In this document: positions 1-64,000 of the stretch, piece after piece
How positions within the stretch are numbered: the stretch's first letter is position 1
How the letters are laid out: each line of letters opens with the position of its first letter
Source of the DNA: Nocardia sputorum
GTDB taxonomy: Bacteria > Actinomycetota > Actinomycetes > Mycobacteriales > Mycobacteriaceae
Assembly: GCF_027924405.1 (NCBI RefSeq)
Contig: NZ_AP026978.1
Location: forward strand, 5,022,001 to 5,086,000
DNA: 64,000 bases
Reading direction: 5' to 3'
Made by a program: the position numbers and the translations under genes
Notes under the pieces: generated by a model
What the model saw: the letters and a program-made list of their open reading frames with translations, nothing else
Told to the model about the DNA's origin: nothing
Database searches by the model: none

Positions 1-638
1 GCTACGACACCACCGTACCGATCACCGTGGACGAGCTCATCCCGCTGGTGCGCGGCGTGGTGCGCGGCGCGCCGCACGCGCTGGTGGTGGCCGACCTGCC
101 GTTCGGCACCTACGAGTCCTCCCCGCAGCAGGCGCTGGCCACCGCGACCAGGTTCATGAAGGAGGGCGGGGCGCACGCGGTGAAGCTGGAGGGCGGCGAG
201 CGGGTCGCCGAGCAGATCGCGCTCGTCACCGCGGCGGGAATCCCGGTCATGGCGCACATCGGCTTCACCCCGCAGAGCGTGAACACCCTCGGCGGATTCC
301 GGGTGCAGGGGCGCGGCGACGGCGCCGAGCAGTTGATCGCCGACGCCATCGCGGTCCAGGAGGCGGGCGCGTTCTCCGTGGTGATGGAGATGGTCCCGGC
401 GGAGCTGGCGGGGCAGGTCACTCGCAAGCTGACCATTCCGACGGTCGGCATCGGCGCCGGCGCCGACACCGACGCGCAGGTGCTGGTCTGGCAGGACATG
501 GCGGGCTACACCAGTGGCAAGACCGCGAAGTTCGTCAAACGTTTCGGCAACGTGGGCGACGAATTGCGCGCTGCCGCCGCTGCCTACGCCGACGAAGTGC
601 GCCGGGGCACCTTCCCGGGGCCGGAGCACAGCTTCTGA
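1..638 (+). CDS. panB: 3-methyl-2-oxobutanoate hydroxymethyltransferase, 5' truncated by window
   Basis: Catalyses transfer of a hydroxymethyl group from methylene-tetrahydrofolate to 2-oxoisovalerate, giving ketopantoate, the first committed step of pantothenate/CoA synthesis in the cytoplasm. The gene enters from the left edge: the frame is open from base 3 ([11 protein letters not shown]), so the GTG at 27 is not the true start and roughly the N-terminal quarter is missing. Visible family segments are [30 protein letters not shown] and [18 protein letters not shown], which form the barrel active site around the Mg-ketoacid. In M. tuberculosis panB (Rv2225) also lies next to a CHAD-protein gene and the RNase H/zinc-ribbon cluster, so the position supports the call. 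Confidence 0.96.
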
Positions 639-645
639 GATCGCG

Positions 646-689
646 ACCTCCCTTGATATACTCGCTTATATCCGTATATCAAGGGAGGT
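646..689. promoter_or_regulatory. 15-bp perfect inverted repeat before the toxin-antitoxin pair
   Basis: ACCTCCCTTGATATA (646-660) is mirrored exactly by 675-689, with a 14-nt spacer. A -10-like TATACT straddles the first arm and the loop (657-662). The second arm contains the Shine-Dalgarno sequence AGGGAGG (682-688) of the antitoxin ATG at 696. The element can therefore be an operator for the antitoxin dimer, a hairpin that hides the ribosome site, or a terminator for panB; these roles are not exclusive. Confidence 0.7.
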
Positions 690-695
690 GCAGCC

Positions 696-914
696 ATGTC
701 GCGGACCATAGTCGATCTCGACGACGGCGCACTGGCGTTCGCGCAGCAGCAGCTGGGCACACGAACCAAGCGTGACACGATAAACCGGGCATTGGCCATC
801 GCGGCGGGCCTGACCGCGGACGATCGCGCCCGCGGCTTGGCCTGGCTGCAGGCCAATGCCGAGGAGATCCTGGACTTCGACGTGCTGGCGGGCGAGGAGC
901 GGTCCCGGCGTTGA
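696..914 (+). CDS. vapB: VapB-type antitoxin of a type II toxin-antitoxin pair
   Basis: A 72-residue protein that should bind and neutralise the toxin encoded immediately downstream and autoregulate the operon. The N-terminus (MSRTIVDLDDGALAFAQQQ then KRDTINRALAIA) has the short beta strand plus two helices of a ribbon-helix-helix DNA-binding fold, as in many VapB proteins. The acidic C-terminus (NAEEILDFDVLAGEE) fits the toxin-masking tail. The ATG at 696 follows AGGGAGG by seven bases. The stop codon overlaps the TTG start of the toxin (911-914), giving translational coupling. The assignment rests on context and fold pattern, not on a diagnostic motif. Confidence 0.85.
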   Translation: MSRTIVDLDDGALAFAQQQLGTRTKRDTINRALAIAAGLTADDRARGLAWLQANAEEILDFDVLAGEERSRR

Positions 915-1312
915 CCTACCTCGCCGACACCTCGGCCGTGTGGCGGCTGCTCCGTGGCCAGGTGCACGACCCGTGGCCGCGCCAAGTGGCACAAGGACTC
1001 GTCGCCGTCTGCCCGCCCGTCGAAGCCGAACTCATGGTCTCCGTTCGGTCGGGCAAGGACTTCGAACCGTTCTTCGCGGTGCTGGGCCGTACGTTCGGCT
1101 GGTATCCCGCGCTCGACGATCCGTGGCGTCACGTGCTGGCGGTGCAACGTGACCTGATCCGAATCGGCCACCATCGCGGGCCGTCGCCGATGGACATCGT
1201 CATCGCTCTCACCGCGCTCGAACACCACCTGACGCTCCTGCACGCGGATGCCGACTTCGAATCCATCGCAAAGGTACGACCAGAGCTTCCGATGATCCGC
1301 GTCGATCGCTAG
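911..1312 (+). CDS. vapC: VapC-type PIN-domain ribonuclease toxin
   Basis: A 133-residue PIN-domain protein, expected to be a Mg-dependent ribonuclease that cuts tRNA or rRNA when freed from its antitoxin. The PIN acidic residues can be placed: Asp6 in LADTSAV, Glu40 (or Glu38) in PVEAEL, Asp95 in SPMDIVIA and Asp114/Asp116 in HADADFE near the C-terminus. Length and order match the VapC family. The start is TTG, overlapping the antitoxin stop by four bases, which keeps toxin synthesis tied to antitoxin synthesis. A weak hairpin (CTCCG/CGGAG, 1313-1328) follows the stop. Confidence 0.9.
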   Translation: MTYLADTSAVWRLLRGQVHDPWPRQVAQGLVAVCPPVEAELMVSVRSGKDFEPFFAVLGRTFGWYPALDDPWRHVLAVQRDLIRIGHHRGPSPMDIVIALTALEHHLTLLHADADFESIAKVRPELPMIRVDR

Positions 1313-1555
1313 CTCCGACGGCGCGGAGGACTTCAGGCGCGCAGTCAGCGCTCCACCTGCCGAATCAACTGCGCCGGTTGCGGACCGAGCCTGGACGACA
1401 CTCTTCGTCCCGTCGGTGACTTGTGCATACCGCGCGGTCCGAGCTGCGCGCGCGGTTGCGCTGAGCTATTCCCACCGAAAACGGCCGGTTCGGGCCGGTC
1501 GGCGAAATCAATGGCAGACTCGATGCCGACAATACCGACACGACCAGAGGTACCC

Positions 1556-2005
1556 ATGCCGTACAGCCGTTGGATTTCACGCAGCACCCTGCTGGTGGCG
1601 GGCGCTCTCGCCGCCGCGGCGTTGACCGCTTGCGGCAGCGACTCGGGACCGGCCCCCACCGGCAGCTCGAGTTCGACCACGGCGTCGGCCACCGCCACGC
1701 CGGGCACCACCGCGGGCCGCACCACCCCGGCGAGCCCGGAGATCTCCGACGCGGCCGCGACCCAGCTGTGCGACATGATCCGGCCGGAGCTGTCCAACTG
1801 GCGAATCCAGGGCGGGACCCTGGGCAAGATCGGCCTGAACGCGTTGGTCCACGAGTGGGCGCTGCGCAACGGCGGCATCAACGCCGCGGTACTGGCCGAC
1901 AAGCCGATCGTCGACCGCGCCACGATCAAGGCCTGCCCCGACGTGCGCCAGCAGGCCGTGGAGGCGCTGGGCATCCCGGATCTGGCCTCTGGTCTGGCGT
2001 TCTGA
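1556..2005 (+). CDS. lipoprotein of unknown function
   Basis: A 149-residue exported protein. The start at ATG 1556 is chosen because it opens a lipoprotein signal: MPYSRWISRS, a hydrophobic stretch and the lipobox LTAC, so the mature protein begins at Cys and is lipid-anchored. A Ser/Thr/Ala/Pro-rich linker of about 40 residues follows, then a compact domain with CDMIRPELSNW and later KACPDVRQQ, whose two Cys could form a disulfide. Similar small envelope lipoproteins are common in mycolata; I do not recognise a named family. The start lies 13 bases ahead of nothing obvious but an AGAGGT ribosome site. It precedes the peptidase-CHAD gene by 13 bases and may be cotranscribed. Confidence 0.75.
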   Translation: MPYSRWISRSTLLVAGALAAAALTACGSDSGPAPTGSSSSTTASATATPGTTAGRTTPASPEISDAAATQLCDMIRPELSNWRIQGGTLGKIGLNALVHEWALRNGGINAAVLADKPIVDRATIKACPDVRQQAVEALGIPDLASGLAF

Positions 2006-2018
2006 GCCGGGCGGCCGG

Positions 2019-3872
2019 ATGCGTACCCGCTACCCCGCGATCGAGCCCTACGCCTCCGGCATGCTGGCGGTCGGCGACGGCCAGTCGGTCTACTGGGAAG
2101 TCAGCGGCAATCCGGACGGCAAACCGGTGGTGTTCCTGCACGGCGGGCCGGGCGGCGGCACCGCGCCGTTCCACCGGCAGTTCTTCGATCCGGCCGCCTA
2201 TCGCATCGTGCTGTTCGACCAGCGTGGTTGCGGCCGCTCCACCCCGCACCTGGCCGACGGCGCGAGTCTGGAGCACAACACCACCGGTCATCTGATCGCC
2301 GACATCGAGGCGCTGCGCGAACATCTCGGCATCGACCGCTGGCAGGTGTTCGGCGGCTCGTGGGGTTCCACGCTGGCGCTGGCCTACGCGCAACGGCACC
2401 CCGAGCGGGTGACGGAATTGGTGCTGCGCGGCATATTCCTGTTGCGGCGCAAGGAAATCGACTGGTACTACAACGGCGCCGCGGGCTACGTCTATCCGGA
2501 CGAGTGGGAGAAGTTCCTCGCGCCGGTGCCCGAGGACGAACGCGACCAGGATCTGGTCGAGGTCTACCACCGGCTGCTGCACTCGCCCGACGAAGACATC
2601 GCGCGCACCGCCGCGATCGCCTGGTCCAGCTGGGAGGGTGCGACGAGTTCGCTGCGGCCGCAACCGGATCGGGTGACCGAGACCTCCGAGCCGCGATTCG
2701 CGCTGGCCTTCGCCAGAATCGAGAACCACTACTTCCGCCACGGCGGGTTCCTCGACGAGGGCCAGCTGTTGCGCGACATCGGCGTGATCTCGCACATCCC
2801 CGCCGTGATCGTGCAAGGCCGCCACGACATCGTCTGCCCGGCCGTGAGCGCGTGGGAGCTGCACCGGGCCTGGCCGGGCTCGGTCCTGCACATCGTCGAC
2901 GACGCCGGGCACGCGGCGAGCGAGCCCGGCATCACGCACCACCTCGTCGAAGCGACCGACCGATTCGCGAAAGCGGGGGTGGGCACGGTGCTCACGGCCG
3001 GGAACGCACTGGTGGACGCGCTGCGGGAGGACATCGATCGGCTCTTGGCCGCCGAGCCCGAGGTCCGGGCAGACGCACCGGATTCGGTCCATCAGATGCG
3101 GGTGGCCACCCGCAGGCTGCGCAGCGTGCTGCGGTCCCACGGCAAACTGCTGGTCAAGCAATCGGCCGCCGAGATGGGCGCGGAACTCAAGTGGCTGGCC
3201 GGATTGCTCGGCGCGGCGCGGGACGCGGAGGTGCGCGCCGACCGGTTCGCCGCGCTGCTGGCCGAGCACGCCGAGCACGCCGACCCGGCCGCCCTCGACG
3301 CCGTCACCGCGCGTCTGGCGCAGGCCGAACGGGATCGTTATCGCGCGGCGCACGACGATGTGCTGACCGCGCTGGACGACGCGCGTTACCGCGCGTTGCG
3401 GGAAGAACTGTCCGGATGGCGCACCGATCCGCCCTTGCGCCACTCCCGCGCCGCGGCGTCCGCGACGGACGTCTTCGGGGAAGTGTTGCGCCGCGACCTC
3501 GACCGGGTGCAGAACCTGGTCCGCGCCGAGCCCACCGTCGACCCGAGCGAACGGGTGGAACTGCTGCACGACATCCGCAAGAGCGCCAAGCGGCTGCGGT
3601 ACGCGTGCGAGGCGGCGGAGCAGGTGCTCGGCGAGGAGGCCGCCGAGCGCGGCAGCCGCGCCAAGAAGCTGCAAACCGTGCTCGGCGATCACCGCGACGC
3701 GGTGGAATCGCACGCCGCGATCCGGCACCGGGCGACCGAGGCGGTAGCGGCAGGCGAGGACGCCGGGCTCTACGAGGTTCTCGCGGCGGCGGAGGACGCC
3801 GCGGCCGGGCGTGAGCTGAGCCGCTACCCGGCCACCGCCGCCGCCGTGTTCGAACAGGTCATCACGGGGTGA
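2019..3872 (+). CDS. proline iminopeptidase fused to a CHAD domain
   Basis: A 617-residue two-domain protein. Residues 1-318 are a complete alpha/beta-hydrolase of the prolyl aminopeptidase family: oxyanion loop HGGPGGG (41-47), DQRGCGRS (67-74), nucleophile elbow GGSWGS (Ser114), Asp270 in GRHD and His298 in DAGHA. This family removes N-terminal proline from peptides. Residues about 325-617 are a CHAD domain, with paired conserved His/Arg helices (VHQMRVATRRLRS, 358-370, and DIRKSAKRLRYACE further on); CHAD domains bind polyphosphate. No stop or clear start separates the two. In M. tuberculosis the gene after panB encodes a CYTH-CHAD protein (Rv2226, from memory), so here the peptidase sits where CYTH would be expected. 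Real fusion or sequencing-induced fusion cannot be told apart here. Confidence 0.85.
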   Translation: MRTRYPAIEPYASGMLAVGDGQSVYWEVSGNPDGKPVVFLHGGPGGGTAPFHRQFFDPAAYRIVLFDQRGCGRSTPHLADGASLEHNTTGHLIADIEALREHLGIDRWQVFGGSWGSTLALAYAQRHPERVTELVLRGIFLLRRKEIDWYYNGAAGYVYPDEWEKFLAPVPEDERDQDLVEVYHRLLHSPDEDIARTAAIAWSSWEGATSSLRPQPDRVTETSEPRFALAFARIENHYFRHGGFLDEGQLLRDIGVISHIPAVIVQGRHDIVCPAVSAWELHRAWPGSVLHIVDDAGHAASEPGITHHLVEATDRFAKAGVGTVLTAGNALVDALREDIDRLLAAEPEVRADAPDSVHQMRVATRRLRSVLRSHGKLLVKQSAAEMGAELKWLAGLLGAARDAEVRADRFAALLAEHAEHADPAALDAVTARLAQAERDRYRAAHDDVLTALDDARYRALREELSGWRTDPPLRHSRAAASATDVFGEVLRRDLDRVQNLVRAEPTVDPSERVELLHDIRKSAKRLRYACEAAEQVLGEEAAERGSRAKKLQTVLGDHRDAVESHAAIRHRATEAVAAGEDAGLYEVLAAAEDAAAGRELSRYPATAAAVFEQVITG

Positions 3873-3894
3873 TCCGGCGGCGCGCCGCTCCCGT

Positions 3895-5346
3895 TCACGC
3901 AGGGTAGGTGAAGGACACTTTGCGCTCCGCCGGGTCGGCCGACAGCAGCCGCACCCGCACCGCCTCGCCTTCCGGTGGTTTTCCCACGCACGGCCCGAGC
4001 ACCGGTGGGTCGGCGACGAAGACCACCGCCGGCCGGTTGCCGTTGGCCTCGCGCACCACGACGGCGTCGAACTCCGCACCGATCCGCCGCGCCAGCACGC
4101 TCGACTCGGTCAGATCGATGCAGGCGCGCTCGATTTTGCCCGCGACGCTGTCGCTGCGCCGCATGGCGTCGGCCGCGCCCGTCAGCCCGTCCCGCACCCA
4201 GCGCGGCACCTCGGCTCCCGCGCAGCGGGCGAGGCAGATCTCGGTCGCGAACCGGTCCGACAACCGCCGCAAAGGGGCGGTGACGTGCGCGTACGGGGCC
4301 CCGATCGCACTGTGCCGCAGGGTGTCGGGCCCGGGCGGCTCCCCGGCCGCGCCGTCGACCACGGTGTAAGACGCTCCGCGCAGTAGGGTGGTCGCCTCGG
4401 ACATCAGCACCAGCGCCGCGGGCGTGCCGGGGTCCAGCCGGGCCAGCATCTGCCCGACCGGTTCGTCGGCGGACCAGGCCACGCCCAGCGCCTGCGCGGT
4501 CCGGCGCATCGACTCGAGCGCGGGTTCGGAAGGGGGCGGCATGGTGCGCAGCAGCGCGACTCGCTCCCGGGCGGGCGCGTCCCCGTCCAGCATGATCCGC
4601 GCCGCGCACATGCCGGTGAGCAGCGAGACCTGCTCGTTCCAGTCGTCGGCGGCGGTGCGCGGTTCCACCACCAGCCGCCAGTGCCCGTCGGCGTGCTCGT
4701 CCTCGATGATGGTTTGCGCGGGCAACCGCAGCCCGATCGCGCCGCGCGCCACCCCAGCCTCGATGCGCCGCGTGCCGAATTCCGGCAGGGCCGCGATCGA
4801 GGGATGCAGGCTGCCGGACTCCGCGTCGGCCTGCACGCGCAGGTAGTCGAGCCGGGCGCGGGAGCGCACCAGCGCACGGACCACCGAGAACCGCACCGGT
4901 TCGGCTTGGTCGTCGAGCTCGATGGTCCACAGCGCGGCCGGACGCGGCTGGTCGGGAAGCAGGCTCGCGGAATTCTCCGACAGCACCGGCGGGTGCAGTG
5001 GAACGGTGCCGTCGGGAAGATAGAAGGTTTGCCCTCGCGCGCCGGACTCTTTGGCGAGCGCGCCGTCGGGGTAGATCACGGCACCCACATCGGCGATGGC
5101 GTAATGCACGGTGAAACCGCTGGGAGTGCGTTCGATATGCAGGGCCTGGTCCAGATCCATGGCCCCGGGCGGGTCGATCGTCACGAACGGGATGTCCGTG
5201 CGATCGACCCGGTCGCCCGCGAACGCGTCCACCGCGTCGCGGGCCTCCGCGCTGGCCTCGGCGGGATACGCCGAGGCCAGGCCGAACTCCGATCGTATGG
5301 CGCCGAAATCGATCGGTGCCGAGACGATCCGCTGGTGGAGTTCCAC
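3895..5346 (-). CDS. RNB-domain ribonuclease (RNase II/R family)
   Basis: A 483-residue protein built mainly of an RNB catalytic domain, a 3'-5' exoribonuclease fold. The signature is TIDPPGAMDLDQALHIE (about residues 56-72), with the Asp cluster that coordinates Mg, followed by HYAIADVGAVI and, near the C-terminal third, HVTAPLRRLSDR. It lacks the N-terminal cold-shock domains and ends with only a short beta-rich tail, so it is the short actinobacterial form. Its start lies 15 bases after the stop of a small exported protein on the same strand, so the two may be cotranscribed. It converges with the peptidase-CHAD gene, with a GCGGCGCGCCGC palindrome (3877-3888) in the gap. Confidence 0.9.
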   Translation of the reverse strand: MELHQRIVSAPIDFGAIRSEFGLASAYPAEASAEARDAVDAFAGDRVDRTDIPFVTIDPPGAMDLDQALHIERTPSGFTVHYAIADVGAVIYPDGALAKESGARGQTFYLPDGTVPLHPPVLSENSASLLPDQPRPAALWTIELDDQAEPVRFSVVRALVRSRARLDYLRVQADAESGSLHPSIAALPEFGTRRIEAGVARGAIGLRLPAQTIIEDEHADGHWRLVVEPRTAADDWNEQVSLLTGMCAARIMLDGDAPARERVALLRTMPPPSEPALESMRRTAQALGVAWSADEPVGQMLARLDPGTPAALVLMSEATTLLRGASYTVVDGAAGEPPGPDTLRHSAIGAPYAHVTAPLRRLSDRFATEICLARCAGAEVPRWVRDGLTGAADAMRRSDSVAGKIERACIDLTESSVLARRIGAEFDAVVVREANGNRPAVVFVADPPVLGPCVGKPPEGEAVRVRLLSADPAERKVSFTYPA

Positions 5347-5361
5347 GCTTGCGCGCCGGTC

Positions 5362-5694
5362 CTACTGCAGGGCCAGCATGGTGCCGTTCAACTGGTCGAA
5401 CGGCCCGTAGACGGTGAAGGTGACCCGGCCACCCGGGACCGAGGACGACACCTGAGCCGCGGCGTCCAGCGCCTCGCCGAAGGAGGCGGCGGACGGATGC
5501 GGCAGCCCGGCGAGAGCCAGGCCGACGTGGTTCTGGTGAACCCATACCGTGTCCGCGGGACTCAGGTCGACCTGAACCCCACCCGGCAGCGGGGTCACCG
5601 CGACCGCGCTCGCCGAACCCGCACCCAGCACCGCAAAAATCGAAGCGGCGCCCGCGACCAATGCGCCGGCGACCATGGAGCGAACTACTCGCAT
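5362..5694 (-). CDS. small secreted protein of unknown function
   Basis: A 110-residue protein starting at ATG 5694 (MRVVRSMVAGALV). An upstream in-frame ATG would only add a non-signal extension, so the internal start was chosen. It has a Sec signal peptide with Arg near the N-terminus, a hydrophobic core and a likely cleavage at SASA. The mature part is about 80 residues with no Cys and ends in ...NGTMLALQ. I recognise no family; comparable short exported proteins are frequent in Nocardia-like genomes. An AGCAGG-like ribosome site lies about ten bases upstream. It precedes the RNB ribonuclease gene on the same strand. Confidence 0.65.
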   Translation of the reverse strand: MRVVRSMVAGALVAGAASIFAVLGAGSASAVAVTPLPGGVQVDLSPADTVWVHQNHVGLALAGLPHPSAASFGEALDAAAQVSSSVPGGRVTFTVYGPFDQLNGTMLALQ

Positions 5695-5949
5695 ATGTAT
5701 TGAGACCTGCTTTCCCGCGATCGAAGAACGAAGGGCCCGGTGCTGCCCCGCATCGGGCCTTGCCAACGGCGACTACTTTATGACGTCGATCACGCTCAGG
5801 GCCAGTTCCGAACGAATCGGGCAACGGAAATTCCGGCCGCGCGACATGAGCGAGGTCGCGCTGCTAACGTGGCCCGCCGTGACGGGCGTCCGGTTCGCCC
5901 GCGCCTTCGGAAATGTCCCACACGTCGACAATTTGGGAGCTTCACGCCT

Positions 5950-6042
5950 ATGTCATCGATTTTGTACGACTACCTGTTGCCTCTGCTGGGCCCCGAGCAG
6001 GCCGCGTACTGGGCTCAGGTTTTCGTGATCAACCCGGTCTGA
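5950..6042 (+). CDS. candidate 30-aa hydrophobic small protein
   Basis: ATG 5950 opens a 30-codon frame: MSSILYDYLLPLLG, then PEQAAYWAQVFVINPV. GGGAG (5936-5940) lies about nine bases upstream of the ATG, and a strong 13-bp hairpin follows 24 bases after the stop, so the frame has its own translation and termination signals. The peptide is amphipathic to hydrophobic and could sit at the membrane. It is shorter than usual gene-calling limits. The 255-base region between it and the divergent secreted-protein gene holds no other gene; it contains a short GGCCCG/CGGGCC inverted repeat. Confidence 0.5.
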   Translation: MSSILYDYLLPLLGPEQAAYWAQVFVINPV

Positions 6043-6066
6043 CCGCGCGATTCTTTTCCCACTACT

Positions 6067-6099
6067 CGTCGCCTCCCGTTCACCTCACGGGAGGCGACG
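6067..6099 (+). terminator. 13-bp perfect stem hairpin
   Basis: CGTCGCCTCCCGT (6067-6079) pairs perfectly with 6087-6099 around a seven-base loop (tcacctc). There is no T-tract, which is usual for actinobacterial intrinsic terminators. It closes the small-protein transcript and separates it from the next lipoprotein gene. Confidence 0.75.
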
Positions 6100-6128
6100 G
6101 TGGTCAGAGCCCGCTAGCATGCCGCCTC

Positions 6129-6500
6129 GTGACAAGAACTACCGCCGCTATCGCGGCCAGTGCCACCCTCTTCGCCCTGCTCCTCACCGGTTGCGGCGAG
6201 GACAAGACCAGCGACGCCACCTCGTCCGCCACCACGACGGCGGCGCAGGCCGCCGCCCAGGTCGACAGCGTGAAGGCGGGCGCGTTCCTCGTCAGCTTCC
6301 GCGGCGCGTTCCCCAAGCTGGCCGAAGGCAAGGACGACGCGAAGATCGCGAGCATCCTGACCGAGACCTGCGGGGACATCAAAGCGGGTAAGTCCGAGGA
6401 CGACGTCGTCAAGAACATCACCAAGCGCGCGGGCGGCGCCACCCAGCCCAGCGCCGAGGAAGCCAAGGCGATCTACCAAATGGCGAAACTCATGTGCTGA
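6129..6500 (+). CDS. DUF732-like lipoprotein
   Basis: A 123-residue lipoprotein starting at GTG 6129: VTRTTAAIAASATLF, then lipobox LLTGC, so it should be anchored at the outer face of the membrane. After a Thr/Ala/Gln linker comes a roughly 75-residue alpha-helical domain with a Cys in ILTETCGDI and a terminal KLMC, the spacing seen in the DUF732 family of mycolata, where the two Cys are thought to be disulfide-bonded. That family call is from pattern memory. A -10-like TAGCAT (6115-6120) ends eight bases before the GTG, so the mRNA may be leaderless. No ribosome-binding site is visible. Confidence 0.7.
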   Translation: MTRTTAAIAASATLFALLLTGCGEDKTSDATSSATTTAAQAAAQVDSVKAGAFLVSFRGAFPKLAEGKDDAKIASILTETCGDIKAGKSEDDVVKNITKRAGGATQPSAEEAKAIYQMAKLMC

Positions 6501-6593
6501 CCCCGGCCTTCAGGCGTGCTTCGCATACCCGATCGATTTCCCGCGGCACGGAAACTCCGAGGCTTCGGGCAGGGGCGCGAAGCAGCCCCGGCG

Positions 6594-7016
<423 letters not shown>

Positions 7017-7046
7017 GTCCCAGGATACTGGGTACGGTTGGTGGCC

Positions 7047-7934
7047 ATGGAACGTGTCGAGGTCGGCTTCCCCTCCGGAAGCGAACAGTGCGCGGCGTGG
7101 CTATATCGCCCGGACGGCGCACCCAAACCCCGCCCGCTAGTGGTGATGGGACACGGCCTGGGGGCCAATCGGGAAATGGGACTGGATCGGTACGCGCGGC
7201 GATTCGCCGCCGCGGGAATAGCGGTCCTGGTCTTCGACTATCGGCATTTCGGTGCCAGTCAGGGCACACCGCGCCAACTGCTGAGCATCGCGCGCCAGCG
7301 CGCGGACTGGCATGCCGCCATCGCGTACGCGCGCACGCTGCGCGGCATCGACGCGACCCGGATCGCGTTGTGGGGCACGTCTTTCGGGGGCGGTCACGTG
7401 CTGTCGGTCGCGCCGGACGACGCCTACCTCGCGGCCGTGGTCGCGCAGGTGCCGTTCACCAGCGGTCTGTCCTCGGCACGGGCCAAGGGGCCGATCAGCT
7501 CCATCAAGGTCGCCACCATCGCCGCAGCCGATCTGCTGCTCGCGCCGATTCGGCGCAAGCCGATCGGGATCCGGCTCGCCGGACGCAAGCGCGCCGCGGC
7601 GCTGATGAGCGCGCCCGATGTGCCGGACGGCTTCCGCAGGCTGACCGACGAGAGCGAGACCTACGAGCCGAAAGTGGCTGCGCGAGTGGCGTTCTCCGCG
7701 CTCTTCGACGCACCGGGGCGACGTGCGAAAGCCCTGAAGATGCCGGTGCTGTACGCGCTGTGCGACGACGACTCCGTGGCGCCGGTGAAATCGGCGCTGC
7801 GCGCCGCCGAGCGCACCAAGCACGCGGTGGTGAAGCGTTATCCCGCCGGGCATTTCGATATCTATTTCGACGAGGTCTTCGAGAAGGCGGTTTACGACCA
7901 GACCGAATTCCTGGTGTCGGTGCTGCGACCATAG
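7047..7934 (+). CDS. alpha/beta hydrolase, dienelactone-hydrolase-like
   Basis: A 295-residue cytoplasmic hydrolase. MGHGLGANREMG (about 34-45) is the oxyanion region, GTSFGGG holds the nucleophile Ser112, ALCDDDSVAP (around residue 235-244) carries the acid Asp, and PAGHFDIY (around 268) the His, so the triad is complete. The family acts on esters or short peptides; the substrate cannot be read. ATG 7047 was chosen over upstream starts because those run through the RNase P RNA. It is divergent from rnpB. Confidence 0.85.
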   Translation: MERVEVGFPSGSEQCAAWLYRPDGAPKPRPLVVMGHGLGANREMGLDRYARRFAAAGIAVLVFDYRHFGASQGTPRQLLSIARQRADWHAAIAYARTLRGIDATRIALWGTSFGGGHVLSVAPDDAYLAAVVAQVPFTSGLSSARAKGPISSIKVATIAAADLLLAPIRRKPIGIRLAGRKRAAALMSAPDVPDGFRRLTDESETYEPKVAARVAFSALFDAPGRRAKALKMPVLYALCDDDSVAPVKSALRAAERTKHAVVKRYPAGHFDIYFDEVFEKAVYDQTEFLVSVLRP

Positions 7935-8028
7935 GTGGTCAGCGGCCCGGTGCTACGCCGCCGGGCCGCACCTCGGTGCCGCGCTGATCGAATTGCGAAA
8001 AAGCCCGCGTCGAGCGGAAAACCTGTAG

Positions 8029-8616
8029 GTGCCCGGCGCTACAGTCCGTACCGTGCATTCCGCCGTGGTAGCCGACATCGTCCGCCACATCGTCCCGCTC
8101 GACGGGCTCGAGCAGCAGCACATCGACACGACGCTCGCCTGGCTCGCGTCGACTCATGACATCTTCCGGCGGATCAAGCCCGCCACGCCGCCGCGGCATC
8201 TGGTCTCCTATGTCGTCCTGGTCGATCCGCACGCGCGGGCGGTGCTGCTGGGCGAGCACCGCCGCTCCGGATTGTGGCTGCCGACCGGCGGGCACGTCGA
8301 TCCCGGCGAGCATCCGCTCGAGACCGCCCGGCGCGAAGCGGCCGAGGAGATCGGCATCCAGGCGCGGTTCGACGTCATCGGACCCGATCCGCTGTTCCTC
8401 ACCGTCACCACCACAGTCGGCTCCGACCCTCACGAGGACGTCAGCCTCTGGTACGTCATCCGTGGCGACCGCACCCACGACCACGCCCTCGACCCGGGCG
8501 AGTTCGATGGCGAGCGTTGGTGGGACATCGCGGGTGCTGTCCTTCCCCACACCGACCCTCACCTCGGACGATTCCTCACCAAACTCGACGGCGCGCTCGG
8601 GCGGCGCACCGGCTGA
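8029..8616 (+). CDS. Nudix hydrolase
   Basis: A 195-residue Nudix protein, which would hydrolyse a nucleoside diphosphate linked to another moiety. The Nudix box is complete at residues 88-110: GHVDPGEHP, then REAAEEIG, matching GX5EX7REUXEEXGU. Flanking sequence (LVSYVVLVDPHARAVLLGEHRRSGLWLP) is a normal Nudix beta core. The GTG at 8029 follows a GTAGG stretch; GTG 8053 (VHSAVVADI) is an equally possible start that would shorten the protein by eight residues. The substrate is unknown. A GNAT acetyltransferase gene follows 39 bases later. Confidence 0.88.
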   Translation: MPGATVRTVHSAVVADIVRHIVPLDGLEQQHIDTTLAWLASTHDIFRRIKPATPPRHLVSYVVLVDPHARAVLLGEHRRSGLWLPTGGHVDPGEHPLETARREAAEEIGIQARFDVIGPDPLFLTVTTTVGSDPHEDVSLWYVIRGDRTHDHALDPGEFDGERWWDIAGAVLPHTDPHLGRFLTKLDGALGRRTG

Positions 8617-8655
8617 GACCGCCCCGAGTCGACGGAGCCGGCCGATGCTGTCACG

Positions 8656-9126
8656 ATGGCGCGGATGATTGTCAGGCTTGCGCGGGAGGACGACCTCGCC
8701 GGTTTCTCCGAACTGGCGGGTCAGGTCGAGCACTGGTTCGGCGCGGCCGCCGACGACGCCGAATTCCGTGCCGCCGTGCTGCGGCACGTGGAGCGGGGTA
8801 CGGCGCTCGTCGCCCGGTCCGCGGGCGCGGAGGTGCTCGGCGGCCTCCTGTTCGGGCCGAAGCCGCCGATCTACCGGGTGCGCTGGCTGGTCGTCGCGGA
8901 ACAAGCGCGCGGGCACGGCATCGGGCGGACCTTGATCGCGGACGCGATCCGCCGGTACGTCCCCGCCCCGGGCACGCTCGAAGTGGTCACCTTCGGTCCT
9001 GATCATCCCGGCGCGATCGCCAGCGGTGCGCGCGCGTTCTACCAGAGCATGGGTTTCCATCCCGCGGAAGACGCGGCTCCCGGTCCGGAAGGCGGTTCTC
9101 GGCAGGTCTATCGACGTCGCGTGTGA
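8656..9126 (+). CDS. GNAT family N-acetyltransferase
   Basis: A 156-residue GNAT-fold enzyme. The acetyl-CoA-binding motif A is VVAEQARGHGIGRTLI (R/Q-x-x-G-x-G/A), preceded by RVRWLVV on beta-4, and the C-terminus has ARAFYQSMGFHP, the usual beta-6/alpha-4 segment. The acceptor substrate cannot be predicted. It follows the Nudix gene closely on the same strand and converges with the repeat-rich gene; the two stop codons are only seven bases apart. Confidence 0.88.
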   Translation: MARMIVRLAREDDLAGFSELAGQVEHWFGAAADDAEFRAAVLRHVERGTALVARSAGAEVLGGLLFGPKPPIYRVRWLVVAEQARGHGIGRTLIADAIRRYVPAPGTLEVVTFGPDHPGAIASGARAFYQSMGFHPAEDAAPGPEGGSRQVYRRRV

Positions 9127-9133
9127 GGGCGGG

Positions 9134-10018
9134 TCAGCGCCGGCGGAACGCGCGCCAGAGGATGAACGCGAGGGTGGAGGCGGGAATAGCGGCGAGAATC
9201 GGCTTGTCGCGCAGCGTCTCCAGCAGTGTGCGGCCCGGACGGGTCACCGGTCCGGGGATGCCCGCGGCGCCGCGTTCGGCTGCCGCGGCGGCCTCCGCCT
9301 CGACCTGTTCGGCGCGCTCGGCGGCGCGTCGAACCGACTCCGATATCGGTGTCTCCCGCCGGTCGGCGTCCTCGGCCGACTGCCGTGCGGTGGATCCTGG
9401 CTCCGTGGTTGCTGCCGCGCCGGCGGAGACCGCTTCCGCAGCCGCGCTCTCCGGGGCCTGCTCGGAAACCACCGTCTCCGGCTCGCCGCCCGTACCGGCG
9501 GCACCGCCGAACTCCGCCGCCGCGTCTTCCGAGATCTGCGCCGAACTCACCGTCTCGGTCTTGCCGCCCGCAGCGGCCGACTCCGCCGCGCCCTCCGGAC
9601 GCGAACTCACGGTCTCCGGCTTCCCCGCGGTACCACCGGCCTCCGCAGCCGCAGTCTCCGGGGCCTGTGCCGAAGTCACCGCTTCTGATTCGTCGTCCGC
9701 ACCGGCACCGCGGAACTCCGCCCCCGCGTCTCGCGGATCCTGCTCCGAGGTCACCGTCTCGGGCTCCGGCGCGGCACCGACGGCGCCGCTGGCCTGCACG
9801 GCCGCGTCCTCGGGGACCTGTGCCGCACCGGGTGTGCCCGTGCCGTCGCCGCGGTCCTGGCCGGGCGTGTCCGCCGTGGGGTCCCCGTTCCGGCTCGTCC
9901 CGGCCGCACCGCTCACCGCGCCCGCCGCACCGTGGGACGGCTGCCCGATCCCGGAGGACCCACCGGCGGTGCCCGGCGCGTCGTCGGTCCCCTTGTCCGC
10001 GGGTTTGCGATCGTTCAT
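9134..10018 (-). CDS. repeat-rich, C-tail-anchored protein
   Basis: A 294-residue low-complexity protein (Ala, Glu, Gly, Thr, Ser). From about residue 85 it carries about five imperfect repeats of 20-26 residues, each with an ETVSS-like core followed by a PE(D/T)AAAE-like stretch (PETVTSEQ, SEAVTSAQ, PETVSSR, TETVSSAQ, PETVVSEQ). A helical Ala/Glu segment (SVRRAAERAEQVEAEAAAAAE) leads to a hydrophobic C-terminal anchor (PILAAIPASTLAFILW) and a basic end RAFRRR. There is no signal peptide, so it is probably inserted by its tail with the repeats in the cytoplasm. Its start overlaps the stop of the upstream acetyltransferase by four bases (ATGA). I know no named family. Confidence 0.75.
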   Translation of the reverse strand: MNDRKPADKGTDDAPGTAGGSSGIGQPSHGAAGAVSGAAGTSRNGDPTADTPGQDRGDGTGTPGAAQVPEDAAVQASGAVGAAPEPETVTSEQDPRDAGAEFRGAGADDESEAVTSAQAPETAAAEAGGTAGKPETVSSRPEGAAESAAAGGKTETVSSAQISEDAAAEFGGAAGTGGEPETVVSEQAPESAAAEAVSAGAAATTEPGSTARQSAEDADRRETPISESVRRAAERAEQVEAEAAAAAERGAAGIPGPVTRPGRTLLETLRDKPILAAIPASTLAFILWRAFRRR

Positions 10019-10602
10019 GGCTGTCTCCTGTGCTCGGCGTCGCGGTGCGGGACGGACGTCTCGGATGCCGTCGCCGCCCGGATACCCTGCGGATGCACGG
10101 GCAAACCGGACCTCGGAGGCCGCCATTCCATCTCGAATTCCCGGCGCGGATCGCCCGGGGCGATCGGCCCACCACCCCCGTTCCGCACGAAGCCGTGGCG
10201 CAGGTACAGCCGCTCGGCGAAGGAATTGTGCTCGGCGAACTCCAAGCGGACGACGTCGTGCCCACCCGCGACCGCCCAGTCGAGCACCGCGCGGACCAGC
10301 CGGTCCGACACACCGGTCCCCCGCGCCCGCGGCGCTACCCACATCGAGATCAGATGCACGCCACCGCGTTCGGGGTCGGGCATGCCCGCGACCGTCCCCA
10401 CCGCGTCACCGCCCGACTCGGCGACGAACTGCGCCCGATCCGACAGCGCGCGCCGCCAGTCGCTCTCGGTGCGGGCCTGCGCCTCGGCCAGGGTGGTGCC
10501 GAAGAACTGCGGAGCGTCGGTCAGCGCCGCGATCCGCACGTGCCGGAACAGCGCCCAGTCGTCGGGCACGAGCAATCTGATCGCGTGTGTCGAGACGTCC
10601 AT
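10015..10602 (-). CDS. GNAT family N-acetyltransferase
   Basis: A 195-residue GNAT enzyme. MWVAPRARGTGVSDRL is the acetyl-CoA-binding motif A, and NSFAERLYLRHGFVRNG is the conserved C-terminal segment. The N-terminal half (RLLVPDDWALFRHVRIAALTDAP) is the usual first strand and helix of the fold. About 35 Pro/Arg-rich residues trail after the domain (RPPRSGLPVHPQ...) and may be read-through sequence toward the overlapped downstream gene. The stop overlaps the start of the repeat-rich gene, implying coupled translation and perhaps a shared role. Substrate unknown. Confidence 0.87.
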   Translation of the reverse strand: MDVSTHAIRLLVPDDWALFRHVRIAALTDAPQFFGTTLAEAQARTESDWRRALSDRAQFVAESGGDAVGTVAGMPDPERGGVHLISMWVAPRARGTGVSDRLVRAVLDWAVAGGHDVVRLEFAEHNSFAERLYLRHGFVRNGGGGPIAPGDPRREFEMEWRPPRSGLPVHPQGIRAATASETSVPHRDAEHRRQP

Positions 10603-10756
10603 CCGAATGTCTCTACCCGGTCGCCGGACTCCTGCATAACGGAAATAGGCGACGCGGTCGAGGACGGGAGGCGCTGACCACTCCCCCGGTCGGGGATCCT
10701 CGTGTCCTGGAACTCGGTGCGCAACCGCCGTGCCGCCTGCCGCCGGTCGCCATCAC

Positions 10757-10933
10757 CGGGATCGGCGGCCGAGAGCACCTCGTCCAAGCGCAGCCCAGCT
10801 CGCCGATGTTCAGCTCGCTCATCGTGTTCAGGTAATCGCCCGGTACGTCGATCACCGTGAACCGGCGGGCCCCGTACTGCTTCCAGCCGTTGTCGGCGCT
10901 GTCGAACATGCTGCCGACGGTCTTGTTCGCCAG
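10757..10933 (-). pseudogene. duplicated fragment of the NRPS 3' end
   Basis: About 177 bases here match 12351-12528, the last part of the synthetase thioesterase domain, at roughly 95% identity with two single-base indels. On the minus strand it reads FDSADNGWKQYGARRFTV and VPGDYLNTMSELNIGELG before a one-base deletion shifts the frame. Homology stops at the codons for ADP, close to the synthetase C-terminus. The whole 349-base stretch 10603-10951 holds no intact gene; the part at 10603-10756 shows nothing I recognise. Confidence 0.85.
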
Positions 10934-10951
10934 TCGGTACGCGACCGCCGC

Positions 10952-11353
10952 TCACCCGAGTCTGCGCAACCCGGCGAATTCCAGTCCGGCGAAAGTAGCG
11001 ACCACCGCCGCGCCGACGAGCAGGAACGCCAGGCCGAGTCCGGTCAGCACGAGGATGTCCGATCCCGCCAGTCCTGTCATCCCCGCGGCCGACAGCACGT
11101 TGACCGCCACGACCACCTGCGCGTGGCGTGCGGGCACCTCGGGGCGCCGGGCGATCGTCAGTAACGCGAGCGCCCCACCGAGCATGACGACGCCGAACGC
11201 GATGCTCCAGCCGATCGGCAACCCGAGCGGGTCCCGCAGCAGTCCCGCTCCGGCGAGCAGCAGCCCGCCGAAGATTCCCGTGCTCCAGCCGTCCACGCGC
11301 AGCGCGGAGCGCAGGAACGCGGCGCCGTCGCGGCGGGCCAGGGTGGATCCCAT
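10952..11353 (-). CDS. small integral membrane protein, about four helices
   Basis: A 133-residue protein with about four hydrophobic segments (around IFGGLLLAGAGLL, IAFGVVMLGGALALL, VVVAVNVLSAAGM and LGLAFLLVGAAVVATFAG). The start at ATG 11353 (MGSTLARRDG) has GGAGG five bases upstream; a longer frame to 11404 has no such site. I recognise no transporter signature. It is divergent from the XRE regulator, and both genes lie between the two copies of the synthetase 3' end. It could serve the peptide locus or be unrelated cargo. Confidence 0.7.
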   Translation of the reverse strand: MGSTLARRDGAAFLRSALRVDGWSTGIFGGLLLAGAGLLRDPLGLPIGWSIAFGVVMLGGALALLTIARRPEVPARHAQVVVAVNVLSAAGMTGLAGSDILVLTGLGLAFLLVGAAVVATFAGLEFAGLRRLG

Positions 11354-11483
11354 GTCGTCCTCCAGTTCATCGATCTGCCGGAGCCCCGTCGGCTCCGGCA
11401 CCAACCCTGCTGACCGAAAGTGGGCGTCTCAATAACCTCGGAGGTCATGGCGGCACCGCGCGATGGGGTGCTTAGCTGGTCGA

Positions 11484-12302
11484 ATGACATCGGTGCGGAC
11501 ACCTTCGCGAGCGGGCATCCTGCTGCGCGAATGGCGGCAACGGCGCAGGCTCAGCCAGCTCGATCTGGCGCTGGCCGCCGACACCTCCGCGCGGCACCTG
11601 TCGTACCTGGAGACCGGCCGGGCCGCACCGAGCCGGGCGATGGTGCTGCGGCTGTGCGAGACGCTGGAGGTGCCGTTGCGCGAACGCAACACGGTGCTGG
11701 TCGCCGCCGGTTTCGCGCCCGCTTACCGGGAGAGCGGCCTGGACGACGCCCATCTCGCGTCGGTCCGCGCCGCACTGGACACCATGCTGACCGCGCACCA
11801 GCCGTATCCGGCGGTGGTGATCGATCGCCTGTGGAACGTAGTGGTGGGCAACCCGGCGATGAGCGTGCTGATGGACGGCGTTCCCGAGCACGTGCGCGCG
11901 CCGCGACCGAACGTGTACCGGCTGGTGCTGCATCCGGACGGGCTCTCGGCCCGGTTGGCCAACCTCGCTCAGGTGCGCGGACTGTTCCTGGAGCGGCTGG
12001 GCAGGCAGGTCGGCGCGAGCGGTGACGCGGAACTGGCCGCACTGTACGAGGAGGTGTCGGCCTACCCCCATCCAGCCGGAGCGGGCGGATCGGAAGCGGA
12101 GGCAGGCGCGCCGCCGAGCCCGTTCGAGGTGCCGATCCGGATCCGGACGCCGGTCGGCGAATTGTCGATGTTCAGCACGATGGCCACCTTCGGCGCGCCC
12201 GCCGACGTGACGCTGTCGGAGCTGGCCATCGAATTGTTCTACCCTTTGGACGACTTCACCGCGGCCGCGCTGCGCGAGGCGGCGGCCGCGGCGAACACGT
12301 GA
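11484..12302 (+). CDS. XRE-type helix-turn-helix regulator with MmyB-like ligand domain
   Basis: A 272-residue transcription regulator. Residues about 8-65 are an XRE helix-turn-helix (LREWRQRRRLSQLDLALAA, then HLSYLETGRAAPS). The rest is the MmyB-like sensor domain common in actinobacteria (YPAVVIDRLWNVVVGNPA, APRPNVYRLVLHPDG), related to PAS folds and thought to bind small hydrophobic ligands. ATG 11484 (MTSVRTPSRAG) is preferred; an ATG 21 bases upstream is also in frame. The gene is divergent from the membrane protein and converges with the synthetase, with stops eight bases apart. It is the nearest candidate regulator of the peptide locus. Confidence 0.88.
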   Translation: MTSVRTPSRAGILLREWRQRRRLSQLDLALAADTSARHLSYLETGRAAPSRAMVLRLCETLEVPLRERNTVLVAAGFAPAYRESGLDDAHLASVRAALDTMLTAHQPYPAVVIDRLWNVVVGNPAMSVLMDGVPEHVRAPRPNVYRLVLHPDGLSARLANLAQVRGLFLERLGRQVGASGDAELAALYEEVSAYPHPAGAGGSEAEAGAPPSPFEVPIRIRTPVGELSMFSTMATFGAPADVTLSELAIELFYPLDDFTAAALREAAAAANT

Positions 12303-12309
12303 GCGACGC

Positions 12310-15300
12310 TCAGGCGTCCAGCATGGTTTCGTCCCACTCGCGATCCAGGTCCGGGTCGGCGGCGGAGAGCACCTCGTCCAGGCGCAGGCCCAGCTCGCCG
12401 ATGTTCGGCTCGCTCATCATGTTCAGGTGATCGCCCGGTACGTCGATCACCGTGAACCGGCGGGCCGCGTACTGCTTCCAGCCGTTGTCGGCGCTGTCGA
12501 ACATGCTGCCGACGGTCTTGTGCGCCAGGTCGACGCCCGGCGGCAGCCCCTCGGTCGCGCGCAACAGCGTGATATCGCGGTCGTACGGCGCGAGCTTGTA
12601 GTCCAGCATCGCCGAGTAGTTGGCGTAGAACACCTCGTAGAGCCGCCGGATCGCCTGCGGCGAGCTGTCGGCGGGCAGGATGCCCGACCGCACCGACTCC
12701 GCCAGCATCGCCGCGAACAACTCCTCGGAATTGTGCACGTCGGGCTCGAAATCCACCAAGGCGGACCGGCTCCCGCGCGCGTACCACAGCAGCTCGAGGA
12801 AGAACCACCGGATGAGTTTCTCCTCCGGGATCGGCGTCCGCGTGCGAGCGCGCAGCGCCATCGTGTCCAGCAGCGTCACGCTGGATACCTCGTGCTCGGG
12901 AAGCTGCCGGGCCATCTCCAGGGCGACGTAGCCGCCGAACGACCAGCCCGCCAAGTGATACGGGCCGGTCGGATGAACCCGTCGTACGGCCTGCAAGTAC
13001 GACTCGGCCATCGCCGGGATGGTCTTCTCCGGCGCGCTACCGGGATCCGCGCCCGCCGCCTGCAACCCGTACACCGGTCGATCGGGGTCCAGGTACCGCG
13101 CGAGAGTCAGGTAGCACAACACGTTTCCGCCGATCGGGTGCACCAGGAACACCGGCGGCTTGGCACCGCCCACGCTGATCGGCACCAGCGGGTCGAACGT
13201 GCGCCGGACGTCGCCCGCCCGCACCAGCGTGGCGAGCCCAGCGGCGGTCGGCGCGCCGATGAACGCGTCCAGCGGCACCTCGACGCCCCATCGGCGCGAC
13301 AACGCCATCACCACGCGCATCGCGCCGATCGACGTGCCGCCCGCGGCGAAGAAGTCGTCGTCGACGCCGATCGCGCGCAGTCCCGCGTACTCGGCCAGCA
13401 GTTCGACCGCCGACCGCTCGTACTCGTCGGCGGGCTCGCGCCGCGCCGACACCGAATCCGTGGCGTCCTCCCCGTAATCGCGCAGCGTCGCGTCGTCGCG
13501 CTTGCCGCTGGGCGTGCGAGGCAGTTCGTCGAGCCAGACGAACCGGGTGGGCACCATGTGCGCGGGCAGCATCGAGCGCAGATCGTGCCGCAGCGCGGCC
13601 AGATCGGTCTGCTCGGCCGCGCCGACCAGGAACGCGATCAGCGAGCCGTCGATGCCGCCGAAACCGCGGGCCACCACGGCGGCCTCGGTGATGCCGGGGA
13701 ACTTCTCGACCAGGCCCAGGATGCACAGTTCCACTTCGGCCGGCTCCACCCGGAAGCCGCGGATCTTGACCTGGCTGTCGCTGCGGCCGAGGCAGACGAT
13801 GTCGCCGGAGAACAGCCGGACACCGAGGTCGCCGGTGCGGTAGCGGATGCCGCCCGCGTGCGTGGCGACGAACCGCTGTGCGGTGAGCGCGGGCCTGCCC
13901 TCGTAGCCGCGGGCGATGCTGCGGCCGCCGAGGTAGATCTCGCCGATCACGCCGTCCGGCACCGGCCGCAGGGCGCTGTCGAGCAGTTCGACGGTGTCGC
14001 CGTCGACGGCGCGGCCGATGGGCGGCAGCGCGGGGAACTCGTCGGCCGGACCCGTGAGCGTGAACTTGGTCGCGACATGGGATTCGGTGGGGCCGTACTG
14101 GTTCTCCAGCACCAGGCCCGGCACCACTTTGCAGAGCGCGCGGATCTCATCGGTGATGCGCAGCTGCTCGCCGGAGGAGATCAGCACCTTGAGCTCGGTC
14201 GGGAACATCCGCCGCCCCACGGCGGCCTCGGCGAACGCCTGCAAGGCCACATACGGCAGGAACAGTCGTTCGATGCCCTCCTCCACCACCGTGTGCAACA
14301 ACTGCTCGACGTTCGAGCGCAGATCGGCCGAGCTCACGCGCAGGGTCGCCCCGGCCGCGAGGGTGGTGAAGATCTCCTGGAACGACACGTCGAAACTCAA
14401 CGGCGCCAATTGCAGTGTGCTCAGCAGGCCGGTGCCGGTGACCGCGCGATTCTGCCACTCCACCAGGGAGGTCAAGCCGCGGTGCGGCATCGCGACGCCC
14501 TTGGGCTCCCCGGTCGACCCGGACGTGAACAGCACGTACGCCACCGCGTCGGGCGAGATGTGATCCGGCAGCGCGACCTCGGCGCCGGGCGCGGAGTCGT
14601 CGTAGAGCGCGGAGTCGTCGAAGAGCGCGGCACTGTCCAGCACCAAGGCGGCGTCGTCGACGATGTCGCGATAGGCGGTGTCGGCGATCACCCGGTGCGG
14701 GCGGGCGCGATCGATCATCAGATTCAGCCTGGCCCGCGGATAGCTGACGTCCAGCGGGACGCACGCGGCGCCGATCCTGGTCAGGGCGAGCACGAGCAGC
14801 ACCAGCTGCGGGCGGCGCCCCATCAGGATGCCGACCCGGTCGCCCGGCGACACCCCGAGTCCCACCAGGCGCCGGGCCAGCCGATCGGAGCGCTCGATCA
14901 TCTCGTCGTAGGTGACCGATTCGTCGTCACCGGCCAGGGCGACGCGGGCGGGGTTGAGCGCGGCCGCCTCGGCCACCAGCGTGCCCACGTCACGCGCGGT
15001 CGCGGGACCGACGCCACGGTCGATCGCCCCGTCGGGATCGGCGACTATGCCGGCCAGCATGCGCAACTGGGTCAGCGCCACGGTCTCGCACTGCTCGGCG
15101 GTCAGCGTGTGATCGCCGTCGACCCGCAACCACATCCGGCCGTCGCGCGGGTCGGTGGCCGCGGTCACCAGCAGCTGGAAGTTGGTCTCCTCCCGCGCGT
15201 CGAAGTCCAGCAGGCGCACCCCGTCCAGCACCAGCATGGGCTGGAAGACGTGATAGTTGACGAAGTTGAACGCCGTCTCGAAGACCGGCCCGCCGTCGGC

Positions 15301-18300
15301 CAGGATCGACCGCAGCGGGTAGCGGCGGAACGGGTAGGCCTCGCGCTCGCGCCGGGCGAGCTGCTCCACCGCGGCGCGCCAGGTGGTCGCGGTCCGGTCC
15401 AACCGGATCGGCAGCGTGTTGAGGAACAACCCGGCCACGCGTTCGGCGCCGGCCCGGTCCGGGCGGCCGTGGCTCACCACGCCGGTGGTGACGTCCGTGC
15501 GGCCGGTGAGCGCCCGCAGCGCCAGGCAGTGCGCGGCCAGATAGACCGATTTCTCCGGAACCTGGTGGCGCGTGGCGAACGCCGACACCCGTTCGGCCAG
15601 CGCGCGCGGCACCAGGGCCCGGGCCTGCGGCACGCCCGCGACCACCGGCTGGTGCACCCCCAGCGCGGTGAGCGCGGTGGGTTCGGCCCCGGCCAGCGCG
15701 GTCCGCCAGTACGCGCGGGCCGCGGGGTCGTGCGCCGCGCCCTGCTCGGCCTGCGCGTACTCGGCCAGCACGGTGGCCGGATGCGGGGTGGCCTCCACCT
15801 GGGTCCGGGTCATGCCGAGGTGGTTGAGGTAGTCCAGCAGCAGTTCCAGCACCGACGTGGCGACGCTCCAGCCGTCCAGGATGGCGTGGTGGAAGCTCAG
15901 CACCAGGTCCACCGTGCCGACCGGTTCCTGCGGGCCGGGGCGGACGAACGCCCGGATGGCGAACAGCGGGGCCACCGAGATGTCGTACTGGGCGTGGGTG
16001 CGCTCTTGGAGATAGATCTCGATCAGGTCCTCGCCGTCCGCCTCGTCCATCGCCCCCAGGTCGACGATCTCGAGCTCGTAGGGCGGCGCGACGTGCACGA
16101 TCTGCAGCGGGACCGAATGCCTGCTCAGTTCGAACGACGAACGCAGCGCGGGTTGCCGCCGCACCAGCCGGTCCACTGCCTGCCGGAATTGCGCTGTATC
16201 CCAGGGGATTTCGAGCCGGTAGCGGAACGCGTCCTTGTAGGTGACCGAGTCGGTGCGTTCGATGCTGTGATACAGCATGCCCAGTTGCAGGGCCGTCGCC
16301 GGAAAGGCGTCCTCGGCTTGGTGCAATGCCGCCCGGTCGATCAGCGGCACCGTCTGCAGGGGCGCCGCGACGAGCTCACGGTCGTCGCGCCGGTCATCGC
16401 GCACGACGCGGGCCAGCTCGGCGATGGTCGGCGCCTGGTAGAAGGCGTCCACGTCGAAGTAGAGCCCCGCGCGTTCGGCGGCGGTGCGCACGGCCAGCGC
16501 GAGGATGGAATCGCCGCCGTGGGTGAAGAAGTTGTCGTGCACGCCGATCGACTCGACGCCGAGCACGGTTTGCCAGACCTGCGCGAGCCTGGCTTCGACA
16601 GCGGTTCGCGGTTCGCGGCCGACGACCGGCTCGGCGCCGTGGCCGAGCACGAGGTGTTCGGCGAGCGCGCGCCGGTCCAGCTTCCCGTTGCGGGTCAGTG
16701 GGATGCGGTCCACCCGGATCAACCGGGAGGGCACCATGTAGCGGGGCAGCCGGGCCGTGAGCTGCTCGGCGATCCGCTCGCCGGAGACGTCCTCCCCGAC
16801 GAAGTAGCCGACCAGTTGCACGCCGTGTGCCTCTGAGACTTCGTCCACCACGGCCGCCGCGCGCACCCCGGCGCAGCCCAGCATCGCGTTCTGCACCTCG
16901 CCGAGGGTGATCCGGTTGCCGCGGATCTTCACCTGGTCGTCGAAGCGGCCCAGGTACTCGAGGTTGCCGTCCGGCAGCCACCGCGCCAGGTCGCCGGTGC
17001 GGTACCGGCGGCGTCCCGGCACCCCGCGATCGTCGACGAACGCCGCCGCGGTCAGCTCCGGCCTGCCGCGATAGCCGCGGGCCACGCCGACGCCCGCGAT
17101 GTTCAGCTCCCCCGGCACGCCGACCGGCACCCGGCGTCCGATGTGGTCGAGCACGAGCAGGTCGATGTTGTCGATGGGGCGCCCGATCGGCACCACGTCG
17201 AGCGGTTCGTCGGCGGGGCAGTCGAAGTAGGAGACGTCGACGGTGGCCTCGGTCGGGCCGTAGAGGTTCACCAGCTGCGGCGCTGTCGCCCCGGCCGCGG
17301 CGAAGACCGCGTGGAACCGGCGCACCAGCGCCGGCGGTAGCGCCTCGCCGCTGCAGATCACCCGGCGCACGCTGCCGATCCGCGCGACCGTCGCCGGATC
17401 GGCCGCCAGCTCGTCGACGAACGCCGCCAGCATGGAGGGCACGAAATGCAGCACCGTCACGGCGTGCGCGGCGATCGCCTCGGCGATGCGACGCGGATCG
17501 CGCTCCCCGCCCGGTTCCAGCAGCGCCACCCGGGCGCCCGTGATCGCCCACCAGAACAGTTCCCACACCGACACGTCGAACGTGACCGGCGTCTTCTGCA
17601 GGATGACGTCCGCCTCGTGCAGGGGGTAGCGCCGCTGCATCCAGACAAGGCGGTTCACCACCGACCGATGCTCGATCATGACGCCTTTGGGCACGCCCGT
17701 GGAACCCGAGGTGTAGATGATGTAGCTGAGATCCGCTGGATGCGAGACGTTTTCGATCCCGCGCGCCGGGACGGTGTCGGCGACCGCGATCCTGGTGACG
17801 CCCAGCTCGTCGAAGACCGCCCGATGCCGCTCCCCCGCCACGACGAAGCGAGCCCCGCAATCGGCGAGCACTGTCTCGATGCGGGCGGCCGGGAAGTCCG
17901 GGTCGAGCGGCACGTAGGCGCAACCGGCCCGCAACACACCGAAGATCGCGACGAGCATCTCGGTCGAGCGGGCCAGCACCACCGGCACGCATTCGTTGCC
18001 GGTCGCGCCCAGCGCGCGCAGCCTCGCGGCGAATCCGTCCGCCAGCGCGGACAATTGGGCGTATCGCAGCGGTTCTTCCCCCGACCCGGCGACCGGTTCG
18101 ATCGCGATGCGTTCCGGATGCCGGGCGGCCACCTCGGCGACCAGCCGGTCGAGGGTGGTGTACGGGAAGTCCTCGCGCGGACCGGATTCGAACGCCGCGA
18201 TGGCCGCCCGCTCGCGCGCGGGCATCAGCGGCAGCGCCGAGATCGGCTCCTCGGGCCGGTCCAGCGCCGCCACCAGCAGGGCGCCGATGCCGCGCACGAC

Positions 18301-19569
18301 CGACTCCAAGGGGAAATTCTCGTCGAAGACGTCCCGGTCGTAATAGAGCTGAAGGTTCAGCGAGCCGTCGCGCGCGTGCTCGACGCCGAGGATGTTCAGC
18401 GCCTCGAGTACCGTGCCCGGATTGACGATGTCCAGGGTGCCGAGGATCTTGTCTAGGTGATCCGACGGCGGCATCTTGATGTAGGAGTACGCCACGTCGA
18501 ACAGCGGGGGCGCCGTCGGGTCGCTGCTGAGCGCGCGGGCCAGGTCACCGTAAGGAAAACGCTCGTAGCGCTTGAGTTCCCGGATCTGCGCGGCGACCTC
18601 GGTGGCGACCGCCGACAGCGGTCGGGCGGGGTCGACGCGGATGCGCAGGGGCACCACGTTCGTGCGGTGCCCGGAGGTGCGGAAGGTCTCCGGGCTGTGC
18701 CGGTTGAGCATCGGGACCCCGATCACCACCTCCTCGGAGCGGTGGATGGTGGTCAGGTAGGCGGCCAGCGCCGAAACGGTGAACGCGAAGACGGAGAAGC
18801 CGGTGGCTCGGATGCGGTCCAAGAACGCCGGTTCCACGACCACGCGCTGCCGTCCCCGGTTGACGTCGGGCGTGCTCGCCCGGCCGGAGAACAGGGCGGG
18901 GACCACGCCTTCGAAGCGGCGCACCAGCGCGTCGCGATCGGCCACCCACTGCGCGGAGGACAGGTATTCCTCGTGCTCGGCGGCGATCTTGCGGTAGGTC
19001 GCGGCGCCGCGGTCGGTCTGCTCGGTCACCGGATCCGGCTCGGCGAGTTCTTCGAGCGACAGGTCCGTGCGACCGTAGGTGTCCACCAGGGCGCTCCACA
19101 GCGCGTTCACGCCCCAGCCGTCGATCATGGCGTGGTGCATCGCCACGTACAGGTGGAAGTGGTCGGGCCCGTCGACCAGCGCGGCGATCCGGAACGGCTG
19201 CCGCGGCGGCGACGGCGTCACGTTGGCCCGGTTCACCCAGTCGCGACGGGCCGCGGCGGGATCCGACGCCCAGCTGAGATCGACCAGCTCGACCTCGGGT
19301 AGCTCGTCGGAGACCCACTGCCAGAAACGACCCTCGGAGAACTCGAATCGCAGGCGCAGCGCGTCATCGGCGAGCAGGGCCCGGCGCACCACCGCCCGCA
19401 ACCGGGCCATATCGAAAGGCTCGTCCAGAAACGCGCAGTAGGCGTTTCGGGTGACCGGCGCCGGGGCATACCGGTAGGCGACGGACAGCACATCGCGCTG
19501 GTACGCGCTGACCGGCCAGGCTTCGGGGGGTCTCTCGGAAGTAGCACTCGGTTCGAATGTCACAGTCAC
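12310..19569 (-). CDS. two-module non-ribosomal peptide synthetase (C-A-T-C-A-T-TE)
   Basis: A 2419-residue synthetase. Domains: C1 about 20-450 (HHAMIDG 145-151), A1 about 470-975 (YTSGSTGVPKG), T1 (GGDSI, Ser1021), C2 about 1075-1505 (HHAILDG 1227-1233), A2 about 1530-2030 (FTSGSTGEPKG), T2 (GGTSI, Ser2080), TE about 2130-2405 (GWSFGG Ser2210, Asp in LLDTM, His2381 in GDHLN). All catalytic motifs look intact. The A1 pocket reads D-V-W-H-I-S-L-V-D-K by alignment to PheA, essentially the serine code. A2 reads D-V-Q-F-I-S-Q-V-A-K, nearest to proline-type codes I remember but altered at two positions. An N-terminal condensation domain implies an acyl donor from outside. The product is probably an acyl-Ser-X released by TE. 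No MbtH gene is near. Confidence 0.95.
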   Translation of the reverse strand: MTVTFEPSATSERPPEAWPVSAYQRDVLSVAYRYAPAPVTRNAYCAFLDEPFDMARLRAVVRRALLADDALRLRFEFSEGRFWQWVSDELPEVELVDLSWASDPAAARRDWVNRANVTPSPPRQPFRIAALVDGPDHFHLYVAMHHAMIDGWGVNALWSALVDTYGRTDLSLEELAEPDPVTEQTDRGAATYRKIAAEHEEYLSSAQWVADRDALVRRFEGVVPALFSGRASTPDVNRGRQRVVVEPAFLDRIRATGFSVFAFTVSALAAYLTTIHRSEEVVIGVPMLNRHSPETFRTSGHRTNVVPLRIRVDPARPLSAVATEVAAQIRELKRYERFPYGDLARALSSDPTAPPLFDVAYSYIKMPPSDHLDKILGTLDIVNPGTVLEALNILGVEHARDGSLNLQLYYDRDVFDENFPLESVVRGIGALLVAALDRPEEPISALPLMPARERAAIAAFESGPREDFPYTTLDRLVAEVAARHPERIAIEPVAGSGEEPLRYAQLSALADGFAARLRALGATGNECVPVVLARSTEMLVAIFGVLRAGCAYVPLDPDFPAARIETVLADCGARFVVAGERHRAVFDELGVTRIAVADTVPARGIENVSHPADLSYIIYTSGSTGVPKGVMIEHRSVVNRLVWMQRRYPLHEADVILQKTPVTFDVSVWELFWWAITGARVALLEPGGERDPRRIAEAIAAHAVTVLHFVPSMLAAFVDELAADPATVARIGSVRRVICSGEALPPALVRRFHAVFAAAGATAPQLVNLYGPTEATVDVSYFDCPADEPLDVVPIGRPIDNIDLLVLDHIGRRVPVGVPGELNIAGVGVARGYRGRPELTAAAFVDDRGVPGRRRYRTGDLARWLPDGNLEYLGRFDDQVKIRGNRITLGEVQNAMLGCAGVRAAAVVDEVSEAHGVQLVGYFVGEDVSGERIAEQLTARLPRYMVPSRLIRVDRIPLTRNGKLDRRALAEHLVLGHGAEPVVGREPRTAVEARLAQVWQTVLGVESIGVHDNFFTHGGDSILALAVRTAAERAGLYFDVDAFYQAPTIAELARVVRDDRRDDRELVAAPLQTVPLIDRAALHQAEDAFPATALQLGMLYHSIERTDSVTYKDAFRYRLEIPWDTAQFRQAVDRLVRRQPALRSSFELSRHSVPLQIVHVAPPYELEIVDLGAMDEADGEDLIEIYLQERTHAQYDISVAPLFAIRAFVRPGPQEPVGTVDLVLSFHHAILDGWSVATSVLELLLDYLNHLGMTRTQVEATPHPATVLAEYAQAEQGAAHDPAARAYWRTALAGAEPTALTALGVHQPVVAGVPQARALVPRALAERVSAFATRHQVPEKSVYLAAHCLALRALTGRTDVTTGVVSHGRPDRAGAERVAGLFLNTLPIRLDRTATTWRAAVEQLARREREAYPFRRYPLRSILADGGPVFETAFNFVNYHVFQPMLVLDGVRLLDFDAREETNFQLLVTAATDPRDGRMWLRVDGDHTLTAEQCETVALTQLRMLAGIVADPDGAIDRGVGPATARDVGTLVAEAAALNPARVALAGDDESVTYDEMIERSDRLARRLVGLGVSPGDRVGILMGRRPQLVLLVLALTRIGAACVPLDVSYPRARLNLMIDRARPHRVIADTAYRDIVDDAALVLDSAALFDDSALYDDSAPGAEVALPDHISPDAVAYVLFTSGSTGEPKGVAMPHRGLTSLVEWQNRAVTGTGLLSTLQLAPLSFDVSFQEIFTTLAAGATLRVSSADLRSNVEQLLHTVVEEGIERLFLPYVALQAFAEAAVGRRMFPTELKVLISSGEQLRITDEIRALCKVVPGLVLENQYGPTESHVATKFTLTGPADEFPALPPIGRAVDGDTVELLDSALRPVPDGVIGEIYLGGRSIARGYEGRPALTAQRFVATHAGGIRYRTGDLGVRLFSGDIVCLGRSDSQVKIRGFRVEPAEVELCILGLVEKFPGITEAAVVARGFGGIDGSLIAFLVGAAEQTDLAALRHDLRSMLPAHMVPTRFVWLDELPRTPSGKRDDATLRDYGEDATDSVSARREPADEYERSAVELLAEYAGLRAIGVDDDFFAAGGTSIGAMRVVMALSRRWGVEVPLDAFIGAPTAAGLATLVRAGDVRRTFDPLVPISVGGAKPPVFLVHPIGGNVLCYLTLARYLDPDRPVYGLQAAGADPGSAPEKTIPAMAESYLQAVRRVHPTGPYHLAGWSFGGYVALEMARQLPEHEVSSVTLLDTMALRARTRTPIPEEKLIRWFFLELLWYARGSRSALVDFEPDVHNSEELFAAMLAESVRSGILPADSSPQAIRRLYEVFYANYSAMLDYKLAPYDRDITLLRATEGLPPGVDLAHKTVGSMFDSADNGWKQYAARRFTVIDVPGDHLNMMSEPNIGELGLRLDEVLSAADPDLDREWDETMLDA

Positions 19570-19681
19570 TCCTATCGCGACAGTCGCGGCACCGGCCGTG
19601 CGCGGATCTAACCAAGCCCACCCTGATCGCTGACACGCAAAGCTGCTACCACACTTATCCAGTTATCGATATCGCGAATCA

Positions 19682-19704
19682 CGGCATCGGCTGTGCCGAT
19701 GCCG
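19682..19704. terminator. hairpin between the two biosynthetic genes
   Basis: CGGCATCGGC (19682-19691) pairs with GCCGATGCCG (19695-19704) around a TGT loop. It lies 37 bases after the stop of the monooxygenase-acyltransferase gene, on the way to the synthetase. It may terminate or attenuate read-through, which would leave the synthetase with a promoter of its own in the AT-rich stretch 19650-19680 (contains TTATCGATATCGCGAA). Confidence 0.55.
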
Positions 19705-19740
19705 CGACTCTGCTGTTGTATCGCGGTGTATGCGGGCCGG

Positions 19741-22212
19741 TCAGCAGGCCGACAGCAGCGCGCGCACGCTTTCGTCGGCGAGCCGATCGGCTCGTTCGCG
19801 CGAGACCGCGGGCTCGACGTAGCCGATGTTGAGCGACAGCTCGTTGTGCGTCGCGTTGGCGGTGGCCATGATGAAGCCGCTGACGGACATGCCGGAGACG
19901 AATTGCGCGCCTTCCAGCTGCCAGGCGCCGATCTTGTCCGGGAAGGGGTAGCTGCCCAGGTAGGTCATGCAGAGATGACCCGGGCCGCGGGTGTCCATGA
20001 GCTTCACCGTGGACGCGCTGGCGGCCACCGACTTCGGCGCGGCCACCTTCAGTAGGTTCAGCGCGGACAAGTGATCACGTCGTTGCATCCGCGCGCCGTA
20101 TTCGCGCTCGATCTCCGCGGCGATCTCCCACAGCGAGGCCCACGGCGCGTACTTCGCCGGGGTGGCGATCATGCCCTGATAGGTGCCGACCTCGGTGTCA
20201 CCGGCGGCGCCGTCGAGGTGGTCGCGGAAGTTGACCGAGCTGCCGACGGTGTACCAGGTCGCCTTCTCGGTGCCGGCCTCCCTGGCCGCCGCGATCAGCA
20301 GCGCGGCCGACAGCGCAGCCTGCAGGCCGACGCCGTGGCGGTCGCATCCCGCGGTGAGCGCCTCGAGCTGGTCGCCGTCGAGGCTGCGGTGCACCACCCG
20401 GCTGCGCCGCTGCGCGGGCGGCGCGAGCGTGGTCGGCTCCAGCCTGCGCGGTTTGCGCAGCTGCGACTTCTGGTCGCGCAGAAATGAACTCGCGGTGCGC
20501 AGCGCACCGCCGGCACCTTGGAAGCGCGGCGGGAACAGCTCCTCCGGGCCCGGCCGGACCGGCGCGGGCGCGAAGTCGCCCCCTTCCCCGGCGGCCACTT
20601 GGAGCACCTGCTTGGCCACCGACAGCGCGCTCTCGCCGTCGGCGATGGCGTAGTGCAGCGTGACGATCAGCTCGTTGGTGCCGTCGGTCTCCTTGATCAG
20701 CACCGCCCTGGCCAGCGGGCCGGTGCGCCAGTCGAACGGCTCACGCAATTCCACCTCGTCGGCCTCGGCCAGCCAGTTCGTGCTGTCCTCGGATTCGATC
20801 ACCCGCAGCGGGATCGGCGCCTGTACCGGCACGAATCGCGGTGCGGTGCCGTCCGGTTCGGCGGCGACGGCGACCCGCAGGAGCGGATGTCGGCGCTGCA
20901 CCTCGTCCAAGCCCGCGCGAATCCGCTCGACCTCGACGTGTCCGCGGATTCGCACGCGCGACAGGATGTGCAGCGGCGCCAGCTGATCGGCGATCCAGTG
21001 CCAGCGCTCGACCGGCGAGAGTGGACGCGGCAGCCGCGCGGTCGGCCCGTCCGGCGCCGGGAAGGACATCGGCTTGCCGAGTTCCCGCAGGAAGAATTCG
21101 GTAGGCGCGTGCCGGAAATAGGTGTCGCGCACCCGCACCAAGCGCGGATCGGTGGTCTGTTCGATCTTGGCCAGCGAGGCCGAACCGTTGACGAACATGG
21201 CGGTGCGGTCGGCACGCAGCTTCTCGTAACGACGCAGCCCGGCAACCGGATCCAGGGCGTTGCGCAGCACACTGGCCAGCACGACCGCGTCCTCGATGGC
21301 GGCGTTGGCGCCCTGGCCGAGGCTGGGCAGCATCGGGTGCGCCGCGTCGCCGAGCAGCGTCACCCGGCCGCGACCCCACTGCGCGAGCGGCGGCCGATCC
21401 TGCGCGGGCACGGCCAGGATCGCCGATTCGTCGGTCTGCTCGATGCAGGCGCGCACCTCCGGCGCCCATCCGGCGTACAGGCGCAGCAGGTCTTCCTTGC
21501 CGCCCTGCCAGTTCGCGGCCTCGTCGGCGGGCAAGGTCTTGGTGCCCCACCAGTAGACCCGGCCGTGGCCGATGTCGTGGATGCCGAAACGCATTCCGGT
21601 GCCCCAGAAGTGCGCCGACAGGCCGCGGGCGACGTTGCGGTGCTCGAACGGGATGCAGGCCAGCCAGCACACGAAATTGCCGGGGCGCGGCTCGGCGCGG
21701 CCGTGCAATTGGGCGCGCACCATCGAGTGGATGCCGTCGGCGCCGACGAGCAGGTCACCCTCGGCGACCCGGCCGTCGGCGAACTCGACGCGCACGTGCT
21801 CGCCGTCGTCGACGAAGCGGGTGGCTTGCGCGCCGACGAAAGTCGGCGTATCACCGATCGCGCTCAACAGCACGTCGTGCAGGTCGGTGCGGTGCAGCGC
21901 CACGGCGGGCGCGCCGAGCTGGGCGTCGAGCCGATGCACCGGGAGCACCCGGATCGGGCTGCCGTCGGGGTTGCAGAAACGGAAGGTCTCGACCCGGCCG
22001 CCGCGCTCGAGCAGTTGCTCGTCGAGCCCGAGGCCGAGGGTGCGCAGCGCGTTGATGCCGTTGGCCTGCACGGAAAGTCCGAAGCCCTGCGCCCGCAGTT
22101 CCGGACCGGCTTCATATAGTTCGACGCCGAAACCCGCATGCCGCAAGGCGGCCGCGGTGGTGAGTCCTCCGATCCCCGCCCCGAGAACGACAACCTTGAT
22201 CGGACTGCTCAT
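19741..22212 (-). CDS. FAD monooxygenase fused to a condensation/PapA-type acyltransferase
   Basis: An 823-residue bifunctional enzyme. Residues 1-380 are a class A flavin monooxygenase: GAGIGG (11-16) for the FAD ADP part, GADG (157-160) and GDAAHPMLPSLGQG (288-301). Residues 390-823 form a condensation-domain or PapA-like acyltransferase: HYAIADG at 520-526 is the HxxxDG active site, and TVGSSVNFRDHL resembles the conserved VNFR-type motif of that superfamily. The first domain would hydroxylate or oxidise a substrate; the second would move an acyl chain from CoA or a carrier. ATG 22212 (MSSPIKVVVLG) starts right at the FAD fold; an upstream ATG adds an unrelated 45 residues. It precedes the synthetase on the same strand, 171 bases away, and is probably a tailoring or starter-unit enzyme. 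Confidence 0.85.
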   Translation of the reverse strand: MSSPIKVVVLGAGIGGLTTAAALRHAGFGVELYEAGPELRAQGFGLSVQANGINALRTLGLGLDEQLLERGGRVETFRFCNPDGSPIRVLPVHRLDAQLGAPAVALHRTDLHDVLLSAIGDTPTFVGAQATRFVDDGEHVRVEFADGRVAEGDLLVGADGIHSMVRAQLHGRAEPRPGNFVCWLACIPFEHRNVARGLSAHFWGTGMRFGIHDIGHGRVYWWGTKTLPADEAANWQGGKEDLLRLYAGWAPEVRACIEQTDESAILAVPAQDRPPLAQWGRGRVTLLGDAAHPMLPSLGQGANAAIEDAVVLASVLRNALDPVAGLRRYEKLRADRTAMFVNGSASLAKIEQTTDPRLVRVRDTYFRHAPTEFFLRELGKPMSFPAPDGPTARLPRPLSPVERWHWIADQLAPLHILSRVRIRGHVEVERIRAGLDEVQRRHPLLRVAVAAEPDGTAPRFVPVQAPIPLRVIESEDSTNWLAEADEVELREPFDWRTGPLARAVLIKETDGTNELIVTLHYAIADGESALSVAKQVLQVAAGEGGDFAPAPVRPGPEELFPPRFQGAGGALRTASSFLRDQKSQLRKPRRLEPTTLAPPAQRRSRVVHRSLDGDQLEALTAGCDRHGVGLQAALSAALLIAAAREAGTEKATWYTVGSSVNFRDHLDGAAGDTEVGTYQGMIATPAKYAPWASLWEIAAEIEREYGARMQRRDHLSALNLLKVAAPKSVAASASTVKLMDTRGPGHLCMTYLGSYPFPDKIGAWQLEGAQFVSGMSVSGFIMATANATHNELSLNIGYVEPAVSRERADRLADESVRALLSAC

Positions 22213-22478
22213 CGAACCTGCACTCTCATCGAACCACTCGACGGCACAGGTGCTTTCTGCCGCGACGCGGCCCACGGGCCACACTGCCCGCGCGAAACCA
22301 TCCCAGCGAGCAGCGCTGACCGAGGTCACTGCGTCGACCCCGGCCAAGCAGGCCCCTGGGACGCCTGTGCCTGACCGACGGGAAGCCTACCGCTACTCGG
22401 CGCGCAAGGCAGAGTTGAAGTGAGATTCACCGCATCGCGCGAATGTGAAACGCAAATGTGTTGCAATGGGGCATAATT
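22213..22478. other. non-coding upstream region of the peptide locus
   Basis: Together with the following terminator this makes 315 bases without a gene, ahead of the monooxygenase-acyltransferase. The stretch 22440-22478 is AT-rich and, on the minus strand, contains TTGCAA and CACATT that could be parts of a promoter for the locus. No clear regulator-binding palindrome was seen. Confidence 0.35.
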
Positions 22479-22527
22479 CGCCCTCCGCGCACCGCGTTCG
22501 CCCTCGATTCCGGTGCGGCGGAGGGCG
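22479..22527 (-). terminator. nested hairpin after the RNase H/phosphatase gene
   Basis: CGCCCTCCGC (22479-22488) pairs with GCGGAGGGCG (22518-22527), and inside it GCACCG (22489-22494) pairs with CGGTGC (22511-22516). The structure begins immediately after the stop codon at 22528 and isolates the core cluster from the peptide locus. Confidence 0.75.
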
Positions 22528-23721
22528 TCAGAGGTAGGACGTGTCGTTCACCAGGCGCACCGAAGACCCACCGTCGGGATAGAACTCCGCTATCGATAGC
22601 GACGCCAGATCCAGATGCAACCGGTACAACAGCGACGGGCCGGCATCGAGGGCCAGCCGCAGCAGCGTCTTGATCGGGGTCACATGACTGACCACCACCA
22701 CATTGGCGCCGGGATACCGCTCGACGAGATCGCGCAGAGCCGCGTCCACCCGCGCGAGGACCTGCTCGAAGCTCTCCCCGCCGGGCGCGGCGACGGTGGG
22801 ATCACCGATCCAGCGGGCGTGCAGGCCGGGATCGCGTTGCGCGGCCTCGGCGAAGGTCAGGCCCTCCCACGCGCCGAAGTCGGTCTCGATCAACCCGTCG
22901 TGGATCTCCACCGGGACCTCGAGCGCGCCGGCAGCCGCCTCGGCGGTCTCCCGGGCACGGCCGAGCGGCGAGCTGACCACCGCGGCGATGCCGCCCTTGG
23001 CGGCCAGCATTTTCGCGGCGCGGGCGGCCTGTTCCCGCCCGAGCGGGGTGAGCGGCGGATTGCCGCGACCGGAATAGCGGCGCTGCACCGACAACTCGGT
23101 CTGGCCGTGGCGAAGCAGCAGCAACCGGGTGGGACGACCGGTGGCCCGGGTCCAGCCCGGACCGTGCTGCGCCGGGGCGGCCTGCTCGGCGTGCACGTCC
23201 CTGACTTCATCGATCCAGCTCGGCAGGTCGCGCTCGGTGACCGCGAGGGCCGGATCGGCGGCCTCGGCGGTGCGCGCGTCCGCGGCCGCCGCGCGGTTCT
23301 CGGCGACGCCGCTTCCCTCGTCCATGGCCTCGTTGGCCAGCCGGTCGGCGTGCGAGTTCTGCGCGCGCGGAATCCAGCCGTAGCTGACCCGGGTGAATCC
23401 GGCGGCGAGCCTGCGGGCCTGGTCGGCGAGCGGAATCAAGGACGCGTGCTTGATCTTCCAGCGCCCGGACATCTGCTCGACGACCAGCTTGGAGTCCATG
23501 CGCACGACGACCGACTCGGCGCCCAGTTCGGCCGCCGCCGCCAACCCCGCGATCAAACCGCGATATTCGGCGACGTTGTTGGTGGCCACGCCGAGGAACT
23601 CCCGGCGCTCGGCGAGCACCCGGGCGTGGTCGGCGTCGTAGACCACGGCTCCGTAACCGGCCGGGCCGGGATTGCCACGGGAACCGCCGTCGGCTTCGAC
23701 GATCACCTCGGGCACTCTCAT
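22528..23721 (-). CDS. bifunctional RNase HI / CobC-type acid phosphatase
   Basis: A 397-residue fusion, orthologous in layout to M. tuberculosis Rv2228c. Residues 1-135 are RNase HI, which degrades the RNA of RNA-DNA hybrids: EADGGSRGNPGPAG (Asp11), TNNVAEY (Glu52), RMDSK (Asp76) and later SHADRLANEA. After an Ala-rich linker, residues from about 215 form a histidine phosphatase domain: LLRHGQTELS with the phospho-accepting His, SSPLGRARETA, and SHVTPIK near the end. The phosphatase half is the CobC type that removes phosphate from alpha-ribazole phosphate in cobalamin assembly. ATG 23721 (MRVPEVIVEADGG) sets the start. It follows the zinc-ribbon gene by 31 bases. Confidence 0.94.
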   Translation of the reverse strand: MRVPEVIVEADGGSRGNPGPAGYGAVVYDADHARVLAERREFLGVATNNVAEYRGLIAGLAAAAELGAESVVVRMDSKLVVEQMSGRWKIKHASLIPLADQARRLAAGFTRVSYGWIPRAQNSHADRLANEAMDEGSGVAENRAAAADARTAEAADPALAVTERDLPSWIDEVRDVHAEQAAPAQHGPGWTRATGRPTRLLLLRHGQTELSVQRRYSGRGNPPLTPLGREQAARAAKMLAAKGGIAAVVSSPLGRARETAEAAAGALEVPVEIHDGLIETDFGAWEGLTFAEAAQRDPGLHARWIGDPTVAAPGGESFEQVLARVDAALRDLVERYPGANVVVVSHVTPIKTLLRLALDAGPSLLYRLHLDLASLSIAEFYPDGGSSVRLVNDTSYL

Positions 23722-23752
23722 CGCGATCGCCCGGCAACCGGTCGCGACGAAC

Positions 23753-24499
23753 TCACAGCCCCGATTCCTTGGTCCGGACCAGGATCGCGCCGCACTCCGG
23801 GCAGCGCACGACCACGTCCGGCGCCGTCTTGGCGATGCGCGCGATCTCGCCGCGATCGAGTTCGATCCGGCACGCGCCACAGCGGCGAGCCTGCAACAGC
23901 GCCGCGCCCGCGCCGTGCTGTATGCGCTGCCGGTCGTAGATGGCGAGCAGCTCGCCGGGAACCTTCGCCACCATGCCCGCGCGATCGGTCTCGCAGCGCG
24001 TCTGCGCCACGTCCAGATCCGCGAGCGCCTCGTCGCGCTGCCGCCGGGCGGCGGCGAGTTCGTCCTCGGTCTTGCTCAACCGCGCGCCCGCGTGCTCGTA
24101 GTCGGCGGCGGAGGCCTCCCGCCGCTCCATCACCTCGAGCAGCTCGTCCTCCAGTACGGAGCGGCGCCGCTGCAGACTGCCCAGCTCGTGCTGGAGCTCC
24201 GAAAGCTGTTTGGCGTTCACCGTTCCCGCGGTGAGCATGGCCTGGTCGCGCTCCTCGCGCTTGCGCACCGCCTCGACCTCGCCCTCCAGCTTGCGGATGT
24301 CGCGGTCGAGGTCGTCCAGCACGATCTGCACGGCCACCGCGGCGTCGGAGTGCGCGTTGCGCTCGGCTTCCAGCCGCGCCACCTCCTGCTGCTCGGGCAG
24401 CACGGTGCGACGGTGCGCGATCCGGGTCAGCTCGGCGTCGACGGCGGCGAGCCGCAGCAGCTCGGCCTGGATCGGGGGTTCGACATTCAACGCGGACAA
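23753..24499 (-). CDS. coiled-coil C4 zinc-ribbon protein
   Basis: A 248-residue protein equivalent to M. tuberculosis Rv2229c. Residues about 20-180 are a long antiparallel coiled coil rich in Arg, Glu and Leu (LEGEVEAVRKREERDQ, LQHELGSLQRRRSVLEDEL). The C-terminus holds two CxxC knuckles, CGAC and CPEC, about 27 residues apart, forming a zinc ribbon. The family is thought to bind nucleic acid; its exact role is not known. It is placed between NIF3-region genes and the RNase H fusion, as in mycobacteria, and is probably cotranscribed with the latter. Confidence 0.93.
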   Translation of the reverse strand: MSALNVEPPIQAELLRLAAVDAELTRIAHRRTVLPEQQEVARLEAERNAHSDAAVAVQIVLDDLDRDIRKLEGEVEAVRKREERDQAMLTAGTVNAKQLSELQHELGSLQRRRSVLEDELLEVMERREASAADYEHAGARLSKTEDELAAARRQRDEALADLDVAQTRCETDRAGMVAKVPGELLAIYDRQRIQHGAGAALLQARRCGACRIELDRGEIARIAKTAPDVVVRCPECGAILVRTKESGL

Positions 24500-24562
24500 A
24501 CTCCTGGGCGGGGTGGACGGGACCGAAGTTCCACCGTACCGCGCCGGATCGGCGAACCGGCG

Positions 24563-25207
24563 TCAGCCGCCGACGGGGCGAGTTTTGATGGCGTCGCGGG
24601 AGATGTAGACGTCGTACTCGCCGGGCACCGCGATCACCGCGTTGCCGTAGGCGGAGCGCACGAACGGCTGGGTCCACCAGCGGCCCTCGCGCATGTCGGC
24701 GAAGAAGTCGCTGTCGCCGTCGTTGAGGAAGATCTGGTTCTGCCGGGTCGCGACGCCGTCGAGGCGCTGGCCGTACAGGCGGCTGATCCGGTAGCCGGAA
24801 TGGAAGCCGAGGGCGTTGACCCACGGCTCCAGCTCCACGATGCCCGCTTGCAGCACCCACATGTCACCTTCGACCCGGTAGGTCCGGCGCTGCTCGGGGT
24901 GATCGTCGTCGCCGTACAGGACGAGGTCGACGTCCATCTGGTGTTCCTGCCCCGCCACCGGCTTGGCCACCACGTGCGCCGCCTTGATCTCGCCGGTCAG
25001 TCCGAGGTAGGTCTGCAGCAGGGTCGCGATCCACAGCAGCACCGCCGCGACCAGCAGCAGCGCGAGCCCGCCCGACCCGCGCGCGAGCAGCGGCCGCATC
25101 CCCACCCGGCGCCACGCGACCAAACCGGAGACGATCAGCGCCACACCGACGACCAGCAGCAGGATCAGCCCGATCTGCACGAGCCCGAAGTCAACCGGGA
25201 AGTTCAT
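24563..25207 (-). CDS. membrane protein of unknown function
   Basis: A 214-residue protein with two N-terminal transmembrane helices (VQIGLILLLVVGVALIVSGL and GLALLLVAAVLLWIATLL) followed by a soluble domain of about 130 residues (HQMDVDLVLYGDDD, YRVEGDMWVLQAG, GYRISRLYGQR). ATG 25207 (MNFPVDFGLVQ) is preferred to an upstream start that adds 12 residues. Some databases attach a multidrug-efflux label to such proteins, but no transporter motif is visible here, and the extracellular domain looks like an accessory or sensor module. It sits alone within the conserved core. Confidence 0.8.
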   Translation of the reverse strand: MNFPVDFGLVQIGLILLLVVGVALIVSGLVAWRRVGMRPLLARGSGGLALLLVAAVLLWIATLLQTYLGLTGEIKAAHVVAKPVAGQEHQMDVDLVLYGDDDHPEQRRTYRVEGDMWVLQAGIVELEPWVNALGFHSGYRISRLYGQRLDGVATRQNQIFLNDGDSDFFADMREGRWWTQPFVRSAYGNAVIAVPGEYDVYISRDAIKTRPVGG

Positions 25208-25330
25208 GCGGTAGTTGTACCCCGCACGAACTACTCGATTCACGCAATCCGCCCAACCCGTCCCGGCTCGGCGCGGACACGCCCCGACACGCCGCTACCA
25301 CTCCGTCGGCGCGCCAACGGTTTCGGGCGC

Positions 25331-26452
25331 TCAGCCGGTGCCGCGCACCGTCCACGGGTCGGTGCGCAACGTGGACACCCTGGTCTCCAGGCCGGGCAGG
25401 GCGCTGCGCACGACCGCTTCGGCCTGCGCGCACCAAGGGAATTCGGTGGCCCAGTGCGCGGCGTCGACCAACGCGGGACCGCCCTTGCGCAGGTGCTCGT
25501 CGACCGGATGGTGGCGCAGATCGGACGTGACGTACACGTCGACGCCGAGCGCGGTGGCCCGGCTCAGGTAGGAGTCGCCCGCGCCGCCGCAGACGGCGAC
25601 GGTGTAGACGGAGCGGTCCGGGTCACCAGCGGCGCGCACGCCCCATGCCGTGGGCGGAAGCGCGCGCGCCACGCGATCGGTGAAGGCGCGCAACGATTCC
25701 GGTTCCGGCAGGGTGCCGACCCGGCCGAGGCCCAGAGACGACGGCAGCTGGGCGCGTTCACCGATGTGGTAGACCGGGTCCTCGCCGGGATGCGCGGCGC
25801 GCAGCGCGGCGAGCACGGCGGAACGGGCCGACGAGGGGGCGGCGACCTCCACCCGCTCCTCCTCGGCGTACTGGAGTTCGCCCAAGGTCTCTTGCACGGG
25901 CGAGCCTTCGGTCGTCGGGCGGGACTGCGCCTTGGCCGGTACCAGCACCGCGCAGTCGCAGTGGTCCACTCGTCGGCCCGCACCCGCGGCGAAGAGCGCG
26001 GCGAGCACCGCGTCGGTGTGCGTGCTCGGCACTTGTATCACCCAGTTGTCCACAGCCGATTCGGGTTTCGCATCCAGCGGGCCGGTGACCGTCAGTCCGA
26101 GGGCGGCCGCGAGTGCGTCGGAGACACCCGGGGCGGCGGAGTCGGCGTTGGTGTGCGCGGTGAACAGCGCGCAACCGGAACGGATCAGCCGATGCACCAG
26201 TGCGCCTTTCGGCGTGCTCGCCGCGACGGTGTCGACGCCGCGCAGCAGCAGCGGGTGGTGCACCACCAGGGCCTGCGCGCGCCAGTCGATCGCCTCCTCG
26301 ACGACCGCGGCGGTCGCGTCGACGGCGAACAGCACCCGGGTCAGCTCCTCGGCCGGGTCACCACAGACCAGGCCGACCGAGTCCCACGGCTCGGCCAGCG
26401 TGGGCGGGTAGGCCGCGTCGAGCACCCCGATGAGATCCGCGAGCGTGGTCAT
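25331..26452 (-). CDS. NIF3-like dinuclear metal-centre protein
   Basis: A 373-residue member of the NIF3 (GTP cyclohydrolase 1 type 2 homolog) family, matching Rv2230c in position. Metal-binding segments are visible: VVHHPLLLRGV (two His), HTNADSA, and near the C-terminus DLRHHPVDE with VDAAHWATEFP. The central roughly 110 residues (SYVIQVPSTHTDAVLAALFAAGAG onward) are the PII/CutA-like insert of the long form. The biochemical role is unsettled. Its start overlaps the aminotransferase stop by four bases, so translation is coupled. Confidence 0.94.
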   Translation of the reverse strand: MTTLADLIGVLDAAYPPTLAEPWDSVGLVCGDPAEELTRVLFAVDATAAVVEEAIDWRAQALVVHHPLLLRGVDTVAASTPKGALVHRLIRSGCALFTAHTNADSAAPGVSDALAAALGLTVTGPLDAKPESAVDNWVIQVPSTHTDAVLAALFAAGAGRRVDHCDCAVLVPAKAQSRPTTEGSPVQETLGELQYAEEERVEVAAPSSARSAVLAALRAAHPGEDPVYHIGERAQLPSSLGLGRVGTLPEPESLRAFTDRVARALPPTAWGVRAAGDPDRSVYTVAVCGGAGDSYLSRATALGVDVYVTSDLRHHPVDEHLRKGGPALVDAAHWATEFPWCAQAEAVVRSALPGLETRVSTLRTDPWTVRGTG

Positions 26453-27513
26453 CGTCCACCTTCCTTTGCTTCGATCCCGACATCTGCCGACCGGATCGCC
26501 TCCACCAGCAAATCGACCTCCGCCGCACCGCGGACCGCGACGCGCAGATGGTCCGGGCCGAGGCCGGGGAAGGTGTCCGCGCGCCGGACCGCGATTCCCG
26601 CCGCGGCCAAGTGCTTGCGCAGCAGTTCGCCGTCCGGGACGCGCAGGAGCAGGAACGGCCCCTCGGCCGGAGTGTGGACGGCGATGCCGAGGCCGGTCAG
26701 GCGCTCGATCATCGCGGCGCGATGCACGGCGAGCGTGCGCGCGCAGCGCTCGGACTCGGTCACGGCCGCCGGGCTCGCGGTGGCGGTGATCGCCTCCAGT
26801 TGCAGCGTGCCCAGCGCCCAGTGCGGCCGCCCTGCGCCGAGGCGCGCGAGAACGTCCGGTGCTCCCAGGAAATAGCCGCAGCGCAGGCCCGCCAGCGCCC
26901 AGGTCTTGGTGAGGCTGCGCAGAACGAGCAGGTCGGGCGCGGGGTCGGCGGCGAGGGATTCCGGCTCGCCCGCGACCGCGTCGGCGAAGGCTTCGTCGAC
27001 CACGATGACGCGGCCCGGCCTGCGCAGGGCGCGGATCGTGTCGGCCGGGTGCAGCACCGAGGTCGGGTTGGTCGGGTTGCCGAGCACCACCAGGTCGGCT
27101 TCGGGGGGCACCGCGCCGGGATCCAGGCGGTAGGGCGATTCCAGAACGACCCGGGTGACGGGGACGCCGGCCTCCCGCAACACGAGTTCCGGCTCGGTGA
27201 ACGACGGGTGCAGCACCGCGGCCGAACGTGGCGCGAGACGGGGCAGCAGCGCGAAACCTTCGGCCGCCCCTGCCAGCAGCAACACCTCATCCGGGACACG
27301 GCCGTGCCGGGCCGCGACCGCCCGGCGCGCGGCCTCGGCGTCCTCGGCGCTGGGATAGCGGCCCAGATCGGACAGCCGCCCGGCCAGGCGCAGGCGCAGC
27401 CACTTCGGTGGCGCCGTCCCTTGGACGTTCACCGCGAAATCGAGCATGCCCGGGCGCGCGTCCACGTCGCCGTGGTGACGCAGTTTCGCGCGATCGACGG
27501 TGTCCTCGGCCAC
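26449..27513 (-). CDS. cobC: PLP-dependent aminotransferase, CobC/threonine-phosphate decarboxylase-like
   Basis: A 354-residue fold-type I aminotransferase equivalent to Rv2231c. The PLP lysine lies in RSLTKTWALAGLRCGY; VLGNPTNPTS and VVDEAFADA carry the Asn and Asp that hold the cofactor; LRVAVR provides the C-terminal Arg for the substrate carboxylate. Family members make (R)-1-amino-2-propanol phosphate for cobalamin, or act as histidinol-phosphate aminotransferases. The nearby cobD and alpha-ribazole phosphatase-type gene favour the cobalamin role. ATG 27513 is 44 bases from the divergent ptpA start. Confidence 0.9.
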   Translation of the reverse strand: MAEDTVDRAKLRHHGDVDARPGMLDFAVNVQGTAPPKWLRLRLAGRLSDLGRYPSAEDAEAARRAVAARHGRVPDEVLLLAGAAEGFALLPRLAPRSAAVLHPSFTEPELVLREAGVPVTRVVLESPYRLDPGAVPPEADLVVLGNPTNPTSVLHPADTIRALRRPGRVIVVDEAFADAVAGEPESLAADPAPDLLVLRSLTKTWALAGLRCGYFLGAPDVLARLGAGRPHWALGTLQLEAITATASPAAVTESERCARTLAVHRAAMIERLTGLGIAVHTPAEGPFLLLRVPDGELLRKHLAAAGIAVRRADTFPGLGPDHLRVAVRGAAEVDLLVEAIRSADVGIEAKEGGR

Positions 27514-27557
27514 GAGATCACACCCTACGTGGCGCTGCGGGAGCGGGACCGGCCAGA

Positions 27558-28079
27558 ATGGCAGGCGTGGGTCAGCTGCACGTCTCGTTCGTCTGTACCG
27601 GCAACATCTGCCGCTCTCCGATGGCGGAAAAGATCTTCGCCTCGCACCTCTACCGGGCCGGGCTCGCCAACCGGGTGCGGGTGAGCAGCGCGGGCACCGG
27701 GTCGTGGCACGTCGGCGACGACGCCGACCCGCGGACCTGCGCGACCCTGCGCAAGTACGGATACCCGACCGGCCACGTCGCCGCCGTGTTCGGGGCCGAG
27801 CACAGCGACGCGGATCTGGTGATCGCCTTGGACCGCTCGCACCAGCGCGACCTGGCCCGGCTCGGCATCCCGGCCGAGCGACTGCGGTTGCTGCGTGCCT
27901 TCGACCCCGACGCCGACGGCCAAGACGTGGCCGACCCCTACTACGGCGACGCGACGGACTTCGAACTCGTGCGCGCGCAGATCGAGGCCGCCGTGCCCGG
28001 CCTGCTCGACTGGGTGCGCGCCGAATTGGCCGCCGCCGAACCGCCCGATCCGCGCCTCGTCTCCGACGAGCGATCCTGA
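27558..28079 (+). CDS. ptpA: low-molecular-weight protein tyrosine phosphatase
   Basis: A 173-residue phosphatase. The active-site loop is VCTGNICRSP (Cys13, Arg19) and the general acid is Asp126 in ADPYYGD, both at the spacing of M. tuberculosis PtpA. ATG 27558 is used; GTG 27567 is an alternative three codons in. In M. tuberculosis a kinase gene (ptkA) accompanies ptpA; none is present here. Its stop shares bases with the SURF1 start (TGATG), so the pair is translationally coupled. Confidence 0.95.
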   Translation: MAGVGQLHVSFVCTGNICRSPMAEKIFASHLYRAGLANRVRVSSAGTGSWHVGDDADPRTCATLRKYGYPTGHVAAVFGAEHSDADLVIALDRSHQRDLARLGIPAERLRLLRAFDPDADGQDVADPYYGDATDFELVRAQIEAAVPGLLDWVRAELAAAEPPDPRLVSDERS

Positions 28080-28978
28080 TGCGCAGGCTCGCCTTCCTGC
28101 TGCGCCCCAGCTGGCTGATCCTGGCGGTGCTGGTCGCCGCGTTCGCCTACCTGTGCTTCACCGTGCTCGCGCCGTGGCAGCTCGGCAAGAACACGGCCAC
28201 CTCGCACCGCAACCAGTTGATCGCCGACTCGGTGAAGGCCGAGCCCGTGGACGTCACCACCGTGCTCTCCGGAACCGGCGAGCACACCGAGTGGCGGCGC
28301 GTCACCGCCTCCGGCAGCTACCTGCCGGACTCCACGGTGCTGGTGCGGCTGCGCCACCTCGACGGCGCTCCCGGGTACGCGGTGCTCGCGACGTTCCGGC
28401 TGGACGACGGCCGCGTGCTGCTCGTCGACCGCGGACTGGTGTCGGCGGTCGACGGCACCCGCCCGCCCCAGGTCCCCGAGCCGCCCGCGGGACCGCAGCG
28501 CATCGAGGCCAGGGTCCGGATGTCCGAGGGCGTCACGCCCGGCAAGGACCCGAGCGTCCAGGACGGCTATCGCCAGGTGTACTCCATCGACACCGCCCAG
28601 GAATCGACGGTTCTGCGACAACCCCTCACCGCCGTTCCCACCGGCGGCGAACGCGGCGGCTACCTGCAGCTGAGCGAGAGCCAACCGGGCGCGTTCACCC
28701 CGACTCCGCTCCCCCAGCTGGACGCGGGCCCCTACCTGTCCTACGGCCTGCAATGGCTGGCCTTCGGCATCATGGCTCCGCTCGGCCTCGGCTACTTCGT
28801 CTACGCGGAGATCCGCGAACGACGGAAGGAGAAAGGCTCCGCCGCCGAGCCGGTAGGCGCGCCCTCCCCCACCGAACGGCCGCGATCCGAGCCGGTTTCC
28901 TCGACCACTCCGCCCGCACCCGCCGCGCCGACCACGGAAGCCCGCCTCGCCGACCGCTACGGCCGCGGCCGCGGGTGA
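28079..28978 (+). CDS. SURF1 family cytochrome oxidase assembly protein
   Basis: A 299-residue membrane protein. The first helix (SWLILAVLVAAFAYLCFTVL) is followed by the SURF1 motif APWQLGKN and a periplasmic domain containing VTASGSYLPD, GYAVLATFRLDDGRVLLVDRG and VYSIDT. The second helix is YGLQWLAFGIMAPLGLGYFVY, and the protein ends with a Pro/Ser/Glu-rich cytoplasmic tail of about 60 residues. SURF1 helps insert haem a into cytochrome c oxidase. The order ptpA-SURF1-cobD matches Rv2234-Rv2236c. The ATG shares its A with the ptpA stop. Confidence 0.94.
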   Translation: MRRLAFLLRPSWLILAVLVAAFAYLCFTVLAPWQLGKNTATSHRNQLIADSVKAEPVDVTTVLSGTGEHTEWRRVTASGSYLPDSTVLVRLRHLDGAPGYAVLATFRLDDGRVLLVDRGLVSAVDGTRPPQVPEPPAGPQRIEARVRMSEGVTPGKDPSVQDGYRQVYSIDTAQESTVLRQPLTAVPTGGERGGYLQLSESQPGAFTPTPLPQLDAGPYLSYGLQWLAFGIMAPLGLGYFVYAEIRERRKEKGSAAEPVGAPSPTERPRSEPVSSTTPPAPAAPTTEARLADRYGRGRG

Positions 28979-29004
28979 GCACCCCCGATTCGGCGTTCGT
29001 CGAG

Positions 29005-29403
29005 TCAGGACCGATTCGGCCCCAGTAGGTCCCACCGGTTACCCGCGATGTCGAGGAAGACCGCCACCCGCCCGTACGGCTCGTCGCGGGGCGCGCGCAC
29101 GAACTCGACGCCGCGCGCGACCATCCGGTCGTACGCCGAGTGGAAGTCCTCGACCTGTAAGAAGAAGCCGACCCGGCCCGCGACCTGCTGCCCGATCACC
29201 GCGGTTTGCGCCGCACCGTCGGCCCGGGCGAGCAGGATGCCCGATTCGGCGCCGGGCGGGCGCACCACCACCCACCGTTTCGCGCGACCGTCGTCGGTGA
29301 GCGCCGCCGAGTCCTCGACCAGCTCGAATCCCAGTGAATCGACAAAGAAGGCGATCGCGGGGTCGTACTCCGCCACGACGATGGTCATCAGTCCGATCCG
29401 CAT
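29005..29403 (-). CDS. VOC/glyoxalase-superfamily protein
   Basis: A 132-residue vicinal-oxygen-chelate fold protein: MRIGLMTIVVAEYDPAIAFF opens the first beta-alpha-beta-beta-beta unit, and FLDIAGNRWDLLGP closes the second. The family binds a metal for epimerase, dioxygenase or glyoxalase chemistry, or acts as a resistance protein by sequestration. The usual His/Glu ligands are not all evident, so the activity is open. No gene is seen in the 258 bases between its start and cobD. Confidence 0.85.
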   Translation of the reverse strand: MRIGLMTIVVAEYDPAIAFFVDSLGFELVEDSAALTDDGRAKRWVVVRPPGAESGILLARADGAAQTAVIGQQVAGRVGFFLQVEDFHSAYDRMVARGVEFVRAPRDEPYGRVAVFLDIAGNRWDLLGPNRS

Positions 29404-29661
29404 CGCGGAAGCCTATCCGGATCAGCACGCGGGCTTGCGAGGCCGACGGCACTCGCGCCGGTCCCTGGGAGCCGTCCAGGTGCTCTACCCGCGTGCCATG
29501 TCTACGGCGTGCCGCGCGGCATGGGCGGGCTGTCTCCGCGGACGACCGGCGAGCGAACCGACAGCGCGTTGGGAGCGTGTGTCGTGCGGTCGCGCGACCG
29601 GGCCCGCCGTATGCGCGGTGCGCATTCCCGCTGGAGCGCGGCGGCGGCCCGGTCGGACCAC

Positions 29662-30579
29662 TCAGCGCCTGGTCAAGGCGACGGCGGCGGCGAGCAGCGT
29701 GGCGGCAAGCTGCACTGCTTCGGAAAGACGGACCGCGCGGCGCAGGTCGTGCACCGTGGGAGCCGGGCCGTCCCCGAGGATCGGGCGCATCTCGACACCG
29801 TGCGGGTACTCGGTACGGCCACCCAGCCGGACGCCGAGCGCCCCGGCCATCGACGCTTCCACCACCCCCGCGTTGGGGCTGGGATGGCCGGCCGCGTCCC
29901 GCCGCCATGCGGCCAGGGCGGCAGCGGGCCCGCCACCGATCAAGGGGGCGAGGGCGGCGGTGAGCAAACCGGTGATCCGCGCCGGGATCAGGTTGGCCGC
30001 GTCGTCGACGCGGGCGGCGGCCCAGCCGAAACGCCGGTAGCGCTCGTTGCGGTAGCCGATCATCGCGTCCAGCGTGTTGACCGCGCGATACCCGAGCAGA
30101 CCCGGGATGCCCGCCACCGCTCCCCACACCACCGGCGCGACGGACGCGTCGGAGGTGTTCTCGGCGATGGACTCCAGTGCCGCGCGAGCGAGCCCGTCCG
30201 CGTCCAGCGCCTGCGGATCGCGGCCACAGAGAGAAGGCAGGAGCGCGCGAGCGCCGTCGAGGTCGCCACCGGCCAACCGGTCGGCCATCGCGCGACCGGT
30301 CCGGGCCAGACTGCGTCCACCCAGCACGGTCCAGGTGGCGGCGGCGGTCGCGGCCACGCCGCCGCGCCGCACGGCCGCCCCGAGCCCGACCACCGCGCCG
30401 ACGGCCAGCGTCTCGTGCAGCAACCCCGCCGCGCGCCGGTCGGCGTAGGTCACCGACTCCAAAGCCGCCACCGCCGAGCCGAATCCGGCCACCGGATGCC
30501 ACCGGCGCGGATCCCCGAACACTCGATCGAGCGCGAATCCGAGCAGCAAACCGAGCGCGGTGGAGGTCCCCTTCTGCAC
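29662..30579 (-). CDS. cobD: adenosylcobinamide-phosphate synthase
   Basis: A 305-residue integral membrane enzyme (CobD/CbiB) that attaches aminopropanol phosphate to adenosylcobyric acid. Signature segments are LGFALDRVFGDPRRWHPVAG at the N-terminus, ALESIAENTSDASVAPVVWG, YRAVNTLDAMIGYRNERY and GWAAARVDDAANLIPAR, matching the family closely. The GTG at 30579 (VQKGTSTALG) starts just before the first helix. I looked for a cobalamin riboswitch upstream and saw none. It completes a trio of cobalamin-related genes in the core cluster. Confidence 0.96.
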   Translation of the reverse strand: MQKGTSTALGLLLGFALDRVFGDPRRWHPVAGFGSAVAALESVTYADRRAAGLLHETLAVGAVVGLGAAVRRGGVAATAAATWTVLGGRSLARTGRAMADRLAGGDLDGARALLPSLCGRDPQALDADGLARAALESIAENTSDASVAPVVWGAVAGIPGLLGYRAVNTLDAMIGYRNERYRRFGWAAARVDDAANLIPARITGLLTAALAPLIGGGPAAALAAWRRDAAGHPSPNAGVVEASMAGALGVRLGGRTEYPHGVEMRPILGDGPAPTVHDLRRAVRLSEAVQLAATLLAAAVALTRR

Positions 30580-30726
30580 CCGGCGACAGTATCGGGCGCG
30601 CGTCGACCGGCGCGCGCGGCCCGGACCGCCCGCCCCCGTGTCACACTCTGTGCCCCTGCGTCGTCGACCCGGTGACGCATCCATAGACTCGCCCGGCGGG
30701 GCCCGAACGACGAACGGCGAACAGCA

Positions 30727-31686
30727 GTGACTTCCGAACAGCCTTCCCCCGAGTCCCTCGACCAGGCCGAGCTGGCGCGGCGGTTCGAGGAGCACCGCCC
30801 CTATCTGCGCAGGCTCGCCTACAGCACGCTGGGCAGTCTGAGCGACGCCGACGACGTCGTGCAGGAGGCGTGGTTGCGATTGCAACGCCAGTACGAGGCG
30901 GGCGCCGCGAGCGAGATCGACAACCTGCGCGCCTGGCTGTCCACCGTCACCGGCCGGCTGGCCCTCGACCACCTCGGCTCCGCCCGCGTCCGCCGCGAGC
31001 AGTACGTCGGCGAATGGCTGCCGGAGCCCGAGGTGACCAGCTGGGACGACCCCGCCGACCGGATCACGCAGGACGAGCGGGTCACCACCGCGCTGCTGGT
31101 GGTGCTCGAATCCTTGTCCCCGGCCGAGCGCACCGCGTTCGTGCTCCAGGACGTCTTCGGCATGAGCGGCCCCGAGGTCGCCGAAGTGGTCGGCCGCACC
31201 CCGGCCGCCGTCCGCCAGCTCGCCTCACGGGCCCGCAAGCACGTCGAGCAGGGCACGCCGCGCTTCCCGGCCTCGCCGGACGAGCAGAAGAAGGTGGTGT
31301 CCGCCTTCTCGGTGGCCTGGCGTTCCGGCGACCTCAGCGCCCTGCTGGGTGTGCTCGACGCGAACGTCAGCCTCACCGCCGACGGCGGCGGCAAGGTGCC
31401 CGCGATCCGGCAGCCCGTGCGCGGCGCCGAACTCGTGGCCAAGCTGCTGCTCGGCTGGTACCACTCGCCGTCCGCGGTCGGTGGCTGGGGTCGCGCGGTG
31501 CTCGTCAACGGCCAGCCCGGCCTGGTGGTGTTCGACGGCACCCACACCGGCGTGTTCTCCTTCACCGTCGACGACGGACGCATCGTCGCGATCGACGTGG
31601 TCCGCAACCCGGACAAGCTGCGCGACCTGCCCACGGACGGTATGCCCGACTGGTTCATGGGCGAGGGCCGCACCGAGCAGGAGTAG
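30727..31686 (+). CDS. ECF sigma factor, ECF41-type with SnoaL-like C-terminal domain
   Basis: A 319-residue sigma factor. Residues about 20-90 form sigma-2 ([25 protein letters not shown]) and about 120-180 sigma-4 ([19 protein letters not shown], then [17 protein letters not shown]). A fused C-terminal domain of about 125 residues has an NTF2/SnoaL-like fold. The linker WLPEP, the DGGGK motif and the late NPDKL motif are the marks of the ECF41 group, whose C-terminal domain controls the sigma activity in place of an anti-sigma factor. The start is GTG 30727. The usual partner gene (carboxymuconolactone decarboxylase or oxidoreductase type) is not adjacent; the next gene is alanine dehydrogenase, converging with no gap. 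Confidence 0.93.
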
Positions 31687-32796
31687 TCAGCCCGCGACGC
31701 CGAGCGGCCGCGAATACCCGTGCGCGGCCGCCACTTCCGCCGACAGCAGCCGCCCGGCGTCCGCGGTCAGCCCGTGCGCCAGATCGGGATGTGTGGCGCA
31801 TGCCTCCTGCCAGCCGAGGTCGGCGATCGCCCGCACGTAGGGCAGGGTCGCGTTGGTGAGCGCGATCGTCGAGGTGTGCGGCACCGCTCCCGGCATATTG
31901 GCCACGCAGTAGAACAGCGAATCGGCCACCCGGAAGGTGGGATTGGCGTGCGTCGTCGGGTGCGCGGAGGCGAAGCAGCCACCTTGGTCGATGGAGATGT
32001 CGACCAGCACGGCACCGGGACGCATGCCGGCGACGAGGTCGTCGGGAACCAGTTCCGGCGCACGCGCCCCCGGTACCAGCACCGCGCCGATCACCAGATC
32101 GGCCGACAGCACCGCGCGCCGGATCTCGGCGGCGTTCGACGCGACGGTGGCGATCCGCCCGTCGAAGCGAGCGTCGAGCTCGCGCAACCGATGCAGGTTG
32201 GTGTCCAGCACACTGACCCGCGCGCCCATGCCGACGGCGACCGCGGCCGCGTTCGACCCCGCGACGCCGCCGCCGAGCACCACGACTTCCGCCGGGCGCA
32301 CGCCCGGAACGCCGCCGGGCAGCAGCCCCGCGCCGCCGAGCGGGGCCATCAGGTGGTACGCGCCGACCTGGGCGCCGAGCTTGCCCGCGATCTCGCTCAT
32401 CGGGGCCAGCAACGGCAGCGACCCGTCGGCGGCGCGGACCATCTCGTAGGCGATGGCGGTGATACCCGAGCGCAGCACCGCGTCGGTGCAGTCGCGCGAG
32501 GCCGCCAAGTGCAGAAAGGTGAACAACACCTGCCCGCGGCGCATCCGCGGGTACTCCGGTGCGATCGGTTCCTTCACCTTCAACACCAGCTCGGCTTCCC
32601 GCCACACCTGGTCGGCGTCCGGGACCAGGCGGGCTCCCGCCGCGGCGTAGTCGGCGTCGGGGAAGCCCGATCCGACGCCCGCGCCCGCCTGCACCAGCAC
32701 GTCGTGTCCCTGCCCGGCCAGTTCCCCGGCGCCCGCCGGAGTCAGGGCCACTCGGAACTCCTGCTCCTTGACCTCCTGTGGTACTCCGATCCTCAT
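31687..32796 (-). CDS. ald: alanine dehydrogenase
   Basis: A 369-residue NAD-dependent enzyme interconverting L-alanine and pyruvate plus ammonia. [10 protein letters not shown] opens the protein; the substrate residues Lys75 (LKVKEP) and His96 (TFLHLA) are in the positions known for M. tuberculosis Ald. The Rossmann motif is [14 protein letters not shown], and [10 protein letters not shown] carries the conserved Asp. ATG 32796 is chosen because it begins exactly at the family N-terminus. Its stop directly abuts the sigma-factor stop. Confidence 0.96.
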
Positions 32797-32925
32797 ACCG
32801 TCATCGTCGCCCCGGGGCGGGGCCCGCGCCACGATCGACGCGCCGAGCGCGCACCGCGACCACCCGCGCCCCGCGCCGGGGCGAGTTTCTCGGCACGTTG
32901 CCCAGCTGAGCGCGGGCGGCCCGCC

Positions 32926-33693
32926 TCACACGGTGGCCGGGCGACCCAACGGCGGTATCCGCAACTGCTCGGCGCGGCCGCCGAAACGGAAAACGTGCCC
33001 CAGGTAATCGAGCGTCTCGCTGAAATGCGCCCAGCCATCGGAGTGGACCGGCACGATCACCGCGTCGCCGAGTACTTCGGCCGCCTGTAGCGCGGTGCGC
33101 GCGTTCAAGGTGACGTCGGTGTCCCCGAAACGTCCGACGTTCGCGCCGCCGACGTTGAGCACGGCGATGTCGATGCGGCCGATCCGTTCGGTGATCTCCC
33201 GCACCACGTCCACGGAGGCGTTGTCACCCGAGACGTACACCGTCGGCTCCCCGTCGGCGCGCAGCACGAACCCGGTGACGATCCCGCTGAACGGCTCGCA
33301 CCCCTCCGGTCCGTGCAGGGCGGGCACACCGGTCACCCGCACTCCGTGCACCGTCACGGTCTCCCAGTTCTCCAGTCCGCGCACACCGTCGATGCGGGTG
33401 GCGGCGCCGGGCGTGGAGAGCACGGTCGGCACGGTGGTCAGCAGCTTCCGGCCGGAGTCGTCCAAGTTGTCGGCGTGTTCGTCGTGCGAGAGCAGCACCA
33501 CGTCCACCGGGCCGACCTCGTCGGCCGACACCGCGGGTCCGGTGAGCTTGTGCAACGTGACGGGCCCTGGGTAGTCGCCCGGCTCGTCGAAGGTGGGGTC
33601 GGTCAGCCAGGTGCGGCCCGCGTAGCGGAACCGCAGGGTCGGACCGCCGACGTGCAGGATTTCCAGGCCGGTGCGTTCGATCGTGTCGCTCAT
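32926..33693 (-). CDS. metallo-beta-lactamase-fold hydrolase, UlaG-like
   Basis: A 255-residue protein of the MBL superfamily. The metal-binding motif is LLSHDEHADNLD (HxxxHADN variant), with further ligands in SGDNAS and PVHSDGWAHF near the C-terminus, and the N-terminal GGPTLRFRYAGRTWLTDPTFD beta sandwich is typical of the UlaG/YtnP-like branch. It may act on a lactone or phosphodiester; the substrate cannot be read. Its start is divergent from the AraC-type regulator by 71 bases. Confidence 0.87.
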   Translation of the reverse strand: MSDTIERTGLEILHVGGPTLRFRYAGRTWLTDPTFDEPGDYPGPVTLHKLTGPAVSADEVGPVDVVLLSHDEHADNLDDSGRKLLTTVPTVLSTPGAATRIDGVRGLENWETVTVHGVRVTGVPALHGPEGCEPFSGIVTGFVLRADGEPTVYVSGDNASVDVVREITERIGRIDIAVLNVGGANVGRFGDTDVTLNARTALQAAEVLGDAVIVPVHSDGWAHFSETLDYLGHVFRFGGRAEQLRIPPLGRPATV

Positions 33694-33764
33694 GTCGTTG
33701 ATCTTGTCCCGCCCGCAACGGCGACAACAGTGGCCCGAGAGCCGCTTACCGTTAAGATCGGGCC

Positions 33765-34712
33765 ATGCGCACCGTGGCCGTGTTGGCGTTCGACGGGATC
33801 AGCCCGTTTCATCTGTCCGTGCCCAGCCTGGTCTTCGGCCGGGTCGGCGTCGAAGGGCCCGCGCCGTATCGCGTGGACGTGTGCGCCCAACAGCCCGGAA
33901 GCCTGCGCACACCGGCGGGCTTCGACATCCACGTCCAGCACGGCCTGGAGACGCTGACCCGCGCCGACACCGTCGTGATCCCGAGCTGGCGTTCCGGCGA
34001 ACCGTTGCCCGGCGAACTGCGCGCCGCCCTGCGAACCGCCCACGCGGGCGGCGCCCGGATCGTCGGCCTGTGCCTGGGCTCGTGGGCGGTGGCGGCGAGC
34101 GGGCTGGCCGACGGACGGGAGGTCACCACGCACTGGGCCTCCGCCGCCGAGCTGGCCCGCGCGTTCCCCGCGGTCCGGGTTCGCGCCGACACGCTGTGGT
34201 CGGATCTGGGCGACGTCGTGACCTCGGCGGGCGTGGCCGCGGCGCTGGACTGCTGCCTGCACCTGGTCCGCCGGGATCTAGGCAGCAAAGCGGCCACCGA
34301 ACTGGCCAGGGCGCTGGTCACCGCTCCGCACCGCAGCGGCTCACAGGCGCAGTACATTCCCGTCGCGGTGCCCGAGGCCGCCGACGACGATCCGATCGAG
34401 CGGGCCATGGTCTGGGCACGGACGCATCTCGGCGATCCGGTCGACCTGGACGGCTGGGCCCGCGTCGCGCTGATGTCGCGGCGCACCTTCACCCGCCGCT
34501 TCCGCGATCGCACCGGCACCAGCCCCCAGCAGTGGCTGCTGCTCCAGCGCACCGACCGGGCGCGGCTGCTGCTGGAGTCCACCACCGACACCGTGGAACG
34601 CATCGCGGTCGACACCGGCTTCGGCACGGCGATGAGCCTGCGCCACCACTTCCACCGCATCCTCGGCACCAGCCCCGCCGCGCACCGCGCCAGCTTCCAA
34701 GGGCAGAGCTGA
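33765..34712 (+). CDS. DJ-1/PfpI-AraC family transcription regulator (FtrA/GlxA-like)
   Basis: A 315-residue regulator. Residues 1-170 are a class I glutamine amidotransferase-like sensor (VAVLAFDGISPFHLSVPSLVF, then VGLCLGSWAVAASGLADGR with the nucleophile-position Cys). Residues about 210-310 are an AraC DNA-binding domain with two helix-turn-helix units (VALMSRRTFTRRFRDRTGTS and ERIAVDTGFGTAMSLRHHF). Proteins of this layout often control amine, nicotinate or stress genes. Divergence from the MBL hydrolase suggests that gene as a target. The gamma carbonic anhydrase follows 62 bases downstream. Confidence 0.9.
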   Translation: MRTVAVLAFDGISPFHLSVPSLVFGRVGVEGPAPYRVDVCAQQPGSLRTPAGFDIHVQHGLETLTRADTVVIPSWRSGEPLPGELRAALRTAHAGGARIVGLCLGSWAVAASGLADGREVTTHWASAAELARAFPAVRVRADTLWSDLGDVVTSAGVAAALDCCLHLVRRDLGSKAATELARALVTAPHRSGSQAQYIPVAVPEAADDDPIERAMVWARTHLGDPVDLDGWARVALMSRRTFTRRFRDRTGTSPQQWLLLQRTDRARLLLESTTDTVERIAVDTGFGTAMSLRHHFHRILGTSPAAHRASFQGQS

Positions 34713-34774
34713 CCGGAGATCCCGCCGCGCGGGCCGTGGGCGGCCCGGACAGCGGGGCGGCTAAGTTCGTGACC

Positions 34775-35290
34775 ATGCGGATTCAGCTGGGCGAACATGC
34801 GCCGGAGATCGAGGAGAGCGCGTGGATCGCGCCGAACGCCACGGTGATCGGCCGGGTGCGGCTCGGCGCCGAGGTCAGCGTCTGGTACAACGCGGTGCTG
34901 CGCGGTGACCTGGAGACGATCGAGGTCGGCGCGCGCAGCAATATCCAGGACGGCTGCGTGCTGCACGCCGATCCGGGCTTCCCGCTCACCGTCGGCACGG
35001 GGGTCTCGGTGGGACACAATGCGATCCTGCACGGGTGCACGATCGGCGACGACGTGCTGGTCGGCATGGGCGCCACCATCCTCAACGGGGCCGTCGTCGG
35101 GCCGGGCAGCCTGATCGCGGCCAACGCGCTGATCCCGGAAGGCGCGCAGATTCCGCCGGGCTCGCTCGTGGCGGGCGTGCCCGGCAAGGTGCGCCGGGAG
35201 CTGCGCGCCGAGGAGCAAGATCGCATTCGCCTGAATGCGTCTGTCTACCTAGCAAATACAGCTCAACATCGCACGGCGAATGAGGTGTGA
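34775..35290 (+). CDS. gamma-class carbonic anhydrase family protein
   Basis: A 171-residue left-handed beta-helix protein with hexapeptide repeats: WIAPNATVIGRVRLGAEVSV, ARSNIQDGCVLHADPG, GVSVGHNAILHGCTIGDDVL, GMGATILNGAVVGPGSLIAA. Zinc-binding His are in VLHADPG and in VGHNAILHG. The family includes active carbonic anhydrases and paralogs lacking activity. ATG 34775 is the first family-consistent start. It is on the same strand as the AraC regulator. Confidence 0.92.
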   Translation: MRIQLGEHAPEIEESAWIAPNATVIGRVRLGAEVSVWYNAVLRGDLETIEVGARSNIQDGCVLHADPGFPLTVGTGVSVGHNAILHGCTIGDDVLVGMGATILNGAVVGPGSLIAANALIPEGAQIPPGSLVAGVPGKVRRELRAEEQDRIRLNASVYLANTAQHRTANEV

Positions 35291-35408
35291 AACACGACAC
35301 ATCGCTCGAGGGTCCAGTACGGTTCGCTGATAGCATTCAGCCAGCGTGCCCGGCGACCCGGGCTCTCCTGTCGACACGGTTGTCGTGCGACTTGTAGCGC
35401 AGTGGGGA

Positions 35409-35428
35409 ACCCACCCGGGTCGGTGGGT
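35409..35428 (+). promoter_or_regulatory. short hairpin in the leader of the 61-aa gene
   Basis: ACCCACC (35409-35415) pairs with GGTGGGT (35422-35428) around a six-base loop, 17 bases before the Shine-Dalgarno AGGAGG (35445-35450). It could be the end of an upstream transcript or a structured leader for the small gene. TAGCAT (35330-35335) upstream resembles a -10 hexamer. Confidence 0.4.
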
Positions 35429-35457
35429 GGGTGAGCGTGCAGGCAGGAGGTATCACG

Positions 35458-35643
35458 GTGTCGTACGTGCAGTCGGGTGTGCACGGGCCCAAGGGCCGGA
35501 TCAGCGTCGCCGACATCGCGGCCCAGCCCGGGGGAGTCGAGGCACTCCAGCGCCGGGTTCATGAGTTGCGTTCCCGCGGCGTGGATTTCGCCGCGAATGC
35601 GATCGAGAAGGAAATGGCCGAGCTGGATCTGCCGCGCCAATGA
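35458..35643 (+). CDS. 61-aa conserved-looking small protein
   Basis: GTG 35458 follows an ideal AGGAGG (35445-35450) by seven bases, so it is preferred to GTG 35431. The product is a soluble, helical, charged protein: SYVQSGVHGPKGRISVADIA, then GGVEALQRRVHELRSRG and a C-terminal NAIEKEMAELDLPRQ. It has no Cys, signal peptide or membrane segment. I recognise no family. A very strong hairpin follows the stop by seven bases. Good translation and termination signals make a real gene likely. Confidence 0.65.
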   Translation: MSYVQSGVHGPKGRISVADIAAQPGGVEALQRRVHELRSRGVDFAANAIEKEMAELDLPRQ

Positions 35644-35650
35644 CTTCGAC

Positions 35651-35691
35651 GCCACGGTCACCGCGGCCGGCTATGCCGCGGTGACCGTGGC
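35651..35691. terminator. 17-bp perfect stem, shared bidirectional terminator
   Basis: GCCACGGTCACCGCGGC (35651-35667) pairs over all 17 bases with 35675-35691 around cggctat. It sits between the 61-aa gene and the convergent PAS-like gene, and its right arm lies inside the last seven codons of the latter, so the stop region of that gene is part of the hairpin. Confidence 0.8.
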
Positions 35692-36663
35692 GAGTCCGGC
35701 CGTGGTGTGCTGATCCAGCGCCATCAACGCGGCCCGTATCCGCACCGGTTGCCAACCACCGTCCAGTCGCCGCAGGCGCACCGTCCCTTCCGTGCGATGC
35801 CGCGCCAGGTCTCGTGACATGGTCTTCGCGGTCGCCAGGTCCTCCGGATGAATCTGCGGCCTCGGCTGCCCCGGGAGATCCTCCCAGGCGATGTCCGGCA
35901 TGGGCTGACCGATCCACCGGATCAGCCGCAACGAGCGCAGGTTGACGATCGCGCGGTACTCCCCGGGTTCGGTGGCGGCTTCCAGCACCGCGTACTCCAG
36001 GATCGTCGGCGGCGGGGCGGCGGAGACCGCGGTGGCCGCGCCGATGTCCTGCGTCACGCCGCGCAGCAGCACGTGCCGTTCGCCCGCGTCATCGAACTCG
36101 GTCACGATCCGGCAGGCGAAATGCCCCGCCCGCAGGGCGCCGTCGTCGCGCCGGATGGTCCAGACCGCCTGATGCTCGGTGCCCGGCGCGGAGTTGACGA
36201 TCTTGGCCAGCGCCTCGCTCTCGTCGCGGTTGGTGACCAGCCGGGTGAACGCGCCTGCGATGGCCAGCTCGGCGGCACGGTCTCGCGGCGCGACGCCGTA
36301 CAGGTCCAGCAGGTCGATGCTGCGCACCGAACGATTGGTCGTCAGGTCGAAGTGCCAGGCACCCATCGGGTCGGCCGCCGCGACCGCCTCCTGCCGCGGG
36401 CCAACCCACAGTCGCACGGCATGCGTCTTCCCCGGCGCGATCAGCAGCGGCTCGGCCCGCACCGTGCGCCGCCCGTCACCCGAGACCCACCCCACCGGCA
36501 CGCCGGCGGCGCACGCCTGCCGCATCGCGGACTCGGCGTCGGCCAGCGACGCCGGATTGCGCACGATATTGGTCAGCGGCACGAACGATTTCGGCGCCGA
36601 CCCCACCGCGATCACTCGTCCCGGAGAACCCGAGAAACATTCGAGGAGAATCCATTTCGTCAC
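35671..36663 (-). CDS. PAS-like sensor protein of unknown output
   Basis: A 330-residue cytoplasmic protein. The N-terminal about 90 residues begin MTKWILLECFSGSPGRVIAV and look like a GAF-type module. Then DPMGAWHFDLTTNRSVRSID to LRGVTQDIG has the layout of a PAS fold with a PAC-like end, and a second similar block runs to the C-terminus (YRAIVNLRSLRLIRWIG ... QIHPEDLATAKTMSRDL). No kinase, phosphatase, cyclase or DNA-binding motif is visible. Such proteins are frequent in Nocardia and Mycobacterium and may sense a small ligand or redox state. The family name is not certain. Confidence 0.65.
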   Translation of the reverse strand: MTKWILLECFSGSPGRVIAVGSAPKSFVPLTNIVRNPASLADAESAMRQACAAGVPVGWVSGDGRRTVRAEPLLIAPGKTHAVRLWVGPRQEAVAAADPMGAWHFDLTTNRSVRSIDLLDLYGVAPRDRAAELAIAGAFTRLVTNRDESEALAKIVNSAPGTEHQAVWTIRRDDGALRAGHFACRIVTEFDDAGERHVLLRGVTQDIGAATAVSAAPPPTILEYAVLEAATEPGEYRAIVNLRSLRLIRWIGQPMPDIAWEDLPGQPRPQIHPEDLATAKTMSRDLARHRTEGTVRLRRLDGGWQPVRIRAALMALDQHTTAGLATVTAA

Positions 36664-36791
36664 CGCTGACGCCCCCGCGCGCCGTCACCGGCGCGGCGCG
36701 GAGCGTCGACCAACCCCCATAACGTGAGATACGTTCTACCAGTTATCATTTCGACATCCCCGTCCCTGACCGCGGATCCGTGCGCGCGGTC

Positions 36792-37604
36792 TCAGGAACG
36801 GAATACCATGTCCAGCACCTTCTCGTGGCAGGACCCGGCGATCCGTGTGACCAGGTCCACAACGACGGCGTCCAGTCCGACCAGCACCTTCGCCTCGCCG
36901 CGCGCGGCGCCGCGCAGAATGGTCCGCGCCGCGGCGGCCGGGCTGGTCCGCGCCACGTGCCCTTCGAATCGGCGCACCACCTGCCCCGCGTCGACCCCCG
37001 GCGCGAGGCTCGCCGACCGGGCGATCCCGGTGAGCACGCCGCCGGGATACACCCCGGTGACCCGCACCGACCCGCCCGCCGCGCGCATGTCCTGGCGCAG
37101 CGAATCGGTGAAGCCCCGCACGGCGAACTTCGCCGCGTTGTACGGCGCGTGCCGCGCCACGGCCACCAACCCGAAGGCCGAGGACATGTTCACCACATGC
37201 GCGCGATCGGCGGCCAGCAGATGCGGCAGGAACGCCTTGGTTCCGTTGACCACGCCCCAGAAGTCGACGGCCATGACCTCTTCGAAATCGCTGAACGGCG
37301 ACTCCAGCACACCGCCGACGTGCAGGATGCCCGCGTTGTTGAACAGCGCCTCGACCCGCCCGTACCGTGCGACGGTGCGCTCCGCGTAGGCGAACACGGC
37401 CGCGCGATCGGTGACGTCCACCGTGCTCACCGCGGGCTCCCGGCCCGCGGCGGCGCACAACCGCGCGGTCTCGGCGACGGCCTCCGTCGATTTATCCGAC
37501 AGTGCCAACCACGCCCCCGCACCGGCCAGGGCCACCGCCAATTCCCGGCCGATACCCGCGCCCGCGCCGGTGACCGCCACTACGCGATCCGCGAAATACC
37601 CCAC
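36792..37604 (-). CDS. short-chain dehydrogenase/reductase
   Basis: A 270-residue NAD(P)-dependent oxidoreductase of the classical SDR family: cofactor motif TGAGAGIGRELA, NNAG in LFNNAGILHVG, active Ser in NMSSAFG, and YNAAKFAVRG with the Tyr-x-x-x-Lys pair. The C-terminal extension (VVVDLVTRIAGSCHEKVLDMVFRS) is typical of the extended mycolata SDR group. The TetR gene is divergent, 225 bases away, and probably regulates it. The substrate is unknown. Confidence 0.92.
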   Translation of the reverse strand: MGYFADRVVAVTGAGAGIGRELAVALAGAGAWLALSDKSTEAVAETARLCAAAGREPAVSTVDVTDRAAVFAYAERTVARYGRVEALFNNAGILHVGGVLESPFSDFEEVMAVDFWGVVNGTKAFLPHLLAADRAHVVNMSSAFGLVAVARHAPYNAAKFAVRGFTDSLRQDMRAAGGSVRVTGVYPGGVLTGIARSASLAPGVDAGQVVRRFEGHVARTSPAAAARTILRGAARGEAKVLVGLDAVVVDLVTRIAGSCHEKVLDMVFRS

Positions 37605-37748
37605 CGTTCAACCCCTTTCCGCACCGGCCGAGGAAGCGGCCGGACGTCATCCACAGGCTAGCCAGTCGGATCTGGACACGCGACCTGCTCGACGGGATCG
37701 TGCGGTCGGGCAATGCCCGGTCCCGCTGCGCCCGCCCAATGAAATAAT

Positions 37749-37762
37749 GGACGTTCCCGTCC
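37749..37762. promoter_or_regulatory. short palindrome in the SDR/TetR divergent region
   Basis: GGACG-TTCC-CGTCC (37749-37762) is the clearest inverted repeat between the divergent dehydrogenase and TetR genes. It is a possible operator, but it is short and may be chance in GC-rich sequence. Confidence 0.3.
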
Positions 37763-37829
37763 GCACCCGTCGCGAGGCCGCGCCCACCGGCCACGGCCCG
37801 GCCACCGCGCCGAACCCACTGGAGATCCG

Positions 37830-38453
37830 ATGCCAACCATCTCGCCCATGCTGCAGCGCATCCTCGAGAAGCCGGTCGCCGACGGCGAAAAGCTCCTGGA
37901 AAGCGCGCTGTCGGCCTTCCTGGATTTCGGCATCAAGCGGACCAGCATGGGCGAGATCGCCCGCCGCGCCGGAATCAGCCCGGCCACGCTGTACCGGCGC
38001 TACGAGTCCAAAAACGATCTCGTCGAGGCGGTCAGCGTCCGGGAGGCACAGCGCTTCGTCGCCTCGATCGAGAAGCAGGTGCACACCGTCTCCGGAAACG
38101 ACGATCAGCTGGTCGAGATCTTCGTGGCGTTCATCGGCGCCATCGCGGGCAACGAACTGCTGCGCAGGCTCCTGCGGACCGAGCCCGACCTGATCCTGCC
38201 CCGGCTGACCACCGAGGCGGGGCCGATCCTCGCCGTCGGCCGCGACTATCTGGCCGAGAAGCTGCGCGAGTTACGGAATGCCGGTGGCACGCACGACTTC
38301 GACGCCGATCTGGTCGCCGAGATCATGGCCCGGCTGGCGCTGTCGCTGGCCCTGACCCCCGACGGCCTGATCCCGGTCAGCGACCGGAACGCGGCGCGCG
38401 AATTCGCCCGCCGCACCCTGCTGCCGATGGTCGGCGTCCGGGTCGACGCGTAA
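37830..38453 (+). CDS. TetR/AcrR family regulator
   Basis: A 207-residue repressor. Residues about 18-70 form the TetR DNA-binding domain: LLESALSAFLDFGIKRTSMG, then IARRAGISPATLYRRYESKNDL. The rest is an all-helical ligand domain. It is divergent from the short-chain dehydrogenase, the usual target arrangement. Its 3' end (from 38271) is also covered by the methyltransferase gene on the other strand for 183 bases; the TetR frame shows normal composition there, so it is probably the older occupant. Confidence 0.9.
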   Translation: MPTISPMLQRILEKPVADGEKLLESALSAFLDFGIKRTSMGEIARRAGISPATLYRRYESKNDLVEAVSVREAQRFVASIEKQVHTVSGNDDQLVEIFVAFIGAIAGNELLRRLLRTEPDLILPRLTTEAGPILAVGRDYLAEKLRELRNAGGTHDFDADLVAEIMARLALSLALTPDGLIPVSDRNAAREFARRTLLPMVGVRVDA

Positions 38454-40220
38454 ACCGACACCGAACGCGGCGGCCACCCGCTCGTCGAGTTCGGCCCGCG
38501 CCGCCGGATCCGGCGTCCGGCCCTCGACGAACTCCCGCACCAGGTCGATCACGTCCGCCGACCGGGCGGCCGCGGGATCGGGCACCGGCAGCCGCGACAC
38601 GTACTGGGTGATCCAGCGCCGCCGGCCCGAGTACAACCGATTGCCACAGACCACGTCGTAGAACCGCAACCCCAGCGCCGAATTGGCCACGCCCATCAAC
38701 AGATACGCGAGGCGCGTCGCCTCGGCGGGCGCACCGGCCAGATCGGGCAGCGAGATCCAATAGCAGTCGCCGTTGACCACCGCGCCCGAACTGTCCAGCG
38801 CGAAGCGGGGGCGGTCGCTGATATCGGGGAAGACCAGTTTCGGCTCCCGCCACAGATGCGGACGCTGCGGAACCCAGATCTCGTACCAGGCGCGACCGCT
38901 CTCGGCGACATAGCGTCGCCCGGCCAGCGTCTCCCGATGCGAACGCAGATACGCGGCGGCGCCGGGATACTCCTCCAGATCGATCGGCGTGCGACGCGCA
39001 CTGGCCAGGTCGTAGGGGTAGAGCACGCGCACGTCGCGGGCGCGCGCAGTCCGCCACGGCGCGAGGTCGTGGTGCGTGATCAGATCGAGCAGCAGTTCGG
39101 GCTCCGGGCACGGGTCGGCCTGCGCCCAGCGGTCGGAGATGAACACGCGGTCGGCGGTCGTCTTGATGCCGACCCGGATGCGCGCGAGGTCGCCGAAACT
39201 GCGCCAGGTCGTCGTCGCTATCCGCGCCAGCCACGCATCGATCGCCTCGTGCGACATCCGCCACGCCGCCTCCGTCTCGCCGCGGCGGGTCGTTCGTCCG
39301 GCGGCGAGTTCCGGCGGCCCGTCGCGCGTCACCGCGCCGATCGCGCTGTCGCCGCGGCTCCTACCGGCTCCGGAACTGCCGACGGGCCCGCATTCGGTCA
39401 CGAGCGTGCCGACCTCGACCACGAACGTCCGGCCGTTGTACGCGACGATCGAGCCGTCTTGGCCGACCAGCGCCTCGAACAGCGTTCCGGCGCCGGGTTC
39501 AGCGCCGCTGACCTCGTAGGCGGAGACATAACGGCAGCGGTCGTCGCGCTCGGAACGGCGCGCGATGGTGATCGCGGGGAGGACGGCGGCGGTGAACAGT
39601 TTGGTGTCCCCCAGGTCGTACAGCTCGACGGGAGCCAGGTCGGTCAGCAGCAACCGCCGGATATTCGCACCGGCCTTCGTGGTCAGGAATCGGTTGGCGC
39701 ACAACAGGCCCAGCACACCTCCCGCGGTCAGCAGGCGGGGCAGCGTCGCGACGAACGGGTGGGTCAGATCGATCCGCCCGCGCAGATCGAACCGCTTGCT
39801 CAACAACCGCGCGGTCGATCCGCCCAGCTGCTGGGTACGCACATACGGCGGGTTGGTGATCACGGCGTCGAACGAGCCGTCCGGGAGCCGCGCCTCGACG
39901 GCGAGGAAATCGGCCCTGCGCCAGTGCGCGGCGATCCCCGCCGCACGGGCGCGCTCGCGGGCGACCGCCAGCGCGTGGGCGTCCAGGTCGTAGCCGATCA
40001 GCACCAAGCGGACACCGGGGAACCGGGTCGCGGCCTCGCGATGCACGGCGAACAGCAATTCACCGTCGCCGCAGGCGGGATCGAGCACGCGCAGCACGCC
40101 GGCGTCCGACGGCTCGACATGGCGCAGTAGCCGTTGCGCGAGAAACCGGGCCAGCACGGGTGGTGTGTAATGCCTGCCGTGCCGCTTGCGGTCCCGCGCG
40201 GCGGGGGCTTCGGACGCCAT
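38271..40220 (-). CDS. orphan Eco57I/TaqI-like N6-adenine DNA methyltransferase
   Basis: A 649-residue methyltransferase. Residues 47-53 (DPACGDG) are SAM motif I, and NPPY (123-126) is the catalytic motif IV of N6-adenine enzymes; motif order is gamma-type. The C-terminal half (IRVGIKTTADRVFIS ... PHLWREPKLVFPDIS ... GNRLYSGRRRWITQYVSRLPVP) matches the TaqI-like target-recognition domain. No nuclease motif is seen in the chain and no restriction gene is adjacent, so it is an orphan methyltransferase or a degraded restriction-modification remnant. The last about 60 residues are read antisense to tetR and have low-complexity Gln/Arg/Gly content, so the natural stop may be lost. ATG 40220 was chosen over an upstream Arg-rich extension. 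Confidence 0.88.
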   Translation of the reverse strand: MASEAPAARDRKRHGRHYTPPVLARFLAQRLLRHVEPSDAGVLRVLDPACGDGELLFAVHREAATRFPGVRLVLIGYDLDAHALAVARERARAAGIAAHWRRADFLAVEARLPDGSFDAVITNPPYVRTQQLGGSTARLLSKRFDLRGRIDLTHPFVATLPRLLTAGGVLGLLCANRFLTTKAGANIRRLLLTDLAPVELYDLGDTKLFTAAVLPAITIARRSERDDRCRYVSAYEVSGAEPGAGTLFEALVGQDGSIVAYNGRTFVVEVGTLVTECGPVGSSGAGRSRGDSAIGAVTRDGPPELAAGRTTRRGETEAAWRMSHEAIDAWLARIATTTWRSFGDLARIRVGIKTTADRVFISDRWAQADPCPEPELLLDLITHHDLAPWRTARARDVRVLYPYDLASARRTPIDLEEYPGAAAYLRSHRETLAGRRYVAESGRAWYEIWVPQRPHLWREPKLVFPDISDRPRFALDSSGAVVNGDCYWISLPDLAGAPAEATRLAYLLMGVANSALGLRFYDVVCGNRLYSGRRRWITQYVSRLPVPDPAAARSADVIDLVREFVEGRTPDPAARAELDERVAAAFGVGLRVDPDADHRQQGAAGEFARRVPVADRDQAVGGQGQRQRQPGHDLGDQIGVEVVRATGIP

Positions 40221-40392
40221 ATCGGGATTCTGCCTGCTGCGGCCGCGCCGATCGCCGCAACGGGGCAACTGGATCGCGCGATCGCGCGCGTCGCGATCGA
40301 CTCGCCCGGCACCACCGCGGCCAGTGCTTTCGCGCCGAGGGGTTCGATGCTAGCGTTCGGTCTCAAAATAAGACTCCCAAAGGAGGCGGGGG

Positions 40393-41079
40393 ATGACCGT
40401 GACGACCGACGACTTCGCGGCGCTGACGCGCGTGCTCGACGAGCGGTGGACCTGCAGGCAGTTCCGTTCCGAGCCGGTCGAGCGCGACACCATCCGCGCG
40501 TTGCTGCGGCTGGCTCAGCGGACGCCGTCGTGGTGCAACACCCAGCCCTGGCAGGTCGTGGTGACGGAGGGCGCCGGAACAGATCGCTTCCGCAAAAACC
40601 TCATCGAGCACATCGCGACCGCTGTCCCCGCACCGGATTTCGAATTCCCCGCGCAATACACCGGCGTGTACCGGGAGCGCAGGCGCGAATGCGGGAAGCA
40701 ACTGTACGACAGCGTCGGCATCGCAAAAGGCGATCACGAGAAGACCATGCGGCAGGCCGTGCGGAATTTCGAACTCTTCGACGCGCCGCACGTCGCGATC
40801 GTGACCAGCGAAGCGGATCTGGGCGTCTACGGGGCGGTGGACTGCGGGCTCTACATCGGCAGTTTCCTCTTGGGCGCGCAGAGCCTCGGCCTCGGCGCGG
40901 CGCCGCAGGCCGCACTGGCCTCCTACTCCCCCTTCATCCGCGACTATTTCGGCATTCCCGATCACCGAAAGGTGGTCTGCGGAATCTCCTTCGGCTACCC
41001 GGACACCGATCACCCGGTCAACGGTTTCCGCACGACACGGGCGGAGCCGGACGAAGTCGCCACTTGGTTCGCCGAGTGA
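40393..41079 (+). CDS. nitroreductase family flavoenzyme
   Basis: A 228-residue FMN-dependent reductase: WTCRQFRSEPV opens the fold, RTPSWCNTQPWQVVV is the FMN-binding loop, and YIGSFLLGAQSLGLGAAPQAAL and KVVCGISFGYPD complete the core. It uses NAD(P)H to reduce nitroaromatics, quinones or similar; the true substrate is unknown. AAAGGAGG lies ten bases before the ATG, a strong ribosome site. Confidence 0.93.
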   Translation: MTVTTDDFAALTRVLDERWTCRQFRSEPVERDTIRALLRLAQRTPSWCNTQPWQVVVTEGAGTDRFRKNLIEHIATAVPAPDFEFPAQYTGVYRERRRECGKQLYDSVGIAKGDHEKTMRQAVRNFELFDAPHVAIVTSEADLGVYGAVDCGLYIGSFLLGAQSLGLGAAPQAALASYSPFIRDYFGIPDHRKVVCGISFGYPDTDHPVNGFRTTRAEPDEVATWFAE

Positions 41080-41097
41080 GGTCTCGGGCCGCGGGCT

Positions 41098-41127
41098 CCG
41101 CCACCGCCCGACACTGCTCGGTGGCGG
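41098..41127. terminator. hairpin between convergent nitroreductase and SDR genes
   Basis: CCGCCACCG (41098-41106) pairs with CGGTGGCGG (41119-41127) around 12 bases. The two genes stop at 41079 and 41166, so this stem can end both transcripts. Confidence 0.6.
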
Positions 41128-41165
41128 CGGAGCACGCACGATGGCCCCTGGCCCCGGCGGTCGTG

Positions 41166-41921
41166 TCACCAGGGCAGCACGCCGTATTCGTCGTCCCCGG
41201 CAGCGCCCCAGCGGTATCCCCACAGCTGCCCGCTCGGTCCGTCGGCGGGCAGCGTCGCGAGACGCACGGCGACTTCGGCGCCCTGCGCGGCTGTACGAAA
41301 ACCGCTGTGGCCGTTGAAGTCGGTCGCACAATACCCGGGGTTCGCGGCATTCACCTTGATCGGGGTATCCCACAACTCCTTGGCATACATCGCGGTCACC
41401 ATGGTCAGCGCGGTTTTCGAGGACGGGTATGCGATCGCGGCCATCGGCCACATGGGCCCGTCCGGATCCATCATCAAGGCCAGTGATCCGACCTCGCTGG
41501 ACACGTTGACGATTCGAGCGGCCTCGGCCCGGCGCAGCAGCGGCAGCATCGCATTCGTCACCGCGACGACACCGAAGACGTTGGTCTCATAGACCTTTCG
41601 CAAGGTGGACAGCGCGGTGGACGACGGTTTGCCATCCCCGTCGAGGCGACCGGCGATGCCCGCGTTGTTCACGAGCACGTCGAGCTCCCCGAACTCCTCC
41701 TCGATTCGGGCCGCCGCCCGCGCGACCGAATCGGCGTCGGTGACATCCAGTCGCACGAAGTGCGCGTCGGCGCCCTCGGCGTTCAACTTCTCGGTGGCCG
41801 CGGCGCCGCGGGCTTCGTCCCTGGCGCCGACCAGGACGGTCGCGCCACGTGCGCCGAGTTGCCGAGCGATTTCGTATCCGATGCCTTTGTTGGCGCCGGT
41901 GATCAATGCGGTTGTCGTCAC
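41166..41921 (-). CDS. short-chain dehydrogenase, carbonyl-reductase-like
   Basis: A 251-residue SDR: cofactor motif TGANKGIGYEIA, LVNNAGIAG, active Ser in NVSSEVGSLA, and YPSSKTALTM with Tyr and Lys. The NKGIG form and the DGPMWPMAAIAYPSSK segment resemble carbonyl reductases of plants and actinobacteria. It reduces an aldehyde or ketone with NADPH, substrate unknown. The 243 bases upstream to the HxlR gene hold no convincing gene. Confidence 0.92.
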   Translation of the reverse strand: MTTTALITGANKGIGYEIARQLGARGATVLVGARDEARGAAATEKLNAEGADAHFVRLDVTDADSVARAAARIEEEFGELDVLVNNAGIAGRLDGDGKPSSTALSTLRKVYETNVFGVVAVTNAMLPLLRRAEAARIVNVSSEVGSLALMMDPDGPMWPMAAIAYPSSKTALTMVTAMYAKELWDTPIKVNAANPGYCATDFNGHSGFRTAAQGAEVAVRLATLPADGPSGQLWGYRWGAAGDDEYGVLPW

Positions 41922-42164
41922 ACCACGAGGCTGTCATCCGCCGCTGCCGCCGGGGAGGACCGATTTGTACCACCCCCGGACGGCGATCGTGGGCCAAGCA
42001 TGCCAAGTGCTGCACATCTCCGACACCGATCAACGCATGATCGTGTACTGCGCGACACCGGGGTCACCCACCGCCCGGATCTTCGACGCGCTCGTGCGGA
42101 CAGGCCACTGACGCGCGTCTTCCGGCCACCCCAGCACCGACGGCATCGTCCTTTCGAGCATGCC

Positions 42165-42647
42165 TCAGCGCGTGCGACCGGCGGCCTCCGCACCGGCGGC
42201 GCCGAGCAGGCCCGGCCCCGGCTCGGGGATGACCTCGCGCGCGGTGAGTTCGGTTCCGCACGAGTCGCATTCGAGCCGGATGTGCGCCTCGCCCGGGCAA
42301 TCGCGGTGGCCGTAGCGCACCGGCGGACCTTCGGGCGCCATGTAGGTGTCGCCCCAATCGCGGATGGCCAGCAGGATCGGGTAGATGTCGTGGCCCTTCG
42401 GGGTGAGGCGGTACTCCTCGTGCGCACCCACGGCAGCCTTCTGTTTGACGAGGATGCCGTTGTCGATCAGCCGGTCCAACCGATCCTGCAACCTGCTGCG
42501 CGAGATGCCCAGTGCGCTCTGGAAAGCGTTGAACCGCCGGATACCGGAGAAGCACGACTTGAGGATCAGCAGCGTCCAGCGGTCACCGAAGATCACGAGT
42601 GGGCGCGTGATCGAGCACGGCACATCGGCCAGTTCTTCGTAGCGCAC
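42165..42647 (-). CDS. HxlR family regulator with C-terminal Cys cluster
   Basis: A 160-residue winged-helix regulator: CSITRPLVIFGDRWTLLILK begins the HxlR domain, and GISRSRLQDRLDRLIDNGIL with YRLTPKGHDIYP complete it. Cys11 is at the site where many HxlR proteins sense electrophiles. The extra C-terminus has HRDCPGEAH and CDSCGTEL, a possible zinc-binding cluster not found in short HxlR proteins. It may control the neighbouring dehydrogenase. It lies just downstream of the fatty-acid block, separated by a strong terminator. Confidence 0.9.
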   Translation of the reverse strand: MRYEELADVPCSITRPLVIFGDRWTLLILKSCFSGIRRFNAFQSALGISRSRLQDRLDRLIDNGILVKQKAAVGAHEEYRLTPKGHDIYPILLAIRDWGDTYMAPEGPPVRYGHRDCPGEAHIRLECDSCGTELTAREVIPEPGPGLLGAAGAEAAGRTR

Positions 42648-42793
42648 CTTCCGATGCTACCGACCACCCAGCCGCCCCCGCCCCGTGAAACCTCACGACC
42701 GCCGCCTGCCCGGACGAGTACATCGCACGAAACCACCGAGTGGGCTCGCACCGCCCGTTCGCGGACGCGGCATTGGCGCGGAGTCCGGAAACG

Positions 42794-42828
42794 CGAAGCG
42801 GGCCCCGGCAGTGCCGGGGCCCGCTTCG
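42794..42828 (-). terminator. strong terminator of the FAS-II operon
   Basis: A near-perfect 35-base palindrome: CGAAGCGGGCCCCGGCA (42794-42810) mirrored by 42812-42828. It lies nine bases after the accD6 stop, with TTTC following on the transcript side. This is the clearest intrinsic terminator in the window. Confidence 0.85.
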
Positions 42829-42837
42829 ATGCGTGGA

Positions 42838-44271
42838 TCAGAGCGGAATGTTCTTGTGGTGGCTGGCGCGAGCCGGAGCCGCGGCGAGCGCTGCGGCGAT
42901 GATGCTGCGGGTCTTCGCCGGGTCGATGACCTGGTCGACGACGCCGATCGCCATGGCGCGCTCCACACCGCCCGCGATGCGCTCGTGTTCGGCGGTGAGG
43001 CGCTCGTGCAGCGCCTCGCGCTCCTCCTCCGGCGCGGCCGCGAGGGCCTTCTTGTGCAGGATGCCGACCGCGGCCTTGGCGCCCATGACGGCCACCTCGG
43101 AACCGGGCCACGCGTAGACCGCCGTCGCACCGAGCGAGCGGGCGTTCATCGCGATGTAGGCGCCACCGTAGATCTTGCGGGTGACCAGCGTGACGCGCGG
43201 AACGCGCGCCTCGGCGAACGCGTGCAGCAGTTTCGCGCCGCGCCGCACGACGCCTTCCCATTCCTGGCCCACGCCGGGCAGATAACCCGGCACGTCGGTG
43301 ATCACGATCAGCGGAATGCCGAACGCGTCGCACAGCCGCACGAAACGCGCCGCCTTCTCCGCGCTTTCGGAGTTCAAGCAGCCGCCGAGGCGGATCGGGT
43401 TGTTCGCCAGCACGCCGACGGTGCGGCCACCGAGACGGCCCAGACCGGTGACGATGCTGCGGGCGTACCCGCCCTGCAGTTCCTCGAACGACGACTCACC
43501 GTCGACGTTGTCGAGCAGCTCGTGGATGATCGGCTTCACGTCGTAGGCGCGCTTGGCCGATTCCGGCAGCATCGCTTTCAGATCCACGTCGCCGTGCTCG
43601 GCCGCGACCAGGTCGAACTCGCCCTGCTCGGCGAACATCGACACCAGCCTGCGCGCGCGGTGCAGGGCGTCGGCTTCGTCGTCGGCGACGATGTGGGTGA
43701 CGCCGGACTTCTTGCCGTGCGTCTCCGGCCCGCCCAAGGTGGCCATGTCGACCTGCTCGCCGGTCACGCTGCGCACCACGTCCGGGCCGGTCACGAAGAC
43801 GCGGCCTTCCGGAGCCATGATGACGATGTCGGTCAGCGCCGGACCGTAGGCGGCGCCACCGGCTGCGAAGCCGAGCACCACGGAGATCTGCGGAACCAGG
43901 CCGGACGCGCGGACCATGGCCTCGAAGACCAGGCCGACCGCGTGCAGCGCCTCGACGCCCTCGGCCAGGCGGGCGCCGCCGGAGTGCCACAGGCCGACCA
44001 CGGGGACACCGGAGTCGATGGCGGTGTCGATGGCGTCGACGATGTGCTTGCAGCCCTCCACTCCCATCGCGCCGCCCATGACGGTCGCGTCGGAGCAGTA
44101 GGCCACGGTGCGGACGCCGTCCACCTCGCCGATGGCAGCGAGCACGCCGGACTTGTCACGCGGGTGGAGCGGAAGAATGGTGCCCGGATCGAAGAAGCGC
44201 TGGAGTCGACCGAGCGGATCACGCGGGTCGGTCGCCGTCTCCTGATGCAACGCGGGAGCGATGATTGTCAT
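42838..44271 (-). CDS. accD6: acetyl/propionyl-CoA carboxylase beta subunit AccD6
   Basis: A 477-residue carboxyltransferase that, with a biotinylated AccA subunit encoded elsewhere, makes malonyl-CoA for fatty and mycolic acid synthesis. Two crotonase-fold halves are visible: the N-terminal half with FAAGGAAYGPALTDIVIMA and the C-terminal half with ITDVPGYLPGVGQEWEGVVRRGAKLL and YGGAYIAMNARSLGATAVYAWP. Its place directly after kas, as in Rv2245-Rv2247, supports AccD6 rather than another beta subunit. A 123-base gap with a hairpin separates it from kas. Confidence 0.95.
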   Translation of the reverse strand: MTIIAPALHQETATDPRDPLGRLQRFFDPGTILPLHPRDKSGVLAAIGEVDGVRTVAYCSDATVMGGAMGVEGCKHIVDAIDTAIDSGVPVVGLWHSGGARLAEGVEALHAVGLVFEAMVRASGLVPQISVVLGFAAGGAAYGPALTDIVIMAPEGRVFVTGPDVVRSVTGEQVDMATLGGPETHGKKSGVTHIVADDEADALHRARRLVSMFAEQGEFDLVAAEHGDVDLKAMLPESAKRAYDVKPIIHELLDNVDGESSFEELQGGYARSIVTGLGRLGGRTVGVLANNPIRLGGCLNSESAEKAARFVRLCDAFGIPLIVITDVPGYLPGVGQEWEGVVRRGAKLLHAFAEARVPRVTLVTRKIYGGAYIAMNARSLGATAVYAWPGSEVAVMGAKAAVGILHKKALAAAPEEEREALHERLTAEHERIAGGVERAMAIGVVDQVIDPAKTRSIIAAALAAAPARASHHKNIPL

Positions 44272-44330
44272 CGCGTTGTCTCCTCAACCTCAATGAGTGC
44301 GCCGCTGCCGCGGCTGCGTATGTCGAAACA

Positions 44331-44368
44331 CGGCGGGGCCGAGCCACTACAGATGGCCGGCCCCGCCG
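44331..44368 (-). promoter_or_regulatory. inverted repeat between kas and accD6
   Basis: CGGCGGGGCC (44331-44340) pairs with GGCCCCGCCG (44359-44368); inside, CCA and TGG can add pairs. Lying in the otherwise tight FAS-II operon, it could stabilise or partly terminate the message and thereby set the ratio of Kas to AccD6. Confidence 0.5.
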
Positions 44369-44394
44369 GGATCGTTGTGCAGTCGATCGCGCGG

Positions 44395-45645
44395 CTACGC
44401 CCGACCGAAGGCGAGCGCCACGTTGTGCCCACCGAATCCGAAGGAGTTGTTGATCGCGTACTCGATCTCCTGGCGGCGGGCTTCGCCCTTCACCACGTCG
44501 AGGTCGATCTCCGGGTCCTGGTTCTCCAGGTTCAGCGTCGGCGGCACGATGCCGTCGCGGATGCTGAGCACGGTCAGCACGGACTCCAGTGCGCCGACGG
44601 CGCCGATCGAGTGGCCGAGTGCCGACTTGGGCGCGTACACCGAGGCGTGGGTGCCCACGGCTTTGGTGATCGCGTTCGCCTCGGCGGTGTCGCCGATCGG
44701 CGTCGCGGTCGCGTGCGCGTTGATGTGCGTGATGTCCTTCTTGGTCAGACCCGCGGACTGCATCGCCCTGGTCATCGCCCGCGCGGCACCGTCACCCGTG
44801 GGATCGGGGGCGACGAGGTGGAAGCCGTCGGAGGTGATGCCCGCGCCCAGCAGGCGCGCGTGGATGGTCGCGCCACGGGCCTTCGCGTGCTCTTCGGTCT
44901 CGATGACCATCAGAGCGCCCGCCTCGCCGAAGACGAAGCCGTCGCGATCCTTGTCGAACGGCCGCGACGCGCCCTTCGGGTCGTCGTTGCGGGTGCTCAT
45001 GGCGCGCATCATGGTGAATGCCGCGATCGGCACCGCGTCGATGAAGCCTTCGACGCCACCGGTGACGACGATGTCGGCGTCACCCATGACGATCATGCGC
45101 CAGGCGTTGGCGATGGCCTCGGAGCCCGACGAGCATGCCGAGACCGGAGTGACCACTCCTGCCCTGGCCTTCAGTTCGAGGCCGACAACGGCCGACGGGC
45201 CGTTCGGCATGACCATCTGCACAGCCAACGGCGAGATCTTGCGATAACCGCCGTTCTTCAGCTTGTCCACCGAATCGATGAGGGCGTCACCGCCGCCCAA
45301 TCCGGTGCCGATGGCCACACCCAGCCGCTCCGGGTCGACTTCCGGGCTGCCCGCGTTCCGCCAGACCTCGCGACCGAGCACGGTCGCGAGCTGCTCGACG
45401 TAGGCCATGCGCCTGCATTCGACACGAGACAGCAGAGTGTCGGGCCGGACCTTCAGGTGACCGCCGATGCGGACCGGAAGGTCGTATTCCTCGACGAAGG
45501 AATCCTCGAGAACGTCGATGCCGCTCTCGCCGTTGAGGAGTCCCTTCCACGTCGCATCGACGTCACCCGCGATCGACGTGGTCGCCGCAAGGCTGGTTAC
45601 GACGACGTTGGGGAAGTTCCCGTTCAAGGTGGAAGGAGTGGTCAC
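44395..45645 (-). CDS. kasA: beta-ketoacyl-ACP synthase of FAS-II (KasA/KasB type)
   Basis: A 416-residue condensing enzyme that extends acyl-AcpM chains with malonyl-AcpM toward meromycolate. The catalytic residues fall at the numbers known for M. tuberculosis KasA: Cys171 in SACSSGSE, His311 in NAHATATP, Lys340 and His345 in PKSALGHS. Length is also identical to that of KasA. Only one kas gene lies here, while mycobacteria have kasA and kasB in tandem. It is ten bases downstream of acpM. Confidence 0.95.
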
Positions 45646-45655
45646 AGTTTCGGCC

Positions 45656-45958
45656 CTACTCGGCGTTGTCGAACTTGGCCTTGAGCTCGGCCGCCGCCTC
45701 AGCGTTCTCGGCTTCGAGCTTCTGGATGTAGTTGACGGCGTCGCCGACCGTCTTCAGGCTGGCCAGATCCTCGTCGGGGATCTTGACGCCGTACTTGTCC
45801 TCGGTCTGAACCGCGATCTCGACCATGGACAGCGAGTCGATGTCCAGGTCATCGACGAAGGACTTCTCGATCGTCACCTCGGAGGGCTCGATGCCGGTTA
45901 CCTCTTCGATGATCTTGCCGAGTTCCTCGACGATTTGTTCCTGGGTCAGAGCGGCCAC
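45656..45958 (-). CDS. acpM: acyl carrier protein of FAS-II
   Basis: A 100-residue acyl carrier protein. The phosphopantetheine Ser42 is in [11 protein letters not shown], and [11 protein letters not shown] is the usual helix II start. A roughly 20-residue C-terminal extension ([18 protein letters not shown]) goes beyond ordinary ACPs and matches the AcpM form that carries very long chains. AAGGGAG lies just before the ATG. The 120-base leader includes a palindrome and a T7/A7 run. Confidence 0.96.
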
Positions 45959-46015
45959 TTCGTGGCTCCCTTCTTGATACTTTGTAGGGCTCTACTGGTT
46001 TTTTTCGGATCGAGC

Positions 46016-46032
46016 GCGGTAATAGTTACCGC
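46016..46032. promoter_or_regulatory. palindrome in the acpM leader
   Basis: GCGGTAA-TAG-TTACCGC: two seven-base arms (46016-46022 and 46026-46032) with a three-base centre, about 58 bases upstream of the acpM ATG. The AT-rich core and symmetry suit a regulator site or a secondary promoter within the operon. Confidence 0.45.
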
Positions 46033-46078
46033 CTCTCGGTCACGACCTCGCATCTGCATGCATGGTCGCGGAGGAAAG

Positions 46079-46993
46079 CTAGCCGGATACGGTCAGCTCA
46101 GCCAACGCGGGGAGGTCTTGCGGGGTCTTCAGGGCCAGCGTGGGCGTGCCCTTCAGTTCCCGCTTGGCGATGCCGACGAGGGTGCCCGCCGGCGGCAGTT
46201 CCGCCACCGCCGAGACGCCGGCTTGCCGGACGGTCTCGGTGCACAGGTCCCAGCGCACGGGCCGGGTGACCTGCGCGGCGAGCTTATCGATCGCGTCCTG
46301 TCCGGACGCGACCGGCTTGCCGTCGAAATTCGAGAGCAAGGTCCTGGTCGGCTCGTTCGGCGTGATCTTCGTTATGGCATCGGTCACAGCATCCTGCGCC
46401 GGGGCCATGAACGCCGTGTGGAACGCGCCCGCGACGGGCAGCGCCCGAACCCTGGCCTTCTCCGGGGGGTTCGCGGCGAGTTCGGCGAGAGCGTCCAACC
46501 GACCCGCGGCCACGATCTGACCCACCGCGTTGCGGTTGGCCGGCACGAGGTCGAGTTCGGTGAGCCGTTCGAGCACGGCGGCCTCGTCGCCGCCGAGCAC
46601 CGCGGACATTCCGGTCGGCTCCAGTGCACACGCCTTGGCCATCTCCGCTCCGCGGATGGCGGCCAGCCGGACCGCGTCGTCGGCGGAGATGACTCCGGCG
46701 ACCGCGGCGGCGGCGAGTTCACCGACCGAGTGCCCGGCGACGATGGTAGCGGCGGGAAGCTCGTCGGGCGAGATCTCCGCGAACGCCAGCAGCGCCGCGG
46801 CGACCACCAGGGGCTGGGTGACAGCGGTGTCGGTGATCTCCTCGGCCGTCGCGGTGGTGCCGAGACGGACCAGGTCCAGGCCGGAAGCCTTGGACCACAG
46901 CGTCAGGCGCTCATTCGCGCCGGGAAGGTCGAGCCAAGGCGCGAGCATGCCGGGTGTCTGAGAGCCCTGTCCAGGGGCGAACAACGCGATCAC
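46079..46993 (-). CDS. fabD: malonyl-CoA:ACP transacylase
   Basis: A 304-residue transacylase that moves malonyl from CoA to AcpM. GQGSQTPGM is the N-terminal oxyanion motif, GHSVGELAA carries the nucleophile Ser, and GAFHTAFMAPA carries the active-site His. GTG 46993 (VIALFAPGQGSQ) fits the family start; an upstream ATG would read through the operator. It is the first gene of the FAS-II block, 128 bases after mabR, with the presumed MabR site between. Confidence 0.95.
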   Translation of the reverse strand: MIALFAPGQGSQTPGMLAPWLDLPGANERLTLWSKASGLDLVRLGTTATAEEITDTAVTQPLVVAAALLAFAEISPDELPAATIVAGHSVGELAAAAVAGVISADDAVRLAAIRGAEMAKACALEPTGMSAVLGGDEAAVLERLTELDLVPANRNAVGQIVAAGRLDALAELAANPPEKARVRALPVAGAFHTAFMAPAQDAVTDAITKITPNEPTRTLLSNFDGKPVASGQDAIDKLAAQVTRPVRWDLCTETVRQAGVSAVAELPPAGTLVGIAKRELKGTPTLALKTPQDLPALAELTVSG

Positions 46994-47058
46994 GCCTCTA
47001 AGAAAACACTGTGAGGCGGGCCGCACGAGATGTCGACGCGAATGAAGGTTCGGAAGCG

Positions 47059-47081
47059 CTTTTGTGGGGGTTCCACAAAAG
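47059..47081. promoter_or_regulatory. candidate MabR operator in front of fabD
   Basis: A perfect inverted repeat: CTTTTGTGG (47059-47067), five bases, CCACAAAAG (47073-47081), centred 77 bases before the fabD start. MabR of M. tuberculosis is known to bind the promoter of the FAS-II operon, and I recall TTTTGT/ACAAAA half-sites; both are present here. The gene for a MabR homolog lies directly upstream. Confidence 0.7.
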
Positions 47082-47121
47082 ACCACGTGGGCTGTCCGAA
47101 TCGACCGATTCCACGGATGCG

Positions 47122-48456
47122 TTACAGGCCCTCGGTACCGAAGGCCACCGAAGTGACCTCTGGGGCAGAAGCTGATGATTCGTTACGGGTTCGTGTCAAA
47201 CGACCCACGGTGGCGGCGATCCGGAGCACATACGCGTCCCGCGGATTCATCGGATCACGGCCGGTGACCTCGGCGATGCGCTTGAGCCGATACCGGACCG
47301 TATTTGGATGGACGTACAGCTGACGCGCACACGTCTCGACCGCTCCGCCGCAATCCAGGTAGGCATCGAGCGTGTCCGCCAGCGACGACCCCGCTGCGGC
47401 CAACGGTAGGACAAGGTACTCGTTCAGCGCGTCGATCGCAGCTCGATCACCCAGCAACGCGCGTTCCGGGAGCAATTCCGCCGCGTGCACCGGTCGCGGC
47501 GCCCCGCGCCAGCCCACCACGGCTTCCATTCCGGCCAGCGCCTCCACCGCACTCGCGTGGGCCGCGCCCAGCGTGCGCGTGGTCGGCCCGATCACCACCG
47601 GCCCGTCGGAGAACACCTCGGCGAGCAGGTCGGCCAGGAACGGGGAGACTTGAGCGGTCTCCCCCAGGTGCCCCGAGACCACCATCACCAGCCTGGTGCC
47701 CTGGACGACCGCGAGCGCGGCCCGCCCGTGCCGCGCCGCGATGGAATGCACCGCACCCACCGACGAGACGCCCTGCTCGCCGGGCGGGGTGCCCACCAGC
47801 ACCGTCGCCGGTGCGGTGGCGTCCCAGTTCAGCGTCGCCGCCCGGGAGAGCATGTCCGGCCCCGTGTCGCCGCGCACCACGGCGTCGACGACGAGCGCCT
47901 CCAACCGGGTGTCCCACGCGCCGCGCGACTCGGCGGCGCTGGCGTACACCGAGGCGGCGGCGAATCCGAGCTCGCGCCCGTATCGCAACACCGCCTCGGT
48001 CAGAGCGACCAGCTGCCGATCGTTGCGCGCGAGCGCGGGCAGCCACTGCTCGAAGAACTCCATGGCGACGCGGACCATGTCCACCGTCTGGCGCAGCGTC
48101 AGCCGCCGCGCGAGATCCTGCGGGATCACCTGGAAGGCGTCCAGGCTGAACCGGATGTCGCTGTCCGGGTCCTGCAGCCATTCCAGGAAGTTCACCACCG
48201 CGGTCTGCACCAGCATCTGCACGCCGGCGCGCTGCGCGGCGTCCAGATCGGCGAAGAACGGCAACCGATCCTGCATCGACCCCACCGCCTCGGTGGAGAG
48301 GCGGCCGGAGAACTGCTTCACGCGTTTGAGCAGCGTGTCCGGGAGGGGGTCGCGAGTCTGCCGGTTCGGGGAGAGCGCGCCCGTCGGCAGATACACCTCG
48401 TGCTCGGAAGAGCCCTCGGAGATCCGTCGCGGCCGCGGCGGTTTACGGTCCACCAT
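47122..48456 (-). CDS. mabR: FAS-II operon regulator, MabR-like (PucR C-terminal HTH)
   Basis: A 444-residue transcription regulator in the position of Rv2242 between aceE and fabD. The C-terminal about 60 residues are a PucR-type helix-turn-helix: LADTLDAYLDCGGAVETCA, then QLYVHPNTVRYRLKRIAEVTG. The N-terminal about 300 residues contain a helical regulator module (LPFFADLDAAQRAGVQMLVQ) and a GGDEF-like sensor fold without catalytic motifs. MabR responds to long-chain acyl-CoA in mycobacteria. ATG 48456 lies 11 bases after the aceE stop, so the two may be cotranscribed. Confidence 0.92.
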   Translation of the reverse strand: MVDRKPPRPRRISEGSSEHEVYLPTGALSPNRQTRDPLPDTLLKRVKQFSGRLSTEAVGSMQDRLPFFADLDAAQRAGVQMLVQTAVVNFLEWLQDPDSDIRFSLDAFQVIPQDLARRLTLRQTVDMVRVAMEFFEQWLPALARNDRQLVALTEAVLRYGRELGFAAASVYASAAESRGAWDTRLEALVVDAVVRGDTGPDMLSRAATLNWDATAPATVLVGTPPGEQGVSSVGAVHSIAARHGRAALAVVQGTRLVMVVSGHLGETAQVSPFLADLLAEVFSDGPVVIGPTTRTLGAAHASAVEALAGMEAVVGWRGAPRPVHAAELLPERALLGDRAAIDALNEYLVLPLAAAGSSLADTLDAYLDCGGAVETCARQLYVHPNTVRYRLKRIAEVTGRDPMNPRDAYVLRIAATVGRLTRTRNESSASAPEVTSVAFGTEGL

Positions 48457-48467
48457 CCAATATTCCG

Positions 48468-51410
48468 CTACGCGAGGTCTTCGTCCGAACTCACCGCTGC
48501 CTTCGGCGCGGCGTCCACGTCGGCGATCCGGTACTTCGCCGCCGCTTCCACGGCCTTCGCGGGGTCGATCTTGCCCGTCCGGCCGAGACCGGCCAGCGCG
48601 GCGACCACGATGGACTGGGCGTCCACGTTGAACACCCGTCGCGCGGCCGGGCGGGTGTCGGAGAAACCGAAACCGTCCGTGCCGAGCGTCGTGAAATCGC
48701 CGGGCACCCACTTGCGCACCTGATCCGGCACCGCGCGCATCCAGTCGGTGGCGGCCACGTACGGGCCCTCGGCCCGCGACAGTGCCTCGGTGACGTACGG
48801 AAGGCCCGGATCCGCGCCCGGGTCGCGCAGCGCGGCGATCTCCTTGTCCAGCGCCTCCTTGCGAAGCTCGCCCCACGAGGTCACCGACCACACGTCCGCC
48901 TGCACGCCCCACTCCTGCGCCAGCAGCGCCTGCGCGCGCAAACCGTCCGGCACGGTGACGCCGGAGACCAGGATCTGGGCGCGCACCGCGCCCTCGCCCC
49001 CGCGCTTGTACAGGTAGATGCCCTTGAGCAGACCGGCGACGTCGAGGTCCTCCGGCTCGGCCGGCTGCGGGTACGGCTCGTTGTAGAGGGTGATGTAGTA
49101 AAAGATGTCCTCGCCGCCGAACTCGCCCGCGCTGCCGTGCGGATGGGTGCCGGGCAGCGGCGCGGAGCCCTGCGGCGCGGCGCCGCCGCCGTACATCCGG
49201 CGCAGGCCGTCGCGCACGATGTGGGCGATCTCGAACGCGAACGCCGGGTCGTAGGTCACCACGGCCGGGTTGGTCGAGGCGAGCAGCAGCGAATGCCCGT
49301 CGTTGTGCTGGAGACCCTCACCGGTCAGCGTGGTGCGCCCCGCGGTCGCCCCGAGCACGAAGCCACGGGCGAGCTGGTCGGCGGCCGCCCACAGTCCGTC
49401 GCCGGTGCGCTGGAAGCCGAACATCGAGTAGAAGATGTACAGCGGGATCATCGGCTCGCCGTGCGTGGCGTAGGAGGTGCCCGCCGCGGTGAACGACGCC
49501 GTCGACCCGGCCTCGTTGATGCCCTCGTGCAGGATCTGCCCGACGGCGCTCTCTTTGTAGGCAAGCATCAATTCCGCGTCGACGGATGTGTACAACTGTC
49601 CGTTGCGGTTGTAGATCTTCAACGAAGGGAACCACGAGTCCATGCCGAAGGTCCTGGCCTCGTCGGGGATGATCGGGACGATCCGCTTGCCGATCTCCTT
49701 GTCCCGCAGCAGCTCCTTCATCAGCCGCACCAGGGCCATCGTGGTGGCGACGTTCTGCTTGCCCGACCCCTTGCGCACCGAGCGGTAGGCCTCGTCGCCG
49801 GGCAGCTTCAGCGGCTTGGCCGCCGTGCGCCGCTCGGGCAGGAACCCGCCGAGCGCCTTGCGCCGGTCGAGCATGTACTGGACCTCACGGGCCTCCATAC
49901 CGGGGTGGTAGTACGGCGGCAGGTACGGGTCCTTCTCCAGCTCGGCGTCGCTGATCGGGATGCGCTGCAGATCGCGGAAATCCTTGAGGTCCTGCAAGGT
50001 CAGCTTCTTCATCTGGTGCGTGGCGTTGCGGCCCTCGAAGTGCTTGCCGAGGGTGTAGCCCTTGATGGTCTTGGCCAGGATCACCGTGGGCTGACCCTTG
50101 TGCGCCATCGCGGCCGCGTAGGCGGCGTACACCTTCCGATAGTCGTGACCGCCGCGCTTGAGGTTCCAGATCTCCTGGTCGGACAGATCCTGCACCAGCG
50201 CTTTGGTCCGCGGATCGCGGCCGAAGAAGTGGTCGCGGACGTACGCGCCGTCGTTGGCCTTGTAGGTCTGGTAGTCACCGTCGGGGGTGCTGTTCATCAG
50301 GTTCACCAGCGCGCCGTCGCGGTCGGCGCCCAGCAGCGCGTCCCACTCCCGGCCCCAGATCACCTTGATGACGTTCCAGCCCGCGCCGCGGAAGAACGAC
50401 TCCAGCTCCTGGATGATCTTGCCGTTGCCGCGCACCGGACCGTCCAGGCGCTGCAAGTTGCAGTTGACGACGAAGGTCAGGTTGTCCAGACCCTCCATCG
50501 CCGCGACGTGCGCGAGACCGCGCGACTCCGGTTCGTCCATCTCGCCGTCGCCGAGGAACGCCCATACGTGCTGGTCGGAGGTGTCCTTGATCCCCCGATC
50601 GTGCAGGTAGTGGTTGAACCGCGCCTGGTAGATGGCGTTCATCGGGCCCAGGCCCATGGACACCGTGGGGAACTCCCAGAAGTTGTTCAGCAGCCGCGGA
50701 TGCGGATAGGACGGCAGCCCGTGGCCGGGACCGCCGTTGCTGTACTCCTGGCGGAACCCGTCGAGCTGATCGGTCGACAGCCTGCCTTCCAGGAACGCGC
50801 GGGCGTAGATGCCCGGCGAGGCGTGGCCCTGGATGAAGATCGAGTCGCCGCCGCCCGGGTGGTCCTTGCCACGGAAGAAGTGATTGAAGCCCACCTCGTA
50901 GAGCGCCGCCGAGGAAGCGTAGGTCGAGATGTGGCCGCCGACGCCGATGCCGGGGCGCTGGGCGCGATGCACCATGATCGCGGCGTTCCAGCGGATCCAG
51001 GCGCGGAAGCGCCGCTCCACCTCCTCGTCGCCGGGGAACCACGGCTCGTTCTCGGTGGGGATGGTGTTGACGTAGTCGGTGGAGGTCAAAGACGGGATGG
51101 CGACCCGACGTTCACCGGCCCGCTCCAGCAGACGGAGCATGAGGTAACGCGCACGGCCGGGGCCCTCCCGGTCGAGCATCTCATCGAACGACTCGAGCCA
51201 TTCGCTGGTTTCCTCCGGGTCGATGTCCGGTAGGTAGGACGCCACCCCTTCGCGGATCACCCGCACCCGTCCGGCCGGCTGCGGCGCGGGCGACCCGTTC
51301 GGATCGCGGCTCGCGGCGGGCGCGGGAGCGGAGTTGGTACCGGCGGATTTCGCCGGTGCGGAAGAGTGGATCAGGTCGGTCAAATCTGCTCCTCGTACAG
51401 GGGTGGACAT
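48468..51410 (-). CDS. aceE: pyruvate dehydrogenase E1 component, homodimeric
   Basis: A 980-residue thiamine-diphosphate enzyme that decarboxylates pyruvate and passes the acetyl group to E2 of the pyruvate dehydrogenase complex. The ThDP/Mg segment is [13 protein letters not shown] with downstream [31 protein letters not shown] sequence ([12 protein letters not shown]) and [21 protein letters not shown] match the AceE family. The N-terminus up to about residue 50 is Ala/Pro-rich linker. ATG 51410 ([10 protein letters not shown]) is preferred over an upstream in-frame ATG. It is divergent from a lipoprotein gene. Confidence 0.97.
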
Positions 51411-51595
51411 GCTGATGGCGTCGGTATCCCCGGGCGGGTTCGCTGGTTGGCGGACCGCCCGTTTACGAAAGGTTCGGGCGCACCATCCATCCTTGCCGAT
51501 GACGCGTCCCAAATCATCATGTCAGCCGGAAATCCAGTACCGTTCGACAGGCAAGGTGAGCATTGAGCGTGGCAGCCCTGAGGAGCGGGAGGACG

Positions 51596-52153
51596 ATGAA
51601 GCTGCTGAACCCACGCGGGTTCGGAATGGTGTGCGCCACCGGCGCCGTCGCTGTCGGACTGGTCGTCGCGGGGTGCGCCAACCGGGTGGACGGCGTGGCG
51701 GGTCCGAACGCGAGCGATCTGGCGGCGTACAAGACCGAGGCGGCGTCCTCGTCGGCGGCGGCGACCTCTTCCCGGCGCGCCGCGGCCCAGGCCAAGGCCG
51801 TCTCCGACAATTGCGGTCAGTTCCCCACCATCACCGGAGCGGGCGTAAGCAAGTACAACGAATTCGTCGACGCGCACGACTCGAACGCCCCGGACTACGT
51901 CGCCAAGCGCGACTCGGCGGCGCAGACCCTCGAGGACGCGGCGAACAAGGTGGAGAGCGGCGTGAACTCCGCCAAGGAGGCGCTCCCCGGGGACCTGGCC
52001 GGCTTGTTCACCGAATACGTGAACGCCGCCCGCGCGCTGGCCGCCGAGACGCGCAAGATGACCTACACCGCGCCGGTCGCGGCGCTCAACGACGCCAGCA
52101 AGCGGGTCAACGACGCGCGCAACGCCGTGCGCGACTCGTGTCCGAAACGCTGA
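51596..52153 (+). CDS. lipoprotein, position of Rv2240c
   Basis: A 185-residue lipoprotein. ATG 51596 has GGGAGG just upstream and opens a signal (MKLLNPRGFGMVCATGAVAV) with lipobox VVAGC. The mature chain is helical, with a Ser/Ala/Arg segment, then a domain with Cys in SDNCGQFP and a C-terminal DSCPKR, possibly disulfide-linked. The gene occupies the position of Rv2240c beside aceE; I cannot confirm homology by eye. Function unknown. It is divergent from aceE by 185 bases. Confidence 0.8.
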   Translation: MKLLNPRGFGMVCATGAVAVGLVVAGCANRVDGVAGPNASDLAAYKTEAASSSAAATSSRRAAAQAKAVSDNCGQFPTITGAGVSKYNEFVDAHDSNAPDYVAKRDSAAQTLEDAANKVESGVNSAKEALPGDLAGLFTEYVNAARALAAETRKMTYTAPVAALNDASKRVNDARNAVRDSCPKR

Positions 52154-52279
52154 GAAACCCCTTGACACACCATCGCAACGCGACATTCGGTAGCTATTTC
52201 GCCGGATCGGCTTGCGCTGAAGCCCATAACCATGTTCGCTTGCAACTACCTACTGTCGGGAGTTGAGGAGGACGCCACC

Positions 52280-52702
52280 GTGGTCGCCGCGGCGGACGCG
52301 CAGAACTACGCTCAGAAGCTTGGCATCTCACACGGCTTGGTTGTCCAGGAATTGGGCTGGGACGAGGACGTCGACGACGACCTGAGGGCCGACGTCGAGG
52401 AAGCGATCGGCGGTGAACTCGTCGACGAGGACTCCGACGAGGTGATCGACGTCGTGCTGCTGTGGTGGCGGGACGGGGACGGTGATCTGGTCGACGCCCT
52501 GATGGACGCCATCGGCCCGCTCGCCGACGACGGTTTCGTCTGGGTACTCACCCCCAAGACCGGACAGCCCGGCCACGTCGAGCCGAGCGAAATCGCCGAA
52601 TCCGCACCGACCGCCGGTCTGACCCAGACCTCGGCGATCAGCCTCGGTTCGTGGACGGGTAGCAGGCTCGTGCAGCCCAAGGCGCCCTCGAAGCAGCGCT
52701 GA
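52280..52702 (+). CDS. DUF3052 family protein
   Basis: A 140-residue acidic cytoplasmic protein, equivalent to Rv2239c. The start is GTG 52280 with AGGAGG eight bases ahead (VVAAADAQNYAQKLG); longer in-frame starts lack such a site. Typical segments are HGLVVQELGWDEDVDDDLR, IGGELVDEDSDEVIDVVLLWWRDGDGDLVD and GFVWVLTPKTG. The role of DUF3052 is unknown. It lies 77 bases before ahpE on the same strand, as in mycobacteria. Confidence 0.93.
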   Translation: MVAAADAQNYAQKLGISHGLVVQELGWDEDVDDDLRADVEEAIGGELVDEDSDEVIDVVLLWWRDGDGDLVDALMDAIGPLADDGFVWVLTPKTGQPGHVEPSEIAESAPTAGLTQTSAISLGSWTGSRLVQPKAPSKQR

Positions 52703-52779
52703 GCCACCGCGCTATGGTTTCCACCAGGGTGGTGTCGCACGCCCGCCCGGTGGAAACCCGACACGATGGAGGATTCGCT

Positions 52780-53244
52780 ATGCCGCTCGAGGTTGGCACT
52801 GTCGCGCCGGATTTCACGCTGAAGGACCAGAACAACCAGGAAGTCTCGTTGTCGGACTACCGGGGCAAGAAGAACGTCCTGATCGTGTTCTACCCGCTCG
52901 CCTTCACCGGCATCTGCCAGGGCGAGCTGTGCAAGGTCCGCGACGAGCTGCCCAAGTTCCAGAACGACAACGCGGAGATCCTCGCGATCTCCGTAGGCCC
53001 GCCGCCCACGCACAAGATCTGGGCCGCCGAGCAGGGCTACACCTTCCCGCTGCTGTCGGACTTCTGGCCGCACGGCGCGGTGGCCCAGGCCTACGGCGTC
53101 TTCAACGAGAAGTCCGGCTACCCCAATCGCGGCACGTTCGTCGTCGACCGCGAGGGCTACATCCGCTTCGCCGAGATGAACGGCCCCGGAGAACCCCGTG
53201 ACCAGGCGGCTTGGGAGAAAGCGCTCGCCGCGCTAGATTCATAA
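52780..53244 (+). CDS. ahpE: one-Cys peroxiredoxin AhpE
   Basis: A 154-residue peroxiredoxin that reduces peroxides, especially fatty-acid hydroperoxides and peroxynitrite in the M. tuberculosis enzyme. The peroxidatic Cys46 lies in FYPLAFTGICQGEL, with the Pro-x-x-x-Thr-x-x-Cys layout. A second Cys51 (GELCKVRD) is present where I recall a non-Cys residue in M. tuberculosis. ATG 52780 follows GATGGAGGATT. It ends 17 bases before tRNA-Val. Confidence 0.95.
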   Translation: MPLEVGTVAPDFTLKDQNNQEVSLSDYRGKKNVLIVFYPLAFTGICQGELCKVRDELPKFQNDNAEILAISVGPPPTHKIWAAEQGYTFPLLSDFWPHGAVAQAYGVFNEKSGYPNRGTFVVDREGYIRFAEMNGPGEPRDQAAWEKALAALDS

Positions 53245-53261
53245 GCCGCCGGTAACGGCAC

Positions 53262-53336
53262 GGGCGTATAGCTCAGCGGTAGAGCACTGGTTTTACACAC
53301 CAGCGGTCGGGGGTTCGATCCCCTCTGCGCCCACCA
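53262..53336 (+). tRNA. tRNA-Val (anticodon TAC), CCA encoded
   Basis: The acceptor GGGCGTA (53262-53268) pairs with TGCGCCC (53326-53332) with one T-G wobble. The D arm is AGCTCAGCGGTAGAGC, the anticodon stem is CTGGT/ACCAG around TTTACAC (anticodon TAC, valine), and the T arm contains GGGGGTTCGATCCCC. Discriminator A is at 53333 and a genomic CCA follows at 53334-53336. It lies at the end of the conserved block, next to the decayed accessory zone. Confidence 0.97.
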
Positions 53337-53615
53337 CGAGTAGGTGAGCCGTGCGTCGGCGGGGCGCCGGATCAGGGCCAGAGCGTCGAGCACCGGCCGG
53401 TGGGTGGGCGTTGTTCGACTCGAGGTCAGCCGCGCAGTCAGCTTGTCCACGTCGACGACCGTGCACTCCCGGAAGCCCAAGTGCGATCGATTCTGCGCCC
53501 GGTGGTACCGCATCGGCCTTCGTGTACTTGGTGACACGATCCTCAACGGCACAGCGAGAAACGGTGGCGCAATTCACTGTCCCAACCAATCCCGGCATCG
53601 TGGCATTATCTCGGG

Positions 53616-54167
53616 GTGTTCACGACTCTCTCCGGACGAGGTGCCCAGCTGGCGATCATCTGTCTCGGTTGGGTGGCTCCGGTGTTCGTATTCTGGCTCT
53701 TGGTCGCACTGCCGGAGTCCTTTTGGTTGGCTGGAACGCTGATTGCTGCATTGGTTGCCGGCGCCGTGACACTTACCGCGGCCGTGCACATTGTCAGACC
53801 CCCGGACTCGCCTGTAACAACAGACGACGAGCTGACCGATTGCGGGTTCGTGGTCGGAAGTGCCGCGTGGTTGCTCGGCGGGGCGCTGTGCCTTGTCCGC
53901 TACTTGTTGCTTCCGGATTCGTGCGGCGGTTCAGGCGGGCTTGGTTCGTTCGCGTGTTTACATCGAGCCGGGCCTGTACTCGAGGTGATGGGTGTGGCGT
54001 GCGCGCTTGCCGCGACGCCCGTGTTTGCGGTGCTTTTTCGCGTCGGGCGTCGTTCAGCGGCGGCCGCATGGCTGTCACCCGCGATCGTGGTCAGCTTCTA
54101 CCTGCTCGCGGCATGGCTGTGGTCACCGCACACGGGCTTGGGTGTCCCGCACCGGATCGCTGGTTAG
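53616..54167 (+). CDS. hypothetical membrane protein
   Basis: A 183-residue protein starting at GTG 53616 with about five hydrophobic segments (LAIICLGWVAPVFVFWLLVAL, LAGTLIAALVAGAVTLTAAV, VGSAAWLLGGALCLVRYLLL, VLEVMGVACALAATPVFAVL, LSPAIVVSFYLLAAWLW). It has several Cys and no known family. Its base composition is lower in GC than the core genes and it follows a tRNA, suggesting acquired DNA. The 279 bases before it hold no clear gene; a long minus-strand frame there is antisense tRNA. Confidence 0.6.
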   Translation: MFTTLSGRGAQLAIICLGWVAPVFVFWLLVALPESFWLAGTLIAALVAGAVTLTAAVHIVRPPDSPVTTDDELTDCGFVVGSAAWLLGGALCLVRYLLLPDSCGGSGGLGSFACLHRAGPVLEVMGVACALAATPVFAVLFRVGRRSAAAAWLSPAIVVSFYLLAAWLWSPHTGLGVPHRIAG

Positions 54168-54329
54168 CTCCGCGCCCTGCGCCAACGGGGTCGATGCGAC
54201 GCGACTACCAAATCCATAGCCTGTCTCCAGGCGGACAATGCCTCAGGGGAAGGGAGCGGCCGGGCCATCCAGCGCCCCAGCACCTAGACTTCAGCGGTCG
54301 GCCCTGGCACTGTCGCCCGGCTCTGTCCT
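54168..54329. other. non-coding stretch ahead of the 62-bp duplication
   Basis: No reading frame here has a convincing start, ribosome site or protein-like pattern. With the relics that follow it makes a 573-base interval without an intact gene between the membrane protein and the GNAT gene. Confidence 0.4.
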
Positions 54330-54391
54330 AACGATTTTCCGGCTACAGGGTGATGGGATTGCCCTTCGCCAGCGGCCACTACCTGGCGCTG
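54330..54391. repeat. 62-bp direct repeat, copy 1
   Basis: Identical to 55416-55477 except for one base. It begins AACGATTTTCCGGCTAC and ends CACTACCTGGCGCTG. Copy 2 is coding in a gene downstream; copy 1 is out of context and is a partial duplicate. Confidence 0.85.
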
Positions 54392-54680
54392 AGCCAGCCC
54401 ATGCTTCCTCTCGGGACCCAGCCCTCGTGGGTGTTGTCCGAATCCATGAACAACTCCCAGTGGTGCACCCCGGGCAGCCTCGGCACATATCGCCCAGCGA
54501 TCCAGATCACCAAGTCGTAGATCGTGGAGACGGCCGGGAACATCCAGCGCTGACCGTGCGGCAGTGCGTCGTCGCCGGCGTCCAGCGACGCACGATCAAG
54601 GACAACCTCCACCCAATCCGGCACGATCGGATACTTCCAAAGGCGGGCGACGACCCGGAACAGGCACGCCGGGCGGTGGC
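54379..54680 (-). pseudogene. truncated gene relic ending in the duplicated segment
   Basis: The minus strand reads a protein-like stretch: RVVARLWKYPIVPDWVEVVL, then DALPHGQRWMFPAVSTIYDL and GVHHWELFMDSDNTHEGWVP, ending GWLSAR at a TAG that lies inside the 62-bp repeat. The frame has natural composition but no start. The 3' end of an older gene appears to have been replaced by the duplication. Family not recognised. Confidence 0.5.
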
Positions 54681-54740
54681 GTTTTCCGCGGCTCCTTCGG
54701 AGCACCTGTTGCCGTGCAGCCGGCTCTGTATCGTCGCGAT

Positions 54741-55319
54741 ATGCCCGCGTTGATCGCTCCGACGACACGTCTGCATACGGCCTGGCTGGAGGCGCACGAC
54801 GAGTGGGGTCCGGGCCCGCACGAGGACGGTTTCGGACTGCGGCCGTACGACGAAGTGCGTTCGCCGACCGGTTTCGCCGCCTGGGTGGCCCGTCTGGCCG
54901 ACGAATCGGGTCAGGCGTGGGCCGAGACCGGCCGGGCGCGGTGCACCTACCGATGGATCGTGGAGGACGACCGAGTGCTCGGCGGGATCGCTCTGCGGCA
55001 CGGCTTCGACGATTTCGTGCGATGGGCCGGTCACATCGGCTACGGCATCCGGCCGTCCGCGCGCCGACGCGGCCTCGCCACCTGGGCGCTGAGCCGGATG
55101 CTCGGCGAGGCGGAGAAGCTGGGCATGGACCGGGTGCTGATCGTCTGCGCGGCCGACAACGCCCCCTCCGCGAAAACCATCGAGCGCCGAGGCGGCGTCC
55201 TCGAGCGGATCGTGGACACCCCGCTCGGTCCGGCACGGCGTTACTGGGTGTCCACCGGCGACCACGACCAGCGGCCCGCGCTGCGGCAGACGGGAAACCC
55301 AGCGGCGGACGTAAAATGA
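54741..55319 (+). CDS. GNAT family N-acetyltransferase
   Basis: A 192-residue enzyme of the RimJ/RimL-like GNAT group: YRWIVEDDRVLGGIALRHGF, then the motif A IGYGIRPSARRRGLATWALS and DRVLIVCAADNAPSAKTIERRGG, where the Asn and the ERRGG turn are typical. The acceptor is unknown. ATG 54741 is the first start past the relic upstream. Its stop overlaps the ATG at 55316 of the next frame (ATGA). It is bracketed by the two 62-bp repeat copies. Confidence 0.85.
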   Translation: MPALIAPTTRLHTAWLEAHDEWGPGPHEDGFGLRPYDEVRSPTGFAAWVARLADESGQAWAETGRARCTYRWIVEDDRVLGGIALRHGFDDFVRWAGHIGYGIRPSARRRGLATWALSRMLGEAEKLGMDRVLIVCAADNAPSAKTIERRGGVLERIVDTPLGPARRYWVSTGDHDQRPALRQTGNPAADVK

Positions 55320-55351
55320 TCGGCACGAGCCCACTCCTCGAGGAGGCTGCG

Positions 55352-56074
55352 ATGCCCGACAGCCCGCGCTCGATCGCCGCAGTAGACAAAGCGCTCCCCC
55401 CGGGTACGGACGAGGAACGATTTTCCGGCTACGGGGTGATGGGATTGCCCTTCGCCAGCGGCCACTACCTGGCGCTGCGGCATTTCCCTGCCAGCTCGGT
55501 CGGTGCCGGGTACGACGCGGTGTGGCATCGCGACCCCGACGCCAGATGGGTGATCTACAGCAGCGTCTCCCCGGCGACCAGCTGTGCCCGCTATTTCGGA
55601 TCAGCACTCGAAGACGCGCGGGTCGAGGACATATCGGTCGACTGGACGGGACCGTCCACATTCACGGTGCGGGTCGGCGACAAGATCGTGTGGGATCTCG
55701 AACTGGGCCGCTCGGCGGCGACGAAGGCGATGACGGGTATGGGCCGGATGATGCCTGCCGCCTTGTGGCGACGTCCCGCCGTTCTGTCGCTCGTGTCGCG
55801 GGTGGCGGGTCCGGCGCTCGGCGTCGGGCGGGTGCAGCTCAGCGGTACTTCCCCGAACGGTCAATGGTTCCTGGCCAATCCCCGGATGCTGTGGACGGTC
55901 GAGAACAGCACTGCCCGGATCGACGGAATCGACATCGGCCCTCCGGGACCACTCGCCGAACAAGCCACATTGGGTGAGTTCTGGCTGCCGCAACGCGGAA
56001 TGTTCGCCGTGGGCGAGTCCTACTTCGAACGGTTCGATCCGACGCGCCATCGTCCGGCCCGCCCCGGCGTCTGA
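55352..56074 (+). CDS. protein of unknown function (240 aa)
   Basis: ATG 55352 has AGGAGG five bases ahead (55341-55346) and is preferred; ATG 55316, overlapping the acetyltransferase stop, would add 12 residues. The protein is cytoplasmic with no signal or membrane segment. Recognisable blocks are FSGYGVMGLPFASGHYLALR (coded by repeat copy 2), WVIYSSVSPATSCARYFGSA, RVGDKIVWDLELG and WFLANPRMLWTVEN. I do not know the family; it looks like an acetoacetate-decarboxylase-like or lipocalin-type beta fold, which is a guess. Confidence 0.75.
   Translation: MPDSPRSIAAVDKALPPGTDEERFSGYGVMGLPFASGHYLALRHFPASSVGAGYDAVWHRDPDARWVIYSSVSPATSCARYFGSALEDARVEDISVDWTGPSTFTVRVGDKIVWDLELGRSAATKAMTGMGRMMPAALWRRPAVLSLVSRVAGPALGVGRVQLSGTSPNGQWFLANPRMLWTVENSTARIDGIDIGPPGPLAEQATLGEFWLPQRGMFAVGESYFERFDPTRHRPARPGV
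55416..55477. repeat. 62-bp direct repeat, copy 2
   Basis: The source copy of the repeat at 54330-54391, lying in coding sequence (residues near FSGYGVMGLPFASG). The one mismatch is a G for A. Confidence 0.85.
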
Positions 56075-56145
56075 ATGGCGGCACCGGTTTCCGAGCTTGT
56101 GCATCCCCAAGCGAACGGCGCACGAATAGCGCCGGACCCGGCCGA

Positions 56146-56964
56146 TCAGCCCGACCGGCGGGCGGTAACCAACAGGTACTCCCACTCCATCCGCCCGTTG
56201 CCGCGGTCGTACCGGGCGGCGAGTTCGGCGAGTGCGTCGTCCAATTGCGCGATCCGGTCGGGCTCCCCGGCATTGGCCTTGTACACCGCGACCGTCGGTC
56301 CGTAGTAGGACTTGAAGAAGTCACGGAACTCCGCGCCGTCGGCGAAACGGTCGATGACCGCGTTCTCGCGGCGCAGTTCCAGATCGGCGACGCGATCGCC
56401 CAGCAACGACCGCACGTGTTCCTCGTCGCCCCACAGCGGCGGCGGCTGCGCGCCGGGCGGAGGCGGCGGAGCGAACGGTTTCATCGTGGCGAACATCTGC
56501 CCGATGAAGCCGTCGGGCGTCCAGTTGATCAGCCCGATCGTGCCGCCCGGTTTGGCCACACGCACCAATTCGTCCGCGGCCGCTTGGTGGAACGGTGCGA
56601 ACATGACGCCCACACACGAGATGACGGCGTCGAATTCGGCGTCGGCGTAGGGCAACGCCTCGGCGTCGGCTTCCTGCCACCGCAACTCGACGCCCCGCGC
56701 GGCGGCGATTCGCCTGCCTGCCTCGAACAACTCCGGCGTCAGATCGCTCGCCACGACCTCCGCACCGGCCTCCGCGGCCGGTATCGCGGCATTGCCGGAT
56801 CCGGCCGCGACATCCAGCACCCGCTGGCCACGACCGATGCGGGCGGCCTCGACCAGACGCCGACCGAGTTCCGGGATGACTTCGGTGGCGATGGACGAAT
56901 AGTCGCCCAGTGCCCACATCGCGCGGTGCCGCCGCTTGAGATCCGCGGAGCCGGAATCGGTCAT
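56146..56964 (-). CDS. class I SAM-dependent methyltransferase
   Basis: A 272-residue methyltransferase of the UbiE/Coq5-like group. SAM motif I is VLDVAAGSGNAAIPAA, with VVASDLTPEL (motif II acidic residue) and EADAEALPYADAEFDAVISCVGV following; LVRVAKPGGTIGLINW is motif III. ATG 56964 (MTDSGSADLKRRHRAMW) begins the usual helical N-terminus. The substrate is unknown. The intergenic region upstream contains a pseudogene. Confidence 0.88.
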   Translation of the reverse strand: MTDSGSADLKRRHRAMWALGDYSSIATEVIPELGRRLVEAARIGRGQRVLDVAAGSGNAAIPAAEAGAEVVASDLTPELFEAGRRIAAARGVELRWQEADAEALPYADAEFDAVISCVGVMFAPFHQAAADELVRVAKPGGTIGLINWTPDGFIGQMFATMKPFAPPPPPGAQPPPLWGDEEHVRSLLGDRVADLELRRENAVIDRFADGAEFRDFFKSYYGPTVAVYKANAGEPDRIAQLDDALAELAARYDRGNGRMEWEYLLVTARRSG

Positions 56965-57121
56965 CTGAACGCTCCCTCTGCAGTCGGGCCGGTCGACGCT
57001 GCCGAGAGAGGAAACTCCTCCGCGCCGAACCACTCATCGAAACCGCAAGCCGACCAGGTGTTACCCGGCGAAATCCGCGACAAACGATGTCCGGGCGGCT
57101 GGCTCCGCACGGCACGCGGGT

Positions 57122-57430
57122 CTACCCCACAATCCGGCCGCGTGACCGGGCGGCGCGGCCGCGATCCCGGCGGATAAGCCGCCGCCGGAACTGGGCCAAC
57201 GCCGTCTGCCCGAGTGTCCCGGCGAGGGACGGTCCTGCGGAGGGCCGGTCGGGAGCCAGACCGAGGATGCCGGTCAGATCACGCAGACATTCCTAGAAGA
57301 CCGGTTCCAGGTCGGTGAAGGCGAAGTCCAGTTGGTGCAGAACTTCCATGCAGAGCAGCCCGAACGTCAGATCCAGCAGCACCCCCTCCGAACCGCTGCC
57401 CGGCTCGATGGCGTTCGGACTCCGGCTGCC
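57122..57430 (-). pseudogene. gene relic interrupted by an in-frame TAG
   Basis: On the minus strand a coding-like frame reads EGVLLDLTFGLLCMEVLHQL, DFAFTDLEPVF, stop (57293-57295), then continues in the same frame ECLRDLTGILGL, SAGPSLAGTLGQTALAQFRR to a second stop at 57122. The helical pattern resembles the C-terminal ligand domain of a TetR regulator, but the DNA-binding part is missing. The rest of the 470-base gap (56965-57121 and up to 57434) holds nothing else recognisable. Confidence 0.5.
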
Positions 57431-57434
57431 GGTC

Positions 57435-58454
57435 CTAGCAGCGTTCATACTGACGCGCGTAGGGCTGCGACTCCGGTGGAACGTCGCGCCAGGATGGCTG
57501 GCAACCGCCGACGAAGACCGCGAAAACGGGGACGTTGCGGTCTCCGATCGTGTAGTCGACCACGGCACCGGGCTGCGCCAGGTAGGGAAGATGCCGATCG
57601 GCGAGTTGTGTTGCCTGCGAAGCGGTGAGTTGCTTTCCGACAGGAGGGTATATCGCGACGTCCAGGGTGCGGCCTGCTTTGCCGGGCGGTTCGTATACGG
57701 AAATCTCGACGAAGAACGGGGTGGGTTGATCGGTCAGAAACCACTCCCACATCTCGAGTTCACCATTGGACGGGAAGCGGGGTCGGCCGTGCGGGATGGG
57801 GGGGTCCGTGTTGAGCCACCCGGGTTCCAGTCTCGAGTGATTGTTGAGCCCGCTCTCCTCATGAACGGTGGACACCGTCCAGTAATTCGATGCCAATTCG
57901 GGGAAGTCCTGGATGATTCGGCGCATCGCCGCTGTGGCACGGTGGGGTTCCGCCTCGGAGCCCGCTCCTACGCTGATGGCGTTGCTCATCTTGTCTACGT
58001 CAAAGCCGCGTGACCTCCAGCCCACCTGTGTGCCGGGGGCCGAGACTCTCACCCAGGTGTGTGCCGAGTTCGCTTCCCTGCTCACGTCCCGACCGAACCG
58101 CCAATCCGCAGAATAAGAACCCGTCATCCGGTCGATGTCGACCTCGGTGTAGTCCCCTTGGTAGCGCGGCGGAAGCTGCTGGGTGCCCATGGCACGCACC
58201 ACGGACGCGGCCTCGTCCGGTGTGGCGTCATCCTCCAGGCGTACGAAGAGTCGGGATGCGTACGTGCGGGACTTGCCCTCGTAATCGAACCAATGTGACG
58301 CATCGACCACCCCGGGAAGAGCCGCGATGGCAGTTTCGATCACGCGTGACCAGCTGTCACGCTCGGTCTGGTCGGGTCCTCGTGTCGGAAGAGTACATCC
58401 TGTCAGCAGGACTGCCGCCATCATCAATATGGCGGTCGGGGTGGTTGAGCGCAT
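57435..58454 (-). CDS. lipoprotein of unknown function
   Basis: A 339-residue lipoprotein: MRSTTPTAILMMAAV, lipobox LLTGC, so anchored outside the membrane. The mature part has repeated alpha-beta units with ETAIAALPGVVDASHWFDYE and SRLFVRLEDDATPDEAASVVRAMG, then a second similar half (AAMRRIIQDFPELASNYWTV). This suggests two tandem ferredoxin-like or BON-type folds. It ends in a C-terminal Cys. I know no named family. Its stop touches the relic region. Confidence 0.75.
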   Translation of the reverse strand: MRSTTPTAILMMAAVLLTGCTLPTRGPDQTERDSWSRVIETAIAALPGVVDASHWFDYEGKSRTYASRLFVRLEDDATPDEAASVVRAMGTQQLPPRYQGDYTEVDIDRMTGSYSADWRFGRDVSREANSAHTWVRVSAPGTQVGWRSRGFDVDKMSNAISVGAGSEAEPHRATAAMRRIIQDFPELASNYWTVSTVHEESGLNNHSRLEPGWLNTDPPIPHGRPRFPSNGELEMWEWFLTDQPTPFFVEISVYEPPGKAGRTLDVAIYPPVGKQLTASQATQLADRHLPYLAQPGAVVDYTIGDRNVPVFAVFVGGCQPSWRDVPPESQPYARQYERC

Positions 58455-58565
58455 AACGTTTCATTCTGGCGTCCAGAGGGGCGCCAGGCGCTGCTAGCGG
58501 ATTTCGGTCATGACGTTGGTCGGATCCGTGGGTCGGACCGTATCGAGCGCCCGCCAGACGGTGAT

Positions 58566-58763
58566 CTATCGCAGCGCGGGTGCTGGGAGGTCGACTGTGC
58601 GGGCCTCCGAGCGGATCTTCCGTATCTGGATGAGCTTCTTGTTCGCTGTGTAGAGCCTGATCCGGAGGTCGTCGACCTCGCCGAGCCAGCCGCGTTCGGT
58701 GACTTCGCGCAGCCCGTCGTTGAGGTTGACGACGATCGCCAGCCGCCGCGTAACGAAAGTCGA
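58566..58763 (-). pseudogene. C-terminal gene relic
   Basis: A 65-codon open frame on the minus strand between an in-frame stop (58764-58766) and TAG (58566-58568). It contains FVTRRLAIVVNLNDGLREVT, ERGWLGEVDDLRIRLYTANK, then IRKIRSEARTVDLPAPALR. The pattern is strongly protein-like (helical, with a sensible end), but there is no start. I would guess the tail of a mobile-element protein, without proof. The remainder of 58455-58813 shows nothing. Confidence 0.35.
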
Positions 58764-58813
58764 TCAGGACCAGGGCGCTGTCGTCAGTAGCGGTGCGCGG
58801 TTACTGTCGTGAT

Positions 58814-59656
58814 ATGCCGAGCGAGTCAGCGCCGCCCGTCCCGTCCTTCCACGAAAACGCGATTCCGGACGCTTCGCGCACCACCGGCGACGATCCGATG
58901 GCCGCGCTGGTCGGCATCCTCGATCTGCAAGCAGCGCTGCCGGGCATTCGGCGTATGCGGGCTTGGGGGCACGAAGTTCTGCACGTCCAGCCGGGCGAGC
59001 GCGCACTGGATATCGGAGCGGGCACGGGTACCGAGGTGATCGAGCTGGCCGGCCGGGTCGGCCCCGATGGCGACGCGGTCGGCGTCGACCCGAACCCCGC
59101 GATGATCGCCATCGCTCGTGGGCGCGCGGAGAGCGCGGACTGCCGGGCCCGCTTCGTCGAAGGCACCGCCTATCAGTTGCCCTTCCCGGACGATTACTTC
59201 GACGCCGTGCGCTGCGAGCGGGTCTACCAGCACCTCGACGACCCGGCGGCCGCCACCGCCGAGATCACCCGAGTCCTGCGACCGGGCGGTCGCGTGCTGC
59301 TCATCGACAGCGACTGGCACACCGTGATCACCCACCCCGGCGACCCCGAGGTGGTCGCCCGCTTGACGAAGGCGATGCTCGCGACCACCCCCAACCCCGC
59401 ATCGGGCCGCCGCCTCCGGGGCCTGCTCACCGCGGCGGGCTTCGTCATCGACGACATGGGATCGGAAGCGGTGATCTGGAACCCGGAGACCGCCCGTCCC
59501 CTGTTCATGCAGATGATCGCGTCCGCGACCACCGGCGGAGCGATCACCGAGGTGGAAGGGCGCGACCTCCTCGCCATCATGGAGGCGGGGATCGAGAAAG
59601 GCGACTACCACCTCTCGGTGACGATGTTCGCGGTGCTCGGCCACTTGGGTGGGTGA
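58814..59656 (+). CDS. class I SAM-dependent methyltransferase
   Basis: A 280-residue methyltransferase: motif I ALDIGAGTGTEVIELA, VVGVDPNPAMIAIARG-like GVDPNPAMIAIARGR, EGTAYQLPFPDDYFDAVRC and EITRVLRPGGRVLLIDSDWH. The arrangement is like UbiE or aromatic O/C-methyltransferases of secondary metabolism. ATG 58814 (MPSESAPPVPSFH) is preferred to one 21 bases earlier. Its substrate is unknown. It lies alone in the decayed zone. Confidence 0.9.
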   Translation: MPSESAPPVPSFHENAIPDASRTTGDDPMAALVGILDLQAALPGIRRMRAWGHEVLHVQPGERALDIGAGTGTEVIELAGRVGPDGDAVGVDPNPAMIAIARGRAESADCRARFVEGTAYQLPFPDDYFDAVRCERVYQHLDDPAAATAEITRVLRPGGRVLLIDSDWHTVITHPGDPEVVARLTKAMLATTPNPASGRRLRGLLTAAGFVIDDMGSEAVIWNPETARPLFMQMIASATTGGAITEVEGRDLLAIMEAGIEKGDYHLSVTMFAVLGHLGG

Positions 59657-60214
59657 GCCTCCGGCTCTCACCGTTGCTGCTTGGCATCCGGCTTGATTCG
59701 CCCGACCTCCCAGCACCCGCCACGCCGCCGTCTTACGCGGACATTCCCCCACGCGACAAGCACGAGCCGCTGCATGGTCATCTGCGCCTCGCCCACCCCC
59801 ATCACGTAGTCGGGCGGGTCATGCGGAAACCCATCGGCCACAACGCTGATCCATGTCGCTGCGCTCCATTCGCACTCGCCGGGTGATCTCGTCTACGCTG
59901 CGCCCCTCCGGCACCCGCACCGGCCACAACCACAACCCCACGCCGACCAGCGCGGCAAGTAGGGCGCGCGACCGCCAGCCACTGCCATCCGGTCACGGCA
60001 ATCTACGGGTGATCCATGACGGCTGTCCGTGGCCACCGCGAAATTCCCGCGTACGGCCAGTTGCGATTCCCCGCAGGCGGCCAGTTGTCGCCGCTGCACA
60101 CTGCCAGCATCCCGCCGAACATCGGATGTTGCCGACGAGGTGTGGCACGCAACTCCGGGCTACGGCTGTAGCCCTAGGTGTGCGCGGGGCGGTTCGCGGC
60201 TACCGTACGGACGG
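59657..60214. other. 558-base region without a convincing gene
   Basis: The minus strand shows fragmentary protein-like frames: one around 59820-60000 with LLAALVGVGLWLWPVRVPEG and RVRMERSDMDQRC, broken by stops and without a start, and another nearer 59690-59830 (DYVMGVGEAQMTMQRLVLVA). They are probably relics. No RNA, repeat or promoter stood out. Confidence 0.4.
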
Positions 60215-60574
60215 TCAGAATCGCGTGAAGCCGGTGAGCGCTCGCCGTACCGTCACCTCGCCGACAGGTCCAGCACGCAGCCCGTCGAGCACCTCGTCGG
60301 ACATCTCGCCGTAGGTCTCGAACGACTGAATACTGCAGTGCTCCATCACATCCTGGATGTAGGGATCGGACAACTTCCAGTGTGCGAGCACTGCCTCCGA
60401 GTCGCGATAGAGCTGAAAACTGTGTGCAAGCCCGCGGTCTTCGTCGAGAAAGACCTGCACCAACAGCTGCGGGCCATGCTCTGCGACGAACGCCACCGCC
60501 CGCTGTACGGCCACCTTGAACTGTTCGAGATGACCGTCGGTAATCCGCATGGTGTTGTGGAACAAAATGCTCAT
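60215..60574 (-). CDS. ABM-domain monooxygenase-like protein
   Basis: A 119-residue protein with the dimeric alpha-beta barrel (ABM) layout: FHNTMRITDGHLEQFKVAVQ, then AFVAEHGPQLLVQVFLDEDR, HSFQLYRDSEAVLAHWKLSD. The family includes cofactor-free quinol monooxygenases and haem-degrading enzymes, but no catalytic residue pattern was confirmed. The C-terminal 40 residues (MEHCSIQSFETYGEMSDE) are longer than the minimal domain. No partner gene is adjacent. Confidence 0.75.
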   Translation of the reverse strand: MSILFHNTMRITDGHLEQFKVAVQRAVAFVAEHGPQLLVQVFLDEDRGLAHSFQLYRDSEAVLAHWKLSDPYIQDVMEHCSIQSFETYGEMSDEVLDGLRAGPVGEVTVRRALTGFTRF

Positions 60575-60791
60575 TCCTCGAGAATGAAACCTCGATCATG
60601 GTTGAGGTCAAGTCGAACCGGCACGACGTTTCATACGACATGCTGCACGCGCTCCGGAACCGACCGCCCTCCGGGATGCGTGACGACGTTCGAGCTCTGT
60701 GCGACCGAGTCGGCGTCGCCGCGCACTGAGTGGATCCACGCTCTCCACTCGACGGGACACGTGACCCACTGTCCGTGCGGCCTTTGCCCTC

Positions 60792-61025
60792 TCAGAACAG
60801 ATGGCACTGGTCCGGCGGAAGAATACGCGCCACGCACAGGCCGACGATGCCGAAGAACAGGACGCTCGCGATGGCCCCTCGGACGGCGTCGACGATGCCC
60901 GGGGGCACTTCCACCACCGCGATCGGTTCGGCGGTGATCTCGGCGGCTGCCGCCGCGGGGACGGCTGTCGCGGCCGTCAGGGCAATCGTCGCGGCGGCGA
61001 TGATGCGCATACCGGCATGCTTCAT
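60792..61025 (-). CDS. small exported protein with a C-terminal membrane segment
   Basis: A 77-residue protein: signal peptide MKHAGMRIIAAATIALTAAT with cleavage near VPAAAAA, a short linker (ITAEPIAVVEVPPGIVD), then a hydrophobic helix VRGAIASVLFFGIVGLCVAR and end ILPPDQCHLF. It may be a small membrane-anchored protein. The ATG at 61025 has GAGGAGT-like sequence upstream. No family known. Confidence 0.6.
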   Translation of the reverse strand: MKHAGMRIIAAATIALTAATAVPAAAAAEITAEPIAVVEVPPGIVDAVRGAIASVLFFGIVGLCVARILPPDQCHLF

Positions 61026-61086
61026 GGTCGACTCCTCGCACTCGGCCCCGACCGTATGACGACCCTACGTCTGTCGGCGGATCCCG

Positions 61087-61112
61087 GGCAGCCGCCAATT
61101 CCATTGGCTGCC
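61087..61112 (-). terminator. hairpin after the DUF3145 gene
   Basis: GGCAG plus CCAAT (61087-61099, three-base bulge) pairs with ATTGGCTGCC (61103-61112) around TCC. It begins 15 bases after the minus-strand stop at 61127. Confidence 0.5.
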
Positions 61113-61126
61113 GGAGCCGCGAGCCC

Positions 61127-61660
61127 CTACCCCACGTCGCGGCGCAGCCAGGTGACCTCGGCTCCGGATTCCGTTCCGTAGCGGTAGATCTCGAGGTCCT
61201 CGTCCCAGGCCGTGCCCAAGGCGCGGTCGATTTCGGCGGCCAGGTCGTAGGCGGAGTACTTGCCGAGTTCGCGGGTCGCTTGGAGCATGGCGCGCAGGCG
61301 CATCTCGCCGATCATGACGTCACCGTTGGCGCTCGTGGAGCCGTGCCACAGACCGAGACCGGGGACGAAGCTGTAGCGCTCGCCGTCCACGCCGTCGCTG
61401 GGATCCTCGGTCACCTCGAAGCGCAGAACCGGCCAGGAGCGCAACGATTGAGCGATCTTCGAGGCGGTGCCGACCGGACCGATCCACTCACTGGTGGCGC
61501 GCAGTTGACCGTCGGCCGGTTGGGCGGTCCAGCGCAGTTTCGCCGGGGCGCCCAGGGCCGAGGTGAGTGCCCACTCGACATGCGGGCACAGCGCGGCAGG
61601 CGACGAGTGGATGTAGACCACACCCGCCGTCGCGTCCGCGAACTGACTCGATGCGCGCAC
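61127..61660 (-). CDS. DUF3145 family protein
   Basis: A 177-residue actinobacterial protein: RASSQFADATAGVVYIHSSP, ALCPHVEWALTSALG, FEVTEDPSDGVDGERYSFVP, then MIGEMRLRAMLQATRELGKY and a closing IYRYGTESGAEVTWLRRDV. These segments match the DUF3145 family closely; its function is unknown. GTG 61660 puts the conserved RASSQF at the N-terminus; GTG 61663 or 61669 are close alternatives. GGAGG lies just upstream. Confidence 0.9.
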   Translation of the reverse strand: MRASSQFADATAGVVYIHSSPAALCPHVEWALTSALGAPAKLRWTAQPADGQLRATSEWIGPVGTASKIAQSLRSWPVLRFEVTEDPSDGVDGERYSFVPGLGLWHGSTSANGDVMIGEMRLRAMLQATRELGKYSAYDLAAEIDRALGTAWDEDLEIYRYGTESGAEVTWLRRDVG

Positions 61661-61755
61661 CACCAACACCTCCAGCTTCGACGAGGACCGTCTTCCCCAA
61701 CGATTCGTCGAACTGGCGTTGCCTGAGTGTACTGGAGTGCCCGAAGTTACACGTG

Positions 61756-62589
61756 TTACTTCACGACCGTGTTGCGCGCGGCTGTCGCCTCCGCGATCAC
61801 GGCATCGCTCAGCGGTGGCCAGGCCGCCCGCGCCCAGTCGCCGAAATTCTCGTCGCTCAAGGCGAGACACGCCAACCCCGTTCTCGGGTCAACCCATAAA
61901 AATGTCCCGGATTGGCCGAAATGTCCATAGGTTTGTGGCGAATTCGTGCCACCGGTCCAGTGCGGCGACTTGCCGTCGCGGATCTCGAAGCCCAGTCCCC
62001 AGTCGTTGGGGCGCTGCGAACCGAAGCCGGGCAGCACGCCGTTCAGACCCGGGAACTGTACGCAGGTGGCCTCGGCGTGCGTCTGCGCCGAGATCAACTC
62101 GGGGTTCAGCAATTCGGCGGCGAAGCGGGCGAGATCCGCGGCGGTGGACCGGGCCGCGTGCCCCGCCGGGCCGGCCAGCACCGAAGCGGTCATGCCAAGC
62201 GGCTCGAACACCGCGTCGCGCAGGTACTCGTCGAACGCGATCCCGGTCTGCGCGGTGAGGAATTCGGCGAGCACTTCGAAACCCGCGCTGGAGTAGATCC
62301 GCCGGGCCCCGGGCGAAGCCTGGACCTCGGTGGTGTCGAACGCGAGCCCGGACGCGTGCGCCAGCAGATGACGCACCGTGGCGCCGGGCGGGCCCGCGGG
62401 CTGATCCAGTTCGACCGCGCCCTCCTCCACGGCGACGAGCACGGCGTACGCGACGAGAGGCTTGGTCACCGACGCGAGCGGGAACACCCGCTCGGCATCC
62501 CCTTCGCTCGCGATGTCGCCGTCGGCGGTGACCACCGCGGCCGCCGCGTGCCGGACCGGCCATTCCCGAATCTGCTCGAGTGAACGCAC
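61756..62589 (-). CDS. beta-lactamase-fold serine hydrolase
   Basis: A 277-residue member of the class C beta-lactamase/esterase superfamily. PLASVTKPLVAYAVL holds the SxxK nucleophile (Ser40), IYSSAGFEVLAEFL is the Tyr motif (Y-S-S instead of Y-x-N), and HFGQSGTFLWV gives an HxG-like third motif. It probably acts as an esterase or on peptidoglycan; no signal peptide is seen, so it is cytoplasmic. It is divergent from a second enzyme of the superfamily, 42 bases away. Confidence 0.88.
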   Translation of the reverse strand: MRSLEQIREWPVRHAAAAVVTADGDIASEGDAERVFPLASVTKPLVAYAVLVAVEEGAVELDQPAGPPGATVRHLLAHASGLAFDTTEVQASPGARRIYSSAGFEVLAEFLTAQTGIAFDEYLRDAVFEPLGMTASVLAGPAGHAARSTAADLARFAAELLNPELISAQTHAEATCVQFPGLNGVLPGFGSQRPNDWGLGFEIRDGKSPHWTGGTNSPQTYGHFGQSGTFLWVDPRTGLACLALSDENFGDWARAAWPPLSDAVIAEATAARNTVVK

Positions 62590-62631
62590 CCCCCGAGCCT
62601 ACGAGAACCGGGTGGCTACGATCGACTCGCC

Positions 62632-63825
62632 ATGAGTGAAAAGCCCACTGTTCACGGCGACGTAGCATCCGGTTTCGAACCGGTCGCCGACGCCTTCCGC
62701 CGCAACTTCGAGCAGCACGGCGAGATCGGCGCCGCCGTCGCGGTCTACGCCGGGGACCGCCCCGTGGTGGATCTGTGGGCCGGCTTCCGCGATCGCAGGC
62801 GCACGCTGCCGTGGGAACAGGACACGATCGTGCCGGTGTTCTCCTCGACCAAAGGCATGGCGGCGTTCACCGTGGCCACGGCGGTAGCCAAGGGTCTGCT
62901 CGACTACGAGCAGCCGGTGGCGAAGTACTGGCCGGAGTTCGCCGCCCACGGCAAGGACGCGATCACCGTGCGCCAGCTGATCGACCACCAGGCCGGGCTG
63001 TCCGGCCTCGGCGAGATCGTCCGCCTGTCCCAGATCGCCGACCTGGACGGCCTCGCAACCATTCTCGCCGCACAGAAACCGGTCTGGCGGCCCGGCACCA
63101 GACACGGCTATCACGCGATCACCCTCGGTCTGTACCAGGGCGAACTGCTGCGCCGGGTCGATCCGGATCGCCGCACGCTCGGCCGGATCTTCGCCGAGGA
63201 CATCGCCGCGCCGCTCGGCGTGGACTTCTTCATCGGCCTGCCCGCCGAGCAGAGCATGGACCGGGTCGCCGCGATGTCGGCCACCCGCGGCCTGGACGTC
63301 GTGCGCTACGAGCGTGATCTGCCGCTGCGGATCGGTGCGGAGATCTACGCCAAACGTGGGTTGTCCTATGCGGCGCTGACCAACCCGCGTTGCGGGGCAC
63401 CGGCACGGGCGGCCCGGCGCGAGTTCCTCGAAGTGGAGCTGCCTGCGTCCAACGGAGTGGGCAACGCCCGCGCGCTGGCCAAGGTCTACGGCGCGGCCGC
63501 CGGGCGCACCGGCGCGCTCCCGATCGACGACGCACTGCTGGACCGGCTCGCCGCGGCCGAGACCGCCGACGACGTCCCCGCCGAAGACCTGGTGCTGCAC
63601 ACCAAGAGCCGCTATCACCTCGGCTTCCGCAAATCGCGCGGAACCTTCCGCTTCGGCTCCGACAAGCGCGCCTACGGCACCACGGGACTCGGCGGCTCGT
63701 TCGGATTCGCCGATCCGGCAACGGGTCTGGGCTTCGGTTACACGATGAACCGGCTGGGTTTGGCCGTTCTCGACGACGTCCGCAGCCGAAATCTGCGGTC
63801 CGCCCTGCTGCGCTGCCGGATCTGA
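62632..63825 (+). CDS. beta-lactamase-fold esterase, EstB/LipE-like
   Basis: A 397-residue cytoplasmic hydrolase. VFSSTKGMAAFTVATAVAKG carries the SxxK nucleophile; HGYHAITLG is the Tyr motif; and GLGGSFGFADPATGLGFGY is the C-terminal glycine-rich segment. This matches the EstB type of esterase and the Lip proteins of mycobacteria that hydrolyse short acyl esters. It has no signal peptide. It is divergent from the neighbouring beta-lactamase-fold gene. Confidence 0.92.
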   Translation: MSEKPTVHGDVASGFEPVADAFRRNFEQHGEIGAAVAVYAGDRPVVDLWAGFRDRRRTLPWEQDTIVPVFSSTKGMAAFTVATAVAKGLLDYEQPVAKYWPEFAAHGKDAITVRQLIDHQAGLSGLGEIVRLSQIADLDGLATILAAQKPVWRPGTRHGYHAITLGLYQGELLRRVDPDRRTLGRIFAEDIAAPLGVDFFIGLPAEQSMDRVAAMSATRGLDVVRYERDLPLRIGAEIYAKRGLSYAALTNPRCGAPARAARREFLEVELPASNGVGNARALAKVYGAAAGRTGALPIDDALLDRLAAAETADDVPAEDLVLHTKSRYHLGFRKSRGTFRFGSDKRAYGTTGLGGSFGFADPATGLGFGYTMNRLGLAVLDDVRSRNLRSALLRCRI

Positions 63826-63887
63826 GCACCGAGCTTCGCGGCCCGCATAGCTCGGCGGCCGGGCCACTGTTGACGTACTGTTGGGTT

Positions 63888-63908
63888 TATGCAACGGTTT
63901 GTTGTATG
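63888..63908 (+). CDS. candidate six-codon leader peptide
   Basis: ATG 63888 encodes MQRFVV and its TGA overlaps the ATG at 63906 of the next gene (ATGA). TACTGT (63876-63881) lies seven bases before the first ATG, spacing that suits a leaderless start. A leader peptide or a fortuitous frame are both possible. Confidence 0.3.
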
Positions 63909-64000
63909 AGTCCCGTGAGACGTGGGAAAAATCTTCCCATCTATAACCGTATCGGGGTGTTACGTGCCGAGCGGAGAATGAGCCGGGCCCAGCTTGCCGA
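63906..64000 (+). CDS. XRE-type helix-turn-helix protein, 3' truncated by window
   Basis: The first 31 codons read SPVRRGKNLPIYNRIGVLR and ERRMSRAQLA, the start of an XRE helix-turn-helix of the short YozG-like type with IGVLRAERRMSRAQLA as helices 1-2. The gene continues past the window. Partner and target unknown. Confidence 0.65.
   Translation, partial: MSPVRRGKNLPIYNRIGVLRAERRMSRAQLA

Follow-up and report, generated by a model that had tools for sequence, protein, structure and literature searches.

A Nocardia sputorum locus of the probable bacterial pyrrolizidine alkaloid kind with an azeC-azeD-type fusion gene

A pair of genes in Nocardia sputorum very probably makes up a biosynthetic cassette that belongs with the bacterial pyrrolizidine alkaloid/azabicyclene systems. 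What was observed, and underlies this reading, is the order of the domains, their motifs and active-site residues, the homology with AzeD and the pairing of the genes across genomes. Judged by sequence, the pair is laid out like the clusters for bacterial pyrrolizidine alkaloids such as pyrrolizixenamide (pxaAB), azabicyclene (azeBCD) and legonmycin. According to excerpts of PMC11457151, PMC11177316, PMC7820566 and PMC8748450, pyrrolizidine alkaloids and lipocyclocarbamates need a C1-A1-T1-C2-A2-T2-TE NRPS and a Baeyer-Villiger monooxygenase (BVMO); the NRPS found here is C-A-T-C-A-T-TE, the architecture described for these pathways. The second gene reads as an azeC-azeD-type fusion of two finishing enzymes that are separate proteins in Pseudomonas, because its C-terminal half is nearest to AzeD and because the P. 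aeruginosa genes stand in the order azeA/clpP2, azeB (NRPS), azeC (FAD monooxygenase), azeD (excerpts of PMC9040856). By the Rosetta-stone argument, AzeC and AzeD would be functionally tied, since they are fused here.

Organization of the locus

The window, the whole 64,000-nucleotide stretch that was analysed, is part of a one-contig 7.43-Mb genome. A preliminary description of this DNA had placed a two-gene locus at 12310..22212, and an ORF check bears it out: both reading frames run without interruption at those positions and carry the Pfam domains described. On the minus strand the FAD fusion gene comes first and the NRPS gene follows after 171 nt. The fusion gene (19741..22212, identified from its ORF and by sequence and fold comparison) encodes 823 aa from an ATG at 22212, the mechanical ORF extending to a TTG at 22347; Pfam recognizes FAD_binding_3, Condensation and PapA_C in its product. 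The NRPS gene (12310..19569, identified from its ORF and Pfam) encodes 2419 aa from a GTG at 19569, or from a GTG at 19563 behind AGGAG, with Pfam matches to Condensation (two), AMP-binding (two), PP-binding (two) and Thioesterase, which upholds the domain order first reported. NCBIfam offered a specific family for neither protein.

Among the 20 neighbouring ORFs (2019 to 33693), Pfam gave matches for 14 and none for six; these matches include RNase H/phosphatase, CT398-like, NIF3, aminotransferase, CobD, RNB, MmyB-like regulator and GNAT proteins, and on this content a larger cluster was rejected. In these same 20 ORFs neither a salicylate nor an N-hydroxylase gene was recognized, and the FAD half has its matches among flavoproteins of the aromatic-hydroxylase type, which led to the rejection of a siderophore locus, whether hydroxamate or nocobactin-like. 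The MmyB-like regulator, at 11463-12302 (+) and convergent with the NRPS gene, has an MLTR ligand-binding domain; domains of this type bind fatty acids. Elsewhere in the window lie an RNase P RNA at 6596-7010 (-) (RNaseP_bact_a, 265.7 bits), whose overlapping mechanical ORFs need more evidence before they count as genes, and a tRNA-Val (tac) at 53262-53336 (+), the sole tRNA found within the 64 kb.

Domains and predicted substrates of the NRPS

All NRPS domains lie on the minus strand. C1 (18205..19524; residues 16-455, located by Pfam) has an intact HHAMIDG motif, and in a structure-sequence search the RzmA starter C domains ranked best (7c1k, 68.9 bits; 7c1h, 67.6 bits), followed by EntF and CDA; 7C1H is RzmA according to an excerpt of PMC7804268. 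By this search C1 is nearest to the lipid-starter type of C domain, as had been proposed. Column extraction from A1 (16645..18144) and A2 (13465..14997) returned DVWHISLVD and DVQFISQVA, the same first nine residues as reported before. The A1 code reads as serine-loading, again as first proposed, and agrees with what we take to be serine codes, such as that of EntF. Complete codes of the form DVWH[F/I/V/L]SL[V/I]D occur in 137 of the 138 rows with two A domains, a redundant set of proteins and locus ORFs. The first carrier domain, T1 (16405..16590, Pfam), has GGDSI at residue 1018, presumably the donor type expected ahead of dehydrating C domains.

C2 (15025..16320), with HHAILDG intact, is nearest in a structure-sequence search to the C domains of McyA (8jbr, 219 bits) and AmbE (7r9x, 132 bits), with the next match at 104 bits. 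Excerpts of PMC10880069 cluster AmbE-C2 and LgnD-C2 as dehydrating C domains and count microcystin among the sources of the CmodAA clade. C2 thus looks like a dehydrating C domain, and serine would therefore be expected to become dehydroalanine, which would then be built into a bicycle. In two relatives (L027/L065, which are one locus, and L068) the NRPS has an extra C2-like domain, seen as two or three C2 matches in a row, which perhaps separates dehydration from condensation.

The preliminary description could not place A2 with confidence. It is now best placed as proline-type: the closest pocket regions are those of GrsB (79.9 bits) and TycB (74.1 bits), modules that we take to be proline-specific, followed by two-domain LgrA chains at 57 bits in total (29 for the better domain) and others at 41.4 bits or less. 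A2 therefore probably loads proline. The earlier caution holds to this extent, that proline is not certain, because three or four of the nine code residues differ from the DVQSIAHVV of GrsB and TycB and because the comparison over 274 aa is less decisive (TycB 174.7 bits; Txo, fuscachelin and others 165-168 bits). These code positions are what could be said for an amino acid other than proline, in which case the product would be no fused bicycle. We consider this improbable, given the wide margin by which the pocket is nearest to GrsB and TycB, the intermediate codes of relatives (DVQFIAQVA, DVQYISHVA) and the retention of LgnC-type residues in the BVMO. Across the 138 rows, 98 have an A2 like that of the window, 37 have DVQxxVxEV, in proteins whose A1 match begins near the N-terminus, and three are other or incomplete. 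The module ends with T2 (13216..13437, Pfam; GGTSI at residue 2077) and TE (12385..13167, Pfam; nucleophile motif GWSFGG at residue 2208).

A Baeyer-Villiger monooxygenase half of the LgnC kind

The FAD half (21052..22212, minus strand), assigned by Pfam and residue comparison, appears to be a LgnC-like BVMO domain. Its H201, R208, Y220 and W222 (21547..21612, minus strand) reproduce H200, R207, Y219 and W221 of LgnC (UniProt A0A0U1XUB1) at exact spacing, all offset by one, and on comparison with these published positions the flavoprotein carries LgnC-type Baeyer-Villiger residues. In excerpts of PMC11457151, the H200A and W221A variants of LgnC are inactive, Y219F is 95% less active and R207Q keeps about half, while S48A and T295A are still active and Q350A retains about 30%; by simple offset, which is not a true alignment, S48, T295 and Q350 have no match in the fusion. 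The half also contains GDAAH, and YWWGTKT where an excerpt of PMC7820566 gives YWWxTKN, the last residue being T.

Among 25 FAD copies beside such an NRPS, the Arg and Trp are kept in all, the Tyr in 24 and the His in 19; the His that is essential in LgnC is Gln in the other six (L071, L073, L074, L075, L076, L078). In L063, whose stretch lacks an NRPS of this kind, the four positions of the FAD homologue are YKYF. The unaligned pattern H-x6-R-x11-Y-x-W occurs in 107 of 120 listed full-length matches and in 112 of 120 listed FAD-only matches, counts that are no independent control because the matches were found by similarity to the fusion. LgnC, PxaB, BraC and AzeC are absent by name among the 120 matches listed of 327, of 7214 and of 6017. 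Two tandem BVMO genes lie near the NRPS in L066 and L068.

An AzeD-like half with tyrosine at the catalytic position

The C-terminal half (19744..21042, minus strand) has the PapA/condensation fold, and the preliminary description had taken it for an acyltransferase that might provide the acyl donor for C1. Against PDB sequences its best match is 8s6l (309.8 bits), whose chain is named phthiocerol dimycocerosyl transferase; the same entry, titled 'AzeD dehydratase of Pseudomonas aeruginosa', ranks first in a fold search with a predicted model (mean pLDDT 90.8) as query, at 39% identity, TM-score 0.96 by target length and rmsd 1.5. On both the sequence search and the modelled fold, AzeD is thus its nearest relative. 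The dehydratase label comes only from that entry title, and the code 8S6L is not mentioned in the open-licence literature searched. As its nearest relative is deposited as a dehydratase, it is improbable that the domain supplies C1 with its acyl group. The catalytic-position His is also gone: in place of the HHxxxDG of PapA/condensation-type domains the window has HYAIADG (20635..20655, minus strand), with Tyr521 at the catalytic His position and Asp525 kept, where the alignment gives PHIIADG for 8s6l. With this His missing, the domain may not do what AzeD does.

Across an alignment of 142 domains, in which some genes appear both as a protein row and as a locus row, 65 of the 133 fused copies have His at the position of the second His of HHxxxDG, 64 have Tyr, two Phe, one Cys and one Gln; all nine separate AzeD-like copies have His. 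On a 114-row tree, built by a quick method with motif columns excluded and later Streptomyces-type rows thinned, the residue requires five changes, the minimum possible being four; the tree is midpoint-rooted and does not fix the direction of the change. One Nocardia subclade (P0018-P0021) has His at the position. Across 13 near relatives dN/dS is 0.07-0.15 for the AzeD-like domain and 0.05-0.12 for the FAD half, rising in more distant loci to as much as 0.39 and 0.24, respectively. The Tyr-variant domain is under purifying selection, and its decay was rejected on these low values. A stand-alone AzeD-like protein is encoded on a Streptomyces plasmid (L063:11944-13317) among FabF, P450, type III PKS and aminomutase genes, in a stretch that holds no NRPS of the window's kind.

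Distribution and genomic context

Of 150 Nocardia genomes searched, 46 have a full-length fusion, 35 of them with at least 65% identity and 11 with 49-52%. The pyrrolizidine-type reading would give this hitherto unassigned NRPS locus a concrete product class. All 25 named Nocardia loci (L001-L025, several species occurring more than once) have the FAD fusion with at least the start of the NRPS alongside, L002 and L020 covering half of the NRPS and L015 only C1. The pairing is conserved far beyond chance. In 24 of these 25 loci it adjoins the same RNase H/phosphatase gene (g18), L022 being elsewhere, and the MmyB-like regulator (g15) is present in 18, three of the other seven being short contigs.

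A further 24 loci are from Nocardia with four exceptions (L026, L062, L063, L083); 22 of the 24 were chosen because they resemble the fusion, with no regard to the NRPS. In 23 of the 24 the NRPS stands beside a BVMO, L063 being the exception. Of these 23, 12 have the AzeD-like domain as a fusion and eight as a separate protein, and in three it is absent from the stretch; L027 and L065 have identical tree rows, leaving 22 distinct loci, and some of the NRPSs run off their stretch. Many relatives have the order NRPS-BVMO-AzeD, and on a Streptomyces plasmid the NRPS and fusion genes overlap by 4 bp among transposase and group II intron genes. In a class-wide sample of 394 genomes, four had such proteins at E 1e-85; three of the four, the genome of the window among them, are Nocardia, which leaves few contexts from other genera.

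In 11 of the 25 Nocardia loci (L012, L015-L022, L024, L025) C1 is 46-57% identical to that of the window, set against 65-85% for the other domains where comparable; the domains of L015 and some of L020 are missing, and A2 values of 33-34% in L002 and L020, whose contigs end inside the NRPS, are matches to another A domain. Between the window and L016, A1 is 79% and C1 52% identical; between L016 and P0258 the values are 78% and 77%. The change in identity comes at about residue 500, where C1 meets A1. This pattern fits replacement of the acyl-selecting C1 between Nocardia lineages, with faster C1 divergence on one branch as a less favoured alternative. Replacement would bring different acyl chains and would make these loci natural donors for starter-domain swapping.

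Proposed route and alternatives

Every chemical step of the route proposed here is deduced, as are proline as substrate, the nature of the acyl chain and the function of the AzeD-like domain. C1 would acylate Ser on T1 with acyl-CoA or acyl-ACP from primary metabolism, and C2 would dehydrate the N-acyl-Ser to N-acyl-dehydroalanine and condense it with proline on T2. Release by TE through carbon-carbon cyclization would give a [5+6] dihydroindolizinone, into which the FAD half would insert oxygen in a Baeyer-Villiger reaction; the resulting [5+7] oxazepine-dione would then open, lose CO2 and contract. By the formulas in an excerpt of PMC11794875, an azetidine indolizidinone (C13H18N2O3) and the compound that the BVMO makes from it (C12H18N2O2) differ by CO, 27.995 Da. 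The AzeD-like domain would act in cis on a post-oxidation intermediate, in recyclization and dehydration to the pyrrolizidine. For pyrrolizixenamide the corresponding steps after ring contraction are described as non-enzymatic (excerpt of PMC11177316). The pathway is predicted to yield either a pyrrolizidine with an N-acyl group or the [5+7] carbamate that precedes it; this prediction is weakest at A2 and at the Tyr-variant domain. It agrees with the small oxidized product from N-acyl-Ser-X first suggested; that suggestion had missed the dehydrating C2 and the LgnC-type Baeyer-Villiger residues.

The model originally put forward, a simply oxidized N-acyl-Ser-X dipeptide with an acyltransferase as C-terminal domain, draws on the PapA_C and Condensation matches and on a match to the PapA5 family. 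We regard it as very improbable: the catalytic His is replaced, the nearest relative is deposited as a dehydratase, and LgnC-type residues together with a dehydrating C2 predict ring formation. It is quite possible, though we lean against it, that the AzeD-like half is no longer an enzyme and serves as a tether, an oxygenase lid or an NRPS docking domain. Three of the 23 NRPS-BVMO loci have no AzeD-like domain in their stretch, from which it follows that the core pathway could run without one; loss of the His in the window lineage and the non-enzymatic late steps of pyrrolizixenamide (excerpt of PMC11177316) point the same way. Against it stand the Tyr kept, with the conserved Asp, in nearly half of the fused copies, the His of one Nocardia subclade and the purifying selection, though a structural role would fit the last as well.

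A rather unlikely variant keeps the assembly line and the bicycle and ends in a rearranged or trapped carbamate, either brabantamide-like or a [5+7] compound. Trapped [5+7] carbamates are known, namely legoncarbamate and clipibicyclene (excerpts of PMC11457151 and PMC7820566), BraC and PxaB share their first step while enzyme and side chain set the outcome (excerpt of PMC11177316), and an additional AzeD-like domain could steer it. On the other hand, AzeD belongs to the azabicyclene pathway, no sequence feature shows trapping, and no glycosyltransferase was recognized in the 20 neighbouring ORFs. Returning to the pyrrolizidine-type cassette that we prefer, one may speculate further that the His-to-Tyr AzeD-type domain of Nocardia/Mycobacteriaceae has a changed reaction, so that the polypeptide converts the Baeyer-Villiger intermediate into a bicyclic scaffold found in neither the pyrrolizidines nor the carbamates known so far, its acyl chains differing between lineages through C1 replacement; we think this unlikely. 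The His/Tyr contrast offers a natural experiment on what the condensation fold does beyond acyl transfer, and the fusion makes the role of AzeD testable in one protein. Degenerate X domains recruit oxygenases, a case comparable in logic to that of the Tyr-variant condensation-fold domain.

Comparison with known pathways

The preliminary description knew of no named pathway with this layout, a statement overtaken by the precedents of pxaA/pxaB, azeB/azeC/azeD and the LgnC-type clusters. The aze cluster of P. aeruginosa (azabicyclene/azetidomonamide) has in common with the window an NRPS, a BVMO and an AzeD-type domain, AzeD being 39% identical to the C-terminal half. In contrast, the azeC and azeD equivalents of the window are fused and stand upstream of the NRPS, the His of the AzeD HxxxDG is Tyr, and azeJ, fabH2 and an acyl carrier gene were not recognized in the 20 ORFs near the pair. 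The pyrrolizixenamide genes pxaA/pxaB of Xenorhabdus stockiae likewise form a complete two-gene cassette, there of a bimodular Ser-Pro NRPS with TE and a BVMO (excerpts of PMC11177316 and PMC11794875), and pxaA has been expressed both by itself and together with pxaB (PMC11794875); in this pathway the post-oxidation steps are non-enzymatic, whereas the BVMO of the window carries an AzeD-like domain. Legonmycin LgnA-D from Streptomyces sp. MA37 shares the LgnC-type BVMO residues and has the dehydrating C2 and the proline second module that are predicted for the window, but differs in using Thr, in an A1-T0 split from the rest and in needing the TEII-like LgnA (excerpts of PMC11457151 and PMC8748450). 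Brabantamide BraB/BraC has the same NRPS architecture and a homologous BVMO, yet the pathway leads to a lipocyclocarbamate that has undergone rearrangement and bears a long, rhamnosylated side chain (excerpt of PMC11177316).

Searches of the open-licence literature gave no description of the fusion, of the His-to-Tyr domain or of the Nocardia locus; excerpts of a Nocardia genome-mining survey (PMC7413640) do not mention the locus, and the main texts of PMC7820566, PMC8748450, PMC11457151 and PMC11794875 do not contain the word PapA. Beside these known systems, what is new here is the azeC-azeD-type fusion and a Tyr, under purifying selection, for the catalytic His of a condensation-type domain, together with the single chromosomal site shared by 24 of the 25 near Nocardia loci and the apparent replacement of the starter C1 between lineages.
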